A DNA stretch of 38,751 nucleotides from positions 1-38,751 of the forward strand of contig DATIZR010000047.1 in the NCBI GenBank assembly GCA_035516965.1. Reading direction: 5' to 3'. A program made the position numbers and the translations under genes. Source of the DNA: Nitrospirota bacterium (GTDB lineage Bacteria > Nitrospirota > UBA9217). The notes under the pieces were generated by a model. The model searched no databases. It worked only from the letters and a program-made list of their open reading frames with translations, and was not told the DNA's origin. Each line of letters begins with the position of its first letter. The stretch's first letter is position 1. This document shows positions 1 through 38,751 of the stretch, piece after piece.

Positions 1-110
1 GTTCGCTGCTACAGGAACGGGAATGGTCGGTAAAAGAGCTCCCCCCTTCGGGCTTTTCGGCCCTTTCCGCTCTGCAAGGCCAAGTACTCAAGCTCTCGAA
101 CGCACGAAAA

Positions 111-541
111 TCAGGTCTTCGCACGATTCAATTTGACCACCACTTTTTCTCCCCGTTGTCGTCATAGAGAGTCCTGGCCTGGGTGATGCTGTCCCTGCCG
201 TCAGCAACGAGCCGGAGGGCGTGCATATGCATTTCCATGAGCGACGCAAGACCGGGCGTCTTTTCGGACAACGTGAATTCCAGGCCGCCGCCCGCGGCAT
301 CGTGAGCTCCATGTGGGGCTGATTGGCAAGCGAGCAGTAATCGGTCATGGTAAGCTTCCCGTTGTACTCATGGTATAGTGTCACCAGCTCGTGGGATGTC
401 CCGGCAAACATTCGTTCCATGATCGCGTTCCCCCGCAGATGTCAGCTCATAGGTCGCCTTGATCGCCTCCGGTCCCTTGCCCATGTCCGCTTTTCCCTCC
501 CAAACGCCGATGACATGCGAAGTAGCATTCTTTGATTTCAT
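111..541 (-). pseudogene. Frameshifted DUF1579-like protein
   Basis: A minus-strand gene is readable only by joining reading frames. The ATG at 541 opens a segment reaching VWEGKADMGKG and ATYELTSAG. A one-base shift in a run of five G near 430 restores NAIMERMFAGTSHELV and on to PHMELT. A second shift near 300 restores AGGGLEFTLSEKTPGL. A third, in a run of five A near 135, restores VVVKLNRAKT and the stop at 111. The WEG opening and the beta-rich remainder resemble DUF1579-type small exported or cytosolic proteins of unknown role (inference). Two of the three lesions are in homopolymers, so these may be sequencing or assembly indels and not true decay. Positions 1-110 hold nothing I can support. 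Confidence 0.6.
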
Positions 542-676
542 TAAGTACCAGACAAAGCGGATGTCAGACGGGCACATCGTACAATCTTCATCCGGGATGG
601 GGGCATGATACTTTGGAGGGCATGGTGTCCTGCAGCATGCAGGAGCATTGACATCCTGAAGGATGACGGGCATGGG

Positions 677-688
677 CGGTGATATACT
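677..688 (+). promoter_or_regulatory. Extended -10 promoter before the DUF2461 gene
   Basis: The sequence TGATATACT at 680-688 is a TG-n extended -10 element with a TATACT box, 26 bases before the ATG of the next gene. A TTGACA at 648-653 lies too far upstream (29-base spacer) to be its -35, so activity would rest on the extended -10. Seen in sequence; activity inferred. Confidence 0.4.
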
Positions 689-714
689 AGGATCATAATC
701 AATCGGGAGATGCC

Positions 715-1404
715 ATGGCGAAGCAAACCTACTTCGGACCGGAACTTTTCACTTTCCTGAGGCTGTTGAAGAAGAACAACAACCGCGAATGGTTTCAGAT
801 GAACAAGGGGCGCTATGAGTCGGACGTTCGGGACCCGATGCTGCGCTTCATAGCCGACTTCACCGCGCCGCTTCACGGGATCAGCAACCGCTTTAAAGCC
901 GACCCTCGCCCCCAGGGCGGTTCACTCTTCCGAATCTACCGCGACACTCGCTTCTCCCGCGACAAGAGCCCCTATAAGATCATGGCAGCGGCCCATTTCC
1001 GGCATGAGGCCGGCGCCGGCGTACACGCACCGGGTTTCTATCTCCACCTCGAGCCCGGCGAGGTGTTTGCCGCAGTGGGCATCTGGCATCCCGACCTTGA
1101 TACGCTTTCGAAAATACGCGACGCGATCCTGTCCCGACCTGACACGTGGAAGCGAATCACGACGGCCGCGAAGTTCAAACAGACTTGGACCTTCTGGGGA
1201 GAATCGTACAAGCGGCCGCCCGCGGGCGTTGAACCAACGCACCCGCTGATTGGGGACCTGAAACGAAAGGATTTCGTCGTAACGGCGCCGTTCACCGAGC
1301 AGGATGCGCGGAGCCCACGGTTCCTGGAGCAGGTGGCGGAAGCATACCGGTCAGCATCAGCCTTTGCCAAGTTCCTCGTCCAGTCCCTGGGTCTCCGCTA
1401 TTGA
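715..1404 (+). CDS. DUF2461 domain-containing protein
   Basis: A 229-residue protein of the DUF2461 (TIGR02453) family, whose biochemical function is unknown. Family hallmarks are visible: an N-terminal stretch with FGPELFTFLRLLKKNNNREWF, then a central FRIYRDTRFSRDKSPYK segment (about residues 73-90), then GFYLHLEPGE and a C-terminal helical part. No signal peptide or membrane segment is seen, so it is probably cytosolic. The ATG at 715 follows TCGGGAG and fits the normal family N-terminus. It stands alone, 21 bases before the CapA-like gene on the same strand, so the two may be co-transcribed. Confidence 0.88.
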   Translation: MAKQTYFGPELFTFLRLLKKNNNREWFQMNKGRYESDVRDPMLRFIADFTAPLHGISNRFKADPRPQGGSLFRIYRDTRFSRDKSPYKIMAAAHFRHEAGAGVHAPGFYLHLEPGEVFAAVGIWHPDLDTLSKIRDAILSRPDTWKRITTAAKFKQTWTFWGESYKRPPAGVEPTHPLIGDLKRKDFVVTAPFTEQDARSPRFLEQVAEAYRSASAFAKFLVQSLGLRY

Positions 1405-1425
1405 GCCGCGTCTCAATGCGCGCAC

Positions 1426-2580
1426 ATGACGACCGCGTTGGCCATGCAGAGAGCCATGAACCTTCCGGCGATAACCATATTTCTGTGCGGCGATATCATG
1501 CCCGGCAGGGGCATCGATCAGGTCCTTCCTCATCCCTCCGATCCGCGTATCCATGAGCCATACCTGACCGACGCGAGGGAGTATGCACGGCTAGCGGAAA
1601 AGGCTTCCGGCCCGATGCAGAGGCCGTTCAGCTTCAGGACGGTCTGGGGAAACGCCTTGGCGGAGTTGGACCGGCGCTCGCCCGACGTGCGCATGATCAA
1701 CCTGGAGACGGCAGTTACCAGGAGCGAAGAGTACTGGGAGGGAAAAGGCATCAATTACCGGATGCACCCGGCAAACGCACCAATCCTTACCGCGGCCGGG
1801 ATCGATGTTGCCACGCTCGCGAACAACCACGTCCTCGACTGGGGATATTCCGGCCTTGCGGAGACGATCGCGACGCTGAAGAAGCTGAACATCGCGCACA
1901 CCGGCGCAGGCAGGAACCGGAGCGAGGCGGAAGCCCCGGCCATCGTCGATCTCGGCCGGAAGGGCCGGGTGATCGTCTTCTCTTTTGCCGTCGGGACGAG
2001 CGGCGTAGCCGATGCCTGGGCAGCCCTGAACAGCCGGCCCGGAGTAAACTTCCTCGCGGACCTTTCCCCTGACACGGTCCTTCGCATACGGGAACAGGTG
2101 CAGCGGGTGAAAAAGCAGGGAGATATCCTGATCGCCTCGATCCACTGGGGCCCGAACTGGGGATATGACATCTCACCAGAACAGGTGCGCTTCGCCCACG
2201 GTCTCATCGATGCAGCAGGCATGGACGTGATCCACGGCCATTCCGCCCACCACGTGAAGGCTGTCGAGGTCTACCACGACAAGCTCATCCTCTATGGATG
2301 CGGCGACCTTCTGAATGACTATGAAGGCATCGGCGGCCATGAGGATTTTCGCGGTGACCTGGGACTCATGTACTTCGCGCAAGTCGACCCCGCAACGGGC
2401 AGACTCCTTGCCCTGGACATGATACCGACGCAGGTACGTCGCTTCCGAGTGAACCTGGCCTCGCCTGTCGAGGCAGCTTGGCTAGCAGGCGTACTGAACC
2501 GGGAAGGTAGAAAATACGGGACGAGCGTGGAGCCGTCTGATGAAAAAAGGCTGCGGCTTGACTGGGGCGTCGCGCAATAA
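1426..2580 (+). CDS. CapA family metallophosphatase-like protein
   Basis: A 384-residue CapA/PgsA-type protein, related to poly-gamma-glutamate synthesis factors and built on a calcineurin-like phosphoesterase fold. Motifs in order: CGDIMPGRGID (about residues 22-32), MINLETAVTR, ANNHVLDWGYSGL, SIHWGPNWGYD and VIHGHSAHHVKAVEVY, which supply the Asp, Asn and His residues expected at the metal site. No signal peptide or anchor is obvious, unlike many CapA proteins, so a cytosolic or altered location is possible. An internal Met 12 residues downstream (MNLPAITIF) is an alternative start. The actual substrate is unknown; a polymer-synthesis role is not shown by the neighbours. Confidence 0.85.
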   Translation: MTTALAMQRAMNLPAITIFLCGDIMPGRGIDQVLPHPSDPRIHEPYLTDAREYARLAEKASGPMQRPFSFRTVWGNALAELDRRSPDVRMINLETAVTRSEEYWEGKGINYRMHPANAPILTAAGIDVATLANNHVLDWGYSGLAETIATLKKLNIAHTGAGRNRSEAEAPAIVDLGRKGRVIVFSFAVGTSGVADAWAALNSRPGVNFLADLSPDTVLRIREQVQRVKKQGDILIASIHWGPNWGYDISPEQVRFAHGLIDAAGMDVIHGHSAHHVKAVEVYHDKLILYGCGDLLNDYEGIGGHEDFRGDLGLMYFAQVDPATGRLLALDMIPTQVRRFRVNLASPVEAAWLAGVLNREGRKYGTSVEPSDEKRLRLDWGVAQ

Positions 2581-2665
2581 ACGAGACTCAAAGCGCGACT
2601 CAGGCAGACTCTGGCCAGGGTTGAACCTGAAAGACACCTATTCATTTTTTCATACTATAGTACAA

Positions 2666-2694
2666 TTGACAGCATCAGGACAGGATGCTACTTT
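2666..2694 (+). promoter_or_regulatory. Sigma-70 promoter before the small barrel gene
   Basis: TTGACA at 2666-2671 and TACTTT at 2689-2694 are separated by 17 bases. Transcription would start near 2701, giving an untranslated leader of about 100 bases before the ATG at 2804. Seen by eye; activity inferred. Confidence 0.5.
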
Positions 2695-2803
2695 TAATTC
2701 ATGTGAGTGAGTGCCACGGAACAGGGAATTTATTGCGATGCCCTGTTCCACAGCAGGCGATTGTGAAACACGGACCGCAGCGTTCCAAGAGTGGAGGACG
2801 TCA

Positions 2804-3106
2804 ATGGTCGCCTACATGCTCGTTCGACATAAAGTAAAGGACTTTAAAGCATGGAAGCAGGCTTACGAGGCACACTTCCCGAAGCGGGTCAAGGCAGGGC
2901 TCACGGAGCAATACCTGTTTCGGGGCGCTGACGATCCCAATGAGGTCATTGTCCTGTTCGAGGCCAAGGACCTTGCGCGCGCAAAGGCGTTCTCTGGGTC
3001 TCCGGACCTGAGAGATACCATGGTAAAAGCCGGCGTCATGGACAGGCCCGATATTTTCTTCCTCACTGACCAGTACAGTGCCATGAAGGCAGCGTCAGGT
3101 TATTAG
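2804..3106 (+). CDS. Small dimeric alpha/beta-barrel protein
   Basis: A 100-residue protein starting MVAYMLVRHKVKDFKAWK and ending near SAMKAASGY. The pattern of a beta strand, an FKAWK helix, a second strand (EVIVLFEAKDL) and a helix with LRDTMVKAGV matches the ferredoxin-like dimeric alpha/beta-barrel (ABM-like) superfamily, which includes small monooxygenases and stress proteins. No cofactor motif is visible, so no reaction is assigned. A longer open frame begins upstream near 2711, but the ATG at 2804 has a clear GTGGAGGACG ribosome site and starts at the family N-terminus, so it is preferred. Confidence 0.75.
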   Translation: MVAYMLVRHKVKDFKAWKQAYEAHFPKRVKAGLTEQYLFRGADDPNEVIVLFEAKDLARAKAFSGSPDLRDTMVKAGVMDRPDIFFLTDQYSAMKAASGY

Positions 3107-3509
3107 CTCATGATAGAGTCTCTCCCTTAACTGGGCGTTGAAAAAACATTTTTAGTTTCTGTTTGTTAACGAGCAAGGCAGCCGTACCCGGATGTGCGCG
3201 AGAAATGCTGTCAAGTCACCTGCGAATGTTTGACCCCGTTCCATCCTTGTAACTGACCCCTGTTTCCCCACCTTCAAACTCAAACATCGTTTTAACGACC
3301 GTATGAAGAATATCCCTTTCGGTGAACCCTGCCCTTTGCTTGCTCGACGGCAGACGCAGTTTCATTTGGTGAGCGGCGCGGATAATATAACACTGTTATT
3401 CCCATCAGTTTCTTGACAGGCAGGCGAATGCCGCCTACACTTAATTAAATCGTTTACTACCTTCGATAATTTTCCTTAATGACCACACTACGAGAAAGGA
3501 GGTAATGGC
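3107..3509. other. Intergenic gap with a promoter at its right end
   Basis: About 400 bases without a credible gene on either strand. The left two thirds show no hairpin terminator, RNA gene or repeat that I recognise. The right end holds the promoter and leader of the multiheme cytochrome gene. Confidence 0.6.
3413..3441 (+). promoter_or_regulatory. Sigma-70 promoter for the multiheme cytochrome
   Basis: A consensus TTGACA (3413-3418) and TACACT (3436-3441) are separated by exactly 17 bases. The start would be near 3448, giving a leader of about 60 bases that ends in the strong ribosome site AAAGGAGGTAA just before the ATG at 3510. Confidence 0.65.
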
Positions 3510-4823
3510 ATGAGAGTGCAAAGCTTCCTGGCGGTCGTCGCTTTCCTTATCTTGTCGTATGCGATGCCTTATCAGATCCTGCATGCAGCTGAGACAAAGA
3601 AGGCGACCAGCATCGACGAACTTGCAAAGATGTATGATTCAACCGGATGCAGAGGGTGCCATGAGGGGGTTTACAAGGAGTGGGAGCAGTCGATCCACTC
3701 GCGGTCCATATTCGGGACCGGGAGGACGGCCGCTACGATCAAAACGACTGTCTCCGTGGGGCTCATGGGCTGGCAGTATTCAGGCGTAAAAAAGCCTGAA
3801 GATGTACAGGTGAAACACCTGATGCTCTGCGCCAAATGCCACCTGCCGCAACTGGCGGATGCGACGGACGCTGTTGCAAAGGAGATCGTCCGGGAGGCCT
3901 TCATCTACTCGGACCCCAAAACGAGCGACGGGGACCGCGAAAAGGCGGCTCATAACCTGTCCAAGGTGAGCATCAACTGCCTCATCTGTCACCAGCGGAA
4001 CGCCATCACGCACAAGTGGGTGGACGGGTTCCCGCAGAAGAACGAGGTCTATGGGGCGAAGAGCGGCAGTCACGCCGACCCCGCCCATCCGGTAATGAAG
4101 GTCAGCCCGATCATGGATGAGTCGATCCTCTGCGGCCAGTGCCACGGCCTCGGACCGAACTTCGAGCTGGAGAACCCCTCTCAGTGTGCAACCCTGTACG
4201 GCAGCTACCTCTGGGCGTACCGCGCCGAGGGCGGCCAGGAGCGCTGCCAGGAATGCCACATGAAGAGGAGCAAGCTCGGCCACAACATGCAGGCCTACCG
4301 CGACCCGGGCATGGCCAAGGCCGCGGTGGATTTCAAGGTCGAAACCCTCGGCTACCAGTGGCGGGACGGCTCTCGAATGGTGCCCCAGGCCCTGGTCAGA
4401 GTTGAGATGACCAACCGCGCCGGACACGCCATCCCCGATGGCTGACCCACGCCCAACCGGCTGGTCCTGGAAGTGACCGCGAGAGACACACAAGGAAAAG
4501 AATTGTTCAGACAGTCAAAGATCTACATGCCCATTCCCCAGCAGCTCGGACGCGGCGACAAGATGGGCCGCGGACCCTATGAAAAGAGCGGCATCATCCG
4601 CGATACGGGCCTGCCGCCCAACCGCCCGGTCATCGAGAAGTTCGACATCCCCTTTCCGGCGGAGTTCACCAAAAAGGACGGCAAGGATGTGACCACGCTC
4701 CAGGATTATGACATGATCGTTGACGTGGAGCTCATGTACCTGCCCTTCGGGACCGTCGAGAGCGGAAAGTTCTCATGGTTCAAGGAGACAAAGAAGGTGA
4801 GCATCGAGAAAGGCGGCGTATAG
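3510..4823 (+). CDS. Pentaheme cytochrome c, predicted selenoprotein (ExtKL-like)
   Basis: An exported cytochrome with a signal peptide (about residues 1-26, ending HAA) and five CxxCH heme sites at C47, C107, C157, C208 and C246. An in-frame TGA at 4443-4445 (codon 312) interrupts a conserved-looking stretch GHAIPDG-x-PTPNRLVLEV. The same frame then runs 125 more codons to TAG at 4821-4823 with clear protein character (VTARDTQGKELF, PIPQQLGRGDKMG, ending SIEKGGV). Read as Sec312 the protein has 437 residues. The split matches the ExtK plus ExtL pair of Geobacter-type ext clusters, known as a multiheme (seleno)protein. The likely role is periplasmic or extracellular electron transfer; the acceptor is unknown. 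A promoter and a strong ribosome site precede it and a terminator follows. Alternatives are a nonsense mutation or a truncated 311-residue cytochrome. Confidence 0.78.
4460..4480 (+). promoter_or_regulatory. Candidate bacterial SECIS of the cytochrome gene
   Basis: Starting 14 bases after the TGA, G4460-C4461 pair with G4479-C4480, U4462 is bulged, GGUC (4463-4466) pairs with GACC (4475-4478), and the loop is CUGGAAGU. This is the layout of the E. coli fdhF SECIS: short stem, bulged U on the 5' side, upper stem, and a loop containing GG about 22 nt after the UGA. A competing fold of 4453-4470 exists. Folded by eye. Confidence 0.5.
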
Positions 4824-4885
4824 CAACGAATGCGGGAGCAGCAAATCGGCGACCGTAAGTCACCGGTTTTTCTGGCTGAATAAGC

Positions 4886-4932
4886 AAGCCGGCGGGAACA
4901 TGGTGCTGTCATCCATGCTCGCCGGCTTTTTT
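4886..4932. terminator. Intrinsic terminator after the cytochrome gene
   Basis: AAGCCGGCG (4886-4894) pairs with CGCCGGCTT (4920-4928), with extra pairing of ACATGG with CCATG inside, followed by a run of T at 4927-4932 on the plus strand. It lies between the convergent cytochrome and DsrC-like genes and can also serve the minus strand, where the flank is less T-rich. Confidence 0.7.
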
Positions 4933-4966
4933 CCGGAACTCCGTCGACCTCATGCTTCAGCCCCGG

Positions 4967-5311
4967 CTAATACCCCAGCGGTTCCCACTCCTTGAACCTG
5001 ATCACTTCCTCGCCCGGGTTCGGCAGCCCGGCGATCTTCCAGGCCTTGACCGGGTCCAGGAACCGCTCGGTCACGCAGTTCCTGGGCTGATGGACATTCT
5101 TGCACACAAAACGCACAATGGGAAAGAACCGGTGCTTCCGGTAGTACTCCCGAAGGAACCTCAGGATGTCGAGCTTGTCTTCGGCCAGCTCTCCCACACC
5201 TTCCTGGGCGGCGAGAACGCCTGCTACCTCTTCCGACCAGTCATTGAGGTCTACGAGGAACCCGTCGTCATCAACAATTATCCTGAGATCCTTATAAACG
5301 ATCACCGGCAT
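4967..5311 (-). CDS. DsrC/TusE-family protein lacking the C-terminal cysteines
   Basis: A 114-residue cytosolic protein of the DsrC/TusE/RspA sulfur-relay family, shown by VDDDGFLVDLNDWSEEVA (residues 12-30), LREYYRKHRFFPIVR (53-67), a KIAGLPNPG segment (92-100) and family length. In DsrC the C-terminal arm carries two redox Cys (KxCKIAGLP and GCV) and in TusE one. Here those positions are Trp91 and Glu, and the only Cys are C70 and C79. It therefore resembles the cysteine-less RspA type, thought to be regulatory, and probably cannot carry persulfide on its arm. The tail is also extended (RFKEWEPLGY). The ATG at 5311 has a GGGGAG ribosome site. It lies 108 bases downstream of the rhodanese gene on the same strand. 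Confidence 0.85.
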   Translation of the reverse strand: MPVIVYKDLRIIVDDDGFLVDLNDWSEEVAGVLAAQEGVGELAEDKLDILRFLREYYRKHRFFPIVRFVCKNVHQPRNCVTERFLDPVKAWKIAGLPNPGEEVIRFKEWEPLGY

Positions 5312-5419
5312 GGCGTTGCTCCCCGATTTTGTGACTAATCCAGCACACACGCGTGCCGAAAGCTGCCTCTATAATATCGTCTGATGAGGCTTTGCGCCAA
5401 ATCTCGATTCTGCACGCGC

Positions 5420-5833
5420 TCACTTTTTTTCGACCGGATACCCGGCGTCCACCCATGCGTTCCATCCGCCCTTGAGCGCGAAAACATTCTTATATCCCCG
5501 CTCCATGAGCTCGAGCACCACACGGGCACTCGTTCCTTCGTCGGGTCAGGAGCAGTAGACGATGAGCTTCTTCTCCCGGGGAACACCTTTGATCCATGAT
5601 GAAACATCATGGGGATCGACCCGGACCGCGCCTTTGATCTTCCGGTCGCTGCCGCTCCAGCTGGACCCGGTCCGCGCGTCCAGGATGAGGATATTCGGAT
5701 TTCCCAGGAGCGCCTTCACCTCCTCCTTGGCGATCCGGGGCGCGCTGTCGCTCGTCCAGCCGGCTGATGCGAAGAGCAGGCCCATCATGGCCATGATGAG
5801 CATGCCCGCGTATACCGCGGTTCTCCTTTTCAT
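5420..5833 (-). CDS. Exported rhodanese-like protein, predicted selenoprotein (ExtH-like)
   Basis: A periplasmic rhodanese-fold protein: signal peptide at residues 1-25 (MKRRTAVYAGMLIMAMMGLL then FASAG), LILDARTGSSW (48-59), GAVRVDPHDV, and the active loop VYC94-S-x96-PDEGTSAR. Codon 96 is TGA (5546-5548). The frame continues to ARVVLELMERGYKNV and ALKGGWNAWVDAGYPVEKK, the canonical C-terminal half of the domain, ending at 5420. Relatives commonly have Cys at this spot (YCxCPxE), so Sec96 in a C-S-U motif is the simplest reading and gives 137 residues. Rhodaneses transfer sulfane sulfur; a Sec would suit selenium, tellurium or thiol redox chemistry (inference). AAGGAGA precedes the ATG. The Geobacter ext cluster also pairs a rhodanese (ExtH) with the Sec cytochrome. 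The alternative is a pseudogene. Confidence 0.8.
5512..5532 (-). promoter_or_regulatory. Candidate bacterial SECIS of the rhodanese gene
   Basis: Beginning 14 bases after the TGA, CGAG pairs with CUCG, followed by U-G, G-U and two C-G pairs, closing a five-base loop CGUGU. The stem has eight pairs and the loop starts 22 nt after the UGA with a G in its first two bases, as in the bacterial SECIS consensus. Folded by eye. Confidence 0.5.
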
Positions 5834-5980
5834 AAACCTGTCTCCTTGTGCGGCGAGGTTGGGTGTCGGGCCCGCGGGATGGTATCCCGCAGGATCCGGT
5901 GCGGCGTGGCTCTTGATCGAGCCTACTCCAAACATTCGCAATTTGCAAGGCCCTCGGCGGCAGGTCATGGCTGCGCTCGC

Positions 5981-7081
5981 TCACTCGAGGGTCGTGTGGA
6001 ACCGCCGGAAGCTGGCCACGACGCTGACCACGGCCAGAATGACGAGATAGACGATGTGCTGCACGACGTAGGCGGTCTCCCCTCCCTTCAGCATGATGTT
6101 CCGGAGAAGTCCCATGAAGTGGGCAAGAGGGTCGAGGAAAGCGAGCCAGCGAAGGAACTCGGGCATGTTCTCGATGGGGAACATGAGGCCCGAGAACATG
6201 ATCATCGGAAACAGGAACAGAAAGCCGGCAAGTCCTGCCTGCTGCTGGTTCCTGCAGTAGGTGGAGATCAGGGTGCCGAGGCCGACGGCGGTGCAGACAA
6301 AGGCGAAGGCCGCGATGAGCAGGACCGGGAGCGAGCCGCGCATGGGCACATGGAACGCGAACACCGCCACGGACAGGATCAGGGGCACATTGGACATCCC
6401 CAGGACGACATAGGGGATGGTCTTGCCGTAGATGACCTCCGACCGCGACACCGGCGCGCTGATCAGCATCTCGAAGGTCCCCATCTCCTTCTCCCGGACG
6501 ATCGCGATGTTGGACATGATCAGGGTTGATATGAGCATGATCATGCACATGGTGCCGGGGACCATGAACACGGAGGTTTCGAGCTCAGGGTTGAACAGTA
6601 CGCGTGTGCTTATCCTGATGGGAGACGAGGGCGGCTCCAGCTTCAGGTCGTCCCTCACGGTCTGTTGGACGATCGACTGGAGATAGCCCTCCACGGACTG
6701 CGCCTGGAGCACGTTGGTCGCGTTGATCAGCACCTGGAGATGTGCGTCGCCCCGGCCGAGCGCCCGCGTGAACCCTCCCGGGGGCGGGACCAGCACTGCA
6801 TCCGCAGCGCCGGACTCGATCAGGGTATAGGGATCCGCTCCGCCCGGCTGCGCGGGGATGAACCACCGCCCCCCGATGCTCCGTTCGTACACGTGGCGGA
6901 GGACCGTGTCGTCGGGCGCGAAGAGGGCCGCGAGCCGGATGTTCTTCACCTCGTTCGAGATGGCTACGCCGAAGAGCGTGAGCTGGATGAGGGGCATAAC
7001 GAACAGCATGATCCGCATGCGTTTGTCCCGGAGCGTCTGTGTCAGCTCTTTCTTGATGAAGCCCAGGAGCGTCCTGTTCAT
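5981..7081 (-). CDS. ABC-2 family exporter permease (YbhR/YbhS type)
   Basis: A 366-residue inner-membrane permease: one N-terminal membrane helix (IMLFVMPLIQLTLFGVAI), a large periplasmic domain, then five C-terminal helices (for example MIMLISTLIMSNIAIV, VVLGMSNVPLILSVAVFAF and AGFLFLFPMIMFSGLMF). The IVREKEMGTFE and PIENMPEFLRW segments are typical of ABC-2 drug-type permeases. It would form the membrane channel with the paired permease upstream, driven by the two ATPases of the operon. Its ATG overlaps the stop of the previous gene by four bases (ATGA), indicating translational coupling. It is the last gene of the operon. Confidence 0.9.
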   Translation of the reverse strand: MNRTLLGFIKKELTQTLRDKRMRIMLFVMPLIQLTLFGVAISNEVKNIRLAALFAPDDTVLRHVYERSIGGRWFIPAQPGGADPYTLIESGAADAVLVPPPGGFTRALGRGDAHLQVLINATNVLQAQSVEGYLQSIVQQTVRDDLKLEPPSSPIRISTRVLFNPELETSVFMVPGTMCMIMLISTLIMSNIAIVREKEMGTFEMLISAPVSRSEVIYGKTIPYVVLGMSNVPLILSVAVFAFHVPMRGSLPVLLIAAFAFVCTAVGLGTLISTYCRNQQQAGLAGFLFLFPMIMFSGLMFPIENMPEFLRWLAFLDPLAHFMGLLRNIMLKGGETAYVVQHIVYLVILAVVSVVASFRRFHTTLE

Positions 7082-8196
7082 GGCTCGAGGTCCCTCTTGA
7101 ACCGTTTTGTGGCCGCGAGGATCAGCAGGATGCAGAAGAGCGACAGCGCCAGGAACGGTCCGCCGAGCTCGAACAGGGTCGAGCCCTTCAGGAAGGTGTC
7201 TCGCGCGATGTTCATGAACCACCGCGCCGGCAGGATCATGGTGAAGTACTGGAAAAAGACCGGCATGCTCGCGATGGGGAAGATGAAGCCCGAAAGCAGT
7301 TGGACCGGAAGCATGCCGGACATCATCGCCAGTTGCATGGCCAGCGCCTGGTTGCGGGTGACGACGGAAATGAGGAGGCCCTGGGCAAGATAGGTCGCAA
7401 GGAACAGCAGGCAGCCCGCCCCGAATACGGCCAGGCTGCCAACAAAGGGAACGCCAAAGATCGTCCGGGCGATGAGGTAAACGAAGGTGACGGCAAGGAC
7501 CCCCAGGACGCCGTAGGGCGCAAGCTTCCCCACGATGATCTCGATCGGTTCGACCGGCGTGGACAGAAGCAGCTCCATGGATCCGTTCTCCCATTCCCGC
7601 GCTACGGTAAGCGCCGTCAGCAGGACCGAGATCATGGCCATGACCACCACGGTCAGGCCGGGGATCACGAACCACCGGCTGTTCAGCTCCGGATTGAACA
7701 AAAATCTCGTCCGGAAATCGTAGGGCGCGGGCTGGTCGAACCCGCCGATCCTCCGGGACGCCAGGGTCTGGATGCTGCCCACGTACCCGAGAACGGGGCC
7801 GACCGTCGAATTGTCGGACCCGTCCAGGAGAACCTGCGCCTCGGCGCCCCGGCCCGCGAACAGGTCCTGCTCGAACCGCGGCGGGATGATCAGCGCGGCC
7901 CTCGTCCGGGCCGACGACACCTCGGTCATCGCTTCGCCGGGCGACAGGGCTGGGAGGACCTGGAAATAACCGGAGCTCGCAAAGGTGTCCAAAAGCCTCC
8001 GCGAGCTCTGGGTCCGGTCTGAGTCGCTCACGGCCAGGCCTACATTCTTCACGTTGAACTCGATCGCCACGCCGAACATGATGACCATGAAGACAGGCAG
8101 GCCCAAGGCGGCCCCGAGCGTGAAAGGATCGCGCAGGATGTGGTACACTTCCTTGCGGGAGATGGCCGCGGCCCTGCTCCAGACGAACGAGTTCAC
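7078..8196 (-). CDS. ABC-2 family exporter permease (YbhR/YbhS type)
   Basis: A 372-residue paralogue of the following permease. It has an N-terminal helix (LGAALGLPVFMVIMFGVAIEF), a periplasmic domain with ARTRAALIIPPRFEQDL, and a C-terminal helix bundle with REWENGSMELLLSTPVEPIEI and FIFPIASMPVFFQYF. In family members the Glu-rich loop before the fourth region contacts the ATPase. Two permeases side by side imply a heterodimer. Both ends overlap neighbouring genes by four bases, so translation is coupled along the operon. Confidence 0.9.
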   Translation of the reverse strand: MNSFVWSRAAAISRKEVYHILRDPFTLGAALGLPVFMVIMFGVAIEFNVKNVGLAVSDSDRTQSSRRLLDTFASSGYFQVLPALSPGEAMTEVSSARTRAALIIPPRFEQDLFAGRGAEAQVLLDGSDNSTVGPVLGYVGSIQTLASRRIGGFDQPAPYDFRTRFLFNPELNSRWFVIPGLTVVVMAMISVLLTALTVAREWENGSMELLLSTPVEPIEIIVGKLAPYGVLGVLAVTFVYLIARTIFGVPFVGSLAVFGAGCLLFLATYLAQGLLISVVTRNQALAMQLAMMSGMLPVQLLSGFIFPIASMPVFFQYFTMILPARWFMNIARDTFLKGSTLFELGGPFLALSLFCILLILAATKRFKRDLEP

Positions 8197-9116
8197 GGGG
8201 ATTTGCCCTCCACCGATCGAATAAAGACATCCTCGAGCGTCGGCTCAATGTTCCTGATGGTGAATCTCCGTTCGAAACCGGGCCTTGCCGCTTCCCACTG
8301 CGCATCGTTTCCGACGCACGCATGGAACCGCAGCCCGTAGGGTTCGAAGAACGAGAACGCCCCATGGCGCGCGAGCGCCGATATCTCAGCGAAGGTAAGG
8401 CTTTCCTTCGGTTCGAACTCCAGCATGGGCCCTGGGAATGCGTCCCGCTTCAGCCCCGGCGGCGTATCGAGCGCGATGATCTTCCCCTCCCGCATCAGCG
8501 CGATCCTGCCGCACTGCTCGGCCTCATCCATATAATGCGTCGTGACGAAGACCGTTTTACCCTGCTCCGACAGCCGTCGGATGAGCGACCAGAACAGGCT
8601 CCGCGCGGCAGGAGAAACGCCCGCCGTCGGCTCGTCGAGGAAGATGATCTCAGGATCGTGCAGGAGCGACGCGGCCAGGGACACCTGCTGCTTCGTGCCG
8701 CCCGGCAGGTCGCGGACCATCGTGTTCAGGGACCGGTCGAAGGAGATGAAGTCCAGCAGCTCCTTCCGCCGCTCGAGCGCACGGGCCTTGTCCAGCTTCC
8801 GGAGGGAGGCGATGAAGTCCAGGTTCTCCTCGACGGTAAGATCGTTGTAGAGCGAGAATTTCTGGGACATGTACCCGACGCGAGCCTTGATGGCCCGTTC
8901 GCCGTCGTCGAAGCTCGCCCCCGCGACGCGAACCATGCCCGCCGTGGGCCGCAAAAGCCCGCAGAGCACGCGGATCGTGGTCGTCTTCCCCGCGCCGTTC
9001 GCGCCCAGGAACCCGAAGACTTCCCCTCGCTCCACGCTGAAGGAGATCCCATCGACGGCGGTAAAATCGCCGAACCGGACCGTCAGATCCTTTACGTCGA
9101 CCGCGGTATCAGGCAT
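8193..9116 (-). CDS. ABC exporter ATP-binding protein (second of two)
   Basis: A 307-residue ATPase. It has Walker A GANGAGKTT (about 34-42), a Q-loop near YMSQKFSLY, an altered signature LPGGTKQQ (Pro where LSGGQ-type proteins have Ser), Walker B IIFLDEPTAGVSP, and the switch His in VFVTTHYMDEAEQC. A C-terminal extension of about 90 residues (FSFFEPYGLRF, EPTLEDVFIRS) is typical of drug and lipid exporters of this class. In E. coli the homologue YbhF is one fused double ATPase; here the halves are separate genes. It overlaps both neighbours (8 and 4 bases). Confidence 0.9.
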   Translation of the reverse strand: MPDTAVDVKDLTVRFGDFTAVDGISFSVERGEVFGFLGANGAGKTTTIRVLCGLLRPTAGMVRVAGASFDDGERAIKARVGYMSQKFSLYNDLTVEENLDFIASLRKLDKARALERRKELLDFISFDRSLNTMVRDLPGGTKQQVSLAASLLHDPEIIFLDEPTAGVSPAARSLFWSLIRRLSEQGKTVFVTTHYMDEAEQCGRIALMREGKIIALDTPPGLKRDAFPGPMLEFEPKESLTFAEISALARHGAFSFFEPYGLRFHACVGNDAQWEAARPGFERRFTIRNIEPTLEDVFIRSVEGKSP

Positions 9117-9843
9117 GTTCCGTTCTCCTCACGAACAGTTCGTCAAAGTTCTTTACACCCTCGCGCTCCAGGAGCTCCCGCGGAGCGCCCGCACCGACGA
9201 GGGCTCCCCGTTCCAGGAGATGCACCCGGCCGCACCGTTCCGCCTCGTCCATGTATGCGGTTGTCACGATGATCAGGATCTGCAGGTCCAGCAGCTGGTA
9301 CAGGAGCTCCCAGAATTCCCGGCGGCTGATGGGGTCGACTCCGGTCGTGGGCTCGTCGAGGAGCATCACGTCAGGCGACCGCAGGAGGGCGCACATCAGG
9401 CCCAGCTTCTTGTACATGCCTCCCGAGAGCTGTCCCGCCGGCCTTCCGCTGAACTCGCCCAGCCGGGTGATCTGCAGCAGCTCCCGCCGTTTCTGTTCGA
9501 AGCTTTCATGAGGGATCCCGTAAAGGTCGCGGAAAAAGTTGAGGTGCTCATCGATGGACAGGTCGGCATAGAGGCTCTGCTGCTGCGGCAGGTAGGCGAG
9601 GCCCGGCCGGACCTCTTCGAAGGGAACAGGCAGCCCGTCCCGGAAGAACTCGATCGTTCCCGCGGCGGGTCTCATCAGGCCGAGGATGAGCCGCATCAGG
9701 GTCGTCTTCCCCGCTCCCTCGGGCCCGATGACGCCGTGCATCACGCCCGGTTCGAACTGCAGCGTGACTCCATCGAGCGCCGCCCGCTGGCCAAAAGACT
9801 TCTTGACGCCGCGGACCGCTATGGATATCCGGTTCTGCGCCAT
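9109..9843 (-). CDS. ABC exporter ATP-binding protein (first of two)
   Basis: A 244-residue ATPase with Walker A GPEGAGKTT (about 37-45), Q-loop YLPQQQSLY, signature LSGGMYKKL, Walker B DVMLLDEPTTGVDP and a D-loop and switch segment ending in TTAYMDEAERC, where the usual His is replaced by Ala-Tyr. The missing switch His suggests this subunit carries the less active ATP site of a heterodimer with the downstream ATPase (inference). It starts 3 bases after the adaptor gene stop and is co-translated with the rest of the operon. Confidence 0.9.
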   Translation of the reverse strand: MAQNRISIAVRGVKKSFGQRAALDGVTLQFEPGVMHGVIGPEGAGKTTLMRLILGLMRPAAGTIEFFRDGLPVPFEEVRPGLAYLPQQQSLYADLSIDEHLNFFRDLYGIPHESFEQKRRELLQITRLGEFSGRPAGQLSGGMYKKLGLMCALLRSPDVMLLDEPTTGVDPISRREFWELLYQLLDLQILIIVTTAYMDEAERCGRVHLLERGALVGAGAPRELLEREGVKNFDELFVRRTEHA

Positions 9844-9846
9844 GGA

Positions 9847-10593
9847 CTATTCCCCGGGCAGTTTGACCTCGATCGTCATTCCCGGCTTCAGTATCTCTTC
9901 CTGGTTCGATTCCCGGAAGCTCACCTTGACGCCGAACACGAGCCGGGTCCGCTCTGCACGGGTCTGGACGTTCTTAGGCGTGAATTCCGCCTCGTCGTTG
10001 ATCTTGACGATGGTGCCGACGAATTCCCGGTTGTTCAGCTCCGGCAGGTATCCCTTGAGCTTCATGCCCGCGTGGAGCCCTGCAACGGCGGGCTGGGGCA
10101 CGTAGAGGTAGGCCCAGATGTCCCGGATATCGGCCAGCGTCAGGAGCTTGGTCCCGACGCTCATCAGTTCGCCCGGTTCGTGATACCGACTGAGCACGAC
10201 GCCGTTGATCGGCGACTGGACCGTGCACCAACCCAACCGGACGTCGGCGTCCTCTTTTTTGTTCTTCACCTGGTCCATCGTGTCCTGGGATGCCGTTCCC
10301 GCCTTGTACAGGCCGAGCGTCCTGCGGTAGTTCTCGTTCGCCAGCTCCGAGGCTACCTTGACATCCTCGCAGGCAAGGACCACGAGTTCCTGGTTCTCAG
10401 CGACGCGGTCGCCCTCCTGCACGTGCACGGCCTGGATGGCCGAAGATATCCGGGCGGACAGATCGACCTTGGTGGCCTCGAGCGTTCCCGAGTACAGGAA
10501 CTCGCCGCGGAAGAACATGAACTTTGCAGAGATCGCGAGCGCGACGACCGCTCCGACAAGGATGATCTTCTGGGGCTTCTTCAGGGCAGGCAT
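9847..10593 (-). CDS. HlyD-family periplasmic adaptor (YbhG/YhiI type)
   Basis: A 248-residue membrane-fusion protein. An uncleaved N-terminal helix (IILVGAVVALAISAKFMFF) anchors it, followed by a lipoyl-like half (GTLEATKVDLSARISSAIQAV, VQEGDRVAENQELVVL), a short helical hairpin with NYRRTLGLYKAG, the second lipoyl half (APINGVV-like VQSPINGVVLSRYHEPGELM), and a beta-barrel region ending LKPGMTIEVKLPGE. It would link the ABC pump to an outer-membrane tunnel, for which the divergent OMF gene at 11429 is the obvious partner. It sits between the regulator and the ATPases. Confidence 0.88.
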   Translation of the reverse strand: MPALKKPQKIILVGAVVALAISAKFMFFRGEFLYSGTLEATKVDLSARISSAIQAVHVQEGDRVAENQELVVLACEDVKVASELANENYRRTLGLYKAGTASQDTMDQVKNKKEDADVRLGWCTVQSPINGVVLSRYHEPGELMSVGTKLLTLADIRDIWAYLYVPQPAVAGLHAGMKLKGYLPELNNREFVGTIVKINDEAEFTPKNVQTRAERTRLVFGVKVSFRESNQEEILKPGMTIEVKLPGE

Positions 10594-10615
10594 GGTTTCG
10601 ATCCTCTCGATAGGC

Positions 10616-11299
10616 TTATTTCGGGGCGATCCCGTGCAGAAAGAGACGGACCGTCTGACGGACCCACAGGGTCCGGTACTTCCCGTCCTGGAGCGACAGG
10701 CCGAAATACTTTTTTTTGATCTTGTCGATCACAGTCTGGTGCTGCACCTGGCTCATGAGAAATCCTGCAGCGGAGAACGCGTCCACGTCCGCTGCCAGGA
10801 GCTTGTTCTTCCTGGCCTGCGTAAGGAATTCAACGAGGCCGGTGAAATGCCTGTGGATCGTGTTGCGGAACACCGCCTCGCTGGTGGCGTCGAACATCTC
10901 GATCCCTCGCTGGATGAGCAGAAAGATCGCGGGCTGGTGGATCATGGCTTCCAGGGTCTGGCGGAGGAAAAGCTCAAGCCGCACGGTGAGTTCCTCTGCG
11001 TTCTGCGGCGGCTCGAGGACCTGCCGGGCCCGCTCCAGACGCTCCGCGTCGAATTGCTCGACGATGTGGCGGTACAGGTTCTCCTTCAGGCCGAAATGAT
11101 AGTGGATGGCCGCGATGTTGACTCCGGCTGCGCGGCAGATCTCCTTCACCGACGTTCCGTCGTATCCCCGCTCCGCGAAGAGCCGCGTTGCCGCCGACAC
11201 GATGCGGGCAACGGTATCCTCCCCGTCGCCTGGCTCTGCCGGTGCGCTGCGCCTGCCCGCCGGCCGACCGGCCGCGGCCGTTGTTCCCGCGCTTCTCAT
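10616..11299 (-). CDS. TetR/AcrR-family repressor of the efflux operon
   Basis: A 227-residue TetR-type regulator. A disordered Ala/Arg/Pro-rich N-terminus of about 28 residues precedes the DNA-binding domain (ARIVSAATRLFAERGYDGTS, then VKEICRAAGVNIAAIHYHFG, residues 31-70). A ligand-binding helical domain follows. It heads the HlyD/ABC operon, with 22 bases to the adaptor gene, and diverges from the outer-membrane gene; this is the cecR-ybhGFSR arrangement known from enterobacteria. A perfect palindrome lies 31 bases upstream of its start and is the likely operator. The inducer is unknown. Confidence 0.88.
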   Translation of the reverse strand: MRSAGTTAAAGRPAGRRSAPAEPGDGEDTVARIVSAATRLFAERGYDGTSVKEICRAAGVNIAAIHYHFGLKENLYRHIVEQFDAERLERARQVLEPPQNAEELTVRLELFLRQTLEAMIHQPAIFLLIQRGIEMFDATSEAVFRNTIHRHFTGLVEFLTQARKNKLLAADVDAFSAAGFLMSQVQHQTVIDKIKKKYFGLSLQDGKYRTLWVRQTVRLFLHGIAPK

Positions 11300-11330
11300 G
11301 AAAAGAGCATACCACAGGGCCGATACATTT

Positions 11331-11346
11331 TCAATCGATCGATTGA
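11331..11346. promoter_or_regulatory. Perfect 16-bp palindrome, likely TetR operator
   Basis: TCAATCGATCGATTGA reads the same on both strands. It sits between the divergent regulator and outer-membrane genes and overlaps the -35 box of the plus-strand promoter, so a bound repressor would block that promoter and probably the regulator's own. Confidence 0.7.
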
Positions 11347-11371
11347 CATTTCCAACCGTCCACTTTATACT
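11343..11371 (+). promoter_or_regulatory. Strong sigma-70 promoter of the outer-membrane efflux gene
   Basis: TTGACA (11343-11348) and TATACT (11366-11371) are 17 bases apart, nearly ideal. The first four bases of the -35 lie inside the palindrome at 11331-11346. The start would be near 11378, about 50 bases before the ATG. Confidence 0.7.
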
Positions 11372-11428
11372 CGTATCCAGAAGCCTTCCCGGACGGACGA
11401 GCGCGACCGGTCCGGGAAGGAAAACCCT

Positions 11429-12922
11429 ATGAGCCCTTCATGTTCCCTCAAGACCGCTCTTGCCCTTGCGGCCTGCCTTGCGGCAGCCGGCTGCGTCGTG
11501 GGACCCAATTACCGGACGCCCGGGCAGCCAGAGGTCGCCTCCTACACGTCCGGGAGCCTCCCCGCTGAGACCGCGTCAGCGCCAGGGACTGCCGGCGCTC
11601 CGCAGCGACTTGTACCCGGCAGGGACATCCCCGCCGAGTGGTGGACCCTGTTCCGCTCCCCTGAGCTGGACCGACTGATCCGACAGGCGCTGGCCGGCAA
11701 TCCGAACATTGCCGCTGCGCAGGCAACGCTCCGCCAGGCGCAGGAGCTCCTGCAGGCGACGATCGGCGCGGTTGTCTATCCCAAGGTGGATGCAGGAGCT
11801 TCGGTCGTACGGGAAAAGATATCGGGCGCGTCCCTGGGCCAGCCAAATCTCGTGATAAGCCCCTTCACGCTGTACAACGCCTCCGTGAACGTCTCCTATT
11901 CGCTGGACCTCTTCGGCGGCGCCCGGCGGGAACTCGAGTCCCTGGAATCCCAGATCGATGCCCAGAAATTCCTTCTGGAGGGCGCCAGGCTCACGATCGC
12001 GTCGAACGTCGTCACAACCGCTGTCCAGGAAGCATCGCTCCGGGCGCAGCTCGATGCGCTGCGGGAGATCGTGGCCGCCCAGGAGAAGGAGCTCGATCTC
12101 GTCCAACTCCAGTACCGGCTCGGGGGAGCCGCCCGCATCGACGTGCTTTTCCAGCGGACGCAGCTCGCGCAGACGCGGGCCCTCCTTCCGCCGCTCGCCA
12201 AGGAGCTGAGCCGGACCCGGCATGCGTTGACGGTCCTCGCGGGCCGTTTCCCTGTCGAAGCCGGGCAGCTTCCCGAGTTCACGCTCACGGGACTCACTCT
12301 TCCGGGGGAACTCCCTCTCGGCATCCCCTCATCGCTCGTCCGGCAGCGTCCCGACATCCGGGCATCGGAAGCCCTGCTGCATGCGGCGAGCGCCCAGATC
12401 GGAGTTGCAGAATCGAACCGGTATCCGCACATAACGCTGACCGGGAGCTTCGGCTCCCTGACCACGACGGCCGGTGATCTCCTTTCCGGCGGAACAGGGG
12501 TCTGGAACATCGGAGCAGGACTGCTGCAGCCGCTCTTCCACGGCGGGGAAGTGAGCGCCAAGCAGCGGGCCGCCGTCGCAGCATACGACCAGGCGGAAGC
12601 GCAGTACCGGGCCGTGGTGCTGCAGGCCTTCGGGGAGGTGGCCGATGTGCTGCGCGCGCTCGAGGCCGATGCGAACATCCTTCAGGCGCAGGCCGATGCC
12701 GAGTCCGCGGCGCATGATACGCTCGAGCTCACGCGGAAGCAGTTCCAGCTCGGGGGGGCGAACTATCTTGCCCTCTTGATCGCCGATAGGCAGTATCTGC
12801 AGACCCGGATCAACCTGGTCCAGGCCCAGGCCGCGCGCTTCGCCGATACCGCCGCTCTTTTCCAGGCGCTCGGCGGCGGATGGTGGAACCGGCAGACGGC
12901 AGCGGGATCGGAGACGAAATGA
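11429..12922 (+). CDS. RND/ABC efflux outer-membrane lipoprotein (NodT/OMF family)
   Basis: A 497-residue TolC-like factor. The N-terminus MSPSCSLKTALALAACLAAAGC ends in a lipobox (AAGC, Cys about 22), followed by the family motif VVGPNYRTP. Two OEP repeats follow: ELDRLIRQALAGNPNIAAAQATLRQA near residue 80, and the second repeat from about residue 300 with LPLGIPSSLVRQRPDIRASEALLHAASAQIGVAES. It forms an outer-membrane and periplasmic tunnel. It is divergent from the TetR-HlyD-ABC operon and probably completes that tripartite exporter. The chosen ATG is the only start placing the signal peptide at the N-terminus; the open frame continues upstream without a start of its own. Confidence 0.9.
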   Translation: MSPSCSLKTALALAACLAAAGCVVGPNYRTPGQPEVASYTSGSLPAETASAPGTAGAPQRLVPGRDIPAEWWTLFRSPELDRLIRQALAGNPNIAAAQATLRQAQELLQATIGAVVYPKVDAGASVVREKISGASLGQPNLVISPFTLYNASVNVSYSLDLFGGARRELESLESQIDAQKFLLEGARLTIASNVVTTAVQEASLRAQLDALREIVAAQEKELDLVQLQYRLGGAARIDVLFQRTQLAQTRALLPPLAKELSRTRHALTVLAGRFPVEAGQLPEFTLTGLTLPGELPLGIPSSLVRQRPDIRASEALLHAASAQIGVAESNRYPHITLTGSFGSLTTTAGDLLSGGTGVWNIGAGLLQPLFHGGEVSAKQRAAVAAYDQAEAQYRAVVLQAFGEVADVLRALEADANILQAQADAESAAHDTLELTRKQFQLGGANYLALLIADRQYLQTRINLVQAQAARFADTAALFQALGGGWWNRQTAAGSETK

Positions 12923-13020
12923 GGAGAAGCCGTTCACGGGACCGGCCGTGGAAAAAGAGGCTGACGGTAAGAGGAGGGACATGGGGTTTGGAAACGTTAC
13001 CATCCCCGAAAATCAGGACG

Positions 13021-13060
13021 AAAAAAAGGCCGGGAGGCAATTCCTCCAGGCCCTTTCTGT
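13021..13060. terminator. Bidirectional terminator between OMF and helicase genes
   Basis: GGCCGGGAGG (13028-13037) pairs with CCTCCAGGCC (13043-13052) around CAATT, with one bulged A. The plus strand continues with CTTTCTGTTTTT and the minus strand with seven T, so both convergent genes can end here. Confidence 0.75.
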
Positions 13061-13073
13061 TTTTAGCAGGGTT

Positions 13074-14489
13074 CTAACGCGTACGGGGCTTGAATGTCCT
13101 CGTGCCCGATGGGTGGCGGGCCGCCGGCGCGCTGTGGGGAGCGGCGCTGCGCTGCGGGTGAGCGGTTCCCTGTTTTCCGTGCTCGGGCCGGCCATGGCCG
13201 GGCGAAGTCTGGGAAGTCCGCGTTCCGGCATGCGGCGCATGGGCATGGCGTCCCGCCGGTCTCGGGGCAGCGGCGTGACCCCTCGCCTGTTCCGGCCGCT
13301 CCGGTGCGCGGCGGCGCTGCGGCTCGCGCGGGGGCCGCGCAAACTCAGCGTCCCGGGCGGGCGCAGGCTTATGGTAGTCGAAGCCCTTCAGCGTGCGGCG
13401 CTCGATCTTTTCCCCGAGCACGCGCTCGATGCTCCTGACCAGAGGCTCGTCCTCTGAGCTCACGAACGTAAAGGCGTCGCCGGTCTTTGCCGCGCGGCCG
13501 GTCCGGCCGATGCGGTGCGTGTAGGCGTCCGTGGTGTCGGGCATGTCGTAGTTGATGACGTGGGAGATCGAGGAAACGTCGATGCCGCGCGCGGCGATGT
13601 CCGTTGCCACGAGGATCCGGTACGAGCCGTCGCGGAACCCGTCGAGCGCAGCCTGGCGCCGGTTCTGGGACAGGTTGCCCTGGAGCGAGGCCGCCTGGTA
13701 GCCCGCCTTCTCGAGCTGCTGCCCGATGCGCTTTGCGCGGTGCTTGGTGCGCGTGAAGATCAGGATCGACTCCGTGTCGGTGTGTTTCAACAGTTCCATG
13801 AGCAGCGCCGTCTTGAGGTGCTGCGCCACCGGGTACAGGGCGTGCGCGACGGTGCCCGCCGGCGCCGTGTGCCCTACCTGCACCGTGACCGGGTGATGCA
13901 ACACTTCGTGCGCCAGCTTCCTGATATCGTCCGCCATGGTTGCCGAGAACATCAGCGTCTGTCGCTTGACGGGAAGATGCTTGATGATCCTTCGCACATC
14001 GGGCAGGAACCCCATGTCGAACATGCGGTCCGCCTCATCGAGCACGAGCACCTCGAGATGGGACAGGTCGATCGTCTTCTGGCTGATGTGATCGAGCAGG
14101 CGGCCGGGACAGGCCACGACGATATCAACGCCCTGCCGCAGCTTCTGGATCTGGGGATTCAATCCGACGCCGCCGTAGATGGTGCAGCTCTTGAGGTGCG
14201 TCATTTTCCCCAGTTCGCCGATCGACACATGGGTCTGTTCGGCAAGTTCGCGCGTCGGCGCGACGATCAGGGCGCGCACCCTGCCCCGCTGTCCCGGGAG
14301 CAGCCGCTCCAGGATCGGCAGCACGAATGCAGCTGTCTTGCCGGTACCGGTCTGGGCAAGGCCCATGACGTCCTTGCCTTCGAGCACGGGCGGGATCGCT
14401 TGCTTCTGGATCGGCGTCGGCGTTTGATAGCCGAGCGCTTCTACGCCCGCCGCTATTTTGGGATGGAGCTTGAACGAACTGAAATTCAT
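13074..14489 (-). CDS. DEAD-box ATP-dependent RNA helicase (RhlE-like)
   Basis: A 471-residue helicase. Motifs in order: Q motif YQTPTPIQKQ, motif I AQTGTGKTA, PTRELAEQ, VACPGRLLDH, motif II VLDEADRMFDMGF, motif III FSATM, the second domain with IIFTRTKHRAKRI, VATDIAARGIDV, and motif VI HRIGRTGRA. After about residue 375 comes a basic, low-complexity tail rich in Arg, Pro, His and Ala (EPQRRRAPERPEQARGHAAA, ending FKPRTR), as in RhlE/CsdA-type proteins that bind RNA through such tails. It probably remodels RNA during cold or ribosome assembly. The ATG at 14489 has an AAAGAAGGTACG upstream region. It stands alone. Confidence 0.92.
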   Translation of the reverse strand: MNFSSFKLHPKIAAGVEALGYQTPTPIQKQAIPPVLEGKDVMGLAQTGTGKTAAFVLPILERLLPGQRGRVRALIVAPTRELAEQTHVSIGELGKMTHLKSCTIYGGVGLNPQIQKLRQGVDIVVACPGRLLDHISQKTIDLSHLEVLVLDEADRMFDMGFLPDVRRIIKHLPVKRQTLMFSATMADDIRKLAHEVLHHPVTVQVGHTAPAGTVAHALYPVAQHLKTALLMELLKHTDTESILIFTRTKHRAKRIGQQLEKAGYQAASLQGNLSQNRRQAALDGFRDGSYRILVATDIAARGIDVSSISHVINYDMPDTTDAYTHRIGRTGRAAKTGDAFTFVSSEDEPLVRSIERVLGEKIERRTLKGFDYHKPAPARDAEFARPPREPQRRRAPERPEQARGHAAAPRPAGRHAHAPHAGTRTSQTSPGHGRPEHGKQGTAHPQRSAAPHSAPAARHPSGTRTFKPRTR

Positions 14490-14679
14490 CGTACCTTCTT
14501 TCTGTGCGGGTCATTATCCGGGAATCTGCTTCCCCTGCCGCGTGATGACTCTATTCTGCTGGAGGACAATACTTTATCCGGTATATCATTGTCAACATGA
14601 AAGAATCGATTCAAAGGCGGCGGACAACCTGCTGAATGCAAGATCATAGATCGATCCCCACATTTTTGCTGACAACTCC

Positions 14680-14709
14680 TTGACAAGGGTCATTGCGGAA
14701 TGCTATTCT
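14680..14709 (+). promoter_or_regulatory. Sigma-70 promoter for the small periplasmic protein
   Basis: TTGACA (14680-14685) and TATTCT (14704-14709) with an 18-base spacer; the start would be near 14716, giving a leader of about 47 bases with a GGAGGAG ribosome site. Confidence 0.6.
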
Positions 14710-14762
14710 TAACCCTGATCTTGTTTCGATTCATAATACCAAAGGGAACGGAGGAGAATAAC

Positions 14763-15050
14763 ATGAAAGTTGTAAAGTCGATCGTAGTAATCGCATTAGT
14801 TCTGTTGGCTTTTGCAGGTGTTGCGCTTGCAATGGAGCAGTCCGGAGTGGTCAAAGCGGTGGATGTGCAGAAGGGCATGCTTACGCTCACGAGCGGGACC
14901 ATTGATGTCGGCTTCGACTGCGAGCAGGGCTCATTGATCAAGGATGTGAAGGTAGGCGACAAGGTGACCGTGGAGTACACGGAAAAGGGCGGCAAGAAGG
15001 TGGTCACCAAGGTTGGTCCCCAGAAGGCGAAAGCACAGGTCGGCTGCTGA
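14763..15050 (+). CDS. Small exported beta-barrel-like protein
   Basis: A 95-residue protein with a clear signal peptide (MKVVKSIVVIALVLLAFAGV, cleaved after ALA near residue 24). The mature part is all-beta in pattern: GVVKAVDVQKGMLTLTSGTI, then KDVKVGDKVTVEYTEKGGKK. This resembles DUF1344- or CusF-type periplasmic domains with an OB-like fold. It has two Cys (FDCEQG and the terminal Cys), which might bind metal or form a disulfide. No His/Met pattern typical of CusF copper binding is seen, so function is not assigned. It has its own promoter and terminator, indicating a monocistronic gene. Confidence 0.75.
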   Translation: MKVVKSIVVIALVLLAFAGVALAMEQSGVVKAVDVQKGMLTLTSGTIDVGFDCEQGSLIKDVKVGDKVTVEYTEKGGKKVVTKVGPQKAKAQVGC

Positions 15051-15072
15051 TGATGCAACGGATGCTACTGAA

Positions 15073-15098
15073 AAGGCGGGCAAATGCCCGCCTTTTTT
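15073..15098 (+). terminator. Intrinsic terminator
   Basis: AAGGCGGGC (15073-15081) pairs with GCCCGCCTT around a short AAAT loop and is followed by six T. It ends the small periplasmic protein transcript. Confidence 0.8.
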
Positions 15099-15456
15099 AT
15101 TCCCTCCGCCGCACCCGATCCATCAGCCTATCCTCTGAGGGCGCGTCTCCGGCTTGATGCTCCGCTTTCCCCCTATCGCCTTTTTGCCGAACGCTTCGCG
15201 TCCATCTCTCGCCCCTAACCCTTGATGCCTCCCGCCGCGCACCAGTCGTGCTGCGCTAATACTTTGTTCATAATACAGAACCGGATCAATCCTAGTTTTA
15301 TCAGGGCTGTGCTAAGATTATACTACGCACGAAACGAAAGACCCCGTGACGTTCGGAGGGGCGAAAGCGTCGGGACCCATCGATTGCGGGTCACATGGAT
15401 CGCAGCATCCTGCTCGGTCCTGACGTCGCGGTCGAGCGCTGTGATCGGAGGAGGCC
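15099..15456. other. Intergenic gap
   Basis: About 360 bases with no credible gene. A TATACT at 15319-15324 could be a -10 box for the aldo/keto reductase gene, but no good -35 accompanies it. The segment 15440-15450 carries the GGAGGAGG ribosome site of that gene. Confidence 0.5.
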
Positions 15457-16404
15457 ATGAAAAAACGCAGACTCGGAAACTCCGGACTCGAGATCATGCC
15501 CCTCGCGCTGGGGGGAAACGTTTTCGGATGGACCGTGGATGAGCAGGCCGCGTTCAGGATCCTGGACGCCTTCGTGGACGCAGGAGGGAACCTGATCGAC
15601 ACGGCGGACGTATACTCCCGGTGGGTCTCCGGAAACAGGGGCGGCGAATCGGAAACCATGCTCGGCAAGTGGCTCAAACAGAGCGGCAAGCGCGACCGGG
15701 TCCTGATCGCCACGAAGGTCGGCAGCGACATGGGACCGTTCGGGAGGGGGCTTTCGAAGACCCATATCCTGCGGTCCGCGGAGGACTCCCTCAAGCGGCT
15801 GCAGACGAACGTCATCGATCTCTATCAGTCGCACCGGGACGACCCGAACACGCCGATCGAGGAAACGCTGGAAGCGTATGGAATGCTGATCGGGCAGGGC
15901 AAGGTCCGCGCGATCGGCGCGTCGAATTTCAGCGTCGAGCGGGTCGCGTCTTCGCTCGATGTCAGCAGCCGGAAGGGCTATCCCGCATACCAGAGCCTGC
16001 AGCCGCGGTACAACCTCTACGACCGCATGGATTTTGAAGCGGACCTCGAAGCTCTGTGCCGGGCTAAGGACCTGGGCGTGATCACCTATTATTCACTGGC
16101 CAGCGGGTTCCTGACGGGCAAGTACCGGACGCGGAACGATCTGTCAAAGAGCCTCCGGGGCCAGGGCGTGGGGATATACCTGAACCAGCGGGGCTTCCGG
16201 ATCCTCGATGCTCTGGATCTCGTCGCGAAGGAATACGGCTCGACTCCCGCGGCCGTCTCCCTGGCCTGGCTGATGGCCCGGCCCGGCGTCACCGCGCCGA
16301 TCGCGAGCGCGACGAGCGTGGAACAATTGCAGGACCTGGTCGCGGCTACGCGGCTTGAGCTTGATCGTTCCGCAATCGAAACACTGAACGAGGCGAGTGC
16401 ATAG
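15457..16404 (+). CDS. Aldo/keto reductase
   Basis: A 315-residue NAD(P)H-dependent oxidoreductase with a TIM-barrel fold. The catalytic tetrad is visible: Asp and Tyr in LIDTADVYSRW, Lys in IATKVGSD, and His in YQSHRDDP. The family signature near the N-terminus is MKKRRLGNSGLEIMPLALGG. The cofactor loop segment is SVEQLQDLVAATRLELD. The sequence resembles the YajO/GPR-type branch. It likely reduces aldehydes, such as toxic carbonyls, in the cytosol; the substrate is not determinable. It is followed after 35 bases by the DCC-family gene, so the two may form an operon. Confidence 0.9.
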   Translation: MKKRRLGNSGLEIMPLALGGNVFGWTVDEQAAFRILDAFVDAGGNLIDTADVYSRWVSGNRGGESETMLGKWLKQSGKRDRVLIATKVGSDMGPFGRGLSKTHILRSAEDSLKRLQTNVIDLYQSHRDDPNTPIEETLEAYGMLIGQGKVRAIGASNFSVERVASSLDVSSRKGYPAYQSLQPRYNLYDRMDFEADLEALCRAKDLGVITYYSLASGFLTGKYRTRNDLSKSLRGQGVGIYLNQRGFRILDALDLVAKEYGSTPAAVSLAWLMARPGVTAPIASATSVEQLQDLVAATRLELDRSAIETLNEASA

Positions 16405-16439
16405 CTCCGGCCCGGGGGCGGTCTTGAGGAGAACGAGAT

Positions 16440-16853
16440 ATGAAAAACGGAACTGCACGCAAAGGCGAGAAGCCTGCAGCGCTCATCTATGATGCCGCCT
16501 GCCCCATCTGCCGCGGCACCGTCTCCTGGATCAGGGAGAACGAGGTCGCTGATTCCTTCGACATGGTGCCATGCCAGTCGGACGAGAGGGCCGGCCAGTT
16601 CCCGGGGATAGAGCCTGGTGCATGCATGCGGGCCATGCATCTCGTGCTTCCCGACGGGAAGGTCCTGGTCGGCGAAAAGGCACTGCCGAAGATTATCGCC
16701 CGCCTCAAAGGGTACCGTGTTGCCGCGTTCCTGTTCGCCCTGCCCGGAGCAGAAGCGCTCTCCCGCATTGCCTATCGCTGGTTCGCGGAGCGAAGGTACC
16801 GCATCGCGTCGATCCTTTTCCATTTGACCGGTAACAGGAGACACGTAGCGTAG
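16440..16853 (+). CDS. DCC-family thiol-disulfide protein (DUF393)
   Basis: A 137-residue protein of the DCC (DUF393) family, small thioredoxin-like putative oxidoreductases. The family motif YDGxCxxC is seen here as YDAACPICRG (about 17-26): the CPIC redox pair is kept but the usual Gly-Asp/Glu is Ala-Ala. Other family features are WIREN (about 30-34), the HLVLPDGKVLVGEKAL segment, and the C-terminal helix pair ending near AYRWFAERRYRIA. It has no signal peptide. It lies just downstream of the aldo/keto reductase. Confidence 0.85.
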   Translation: MKNGTARKGEKPAALIYDAACPICRGTVSWIRENEVADSFDMVPCQSDERAGQFPGIEPGACMRAMHLVLPDGKVLVGEKALPKIIARLKGYRVAAFLFALPGAEALSRIAYRWFAERRYRIASILFHLTGNRRHVA

Positions 16854-16939
16854 CATGCTGGCAATTGGGAAGTCGTGACAGCAATCATCACACCTTCATC
16901 CTTTCGTATCATCGTATCATGCACAGGAAACCGCCTGTC

Positions 16940-16967
16940 TTGAAATTCGCCTTTTTTGCGCTATAGT
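16940..16967 (+). promoter_or_regulatory. Sigma-70 promoter before the di-heme peroxidase gene
   Basis: TTGAAA (16940-16945) and TATAGT (16962-16967) with a 16-base spacer; start near 16974, leaving a leader of about 75 bases. Confidence 0.5.
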
Positions 16968-17048
16968 TGCTGTATACCTCCATCTGCGAGCTCCATTCAG
17001 CATCAAGACCACGAGAAGACCATTGGCCAGGGTCAGAGGAGGACCATT

Positions 17049-18116
17049 ATGAACAGATTCAGAGCTTTGAGCACCCCACTTACCAAAACAGCTTTCTTCA
17101 TCCTTTCCGCGATGATCATAACCGCATCCGGAGCGCCTGCGCTCTTTGCAGCCACCCCGGATCAGGACCTGATGAACAGGGCCAGAGCGGTGTTTGGACC
17201 GCTCCCCGCATCCATGCCGTCCCCGGAAAATCCCATCACCCCCGAGAAGGCCAAGCTGGGGAGCATCCTCTACTGGGAATCCCGCATTTCCGTTGACGGG
17301 ACCGTGAGCTGCGCGAAATGCCACCCCCCCGGCCTCTATGCCGCGGACGGCCTCAAAAAAGCGGTCGGAAACCATTGCAAGGACAACCCGAGGAACTCGC
17401 CCTGCATCCTGAACTCCGCGGCCCAGATATCGGAGCATTGGATCGGCAACCGCGTGAGCGTGGAAGATCAGGCCAAACAGGCGCTGATCGGCCCGCCTTC
17501 CTACGGCATGCCCTCTTATGAGTCCGTGGAGAAGGTGTTAAAAGGGATGAAAGCCTACGTAGCGCTGTTCAAGGAGGCGTTTCCCGGCGACAAAGATCCA
17601 GTGACCGCGGACAATTTCGCGAAGGCCGTGGGAGCCTTTGAGCGGACGCTCGTGACTCCGGCGGCCTTTGACGATTTCGTGAACAACAAGCCTTCGGCCC
17701 TGTCGGCGCAGCAGAAGCGGGGCCTCCAGGATTTTCTGGACACGGGGTGCATGACCTGCCACTTCGGCCCCTTTTTTGGCGGCCAGATGTATCAGAAGTT
17801 CGGCGTCTTCGAACCGTATTGGAACGCCACGGCCAGCCAGCCAATCGATGAGGGGCGATTCGCGGTAACAAAGAACGCTGCCGATAAATACCTGTTCAAG
17901 GTGCCCATTCTCCGGAACGTCGCTGAAACGAAGCCGTATTTTCACGACGGCTCCGTGGAGAAGCTTGAAGACGCGGTCACGATCATGGCCAGGATCCAGC
18001 TGGCGAAGGAACTTTCCCGCGAGCAGGCAGCGGACATCGCCGCCTTTCTAAAATCATTGACCGGAACGGTTCCCGATTCGCTCCTCAAGGCACCGGTCCT
18101 TCCCGCGGCGGAATGA
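17049..18116 (+). CDS. Di-heme cytochrome c peroxidase (MauG/CcpA family)
   Basis: A 355-residue exported protein. A signal peptide (about 1-39, ending LFAA) is followed by two c-type heme sites, CAKCH (about residue 92) and CMTCH (about residue 236). Family markers are PITPEKAKLGSILYWE, DPVTADNFAKAVGAFERTL, and PILRNVAETKPYFHDGS near residue 297. The family reduces hydrogen peroxide in the periplasm using electrons from small cytochromes or quinol, or oxidises other proteins (MauG). The mono-heme cytochrome at 18838 is a possible donor. The ATG at 17049 has a GAGGAGGACC ribosome site; an open frame extends 93 bases upstream but has no signal-like start. Confidence 0.88.
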   Translation: MNRFRALSTPLTKTAFFILSAMIITASGAPALFAATPDQDLMNRARAVFGPLPASMPSPENPITPEKAKLGSILYWESRISVDGTVSCAKCHPPGLYAADGLKKAVGNHCKDNPRNSPCILNSAAQISEHWIGNRVSVEDQAKQALIGPPSYGMPSYESVEKVLKGMKAYVALFKEAFPGDKDPVTADNFAKAVGAFERTLVTPAAFDDFVNNKPSALSAQQKRGLQDFLDTGCMTCHFGPFFGGQMYQKFGVFEPYWNATASQPIDEGRFAVTKNAADKYLFKVPILRNVAETKPYFHDGSVEKLEDAVTIMARIQLAKELSREQAADIAAFLKSLTGTVPDSLLKAPVLPAAE

Positions 18117-18201
18117 TTGGTCCATGGTAAGAGGTATAATATGGTCAAGGATGGCGCCTTGACAGGGAACCGTGTCAGAGCCGTCCATGAGGAGGTGCAC
18201 C

Positions 18202-18639
18202 ATGATAGTACGTACCGCAGAAGCCCAGTGGGAGGGCGGTCTTAAAAAAGGGAAAGGGAAGATGATGTTTGGCAGCGGAGCCTTCGAAGGCAAGTATTCC
18301 TTCGGGTCGCGGTTCGAACAAGCGCCGGGGACCAACCCGGAAGAACTGATCGCAGCGGCGCATGCCGGCTGTTTCAGCATGGCGCTGTCCATGATCCTGG
18401 AGCAGGCCGGATACACGGCCGGTCACATCCACACCGTGGCGAAGGTCTTCGTTGAAAAGACAGGCGAGGGCTACAAGATCTCGGGAATAGAGCTCGACAC
18501 GGAAGGCAAGGTGCCCGGGATAGACGAACGGACGTTCCGGGAGAAGGCGGAGGCGGCCAAGAAGGGCTGCCCCGTGTCAGTGGCCCTGTCCGCCGTGGAC
18601 ATCAAGCTCTCCACCCGGCTGTTGACGCTCGCCGCATGA
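18202..18639 (+). CDS. OsmC-family peroxiredoxin
   Basis: A 145-residue OsmC/Ohr-type thiol peroxidase. Opening MIVRTAEAQWEGGLKKGKG, then FEQAPGTNPEELIAAAHAGCF with the first catalytic Cys (about residue 56), and the second in AKKGCPVSVALSAV (about 127). It reduces organic hydroperoxides in the cytosol. The ATG at 18202 has a GAGGAGGTGCACC ribosome site at ideal spacing, so a longer frame starting 30 bases upstream is rejected. It is 85 bases downstream of the di-heme peroxidase gene and both fit peroxide defence. A TATAAT at 18135-18140 could be part of its promoter, but a -35 is not evident. Confidence 0.9.
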   Translation: MIVRTAEAQWEGGLKKGKGKMMFGSGAFEGKYSFGSRFEQAPGTNPEELIAAAHAGCFSMALSMILEQAGYTAGHIHTVAKVFVEKTGEGYKISGIELDTEGKVPGIDERTFREKAEAAKKGCPVSVALSAVDIKLSTRLLTLAA

Positions 18640-18796
18640 GCGAGGCGACGTCAGCGGAAACACGAAGGAGGGAAGCTCGAGGGTCTGCAATGATGCTGAC
18701 GCGAGGTGAAGTACGGAAGAGGCATGACGACTCAAGATGTTCATCAGTCCTTAGTCAGTGGTCCGAGCGAGTTCGTATCAGGGCAGGAAAAGAAGA

Positions 18797-18819
18797 GAGG
18801 GAGAGGCCGAGCCTCTCCC
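18797..18819 (-). terminator. Terminator of the mono-heme cytochrome gene
   Basis: GGGAGAGGC (18799-18807) pairs perfectly with GCCTCTCCC (18811-18819) around a CGA loop. On the minus strand it is followed by a T-rich run (TCTCTTCTTTTCC). Confidence 0.6.
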
Positions 18820-18837
18820 GGATTCGGCGGGACGAAT

Positions 18838-19215
18838 CTAGCAGCCTACGTCGGGTTTCTTGGCCGGCGCAGCAGCACCGGGTGCCTTGAGGGACTTGAG
18901 ATAGGATATCAGGTCCTTCATTTTTTCGGACTTCACGTCGAGAGCCTTGCCTTGGAGCGCCATGGTGATACAAATATTAACAGCCTCTTCGAGAGATGTG
19001 TACTCGCCGCCCGGATTCTTCCAAAGCTTTTTTTCGCCCACGCCGAAGAGGCCTTTCCCCTCGGGATGGCAGGTATTACATGACCGCCCCGAAGTGCCGC
19101 CGCCGAGTTTCGTATCGTTGAAAAGTATCTTGCCGCGCTCCTCAGGGGTCATCGCCGCTGCAAAGACCGTTGCCGAGACGATCAGAATAACTGCAATGAA
19201 CGTCAATGCCTTCAT
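18838..19215 (-). CDS. Exported mono-heme cytochrome c
   Basis: A 125-residue class-I type cytochrome: signal peptide MKALTFIAVILIVSATVFAA (about 1-20), heme site CNTCH near residue 46, and a C-terminal helix SEKMKDLISYLKSLK containing the probable Met axial ligand region. A short Ala/Pro/Lys linker ends in a lone Cys (PDVGC). It is a periplasmic electron carrier, possibly the partner of the divergent peroxidase at 17049. The ATG at 19215 has an AAAGGAGGTGAGAC ribosome site. The terminal Cys is unusual for this class. Confidence 0.88.
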   Translation of the reverse strand: MKALTFIAVILIVSATVFAAAMTPEERGKILFNDTKLGGGTSGRSCNTCHPEGKGLFGVGEKKLWKNPGGEYTSLEEAVNICITMALQGKALDVKSEKMKDLISYLKSLKAPGAAAPAKKPDVGC

Positions 19216-19615
19216 TCTGTCTCACCTCCTTTCCCGCATGTATTGAACACATTGATTCGAACGCGTGGTACCATGCCTCGAAATTCCGGGATGCATCAGA
19301 GGAACGCTCTACGTCGCCTGTGCACGGGAATGACGCGGCAGCGGGGCGAGAGAGAACATCGTTGCTCTGCATCACCGTCCGCATAAGAAGAATAAGTAAG
19401 AAGTTGACAGATTTACCCGGCGACGCAGGACTGGCCGGAGAAAGAACTTTCACGGTTCGCCAGACGGCCCCGCTTGACTACGGAAAGTCCCCGCGCAACG
19501 GCGGGCCATAGGGGAAATGTAGCAGAGAACAGGAGAAATGTCAAAATCGCGCCAAAAGACGGGCTGGATGATATTCATCGATCAGAGCCAAGCGGACGGC
19601 CCGGACCGTACGCCG
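19216..19615. other. Intergenic gap
   Basis: About 400 bases between two minus-strand genes. No credible gene, strong hairpin or repeat is seen. A TTGACA at 19408-19413 faces the plus strand without a matching -10. Confidence 0.5.
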
Positions 19616-20032
19616 TCAAAAAAGGATCATCTCCCGGATGAAGGCTCCGAGCCCCTTGTCCACCCGGGTGATGTGAAGCAACCACCAGTTCGTGATCCAG
19701 TTCCGCCATTCGCCGATCATCAGCTCCGAGACGCCGTCCCTGGTCATTTCGTTCTTGAATTCGGCAAAATCCCGCCGGAACGCCGCGTGCTCGGACAGGT
19801 GCCGGTCGTGGTCGGTGTACCCGTAGAGAGCGTACTTTTCCATGTACCGCTCTTCCGTGCCGAAGTGAAAATTCATGTACCCTTCGAGGTAGTCAAAAAA
19901 TTCGGCGAGGGCCGAGGCATCCGGCCTGCTTTCGAGCGCTTCCAGGAACCGGTTGATGCGGAAAAAGAGCTCCTTGTGCTGGTCATCTACTTCAGATACA
20001 TTCACGGACAGATCAGGCGTCCAGGTGAGCAT
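19616..20032 (-). CDS. Bacteriohemerythrin
   Basis: A 138-residue single-domain hemerythrin that binds O2 at a di-iron site. The iron ligands are recognisable: His in DQHKELF (about residue 19), His-Glu in NFHFGTEERY (about 54-58), His in HDRHLSEH (two His near 74-80), and His in WLLHITRVDKG (about 121-126). The start MLTWTPDLSVNVSEVDDQH is the usual family opening. Roles proposed for such proteins are O2 delivery, storage or sensing in microaerophiles. The second hemerythrin gene lies 81 bases upstream on the same strand. Confidence 0.92.
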   Translation of the reverse strand: MLTWTPDLSVNVSEVDDQHKELFFRINRFLEALESRPDASALAEFFDYLEGYMNFHFGTEERYMEKYALYGYTDHDRHLSEHAAFRRDFAEFKNEMTRDGVSELMIGEWRNWITNWWLLHITRVDKGLGAFIREMILF

Positions 20033-20113
20033 GGCGGCACTCCAGGTAAATGGCTCTGCTGCTCATATCACCCGGCCAGCCGGGACACTGCACCCGAGGG
20101 TCCGTTCTCAAGG

Positions 20114-20542
20114 TCATTGAAGACCGTGTCCGTTGAAGTATGCCGAGTATTTCCTATCAGTCCCCAAAATGTGATTTTGAAGCCAGTTCTTTAAAAAACC
20201 CAATATCTCCAGGTTCAGGATGAATCCTTCTCCTTCCGCGCGCGCCTTCAGATCCATGGCCTTTTCAACGAAGTGGTCATGCTCCGCCTTATGCGCCGGG
20301 TATCCGGGGAAGCTGAAATGCTTCATATATTTTTCCTCTGTCTCAAAATGGACAGAGGCATAATCAACCATGCCGACAATGATCGCCTTTTTCACTTCGC
20401 GCCCCTTATTTGCGAGCATTGCCTCATGAAGCGTGTTGATCATGCCGACCAGCTTTTTGTGCTGTTCGTCTATCTCCTTCACCTTCACGCTGAAATCATC
20501 GGACCACACAAGATAAGCCAAGTTCATCCTCCTCTTTTTCAC
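20114..20542 (-). CDS. Bacteriohemerythrin
   Basis: A 142-residue hemerythrin, a diverged paralogue of the downstream one. Ligand motifs are [28 protein letters not shown] and [13 protein letters not shown]. The frame can start at GTG 20542 (giving KKRR first) or at ATG 20527 ([14 protein letters not shown]); the second fits the family N-terminus, but its AGGAGG is directly adjacent, so the exact start is uncertain. Two hemerythrins in tandem suggest an O2-related role shared with the cytochromes around them. Confidence 0.9.
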
Positions 20543-20937
20543 CCCCGTCTCGGCGAGCCCTCTTTCTTATCGGTCAGCGGGGCAAGAACTTTAATGATGC
20601 GCGCTTGCCAATATCAATTTCTTTTCCCGGGAACTTCGAACTCGCGGATGCAGCCATGGGTCGTCAGGACGCAACAGAGTGAAGAGACCTCGTATGATGG
20701 AAAGGCAGGATTAAAATATGATATAAAGCAGATACTTTCGTCCTATCGCTATATCATGCAAAACGGACTAATTTTCTGCTGAAGAAGGCCCGGCAAGGAT
20801 AGCCAGTTGGACTCATGATGGAAGGCGATAGTCACGAGAATGATGCGGTCTACAAGGTATCGGTGAAAGCACGCGCTGCCGACGACGGAATGACACTGCA
20901 CCTCCAAATGTTTGAGTTTCACGATGGGCCGCGCGTC
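20543..20937. other. Intergenic gap
   Basis: About 395 bases without a credible gene. An AT-rich stretch at 20705-20790 could hold promoter elements, but I see no convincing pair of boxes on either strand. Confidence 0.5.
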
Positions 20938-21711
20938 TTACAGCGTATTGAGATAGGCAATGAGGTCTTCCATCTCCTCGTCGGAAAGATAGGCAAAGGA
21001 GGGCATGCGGCCCATGGGCTGGCGAAGCTGGAACCGGATGCTCTCTGCCGTTGCCGGGTGCTTGCTCACGGGGAGCGTGGGGTTCTTGAGCAGTCCCTTG
21101 AGCCCCGGTCCTACGATCGTGTTCGTGCTCAGCGGGTCGTGGCAGGCAGCGCACCGCGATGCGAACAAGGTCCTGCCGCGCTCGACACTCATGCGATCGG
21201 TCCTGACCGCCTGTACGCCCGGTCCACCGGTACGCTCTATGGCAAGGAGCGGCCCTCTGATCCGGTAGAACACGCTCTTGTCCGCGGTCAGGTCGCGCCC
21301 GAACCGGCTTATGGTCAGGTAATATCCCGCCGACATGCCGACGAGCACCACGCTCATGATCCCGATCACGGTACCGATGACCTTCGCCTGGGCGTACAAC
21401 TGCCGGAACGACCGCACGAACAGCACCTTTACGATCAAGAGCGCGGCGATGGTGAGCGCGAGCAGAATATGCAGCGCGGCGCGCGGAGACGGCTCCGATC
21501 GGGACGCGGCCATGAAACTGACGCAGAGGAAAGAGACGAGCAGGAAGATTAGGATAAAAAGATAGCCCGCGGCCCTGTGGCGATGCCTGAACTGCTCTGG
21601 CCGAGCCGAATCCAGTCCTCCTCCGAAGACCTTGAACATGGTGTACATGCCGTAGACCGCAGGAGCGAGCAGCATCAGGGAAAGGAGCGATTTGAGGAAG
21701 AAGATCGTCAC
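20938..21711 (-). CDS. Membrane-anchored cytochrome c
   Basis: A 257-residue protein: four predicted membrane helices in the first 140 residues (SLLSLMLLAPAVYGMY, LFILIFLLVSFLCVSF, ILLALTIAALLIVKVLFV, VIGTVIGIMSVVLVGM), then a C-terminal cytochrome domain with heme site CAACH (about residue 184) and a helix LSDEEMEDLIAYLNTL. The probable Met ligand is in QPMGRMPSFAYL. The membrane part carries an HRHRAAGYLF segment with His that might bind heme b. It may link quinol or another membrane donor to periplasmic cytochromes (inference). No named family is certain. Confidence 0.82.
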   Translation of the reverse strand: MTIFFLKSLLSLMLLAPAVYGMYTMFKVFGGGLDSARPEQFRHRHRAAGYLFILIFLLVSFLCVSFMAASRSEPSPRAALHILLALTIAALLIVKVLFVRSFRQLYAQAKVIGTVIGIMSVVLVGMSAGYYLTISRFGRDLTADKSVFYRIRGPLLAIERTGGPGVQAVRTDRMSVERGRTLFASRCAACHDPLSTNTIVGPGLKGLLKNPTLPVSKHPATAESIRFQLRQPMGRMPSFAYLSDEEMEDLIAYLNTL

Positions 21712-21894
21712 GAGCGCATCTCCGGGCGAGGACGAACGGGAGGCGGCTGTTTATCAGCGGTCCTCACTTGCATGAAACTATCAGAATATCCCGAGGATGT
21801 CAAACCACAGCAGGAAGACCCGACTGCGACTGGACCGGCCCGAAGGGTGTGATCCGGCCTTGCCGGGTGGAAGGGGGCCTGTGCGAGCAGTGGA

Positions 21895-22161
21895 TCAGCT
21901 CCTTTGCCCCGCGATCCCCTTCCGCGCAGCGCGGACCCGGTAAAGGGTCTTTCGGTCATCGTCCTGTATCTTTTCGATCAGACCCTGGGTGACAAGATCT
22001 GAAAGGACTTCCTTGACGAGCACCCTGTGCTGGTCGCCCTTCAGCTCCGGCATCCACCCCCGGGCAATGCCCTCAAGCGTATCCTGGGCATCGGGATTCT
22101 TGGACAGATGATCGAGGATCGCGCGAGCGATCAGCGATCTATCAGGACGGCAAGTGTCCAT
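21895..22161 (-). CDS. Small winged-helix-like protein of unknown function
   Basis: An 88-residue protein starting MDTCRPDRSLIARAILDHLS. Its helical N-terminus and the run VLVKEVLSDLVTQGLIEKIQ, then KTLYRVRAA, look like a winged-helix fold (recognition helix plus wing). It may bind DNA, but no named family is recognised. The ATG at 22161 has an AGGAGATTGCC ribosome site, better than an upstream ATG at 22209. It lies between a membrane cytochrome and a two-CW protein on the same strand. Confidence 0.65.
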   Translation of the reverse strand: MDTCRPDRSLIARAILDHLSKNPDAQDTLEGIARGWMPELKGDQHRVLVKEVLSDLVTQGLIEKIQDDDRKTLYRVRAARKGIAGQRS

Positions 22162-22303
22162 GGCAATCTCCTGTAATTCCCTGGCCAGCGGCATTACCGG
22201 CGGGGTCATGAATCATGACGATGGAACATGCTCGGTACCGCCGAGCGGGGCAGGTAAGCGGAGGGGACAGCCCCTGGAAAGACGTTAGCAGATAACGGGG
22301 AAA

Positions 22304-22352
22304 ATGTCAAAACAGGAGACCGGGATCCGTTCTCACGGATACGCTCCTGTTT
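22304..22352 (-). terminator. Terminator overlapping the end of the two-CW gene
   Basis: AAACAGGAG (22310-22318) pairs with CTCCTGTTT (22344-22352), with an inner ATCCG/CGGAT stem. On the minus strand the hairpin is followed by TTTTGACATTTT. It covers the last 14 or so codons of the upstream gene, whose stop is at 22307. Confidence 0.6.
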
Positions 22353-22657
22353 CTCGCCTTCTCTATTTCGCGCCTCCCCGTTTTGAACGTCGGAGGCGCC
22401 AATTCTTCCTCCCTCTTTACGAGAGCCATGAAATCGCATTTCCCGCAGTCATTCAGTTTTTGCGCGAACGTCCCCTCCATCCTTCCGCCGCAGAACGAAC
22501 CCGCGACTGCCCAGCATGCTCTGCCGGCGCCAATCCCCCCATGGGTGCCGTCCAGGTCCTCGTTGATGGTTACCGGGCAGGGTCCGAGATCCCGGACCCT
22601 CTCCCCGCCAGGCTGACGTTCGCACTGCTTGAACTCCCAGCAGTTTATTTTTTTCAT
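22307..22657 (-). CDS. Two-CW domain-containing cysteine-rich protein
   Basis: A 116-residue soluble protein beginning MKKINCWEFKQCERQPGG, with a second CW pair in GRACWAVAGSFCGG (about 46-59) and a C-terminal CGKCDFMALVKREEE. The regular Cys placement (C6, C12, C27, C48, C56 and CGKC) suggests a metal or iron-sulfur site. This two-CW family is common near sensory and redox proteins in Deltaproteobacteria and Nitrospirota and has no known function. GGAGGAGG precedes the ATG. The last residues (ARNRSVSVRTDPGLLF) are encoded by a terminator hairpin, so the native end may be nearer TFKTGRREIEK. Confidence 0.8.
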   Translation of the reverse strand: MKKINCWEFKQCERQPGGERVRDLGPCPVTINEDLDGTHGGIGAGRACWAVAGSFCGGRMEGTFAQKLNDCGKCDFMALVKREEELAPPTFKTGRREIEKARNRSVSVRTDPGLLF

Positions 22658-22755
22658 GAAATCCTCCTCCGGAATGCGAGCCTGATGCCATGCTGCTCTC
22701 TACGGTGACCTCCCCTACCAAGAAGACGCTGTGCGTGCGCAGGTCGATCGTGCGC

Positions 22756-23442
22756 TCAGTCGACACAGAACGTAAGGCCGATCAGGAGCGATCCATCCCC
22801 GGCCGGCTGGATCCACCGCACCTCGGCATCTTCGGTAATAAGCGGGGCCTTTGACCACAGGTGAATCACCTGACGGAGCTTTAAAGAGTGCCTCGTCCTG
22901 ATGCAGATCCCGCAGGAGCTCAGGTTCAACGCGCGTGCCTGGTTTATCTCGTTCCTGTTCATGACACGATAGTGAACCTTCGTGTCTGCGGAACAGGGCA
23001 GGCGCGGCGCCTTGCGCATGATCAAAAGCGGTATCGTCAGGTCCATCCGCTCCTGGCAGCTCCGGACCCACTTCCCGAATTCGTCGAGATCAAGGGGATC
23101 GTGGAAAACGGCCACGTCCCCTGCCTTAACCGCGTCTACGCAATCGTTGGCGGACGCTCCAGTGATGATCGCTTTATGGTGTGGTTCCGGTATACTGCAG
23201 TGATGGGTCTGTGACGTGAGGAGCCGTGCACTGCTCACGTGCGGCCCCTTGTTCCCAATGACGACGAGGTCGCAGCAGGACGTTATGCTTGCGCCGCGAG
23301 ATGCCTCCACGCTCCGGTAGAAAGGGCAAAAATCAAACTGCGCGACGACGATCGTTTCATAGCCCCCGGCCTCGAAGAACTGCTTCAACGCCTTTTTCGT
23401 CTCCGCCCCTTCCTCGAACAGAATGACTCTCGGCCTTCTCAT
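22756..23442 (-). CDS. Receiver-like and PilZ-like protein
   Basis: A 228-residue soluble protein. The first half (RPRVILFEEGAETKKALKQFF, then DLVVIGNKGP, AIITGAS, VKAGDVAVFHDPLDLDEF) has the alternating pattern of a response-regulator receiver, but the phosphoacceptor Asp is not where expected. The second half (VHYRVMNRNEI, ARALNLSSCGICIRT, VRWIQ, LLIGLTFC) looks like a PilZ domain, with a weakened [D/N]xSxxG motif (NLSSCG), so c-di-GMP binding is uncertain. The ATG has a GCAGGAGGTGCATC ribosome site and a strong promoter upstream. A second protein of this architecture is at 25788. Confidence 0.6.
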   Translation of the reverse strand: MRRPRVILFEEGAETKKALKQFFEAGGYETIVVAQFDFCPFYRSVEASRGASITSCCDLVVIGNKGPHVSSARLLTSQTHHCSIPEPHHKAIITGASANDCVDAVKAGDVAVFHDPLDLDEFGKWVRSCQERMDLTIPLLIMRKAPRLPCSADTKVHYRVMNRNEINQARALNLSSCGICIRTRHSLKLRQVIHLWSKAPLITEDAEVRWIQPAGDGSLLIGLTFCVD

Positions 23443-23570
23443 GATGCACCTCCTGCGGGGAATGGCATCCCAAATCCAGCCTGCGTGGAGCTATGAACGA
23501 TAGGGTCCTGTTTTCTTTAGTCCTCCCGGGCGCGGATCGCAATCGCCCTTCCGAAGATATTCCTATTTAA

Positions 23571-23599
23571 ATAATAGAGGTCCCGGGTCCACGTGTCAA
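23571..23599 (-). promoter_or_regulatory. Strong sigma-70 promoter for the receiver/PilZ-like gene
   Basis: On the minus strand, TTGACA (23599-23594) and TATTAT (23576-23571) are separated by 17 bases, close to consensus. The start would be near 23564, leaving a leader of about 120 bases before the ATG at 23442. Confidence 0.65.
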
Positions 23600-23813
23600 G
23601 TCACCGGAACATGGCAGAGCAAATGCAGCAGAACGGATAGGATCTGCAGGTGCTACAAATGGTGACGTTTTTCTCTTCTAAGCATATTCGACATTAAAAG
23701 GAGAACAGGAGCAGGCGAAGGCCTGGAGGGTCTGCCTTTCGTTGCCGGGATGGCAACGGGATGCTTCACAGGGCAAGGCATGAAGCAACTATATGAGCCG
23801 GAGAGACCGGTCG

Positions 23814-24002
23814 TCAGCTGCCGGGAAACTTGTCGAGGGGAGCATTTGAGCACGATGCCCCTCCCCCGCATCTCGACGACTTGCCGCCGCACAGGGGATG
23901 CCAGTTCTTGAACCCGTAGTAGAACACGATTGCCGCAAAGAGATAGGCAGCTGCCAGGATGGATATGATCATCAGGAATATCGACATGGTCGCATCTCTC
24001 AA
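23814..24002 (-). CDS. Small membrane protein with cysteine-rich tail
   Basis: A 62-residue protein: one membrane helix (IFLMIISILAAAYLFAAIVFYY), then a short NWHPLCGG and a C-rich tail with CGG, CGGG and CS. This resembles FeoB-associated Cys-rich membrane proteins in general layout, but no feo genes are nearby, so function is unassigned. Two in-frame ATGs (24002 and 23987) share a weak AGGTTGAGAG site; either could be used. The Cys cluster could bind a metal (inference). Confidence 0.55.
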   Translation of the reverse strand: MRDATMSIFLMIISILAAAYLFAAIVFYYGFKNWHPLCGGKSSRCGGGASCSNAPLDKFPGS

Positions 24003-24119
24003 CCTGCATCAAGCGGACGTGCCGCAACCGGGCACGATCTGCTCTTACTACTATTATAGCGTATACGAACCGCGCAGGCGGAAAGTGTCACCATGGCCGC
24101 TACCCCGGGAGGCATCAAA

Positions 24120-24150
24120 ACGAGGCCCGGGAAAATTCTTCGGGCCTCGT
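24120..24150 (-). terminator. Terminator of the YeeE/YedE pair
   Basis: ACGAGGCCCG (24120-24129) pairs with CGGGCCTCGT (24141-24150), a 10-bp perfect stem; on the minus strand it is followed by TTTTGATG. Confidence 0.65.
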
Positions 24151-24197
24151 CAAAACGATTGCGTTAGTGAAGCTTCGTGCCGGTTGTCCCGTCTTAG

Positions 24198-24830
24198 TTA
24201 TCTGGCCGCCCGGGACGCACCATGACCAAGCGGAAGAGGCCTGTTCTCCTTTGACGGAGAGTGCCGGCCCCTTCTCTCGTACCGCTCCATGCCGAGGAAC
24301 ATGGCCCCGGCAAGCGCGAAGAGTGCCACGACAAAGACCCAGTGGTTGATGCCGGTCAATCCCGGCAGCGTTACCGAGCCCATATCCGATATCTTGTAGA
24401 AGGGCTCGATCAGCGGGAAGACCGCCGAGAAGATCAGGGTCCCGGCTCCAATCCCGAACATCGTCGCAAGGGCATCGAGCCTGCCGGAAGCAAGGCCGGC
24501 CACGGCAGTGCCGGGACAGTATCCGCTTACGAGGTAACCGAGTCCGAAAAGCGCTCCCCCTGCCAGCTGGGGCCAGAAGTACGTGGGTATGATCCATATT
24601 CTGCTCATGTCAAGGATCTTCAAGTCTGCGAGCAGCACAAGACCGGTCGCTGCGACGAGGATCGCGGTGAACATGGCCTTCGGTACGCTGAAATCGGACA
24701 GATAGAAAACACCCGTTAGTTTGTGCGGGTTGCCCAGCCCTCCCCGTTCGAGAAAGAACCCGAAGAACGCCCCCAGAACGACGGCCATCACTAGATTGAC
24801 GTTGTCACTCAAGAGTAAAGGCGCGCTCAT
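24198..24830 (-). CDS. YeeE/YedE-family transporter subunit (second)
   Basis: A 210-residue integral membrane protein with about five helices and the family core LVSGYCPGTAVAGLASG, whose Cys is conserved in YeeE/YedE (TsuA-like) sulfur-compound transporters. An N-terminal segment ERGGLGNPHKLTGVFYLSD is also typical. YeeE/YedE proteins import thiosulfate or related sulfur species; some are linked to selenium metabolism. It overlaps the upstream paralogue's stop by four bases, as in two-gene PmpA/PmpB-type pairs. AGGAGGTT lies before the chosen ATG at 24830. Confidence 0.85.
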   Translation of the reverse strand: MSAPLLLSDNVNLVMAVVLGAFFGFFLERGGLGNPHKLTGVFYLSDFSVPKAMFTAILVAATGLVLLADLKILDMSRIWIIPTYFWPQLAGGALFGLGYLVSGYCPGTAVAGLASGRLDALATMFGIGAGTLIFSAVFPLIEPFYKISDMGSVTLPGLTGINHWVFVVALFALAGAMFLGMERYERRGRHSPSKENRPLPLGHGASRAAR

Positions 24831-25333
24831 GACCATAACCTCCTGAAGAGAGATGCGAACAGGAATCCGCTGGCAAACATGGCGATGACGAAGACCCAGC
24901 CGGACAGAGCAAATTGGGAGCCGCCGGTGAGCGCTACGCCGCTCGTGCATCCCCGCGCGAGCCTGCTGGCGAACCCGAGGAGCGCTCCTCCCCCGAATGC
25001 CGTCATCGCCCGCATCCCGACGGTCATGGTCGCGGCCCGGTCGAACCGGAGTTTGAAGCTTCTGCTCAAGGCAACGCCGAGGAACGCGCCGAGGAACACC
25101 CCGGCCACTTCAAGGACGGTCCAGTCCCTGAAAGGGGATGTTTCCAGGTACTTCTCGAGGTACGTCAGCGTCGCCGTGTAGCCGGGCAGCACCTCCCTCA
25201 TGGCCGTCCCGGCGCCAACCGTGAATGCCCGCGAAGCGCCCAGCCCCTGGCCCGCAATTACGAACGATGCCAGGAGGGCCAGGCCGATCCCGGCGCCTGC
25301 CAGATAAGGAGACCAGTAACCGCTCTTGTTCAT
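24827..25333 (-). CDS. YeeE/YedE-family transporter subunit (first)
   Basis: A 168-residue membrane protein (MNKSGYWSPYLAGAGIGLAL onwards) with four or five helices and the core SRLARGCTSGVALTGGSQ, whose Cys aligns with the conserved transport Cys of the family. It would pair with the overlapping downstream gene to make a full YeeE/YedE unit for thiosulfate or another reduced sulfur species. The ATG at 25333 has a GGGGAGGTGCAT ribosome site; a longer frame to 25495 has no signal or family match. The substrate is not determined. Confidence 0.85.
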   Translation of the reverse strand: MNKSGYWSPYLAGAGIGLALLASFVIAGQGLGASRAFTVGAGTAMREVLPGYTATLTYLEKYLETSPFRDWTVLEVAGVFLGAFLGVALSRSFKLRFDRAATMTVGMRAMTAFGGGALLGFASRLARGCTSGVALTGGSQFALSGWVFVIAMFASGFLFASLFRRLWS

Positions 25334-25787
25334 ATGCACCTCCCCTTTTTTTCGCCAGTGAAGATTTCGGCTCCGCTGGTCGATGGTTGCATTACCGCAT
25401 GCATGTGCGGTCTCAACTGAACATCCGGGGGAAAGAAAGGCTCTCGCAGCCATGGAGCGAACGCTGACTTCCCGTGACGACCGGCACTGTTTCATAGTTT
25501 CGAATTTTATTAACCTTAATTAATTATTGACCGGGGCACGTCAATTGTCAAGAGCCATGACGGTCCAGGGTGGCAATAGAACGTTGTTTGGCTTGACCAT
25601 GCAGGACGTCTAGGAAATATCTCCGGGCGTGCATCGATGGGGCCCGCGCCGGATATTGACAGGATGTATCGGAGGGCCACGATGTGTGCAGGCACGCGCT
25701 TACGCGTTACGACCATTTCATGCGGCAGGTGAGATCTGGGTGATGTGAAGACCTGGCCAGGAGCCCGAGGCCCGACGGCGCTGTCCG

Positions 25788-26567
25788 TTATAGTTTCGTT
25801 CCCATGCCGACTTTTCCCCCCGGCTCGCCTGCCGAGATGGCGTTGTGGATATACTGCCGGATGAACGCTTCGTCCTCGGGCGCGATCTTGGTGAAGTACA
25901 GCCCCATGCCGGTCTCGCGGCCCAGTGCAGGGCCCGGATAGTCGCTGAACAGCACCATGGCGTCAACGCTCACGGGCCGGTCCCCGAGCATGAATTGCAC
26001 CGCAAGCTTCTCCCGCTCTGCGGCGGGATACCGTGTCTCCACGTACATGCCCTTTGCGGAGAGAACGGTCTCGCACCCGTTTGCGCTGCACTCCAAGGGG
26101 TCGCTGTTCACGTACACCGGCAGCCGAAGAAGCATCCGGAGGTTCCGGCGCGGCACGCGTTCGAGCGCCTTCTGGACCGAAAAGTAGAGTTCCTCCGCCT
26201 CGACCGGCCAGGCAACGCATTCGGCGGCACCCGCCGCGAGACAATCCTTCGCTCCCACCAGGTCGCCCGAGGAGGTGATCACGATGACCGGAACCGCGGC
26301 CGTGCGCTGGTTCTCCCGGAGTTCCTGCAGGAACGCCAGGTCATTGTCCCCCACGAGCGGGAAATGAGCGACTACCAGGTCCGGTACCTGCTTGCCGATG
26401 CTCCGGCGAGCCGCTGCATCCGTAGCCGCCGCTTCGACGCGGTATCCCATCCGGTGCAGAAGCAGCGTGAGGTAGTGCAAATGGTTCGGGTCGCGGTCAA
26501 CCGCGCTGATCAGGCGGTTGCCGTGTAATGCGCGTCCGTGGAACGGAGCAGCGTCGTGGCGTGCCAT
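25788..26567 (-). CDS. Degenerate receiver plus PilZ domain protein
   Basis: A 259-residue soluble protein. Residues about 17-135 follow the receiver fold (RLISAVDRDPNHLHYLTLLL, DLVVAHFPLVGDND, VPVIVITSSGD, AGAAECVAWPVEAEEL), but the phosphoacceptor Asp is His in AHFP, so phosphorylation is unlikely. Residues about 140-245 look like PilZ (RRNLRMLLRLPVYV, LSAKGMYVE, MGLYFTKI), with the basic start kept but a weak DxSxxG. It may bind a nucleotide or partner in place of c-di-GMP. The ATG has an AGGAGGTGACCC ribosome site. Overall layout matches the protein at 22756. Confidence 0.65.
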   Translation of the reverse strand: MARHDAAPFHGRALHGNRLISAVDRDPNHLHYLTLLLHRMGYRVEAAATDAAARRSIGKQVPDLVVAHFPLVGDNDLAFLQELRENQRTAAVPVIVITSSGDLVGAKDCLAAGAAECVAWPVEAEELYFSVQKALERVPRRNLRMLLRLPVYVNSDPLECSANGCETVLSAKGMYVETRYPAAEREKLAVQFMLGDRPVSVDAMVLFSDYPGPALGRETGMGLYFTKIAPEDEAFIRQYIHNAISAGEPGGKVGMGTKL

Positions 26568-26923
26568 GGGTCACCTCCTCGTCGTCAGGCTGATGGGGCA
26601 TCGATGCGACCAACGGTGCGTGGTCCGGAATGCCAGCAGAAAGCCCTTCGCTTTCGTACGCGTCCCTTGCAGCAAAGGTTAATTCTATTGTGACACAGAA
26701 AGCAGAACGTTACAAGGTGCCGAGCGACAATCACGCCGTTGCAGCAGTAATACCGTGTCACTCTCACTTTACTCGAGAACGGGGGACCATGCGGCTATCC
26801 CGATCAGGCTGGCCTCGTCTTGGCCGGCCTCCGGGACCAGCGATGGGTACGCCCACGCTGTCCGATCAGTTCTCGCACCCGAGGGCCTTACCCCCGACCT
26901 GCTGCGTTTCCGACGTTACTGCC
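26568..26923. other. Intergenic gap
   Basis: About 355 bases between two minus-strand genes; no credible gene, hairpin or clear promoter is seen. Confidence 0.5.
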
Positions 26924-27358
26924 TCACCGGTCTTCCTGCCGCCTCCACCTCAGCAGGGAATAAATGACGATCCAGGTGAATGTCCTGAACAGCATGGCAA
27001 AGATGCTTTGCGAGGCCACGACCTGCCCGAACTGGTGCATCGCGCTAAGTCCCGCGAACACGATGCCGTGGAACACAAGGATGTTGACGGCCAGGGCGCC
27101 GCTCCAGGCACGCCGTTGCCACATGCCGACCCCGGCGCCGACGGAAACAAAGCCCATCGCCACGTTGTACCAGACAAGCCAGGGAAGCACGGGGTAATCG
27201 GGAACCCACAGGCCGAGCAGGACACTGCCTCCCTGCCTGATGGAGAGCAGCCCGAGCACGACTGCCAGGATCGACGCGACACGGTCCCTCTTCTGCTGGG
27301 TTATTGTTCCCCCTGCAGGAGAATGAACCTTTTTTAGGGGACCCTTCTTCTTTGCCAC
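26924..27358 (-). CDS. Small four-helix membrane protein
   Basis: A 144-residue membrane protein with about four helices: SILAVVLGLLSIRQGGSVLL, LPWLVWYNVAMGFVSVGAGV, WSGALAVNILVFHGIVFAGL and AMLFRTFTWIVIYSLLR. The N-terminal 20 residues are basic and soluble. No named family is recognised. The GTG at 27358 follows CCGGAGGTTGTCT at good spacing and is preferred to an ATG 60 bases upstream with no ribosome site. A short single-helix gene lies 175 bases upstream on the same strand. Confidence 0.65.
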   Translation of the reverse strand: MAKKKGPLKKVHSPAGGTITQQKRDRVASILAVVLGLLSIRQGGSVLLGLWVPDYPVLPWLVWYNVAMGFVSVGAGVGMWQRRAWSGALAVNILVFHGIVFAGLSAMHQFGQVVASQSIFAMLFRTFTWIVIYSLLRWRRQEDR

Positions 27359-27533
27359 AGACAACCTCCGGTGCACTTCTTCAGCTTGCAAATGGAAGCA
27401 CAGCATTTGCAATGACATGACGCCGTGATAAGCCGCTACTCAAACGGCCGTGTGCCGTCAAGCAGCGCCGGGAATTTTATTCCCTGCGAGACCGGGACAG
27501 GGATCCTGCACAGGGCAACCATGCATGCCCGTG

Positions 27534-27680
27534 CTACTTGCTCCCGAGCCACTTGTCGAAGAAATACCAGAAGGACACGAGCACCGCGACGAGAAACACG
27601 ATCTTTGCGATGTTCAGGATGAAATGGCCCTCCCCCTCCTTCTGTTCCTCATGACCTGATGGCGCGTTCTTCTTCTCCAC
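27534..27680 (-). CDS. Very small single-helix membrane protein
   Basis: A 48-residue protein from GTG 27680 (VEKKNAPSGHEEQKEGEGHF, then ILNIAKIVFLVAVLVSFWYF, then FDKWLGSK). One C-terminal helix and a charged N-terminus suggest a tail-anchored type. GGGAGGTACT before the GTG supports this start; an ATG at 27740 gives a 68-residue form without a ribosome site. No function is assigned. Confidence 0.5.
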   Translation of the reverse strand: MEKKNAPSGHEEQKEGEGHFILNIAKIVFLVAVLVSFWYFFDKWLGSK

Positions 27681-27861
27681 AGTACCTCCCTGCATCACTT
27701 CAGAATTCAGACTCCCGGATGTGCTGCCAGTCAGTTTCATAGCATTTTTCAGTGTCCATCAGCGTCAAATATCTCCGCCGCGAGCAAACCCTGTCCTCGA
27801 ATTCCGCGCAGGGAAATATCAGGGCAGATCTGTGTCAAGCCCCTGAAGGCATCGCAGGCTC

Positions 27862-28689
27862 TCACCGCTGTCCTGCTCCCTGTCTCGGAACCAGCGTGAT
27901 CGCCCCGGGAACACACGCCCTCCTGCACAGGCCGCAGCCGAAGCACTTCTGGGGATCGATATGGGCGTGGGACGCACCGGCATGGTTATGGCTGGATATG
28001 GCCCGGAAATGGCACTCACTGTCGCACAAGCCGCAGCCGGTGCAAAGCGCGTCTTCCACCCGTGCGACCTGCTCAGCCCGCTCCATGGTCTCGACCGTGG
28101 TCCGCGACAGGGTCAGCATGGCGAGGCAGTCCTCGGGCCGGCAATTGCAGATCGCGCCGATGAAGGGGGTCATCATGGTCCAGATCGTATGGACCCTTCC
28201 CTGCTCTTCCATTTCCCGCATCTGCGCAACGGCAGCGTCCGGCGTGAGCGATTCCAGGCCTTCATCGGAGGCCTTGCCGAAGTACCCCATGTCGATCGAT
28301 CGGTACCAGGCCTCGGGACCGTAGCTCACCGCGTAACAGCAGCGTTCTTCCTTTTTCCCGATGTTCCACCGGCACGCGCAGGGCATGCGCACAACGGTCC
28401 TGGCACTGTTGACCACCTCGTCGATCTCCTCGATGGGCAGCACCTGGCCGAAATGCTCGGCCTTTGCCTTTTCGACCATGGCCTTCGCCACCGCGCGCGG
28501 GAGCTTGCCCTTCTTGCGGTAGATCGTCTCGAGCCTTCCCAGGGTCTGAAAGCCTTCGCCGAACGCCGTGGTGAGGAAGTTCTCGATGTAGCGCCGCCGG
28601 TTGAGGTCCGACAGGAGATCCTGGGCGTAGTTCGCCGCGTTCTTGTACCAGATCTTTCCTTCGCCGTGCTTCGTACAGAATTCACACAT
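27862..28689 (-). CDS. 4Fe-4S ferredoxin-like protein
   Basis: A 275-residue soluble iron-sulfur protein. The N-terminal region MCEFCTKHGEG and MPCACRWNIGKKEERCCYA carry extra Cys. The C-terminal ferredoxin module has CTGCGLCDSEC (about 220-230) and CFGCGLCRRAC (about 253-263), which bind two 4Fe-4S clusters. A central ICNCRPEDC adds a further Cys set. Such proteins occur in Deltaproteobacteria and Nitrospirota as putative electron carriers of unknown partner. It is encoded alone on the minus strand, with a weak ribosome site before ATG 28689. Confidence 0.8.
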   Translation of the reverse strand: MCEFCTKHGEGKIWYKNAANYAQDLLSDLNRRRYIENFLTTAFGEGFQTLGRLETIYRKKGKLPRAVAKAMVEKAKAEHFGQVLPIEEIDEVVNSARTVVRMPCACRWNIGKKEERCCYAVSYGPEAWYRSIDMGYFGKASDEGLESLTPDAAVAQMREMEEQGRVHTIWTMMTPFIGAICNCRPEDCLAMLTLSRTTVETMERAEQVARVEDALCTGCGLCDSECHFRAISSHNHAGASHAHIDPQKCFGCGLCRRACVPGAITLVPRQGAGQR

Positions 28690-29079
28690 AAGAGAGTTCC
28701 CTCATAATCAACCTTCTCACCGTGAATACGCATGCCTTTGGGGCCATCGGGAACAGGCTGCGTCTCGCATGCAAGTTACTCGACACTGACGGACACTGAT
28801 GCAATCATCATAAAACGTCATGATTCTTCCCGGATCGAGGTCAATGCACATCCCTGCCCGGAAGCTCCCGCTTCCGGGAGACCAAGATCCTTTCCCCTGG
28901 CTGGTACGGCGAGCATAATACAGAGAGGCGGAAAATGCAAGAAATACGACGGATATCCCTGAGCGGGCGGAGCGGTGCGCCCTTCACGTATGAGCGCGAG
29001 CGGATGACCCAGCGCGGTGCATCATTAACTCTCATTCGGGATTATGTCGAAACCCCGAGGGGAAGACTCGGGAACGTCT
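28690..29079. other. Intergenic gap with a hairpin
   Basis: About 390 bases without a credible gene. A perfect 9-bp hairpin CCCGGAAGC (28857-28865), loop TCCC, GCTTCCGGG (28870-28878) lies about 200 bases past the RAM-domain gene. It has no T run on either side, so calling it a terminator is uncertain. Confidence 0.5.
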
Positions 29080-29313
29080 TCAATCGATCACCACGTCCGT
29101 AACTGTTCCGGCTATGCTGTCGATCTTCTGGATCTTCGCAATAAGCACGTCGCCGAGAGCCTTCGCGTCTGCCGCCTCAACAAAGGCGATCACGTCATGC
29201 GGCCCGGTTACGACTGCCGCGGATTTCACGCCCTTGATCTTCCGGGCAGCCGCCGCGACATCGCGCGATGCGCCCGGATACGCCTCGATAAGCACATAAG
29301 CCTTTACTGCCAT
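29080..29313 (-). CDS. Stand-alone Lrp/AsnC ligand-binding domain
   Basis: A 77-residue protein matching only the C-terminal RAM domain of Lrp/AsnC regulators: MAVKAYVLIEAYPGASRDVA, KIKGVKSAAVVTGPHDVIAF, and ending IDSIAGTVTDVVID. The HTH domain is absent. Such free RAM domains bind small molecules, often amino acids, and form oligomers; their partners are usually unknown. The ATG at 29313 has an AAGGAGGTGGCTTCC ribosome site, so a longer frame upstream is rejected. It is downstream of the amt operon on the same strand, beyond a terminator. Confidence 0.85.
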   Translation of the reverse strand: MAVKAYVLIEAYPGASRDVAAAARKIKGVKSAAVVTGPHDVIAFVEAADAKALGDVLIAKIQKIDSIAGTVTDVVID

Positions 29314-29505
29314 GGAAGCCACCTCCTTGCGAATACTATCCACTCTGGTGTTCTCTTGGGAACAGTTCAAGGATAGCACCGCCCGTTGAAGCACGTCAAG
29401 AAATGAGCCCGATAGCCGCTCCGGATGAGACCTTAGTAACAGCGATGTCAGCAGGGTTGTCAGGCAGAATCGGAAAGGGATGAAAGCCGCACCAGGGGAA
29501 AAATC

Positions 29506-29532
29506 GGGCCGGCATGCAATGCATGCCGGCCC
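29506..29532 (-). terminator. Terminator of the glnK-amt operon
   Basis: GGGCCGGCATGC (29506-29517) pairs perfectly with GCATGCCGGCCC (29521-29532) around AAT. On the minus strand the stem is followed by GATTTTTCCCC, a good T run. It lies 60 bases after the amt stop. Confidence 0.8.
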
Positions 29533-29591
29533 AGGTTGCCGCTCTCCATATGAGGGAGGATGGAGACTTTTTGTGAATGCTCAGTTGTTCC

Positions 29592-30851
29592 CTATCTGCG
29601 TGTCTTCGTTATGCTGAAGTCAGGATAGGCCGTAACCGCGACCTCGCTCTGGTCCAGGCCCTCGAACTCCACTTCTTCCGATACCCGCATCGGGATGATC
29701 CTGTCCAGCAACTTGAAGAACAGGTACATCACGGAAAAAACGAATACGAAGTTCACCACGACACCGATGATCTGCGCCACGAGTTGCGTTCCGCCTCCGT
29801 ACAACAGCCCTCTGACCATACCAGAAACATTGTTCAAGCCGTTTCCATAAGTACCGTCGGCAAAAAGCCCGAGGCTGATCATTCCCCAGGCGCCGCAAAT
29901 GCCGTGGACCGATATGGCGCCGACCGGATCGTCCACCTTCAGCTTCCGTTCAACAAAGAAAACACTTGCGCAGCAAAGCACGCCGGCGGCAAACCCTATC
30001 ATGATCGCTCCTAAGGGACTCACGAATGCGCAGGGCCCCGAGATGGCAACGAGCCCGCCGAGGAGCCCGTTCGCGATCAGCGAAAGATCGGGTTTCCCGT
30101 ACATGAACCACACGTAGCACATGGCCGCGACAGCCGCAGCCACGCCCGCAAGCATGGTATTTCCCGCGATGACGCCGAGCCGGAGACCGCCGTCAGCCAT
30201 GGCCGGGCCTGCATTGAACCCGAACCACCCGAAGAAAAGTATCAAACACCCTACAACAGCCATCGGGATATGATGACCGGGAATGGCAACAGGAGTTCCG
30301 TTGGCCCGGTATTTCCCCATGCGGGGACCGAGCACCATCGCACCCGCGAGCCCGGCAACGCCGCCGACCATGTGAACAACCGATGAACCGGCAAAGTCGA
30401 GGACCCCGTGTCCGAGACCGAAGTTCCTGCCGAGCTGAGCGAGCCATCCCCCGCTCCACACCCAGTTTGCGTACAAGGGATACACGAACATGGCGATGAA
30501 GAAACCGTACGCCACGAAGGACTTGAACGTCCAGCGCTCCGCCATCGCGCCGGTCGGTATGGTCGCCGCGATGTTCAGGTAGACCACCTGGGACAGGAAG
30601 AGCACGATGATCGAGGCATCTGACGCCACGTTGGTCAGAAAAAATCCTGAGCCGCCGGTTCGGACCGCATGGCCGCATATCCAGTACCCGAGCACGCCGA
30701 AAACGAAGACCATCATGTTCATCGCCATGGAATGGCCCGCGTTCTTCGCTCTCGTGAACCCCGTCTCCATCATGGCAAAACCGGCCTGCATGAAAATGAC
30801 GAGAAACGCACAGATCAGCGTCCCCATGACGACAAGTATTGAGCTGTTCAT
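29592..30851 (-). CDS. amt: Ammonium transporter
   Basis: A 419-residue Amt/MEP/Rh channel with about eleven helices. Family sequences are visible: GFAMMETGFTRAKNAGHSMAM near the N-terminus, DFAGSSVVHMVGGVAGLAGA with the signature region, ILFFGWFGFNAGPAM, and VDDPVGAISVHGICGAWGMI with the twin-His pore residues (His in SSVVHMVGG and ISVHGICG). Transport of NH4+/NH3 across the inner membrane would be gated by the P-II protein encoded two genes upstream. ATG 30851 follows AAGGACAAATT. Its C-terminus continues past the last helix into a cytosolic tail that may contact P-II. Confidence 0.95.
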   Translation of the reverse strand: MNSSILVVMGTLICAFLVIFMQAGFAMMETGFTRAKNAGHSMAMNMMVFVFGVLGYWICGHAVRTGGSGFFLTNVASDASIIVLFLSQVVYLNIAATIPTGAMAERWTFKSFVAYGFFIAMFVYPLYANWVWSGGWLAQLGRNFGLGHGVLDFAGSSVVHMVGGVAGLAGAMVLGPRMGKYRANGTPVAIPGHHIPMAVVGCLILFFGWFGFNAGPAMADGGLRLGVIAGNTMLAGVAAAVAAMCYVWFMYGKPDLSLIANGLLGGLVAISGPCAFVSPLGAIMIGFAAGVLCCASVFFVERKLKVDDPVGAISVHGICGAWGMISLGLFADGTYGNGLNNVSGMVRGLLYGGGTQLVAQIIGVVVNFVFVFSVMYLFFKLLDRIIPMRVSEEVEFEGLDQSEVAVTAYPDFSITKTRR

Positions 30852-30861
30852 AATTTGTCCT

Positions 30862-31191
30862 TCATAGCTGCATCATGTCCCCGAACTGGATGATCATCCC
30901 GCCGCACACGATTACGGCCAATCCCACCCATGTGGCAGGCGGTATCTCTTCCTTGAACACGAACCGTCCGAACAAGATGCTGATGAGCGCAAAGACCGCG
31001 ACATACACGCCGAGTAATTTTGAAAAATCCCATTTCACCATGTTGACCACCACGCCGTAGCAGCCCAGCATGGCAAAGCCGATCAATATGATGACGAGGC
31101 CGCTCCCGCGAAGCCCCTTGCGAACCACTGCGTCGCCGCCGACCTCGAGAATTGCCGCACCGATAAAAATGAGCCACGCAAGATATGTCAT
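30862..31191 (-). CDS. Small multidrug resistance-type (SMR/EamA-half) transporter
   Basis: A 109-residue four-helix membrane protein: helix 1 carries Glu in AAILEVGGDA (about residue 16), like the essential Glu of EmrE; further segments are ILIGFAMLGCYGVVVNMV, VYVAVFALISILFGRF and WVGLAVIVCGGMIIQF. Length and layout match SMR or half-EamA carriers. It lies between glnK and amt, 10 bases before amt, so all three are co-transcribed, an unusual place for an SMR gene. Its substrate might be a nitrogen-containing cation (inference only). Confidence 0.75.
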   Translation of the reverse strand: MTYLAWLIFIGAAILEVGGDAVVRKGLRGSGLVIILIGFAMLGCYGVVVNMVKWDFSKLLGVYVAVFALISILFGRFVFKEEIPPATWVGLAVIVCGGMIIQFGDMMQL

Positions 31192-31306
31192 CTGTAATTT
31201 TCCGAAGTCCGGAATCCTTTCTTCTTTCGTTTATCTCTATTATATCTTTTTCGAGAGAGCATTTCATCGTCCCGGCGACCTTTACCCGCCGGCGGAACGA
31301 ATCACC

Positions 31307-31645
31307 TTATAGTGCGGCCATGCCGGTTTCGTTGGTCCGTATCCTTATAGCGTCGGCCATGTCGTGTACGAATATCTTTCCGTCTCCCACCTCGCCGGTC
31401 AACGCGGCTTCACGGACTGCCTTGACGATCCTGTCCGTGTCTTCGTCTTTTACGACCACTTCCACTCGCGCTTTGGCCACCAGATTCACTTTATACGATA
31501 CGCCGCGATACTTCGTTATGAGCCCTTTTTGGCGTCCATGGCCTTTAATTTCAGAGATCGTAACGCCGGGATGGCCCACTTTGTCCAAAGCGGCGCAGAC
31601 CTCTGAAACCTTGGCCGGACGTATAATCGCTTCAATCCTTTTCAT
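31307..31645 (-). CDS. glnK: Nitrogen regulatory protein P-II
   Basis: A 112-residue P-II protein: MKRIEAIIRPAKVSEVCAAL, GVTISEIKGHGRQKG (B-loop side), T-loop ITKYRGVSYKVNLVAK with the Tyr of RGxSY at about residue 51, then the C-terminal VGDGKIFVHDMADAIRIRT. P-II senses 2-oxoglutarate, ATP/ADP and (via uridylylation of the T-loop Tyr) glutamine status, and blocks Amt when nitrogen is plentiful. AAGGAGATTCCT precedes ATG 31645. The gene is first in the operon with an SMR-like gene and amt, and has a sigma-54 promoter. Confidence 0.93.
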   Translation of the reverse strand: MKRIEAIIRPAKVSEVCAALDKVGHPGVTISEIKGHGRQKGLITKYRGVSYKVNLVAKARVEVVVKDEDTDRIVKAVREAALTGEVGDGKIFVHDMADAIRIRTNETGMAAL

Positions 31646-31752
31646 AGGAATCTCCTTTTCTTTCGATATCAAATGCCTCGAACATTACGTCCCTTCCCTT
31701 TGACAGGCACATCTCTGACCATTACTTCGATCTTCACCTTGCCATTGTTAAA

Positions 31753-31767
31753 GCAAAGCCCGTGCCA
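31753..31767 (-). promoter_or_regulatory. Sigma-54 promoter of the glnK operon
   Basis: On the minus strand the sequence TGGCACGGGCTTTGC (31767-31753) matches the sigma-54 consensus TGGCAC-N5-TTGC exactly, with the GG and GC elements at -24 and -12. The start would be near 31741, about 95 bases before ATG 31645, with T-rich sequence between. It fits nitrogen control by NtrC-type activators. Confidence 0.82.
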
Positions 31768-32046
31768 CGCTCGAGTGGAATGATAAAGGAACAAAATGCC
31801 CTATTTTATTGCTCAAACTTGCACAATCAGCATGCTGCAGAGCGTTCTCTTGTCTCATGATAGATGAAATTGTAGGCCTATGATCAATAAATGGGCATCC
31901 AGACGAAGACCGGGGCAACCCTTTCCAGATGACGAAATCGCGGACACAAGCCCGGATCATGCCGGCTCGTGTGCCTGTACTCCCCGATAGTCGGTTGATT
32001 ACAGGGTCTCCTGGAGGGTTTAATTCTTTTTTAATTTTTCGCGCTG
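31768..32046. other. Intergenic region between divergent glnK and chrA
   Basis: Together with the glnK leader this is a gap of about 500 bases. The short frames here show no family-like sequence. An enhancer for the sigma-54 promoter would be expected on this side, but I do not see a clear NtrC site. Confidence 0.5.
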
Positions 32047-32075
32047 TTGACAATTTTTTAGAATAAGCATAGATT
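32047..32075 (+). promoter_or_regulatory. Sigma-70 promoter of the chromate transporter gene
   Basis: TTGACA (32047-32052) and TAGATT (32070-32075) with a 17-base spacer; start near 32082. An upstream GTG at 32088 would have almost no leader, which favours ATG 32151 as the translation start. Confidence 0.55.
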
Positions 32076-32150
32076 TCTTTTTGAGATGTGCAGCGGTCGC
32101 AGTCTGTAAAAAATGCCGTTTTCATCCCTGCGATCTTTCACTTTGTCAAT

Positions 32151-33350
32151 ATGGACACCTCGCAGAAATTAACTGCCTTTCAAGTATTCAAAATATTCTT
32201 GAGGCTCGGCTTGACGTCGTTTGGCGGACCGGTAGCGCATCTCGGATACTTTCGAAACGAATTTGTCGCTCGACGCAAAACTTTGAGCGAGGAGGCGTAT
32301 GCCGATCTCGTCGCCCTGTGCCAGTTTCTTCCCGGTCCGGCCAGCAGCCAGGTCGGCATCTCAATCGGAATGTCTCAGGCGGGTATCCGCGGCGCTTTGG
32401 CGGCATGGGCCGGGTTCACCCTGCCATCGGCCTTGGCGCTGATCCTGTTCGGGTATGGCGTTAACACCTTGCAGAGCGCCGTGGTCCACGCCGGCTGGCT
32501 CCATGGGTTGAAGGTTGTCGCCGTAGCGGTAGTGGCCCTGGCGATCCGGGGAATGGCAAAGGCATTGGCTCCCGACCGGCCCCGCGGCACAATGGCCGTA
32601 CTTTCCACGGTGCTTGTGCTTGTCTGGCCAAGCGCCTGGGGACAGATAATCGCGATTCTCGTCGGCGGGCTGTTCGGGCTGATTATTTTGAAGTCAGACA
32701 TTGTGCCGGGCCATTCAACCCTGCACATCCCGATCAATCGTGCCACGGCAATTTTCTGTATCGGCCTGTTTGCCGTATTGCTCTTCGGTATTCCCATTCT
32801 TGCGGGATACGTTCACGGTCATACGATAGCGCTCATTGACAGCTTCTACAGAACAGGCTCTCTGGTCTTTGGCGGCGGACATGTTGTTCTCCCCCTGTTG
32901 CAGACAGCAGTCGTTTCTCCGGGATGGGTAAGCAAAGATCTGTTTCTGGCTGGTTACGGGGCTGCCCAAGCGGTGCCGGGACCCCTGTTCACTTTTTCCG
33001 CCTATCTCGGAACGGTCATGCAACCGTCGCCCAGCGGCTGGGTCGGCGGAGCCATCTGTTTGACAGTTATTTATGTGCCGTCATTCCTTCTCCTGATGGG
33101 AATCCTCCCTTTCTGGGAGACGCTGAGAAAAGAAAAGGCTGTCCGGTGCGCTCTGATGGGAGTCAACGCGGCTGTCGTAGGGCTGCTTTTGGCGGCATTT
33201 TATGACCCCGTCTGGACGAGCGGCATCTTGTCGGCACATGATTTCATCCTGGGGCTGATAGCCTTTTGTCTTCTTTCTCTCTGGAAAACTCCACCCTGGG
33301 TGGTGGTGACAATAACCGCGCTGGGCGGAATGCTTGCTGCGATGCTGTGA
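32151..33350 (+). CDS. chrA: Chromate transporter (ChrA, bidomain)
   Basis: A 399-residue CHR-family transporter with two homologous halves and about ten helices. Domain one has RLGLTSFGGPVAHLGYFRNE (about residues 16-36) and FLPGPASSQVGIS; domain two has RTGSLVFGGGHVVLPLLQ and AVPGPLFTFSAYLG, the conserved FGGxxx/PGP motifs of ChrA. It exports chromate, possibly with sulfate as the natural counterpart, so it fits a metal-tolerance setting. The ATG at 32151 is chosen because MDTSQKLTAFQVFKIFLRLG is a normal family N-terminus; no good ribosome site is visible at either candidate start. Confidence 0.9.
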   Translation: MDTSQKLTAFQVFKIFLRLGLTSFGGPVAHLGYFRNEFVARRKTLSEEAYADLVALCQFLPGPASSQVGISIGMSQAGIRGALAAWAGFTLPSALALILFGYGVNTLQSAVVHAGWLHGLKVVAVAVVALAIRGMAKALAPDRPRGTMAVLSTVLVLVWPSAWGQIIAILVGGLFGLIILKSDIVPGHSTLHIPINRATAIFCIGLFAVLLFGIPILAGYVHGHTIALIDSFYRTGSLVFGGGHVVLPLLQTAVVSPGWVSKDLFLAGYGAAQAVPGPLFTFSAYLGTVMQPSPSGWVGGAICLTVIYVPSFLLLMGILPFWETLRKEKAVRCALMGVNAAVVGLLLAAFYDPVWTSGILSAHDFILGLIAFCLLSLWKTPPWVVVTITALGGMLAAML

Positions 33351-33491
33351 CAGAGAGCACGCACTTCTTCCTGTTATCTCCACCCGTGATGTTCTTTTCA
33401 CAAGGAGTTTATAATGGGAACCTGTCTTTAATTTCTAACGGCCTTGATCAGAGATCGGGAGTATAAGACTAACGCGACGAAAGGCGGATTC

Positions 33492-34511
33492 ATGATGAGA
33501 ACATTATTATTGCTTTTTTGCAGCCTGTGCATAAGCACGATCTCTTATGCTGCGGAACCCGGGTATCACGTGATCAAGAAACTGCATCTCGGCGGTGACG
33601 GGGGCTGGGATTATCTGACGGTGGATAGCACAGCGCGTCGCCTGTACCTATCGCGAAGTACCCACGTGATGGTGGTCGATATCGACACCGATAGATTGAT
33701 AGGCGACATCCCGGACACACCGGGTGTCCACGGAATCGCTCTGGCGCCGGAGCTGAAACGTGGCTTTATCAGCAATGGGAAAGCAGATACGGCGACTATT
33801 TTCGACTTGAACACGCTCAAGGTTCTTGGATACGTGAAAACAGGAGCCAATCCCGATGCGATACTTTACGACCCTGCCTTCAAACGGCTATTCACGTTCA
33901 ATGGACGAAGCAAAGACGCAACCGTGTTCGATGCAGTATCTGATAAGGTCCTCGGTACGATCGCCCTCGGCGGAAAGCCGGAATTTGCCGCAACCGACGG
34001 CAGGGGCAGGGTCTATGTGAATATCGAAGATACGAGCGAGGTTGTCGAAATCGACAGCCAAAAGCGCGCAGTGACAAAGCGGTCCTCGCTCAAGCCTTGC
34101 GAAGAGCCCACGGGCATGGCCATTGATGCGGAGCAGCACCGGGTCTTTGCCGGATGCCACAGCAGGGTCATGGCCGTTCTGGATACGGATACGGGCAACG
34201 TGATCTCCTTCGTTCCGATCGGCGAGGGTGTTGACGGGAACGGATTTGATCCCGGGACGGGGCTGGCGTTCAGTTCCAATGGAGACGGCACTCTCACCGT
34301 GGTGCGGGAGGCATCTCCCGGGAAGTTCGAGGTGGTTCAGACGGTCACCACGCAGCGCGGATCCCGCACCATGGCCATCGACCCCAGGAACCACACCCTA
34401 TACTTGCCGGCAGCTGAATTTGCAGCCCTCCTGCCGGCTACCCCGTCAACGCCAAAGCCGCGACCAACAATGGTCAAGGACAGCTTTACGGTTCTGGTGG
34501 TCGGAAGATAG
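33492..34511 (+). CDS. Exported YVTN-type beta-propeller protein
   Basis: A 339-residue periplasmic protein. A signal peptide (MMRTLLLLFCSLCISTISYA, cleaved near AAE) is followed by repeats of the YVTN/NHL-like kind: DYLTVDSTARRLYLSR, GIALAPELKRGFISN, AILYDPAFKRLFTFN, FAATDGRGRVYVNIE and TMAIDPRNHTLYLPAA, giving a six- or seven-bladed propeller. Such proteins bind partners or substrates; no enzyme motif is seen. Ribosome site AAAGGCGGATTC precedes the ATG. In the short stretch upstream, a perfect TATAAT at 33410-33415 could be a -10 and an AAGGAG-led five-codon frame follows it. Confidence 0.82.
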   Translation: MMRTLLLLFCSLCISTISYAAEPGYHVIKKLHLGGDGGWDYLTVDSTARRLYLSRSTHVMVVDIDTDRLIGDIPDTPGVHGIALAPELKRGFISNGKADTATIFDLNTLKVLGYVKTGANPDAILYDPAFKRLFTFNGRSKDATVFDAVSDKVLGTIALGGKPEFAATDGRGRVYVNIEDTSEVVEIDSQKRAVTKRSSLKPCEEPTGMAIDAEQHRVFAGCHSRVMAVLDTDTGNVISFVPIGEGVDGNGFDPGTGLAFSSNGDGTLTVVREASPGKFEVVQTVTTQRGSRTMAIDPRNHTLYLPAAEFAALLPATPSTPKPRPTMVKDSFTVLVVGR

Positions 34512-34709
34512 AGCCTCGTGAACGTATTAGGTGTAGCGCATTCTGAGTGAGCAGTCATTAGTTCATACTTTACTAGAGAAGCAGCAAAAGAATTGCGAAA
34601 GGCCGGCATCTCGCAATTGATGACAGTTGTGTACTTCTGTAAACTTTCTCGTCATATTGTCTGCCGCATTGAAAATGAGTTTCTATTACATAGGAGGAGA
34701 TGAATTTAT

Positions 34710-35177
34710 ATGAATCACAAGAAGATCGTGATGGAACACGATAAAAAGATTGCCCTCGTCGCACATGACAATAAGAAACGTGATCTGGTTGAGTGGGCAA
34801 AATACAATCAAGTGCTCCTGGCTCATCACAAGATATACGCAACGGGGACAACCGGCGAGATTTTGGAACAACAGCTTGGCTTCAAAATTAACAAACTCCA
34901 GAGCGGGCCTTTGGGCGGGGATCAGCAAATCGGCGCCAAGATAGCCGACGGCGAGATCGATTTTCTCATTTTTTTCTGGGATCCGCTCGAACCGCAGCCC
35001 CACGATCCGGATGTGAAGGCGCTCCTGCGCATGGCTGTCGTTTGGAATATTCCCATTGCCTGCAATCGCGCCTCCGCCGATTTCATGATCTCCTCCCCGT
35101 TGATGGATGGCGATTATGATCGTCTTGTGCCGGATTACAATGTCTATCGAAGCCGGAAAATTGTTGGGGATGGATGA
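34710..35177 (+). CDS. mgsA: Methylglyoxal synthase
   Basis: A 155-residue enzyme that converts dihydroxyacetone phosphate to methylglyoxal and phosphate, a bypass of lower glycolysis used under phosphate limitation. Motifs: [18 protein letters not shown] (about 12-29), [11 protein letters not shown] (about 44-54), [20 protein letters not shown] (about 64-83), [23 protein letters not shown] and [16 protein letters not shown]. The phosphate-binding Thr/Gly and catalytic Asp residues are present. The ATG follows a TAGGAGGAGATGAATTTAT ribosome site. It stands alone on the plus strand. Confidence 0.95.
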
Positions 35178-35403
35178 GCGGGGCAAGGCGCGGCTGGATC
35201 ATACGAGTGACGTCTCCTCCTTTGTTGTGAATCAAATGCTTCGCTACCGCGAGAAGCAACCCTGCCGGAATGAAGCGCCATCCCGGTATGGTATAATGCA
35301 TACTGGAAAGGCCGAGTGAGACTTGCCATGAGCAATAAAAACCCGGGAAGCAAATAAAACGATAGCCAAACGATTAGCAGAAGAGGTCTTCAGCAAGGGA
35401 AAG

Positions 35404-35757
35404 ATGGATGTCTTTGACGAGATATTCGCGGACAGCTATGTAATGCACAACATGCCCGTTCCGAACATACCCGGAACGAAAGAGGGGTTCAGGAAACTGG
35501 TGCTCGCGACGAGGCACGCATTCCCCGACGTTCAGGTGCACGTCGACGACATGGTCGCGGAGGGTGACTTTGCTGTTTTTCACGACCATGTTGAGGCAAC
35601 GAGCACGGGCGATTTTCTGGGTGTTCCGCCGAGCGGCGGGCGGATCGCGTGGACCGAGATCCACTTCCTCCGGATCGTGGACGGCAAGATCGTGGAGCAT
35701 TGGACCAACTTTGACCAGCTTGGGATCCTGATGCAACTCGGAGCCATCCCCTCGTAG
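35404..35757 (+). CDS. SnoaL-like ester cyclase family protein, N-terminus shifted
   Basis: A 117-residue NTF2/SnoaL-fold protein: MDVFDEIFADSYVMHNMPVP, FRKLVLATRHAFPDVQVHVD, VAEGDFAVFHDHVEATSTGD, IHFLRIVDGKIVEHWTNFDQL. This is the layout of SnoaL-like polyketide-cyclase or ester-cyclase proteins, often of unknown substrate. The in-frame sequence before the ATG reads ANKTIAKRLAEEVFSKGK, the usual first helix, but has no start. An ATG at 35329 (MSNKN) would reach it after a one-base shift in a run of five A near 35339. So the true gene probably begins at 35329, with an indel or sequencing error; alternatively the ATG at 35404 gives a short form. Confidence 0.75.
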   Translation: MDVFDEIFADSYVMHNMPVPNIPGTKEGFRKLVLATRHAFPDVQVHVDDMVAEGDFAVFHDHVEATSTGDFLGVPPSGGRIAWTEIHFLRIVDGKIVEHWTNFDQLGILMQLGAIPS

Positions 35758-36091
35758 TCTGAGTGAACGTGCGGAACGCTTGTTCTCGGTCGGGCTGTCG
35801 AGGAGAGCAACACGAAACCCGAAAATGCTGTTGGGTTGCGCTTCGCGTAACCCAGCCTACGAACCACACCGCGGACTTGCAGATGCTCTTCGTTGCTCCA
35901 GAATCGAGGGAGACTTGGAGAATAGGGTTGGAGTTTGTAGTGAGCTTTTCTTCCCGTACTTGTTGAGATCGCCAATTTTGCAACACTGCATGTTTGAACC
36001 CGTATTCTTCAGTCAGAATCTACCGTCTCCTGCCCTTATGACACTATTGATTTGATTCTCCTGACTCAAGATAAAAGTTACGCAGGTAACA
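35758..36091. other. Intergenic gap with a REP-like hairpin
   Basis: No credible gene. It contains the short hairpin described at 35829-35861; the remaining sequence shows nothing I recognise. Confidence 0.5.
35829..35861. repeat. REP-like palindromic element
   Basis: A hairpin with GGGTT (35833-35837) pairing AACCC (35849-35853) and an inner GCG-CTT-CGC, flanked by TGTT and AGCCTACG. This TTGGGTTxCGC...AACCCAxCCTACG form is widespread as a dispersed element in bacterial intergenic DNA. Only one copy is visible here. Confidence 0.5.
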
Positions 36092-36121
36092 TTGCAAAGC
36101 CACCTCTCGACCTGGTACAAT
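36092..36121 (+). promoter_or_regulatory. Sigma-70 promoter of the arsenosugar pair
   Basis: TTGCAA (36092-36097) and TACAAT (36116-36121) with an 18-base spacer; start near 36128, about 22 bases before ATG 36150, which has an AAAGGAGGACACT ribosome site. Confidence 0.5.
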
Positions 36122-36149
36122 GACCGGCGGGTCAATAAAGGAGGACACT

Positions 36150-36482
36150 ATGGGAGATTATTACAAAGCCGAAGATTTAGATCGGTTCGGGGAAGTAGGA
36201 AAACACAACCCTGAGCTATTCAAAAAGTTTCTTGCGTGGTACACTGCTGCTCTAGAGCCTGGCATGCTCACAAAACGGGAAAAAGCATTAATCGGAGTTG
36301 CCGTTGCGCATGCGGTTCAGTGTCCCTACTGTATTGATGCCTATACCAAAGCCTGCATGGAGGAAGGCATGAGCCTCGAACATATCACGGAGGCGGTTCA
36401 TGTGGCAGCCGCGATCAGGGGCGGCGCTTCCCTTGTGCACACGATCCAGGCACATAACGTCGCGGACAAGCTCTCTTTGTGA
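36150..36482 (+). CDS. Arsenosugar biosynthesis-associated peroxidase-like protein
   Basis: A 110-residue AhpD/carboxymuconolactone-decarboxylase-fold protein with the redox motif C58-PY-C61 in HAVQCPYCIDAYTK and the following EAVHVAAAIRGGASLVHTI. It closely fits the small peroxidase-like family that accompanies ArsS (family TIGR04169, from memory). It sits directly before arsS, 13 bases apart on one transcript. The role in arsenosugar formation is not proven; it may handle redox or a thiol-bound intermediate. Confidence 0.88.
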   Translation: MGDYYKAEDLDRFGEVGKHNPELFKKFLAWYTAALEPGMLTKREKALIGVAVAHAVQCPYCIDAYTKACMEEGMSLEHITEAVHVAAAIRGGASLVHTIQAHNVADKLSL

Positions 36483-36495
36483 GGAATCGACCGTC

Positions 36496-37452
36496 ATGCA
36501 GGAATCAGCTTTTTCCAAAAAGGTGCTTTCGGTACATTCAGGGCCGCTCACGGCCAGGGAGATCCCGACCCTCCAGGTGAACGTAGGGTACCGTTGCAAC
36601 CTGTCGTGCAAGCATTGTCATGTAGAGGGTGGTCCTTCCCGGACAGAAATGATGGACGAGGAGACCGTGGATAGTGTCCTTGCTGTGCTCGCGAGATTAC
36701 CGATCGGTACCATCGACATTACCGGCGGCGCTCCTGAAATGAACCCTCACTTCAGATATTTGATTACCGAAGCACGAAAATTGAACAAACATGTTATAGC
36801 ACGCACGAACCTGGCCATCTTTTATGAAGAAGGTATGGAGGATATCCCCGAATTTTATCGGGAAAGGAGTGTGGAGCTCGTTGCCTCTCTGCCCTATTAT
36901 ATCGAAGACACTGTCGATCGCGTGCGGGGCGGCGGGATCTTCAAGAAATGCATTACATCGCTCCAGAACCTGAACTCTCTGGGATACGGCGAGCAGGGAG
37001 GCCTCGTCCTGAACCTGGTCTATAACCCGCCGGGCGCATTTCTTGCGCCCGACCAGAGGACCCTTGAAGCGGAATATAAGAGAGAACTGCAGGCCCGGTT
37101 TGGCATTTCTTTCAACAGACTCTACACTTTCACCAATATGCCCATCGGCAGGTTCAGGCAATTTCTCGCGCGCACCGGTAATCTTGATAAGTACATGGAC
37201 AAGCTTATCTGTTCGTTCAATCCAGCGACCCTCGACGGCATCATGTGCCGCCATCTGGTCAGTGTTGGATGGGACGGAATACTCTATGACTGCGACTTTA
37301 ACCAGGTACTCGATATAGCAGTGAGTACCGCGCGCACGAACATCCGGGACTTCGATCTAGCTGCTATTTCACAACGTACTATTAATGTAGGTGACCATTG
37401 CTTCGGGTGCACTGCAGGCCAGGGTTCAACTTGAATAGGTTCGACTGCGTAG
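36496..37452 (+). CDS. arsS: Arsenosugar radical SAM protein ArsS, predicted selenoprotein
   Basis: A radical SAM enzyme (CxxxCxxC at C34, C38, C41 in GYRCNLSCKHC) with a C-terminal DUF3641-type Cys-rich domain. It acts in arsenosugar synthesis, probably joining a ribosyl or adenosyl unit to methylated arsenic. The C-terminus reads HCFGCTAGQGST then TGA at 37432-37434, then five codons IGSTA and TAG at 37450-37452. Family members end HCFGCTAGxGSxC, with Cys or Sec at that position, so TGA is best read as Sec313, giving 318 residues. If it is a true stop, the protein is 312 residues and lacks this residue. The ATG at 36496 lies just past the peroxidase-like gene, with GAGGA before it. No arsM is in the window. 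Confidence 0.88.
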
Positions 37453-37469
37453 CAGGCAGGCTGCCTGCT
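37451..37469 (+). promoter_or_regulatory. Candidate bacterial SECIS of arsS
   Basis: Sixteen bases after the TGA, AGCAGGCA pairs perfectly with TGCCTGCT around a GGC loop: eight pairs, loop starting 25 nt after the UGA with G at its first position. It overlaps the TAG stop and is not followed by a T run (GATAAAAG), so a terminator is unlikely. Folded by eye. Confidence 0.6.
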
Positions 37470-37609
37470 GATAAAAGAAACGCTACTAACGGCAGTATCA
37501 TGTTCTTCCTAAAACGGCTGAAGTTGCCACTCTTGAAACAGTTCAGATTTCATGCCGTAGCTGTTACTATCTGCCCTAAAAACCCATTCTACTCGAGCTG
37601 ATTTTATTC

Positions 37610-37638
37610 TTGCCTACCGCTATTCCCTATGATATATT
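37610..37638 (+). promoter_or_regulatory. Sigma-70 promoter before the ModE-like gene
   Basis: TTGCCT (37610-37615) and TATATT (37633-37638) with a 17-base spacer. The predicted start falls at or next to ATG 37645, and no ribosome site is visible, so the mRNA may be leaderless. Confidence 0.4.
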
Positions 37639-37644
37639 GCGCTC

Positions 37645-38025
37645 ATGCCGATGCCGAAAAGAAAGAGTAACCATAAGCGTTGCATCGAACCCATTCGTGG
37701 CGTGCGCGGCCGAATCTGGATAGACGGTCCAGAGGGCACATTCATTGGTTGGGGTCGAGTTAATCTGCTTGAACAAATCCGTGAGCAAGGTTCGATAACC
37801 AAAGCCGCTAAGTCCCTGGAAATGGCATATCGCCATGCTTGGGATCTTGTGGACTCCATGAACCGGCAATCAAAGATGCCATTTGTTGAGGTGTCCGCCG
37901 GTGGCAAAGGCGGTGGTGGTGCGCGAGTCACGGAAGAAGGCGAGAAGGCAATCCGGCTTTTTCGTCAATTTGCTGAAGATTTCAAAGTCTTCTTAGAGCG
38001 AGAACAAAAGAAGTTGCGTTTGTAA
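37645..38025 (+). CDS. ModE-like winged-helix regulator (N-terminal domain only)
   Basis: A 126-residue DNA-binding protein matching the N-terminal LysR-type HTH domain of ModE: GRIWIDGPEGTFIGWGRVNLLEQIREQGSITKAAKSLEMAYRHAWDLVDSMN (recognition helix around residues 52-70), then GGKGGGGARVTEEGEKAIRLF with the Gly-rich wing. The molybdate-binding MOP domains of full-length ModE are absent, as in many short ModE proteins. It lies upstream of an iron-sulfur subunit gene that could belong to a molybdo-enzyme, and might regulate it. No ribosome site is visible. Confidence 0.85.
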   Translation: MPMPKRKSNHKRCIEPIRGVRGRIWIDGPEGTFIGWGRVNLLEQIREQGSITKAAKSLEMAYRHAWDLVDSMNRQSKMPFVEVSAGGKGGGGARVTEEGEKAIRLFRQFAEDFKVFLEREQKKLRL

Positions 38026-38304
38026 GAAAAAGTGCCGCAAGCGTGTTCCCAATAGTTCTGCAGGATCGGCACAGATCGGTGCAAATGAAAAGGGGCGGAA
38101 TACTCCCAGGATTCCTCCCATTGCACTGATCTGTGCCGAGTTTTCTCGTTTCAATAAACATCTTGGGACCTTTCGTTCCGCTTACCTGTAGTTCGTTATT
38201 TTAATTACGCCTGGAGATGTTCGCCTGTTCGCATATTCGCAAGGCAGGGCATGTTGATTTCGAATTTATTGTAATAAGGGAGAAGCCGAAAGGACTCGAT
38301 AAGG
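38026..38304. other. Gap between the regulator and the iron-sulfur subunit gene
   Basis: About 280 bases with no gene. It holds the long inverted repeat at 38066-38139 and an imperfect dyad CGTTA-N6-TTACG at 38194-38209 that could be a ModE-type site. Confidence 0.5.
38066..38139. repeat. Long inverted repeat (21-bp arms)
   Basis: The arm at 38066-38087 and the arm at 38119-38139 are complementary over 21 bp apart from one G-T-type difference and one extra A. An inner GGAAT/ATTCC pair extends the fold. TTTTCTCGTTTC follows on the plus strand, so it could end the ModE-like transcript; it could also be a small mobile repeat. Confidence 0.6.
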
Positions 38305-38751
38305 ATGAAGACACTGCGAACGCTGCACACGAGCACGATACAGATCACGGTCAATGGCAGACAGATCAATGCCCAAAAAGGCAAATCCATTCTGGAGGCC
38401 TGCAAGGAAGCGTCCATCTTCATCCCGACGCTGTGTTATGACGAACGGCTTGAGGCCTACGGAGGCTGCCGGTTATGCATTGTTGAAGTGAAGGGCATCA
38501 ATAGACCGCTGACCTCGTGCACAACGCCCGTCGAGGACGGGATGGAAATCAAGACTGAGAGCGAGACCCTGACCAGGCTCAGAAGAACAACGCTTTCCCT
38601 GGTTCTTTCTAACCATCCCAACGACTGCATGTGCTGTGACAGTGCGGGAGACTGCGCGCTTCAGGAGCTGGCCTACCTGTATGATATAAAGCCCGGAACA
38701 TTCGCGGGCGAGAAATGGGACAAACCGATACGGGAAGACAACCCGTTCATA
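38305..38751 (+). CDS. NuoG/FdhA-type iron-sulfur subunit, N-terminal part
   Basis: Open at the right edge: 149 codons from ATG 38305. Residues about 12-85 form a plant-type 2Fe-2S domain with Cys at 44, 55, 58 and 72 (YGGCRLCIVEV). Next is a His-Cys 4Fe-4S site, H104-x3-C108-x2-C111-x5-C117 (HPNDCMCCDSAGDC), as in NuoG, HoxU and NAD-linked formate dehydrogenase alpha subunits. Beyond that the gene is cut. The full protein could be a formate dehydrogenase (FdhA), NuoG or a hydrogenase subunit; the ModE-like regulator just upstream favours a molybdo-enzyme. Ribosome site AAGG precedes the start. Confidence 0.9.
   Translation, partial: MKTLRTLHTSTIQITVNGRQINAQKGKSILEACKEASIFIPTLCYDERLEAYGGCRLCIVEVKGINRPLTSCTTPVEDGMEIKTESETLTRLRRTTLSLVLSNHPNDCMCCDSAGDCALQELAYLYDIKPGTFAGEKWDKPIREDNPFI

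Follow-up and report, generated by a model that had tools for sequence, protein, structure and literature searches.

The window analysed here, a stretch of 38,751 nucleotides, carries on its minus strand a rhodanese gene whose reading frame contains an in-frame TGA codon. The host is assigned to Nitrospirota on the grounds that Nitrospiria/Nitrospirae MAGs are its closest relatives with a name. The gene starts with an ATG at position 5833 and runs to position 5420, which is where the preliminary description had placed it, and a ribosome-binding site AAGGAG can be recognised upstream of the ATG (5842–5847, minus strand). The coding region (5423–5833, minus strand) consists of 137 codons and is followed by the true stop codon, also TGA (5420–5422, minus strand). 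By translation, the in-frame TGA (5546–5548, minus strand) is codon 96, to which alignment with homologues assigns selenocysteine (Sec), and it lies two residues past Cys94 (codon TGC, 5552–5554, minus strand), which occupies the canonical catalytic position of rhodaneses according to both the homologues and the structural model. Read through this codon, the protein has the sequence MKRRTAVYAGMLIMAMMGLLFASAGWTSDSAPRIAKEEVKALLGNPNILILDARTGSSWSGSDRKIKGAVRVDPHDVSSWIKGVPREKKLIVYCSUPDEGTSARVVLELMERGYKNVFALKGGWNAWVDAGYPVEKK. Directly downstream and on the same strand lies a DsrC/TusE-like gene (4967–5311, minus strand; PF04358 with E-value 3.4e-19, TIGR03342 with 66.6 bits), and a gene for an ExtKL-type multihaem cytochrome selenoprotein (3510–4823, plus strand; 576.8 bits against NF040886, where the cut-off is 250), with its own in-frame TGA at 4443–4445, is found 600 bp from the rhodanese gene on the opposite strand.

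The assignment to the rhodaneses follows from several lines of evidence. The protein has a single domain, PF00581, which covers residues 37–129 and thus runs across the TGA (E-value 4.3e-14). AlphaFold2, which was run on 56 window and locus proteins, predicts a structure with pLDDT of about 98 over residues 31–137, and the best matches of the predicted fold in the PDB are rhodaneses. In this model Cys94 comes immediately after the strand formed by residues 89–93, and residue 96 is part of the loop ahead of the helix 100–111, so that the catalytic residue stands where the strand gives way to the loop, and the predicted loop containing C94 and U96 is the rhodanese active loop. The N-terminal segment (5753–5833, minus strand), which has low confidence in the model, is a probable signal peptide composed of KRR, a hydrophobic stretch and ASA-G. 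The protein had been described as an exported rhodanese; the domain score and the predicted fold support the second part of this description, and export by way of the probable signal peptide is likely, as judged from the N-terminal sequence.

With the standard code the open reading frame ends at YCS, and the TGA could be an ordinary stop that leaves a truncated protein of 95 residues, a pseudogene or a sequencing error. This reading is opposed by the comparison with relatives. The TGA is present at the aligned position in 81 homologues from three phyla (51 from the window's phylum, 29 from a second phylum and one from Chloroflexi), and the complete C-terminal half of the domain follows it in every one of them. 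In a set of 396 genomes sampled from the window's phylum, 36 places score above the family cut-off of NF041203 and every one of them carries the TGA; in the second phylum there are 42 places above the cut-off, four of which are without TGA. Three of these four orthologues were read, and they have cysteine at the exact position of Sec (YCSC, YCAC); one same-family Cys orthologue was rescored against NF041203 and obtained 158.6 bits. Cys homologues thus have loops of the form YCSC or YCACPNE, in accord with the YCxCPxE that had been stated for relatives. In addition, dN/dS downstream of the TGA is less than 0.5 in all pairs where it could be computed, which indicates purifying selection on the segment that an ordinary stop would leave untranslated, and the synonymous sites around the hairpin described below are also constrained. 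We consider an ordinary stop very improbable.

The genome has the components required for insertion of selenocysteine, namely SelA, SelB, tRNA-Sec and SelD, and the SelD gene (G000:C86:4133-5059) itself contains an in-frame TGA. Loss of the C-terminal half in relatives and a genome without a selenocysteine system had been named beforehand as observations that would count against selenocysteine; the former is seen in none of the homologues and the latter does not apply to this genome. The frame would be open whichever residue was assigned to the TGA, and one could suppose that a changed code or a suppressor inserts a different residue, such as tryptophan or glycine. However, the same gene terminates at TGA, the orthologues have cysteine at this position, and the genome encodes tRNA-Sec and SelB, which makes such decoding extremely improbable. 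The distribution of SelB agrees with selenocysteine: of 41 genomes that have the TGA-containing rhodanese, 38 also have a SelB above the cut-off, compared to none of 20 genomes in which the nearest homologue is of the Cys type. The TGA-carrying genomes with no SelB above the cut-off are G032, G171 and G351, perhaps because their assemblies are incomplete. As a separate observation, the window's assembly contains two selA-selB pairs (L142 on G000:C71 and L143 on G000:C42) that are about 82% identical in DNA sequence. On C71, a contig of 4.9 kb, the pair follows a transposase-like gene and its SelB is probably cut by the contig end; this extra pair may represent a second system, a copy that has integrated, or contamination.

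Selenocysteine insertion in bacteria depends on a bSECIS hairpin, and the published model of this element requires a distance of 16–37 nt from the UGA to the loop (PMC13188914). In the rhodanese gene, folding and family comparison identify a hairpin at 5512–5532 (minus strand), with a stem of 8 bp in which 5532–5525 pair with 5519–5512 and a loop CGUGU at 5524–5520. The loop starts at nucleotide 22 past the TGA, that is, 21 nt separate the UGA from the loop, and the folding energy is −10.0 kcal/mol, so the hairpin satisfies the published model (PMC13188914). An 8-bp hairpin with its loop at +22 had been reported from the sequence and is real. Taken alone, the hairpin is modest evidence, with a fold z-score of −1.3 and a p-value of 0.027 relative to random synonymous codons, whereas its conservation over the family goes far beyond what chance would give. 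The hairpin energy in the family is −6.8, compared to −2.3 with random synonymous codons, and the three innermost stem pairs are formed in 81, 81 and 80 of the 81 sequences. The choice of synonymous codons is also strongly constrained: the third base of the loop codon is U in 47 of 51 sequences (local codon usage would predict 7.0), the serine codon is AGY in all 51 (16.8 expected), and the next codon, at +7, ends in C in 49 (16.9 expected), where the 51 sequences are related and the counts do not represent independent events.

The three same-family orthologues with cysteine have no bSECIS-like hairpin at the corresponding register, and the hairpin is present in 29 of the 30 Sec homologues compared alongside. 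Distant Cys rhodaneses with the YCACPNE loop are also prone to form hairpins in this region (−6.2 versus −2.1 for the null), and for this reason we do not use stem strength alone as proof of Sec. The discriminating features are instead the loop G[U/G], of which the GU form is found in only two of 19 distant Cys rhodaneses, the synonymous constraint, and the loss of the hairpin in the same-family Cys orthologues. An apparent covariation of third positions in the stem between C-G and T-A (CG 20, TA 22, CA 5, TG 1) was likewise set aside, being confounded by genome G+C content. The question of whether homologues keep both the TGA and a matching hairpin can be answered in the affirmative for nearly all Sec homologues, with the qualification that the stem is weakened in part of the group L116–L126 and that the three same-family orthologues have neither. 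The element is an unusually clean evolutionary case for a bSECIS, kept in the Sec orthologues and gone in the Cys ones of the same family. Taking the sequence evidence together, we hold with high confidence that residue 96 is read as selenocysteine and that the protein belongs to the NF041203 family of rhodanese selenoproteins. Standard annotation would truncate the gene, and the present analysis supports a full-length selenoprotein.

NF041203, named 'rhodanese_LYCAU' and defined as a rhodanese-related (seleno)protein, is a curated equivalog model with a cut-off of 115 bits, and the window protein scores 159 bits. The same family is listed as rhodanese form 3, with the motif CxU and one Sec, in a 2026 review (PMC13188914) and as COG0607 form 2, CxU, in a 2022 review (PMC9312934). 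The window gene is consequently a new member of an already catalogued selenoprotein family. It shares with the family the score above the cut-off, the C-x-U arrangement (C94-S-U96, with alternation of Sec and Cys among relatives) and the single domain, and differs from it in no essential way, its loop being CSU rather than CAU. A more distant likeness is to TsoB (NF045694), a rhodanese/DsbD fusion-like selenoprotein that also has a Sec-bearing rhodanese domain; the window protein is a weak match to it (26 bits) and does not reach its cut-off of 805 bits, and TsoB differs by its length of about 570 positions and its UxxxxU motif. Among other rhodanese genes encountered, L130 (5761 onward) and L131 (3333 onward) encode exported rhodaneses that are more distantly related and have their TGA four codons past the catalytic Cys (FYCRGAGUG and FYCRGTAUG), a Sec position unlike that of the window's family, and in L093, L095 and L103 the Sec rhodanese genes occur as adjacent tandem pairs.

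A part of the family departs from the one-Sec description given in the review. A second TGA replaces the codon of the catalytic-position cysteine, giving Y-U-x-U, in 19 of the 81 homologues: 12 from the window's phylum (L101, L111, L113, L114, L117, L122 and L124–L129) and seven from the second phylum (L161, L168, L171, L172 and L186–L188). On a tree of 56 proteins built for the window's phylum with the two loop columns (94 and 96) masked, the UxU state requires seven changes, at least four of which are forced by well-supported branches. A subgroup of UxU proteins found in the same taxonomic family as the window is among the nearest relatives of the window gene, which itself is CxU. Some UxU members score above the NF041203 cut-off and others below it. 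In the UxU genes the hairpin loop is located 21 nt past the second UGA and 27 nt past the first; both distances are inside the 16–37 nt of the model, and one hairpin could therefore serve both UGAs. We found no description of a UxU rhodanese in the literature searched, which took in few subscription journals. It is reasonably probable that the UxU relatives represent an undescribed diselenide rhodanese in which the catalytic Cys was repeatedly replaced by Sec, with two UGAs one codon apart and a single downstream SECIS. If true, these genes offer a natural test of one SECIS decoding two UGAs six bases apart, and they raise the question of why a cell makes a diselenide rhodanese.

The replacement of the catalytic Cys by Sec in these 19 homologues suggests that both loop residues may act as redox chalcogens. 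Both residue 94 and residue 96 vary between Cys and Sec among the homologues read. These homologues were retained on the loop motif, so it is partly by construction that no other residue is seen at either site, but this is not so for the alternation at the two sites, which fits a two-residue redox pair. In the reading that we favour, SelB, bound to the hairpin just past the codon, brings Sec-tRNA to UGA-96 and allows synthesis of the full-length, probably exported protein with the loop C94-S-U96. The redox mechanism that we propose for this protein rests on motif logic. Cys94, the usual rhodanese nucleophile, would accept sulfane sulfur from a polysulfide or persulfide; attack by Sec96 would then release sulfide and create a Cys94-S-Se-Sec96 bond, to be reduced by an electron or thiol donor. 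More generally, position 94 could react with sulfane sulfur or another oxidant, and the UxU forms would pass through a diselenide in place of the selenenylsulfide. We offer these details of the Cys94/Sec96 pair, and a function as a per/polysulfide or disulfide reductase more than as a plain sulfurtransferase, as a tentative proposal with somewhat less than an even chance of being correct.

The main rival to this mechanism, and one that is compatible with the selenoprotein reading, is a classical periplasmic sulfurtransferase similar to Sud or PspE, in which Sec96 tunes the loop or shields Cys94 from oxidation and no Se-S bond forms in the catalytic cycle. The rhodanese fold and the canonical catalytic position are what such an enzyme would have, and the structure of Sud (PDB 1qxn, deposited as sulfide dehydrogenase), also a small rhodanese, is among the PDB sequence matches (E-value 2e-4). 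Sud is a periplasmic polysulfide-sulfur transferase with one catalytic Cys and no selenocysteine. The alternation of Cys and Sec at both loop positions speaks against a plain sulfurtransferase, although the homologues were retained on this motif, and we regard the alternative as a serious possibility that falls well short of even. For the redox-pair mechanism, the cellular location of the relatives is also informative: many have signal peptides or lipoprotein-like N-termini, and others (for example, L119 and L123) begin at the domain and look cytoplasmic, which makes one fixed periplasmic partner unlikely.

From the position of a Sec rhodanese, taken to be periplasmic, next to a Sec cytochrome, the ExtKL-type protein, a role in the chemistry of selenium, tellurium or sulfur oxyanions had been proposed, and the rhodanese could be seen as a component of an Ext-type system for selenite/tellurite reduction. 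An ExtKL above the cut-off is present in 38 of 47 genomes searched, and in Geobacter, mutation of extI impairs the reduction of selenite and tellurite, and the ext cluster, which holds an ExtKL cytochrome, includes a different protein described as rhodanese-like, ExtH (PMC5877670). However, the distance between ExtKL and the rhodanese is about 7 kb or less in just three of 51 loci, and in the window they are encoded on different strands. An all-against-all comparison of neighbouring ORFs revealed no conserved operon; apart from the rhodanese, the only families common to the loci are generic signalling and ABC genes, and the conserved neighbourhood with ExtKL and a porin that would characterise a member of the Ext cluster (ExtHIJKLMNOPQS) was not found. 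ExtH is also much larger, at 49 kDa (PMC5877670), and sits in a porin-cytochrome operon of a kind that was not observed here. The proposal drawn from the adjacent cytochrome is thus not borne out, and participation of the rhodanese in an Ext system appears unlikely. The TGA of the ExtKL gene is common to most of its relatives, and the region around it has no unusual fold stability.

We considered and rejected functional links between the rhodanese and either the ABC exporter encoded upstream or the DsrC/TusE-like protein, as neither association is conserved; elsewhere, a homologue of the latter (61% identical) occurs near the rhodanese only in L118. The DsrC/TusE-like protein itself seemingly lacks the C-terminal Cys pair of DsrC. 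Elsewhere in the window, two overlapping genes encode YeeE/YedE-type sulfur (thiosulfate) transport proteins (24198–25495, minus strand; PF04143), and an arsenosugar radical SAM protein ArsS is encoded at 36400–37434 (plus strand; TIGR04167, 430.6 bits). The ArsS family often contains Sec, and the ArsS of the window reads through with Cys (FGCTAGQG).
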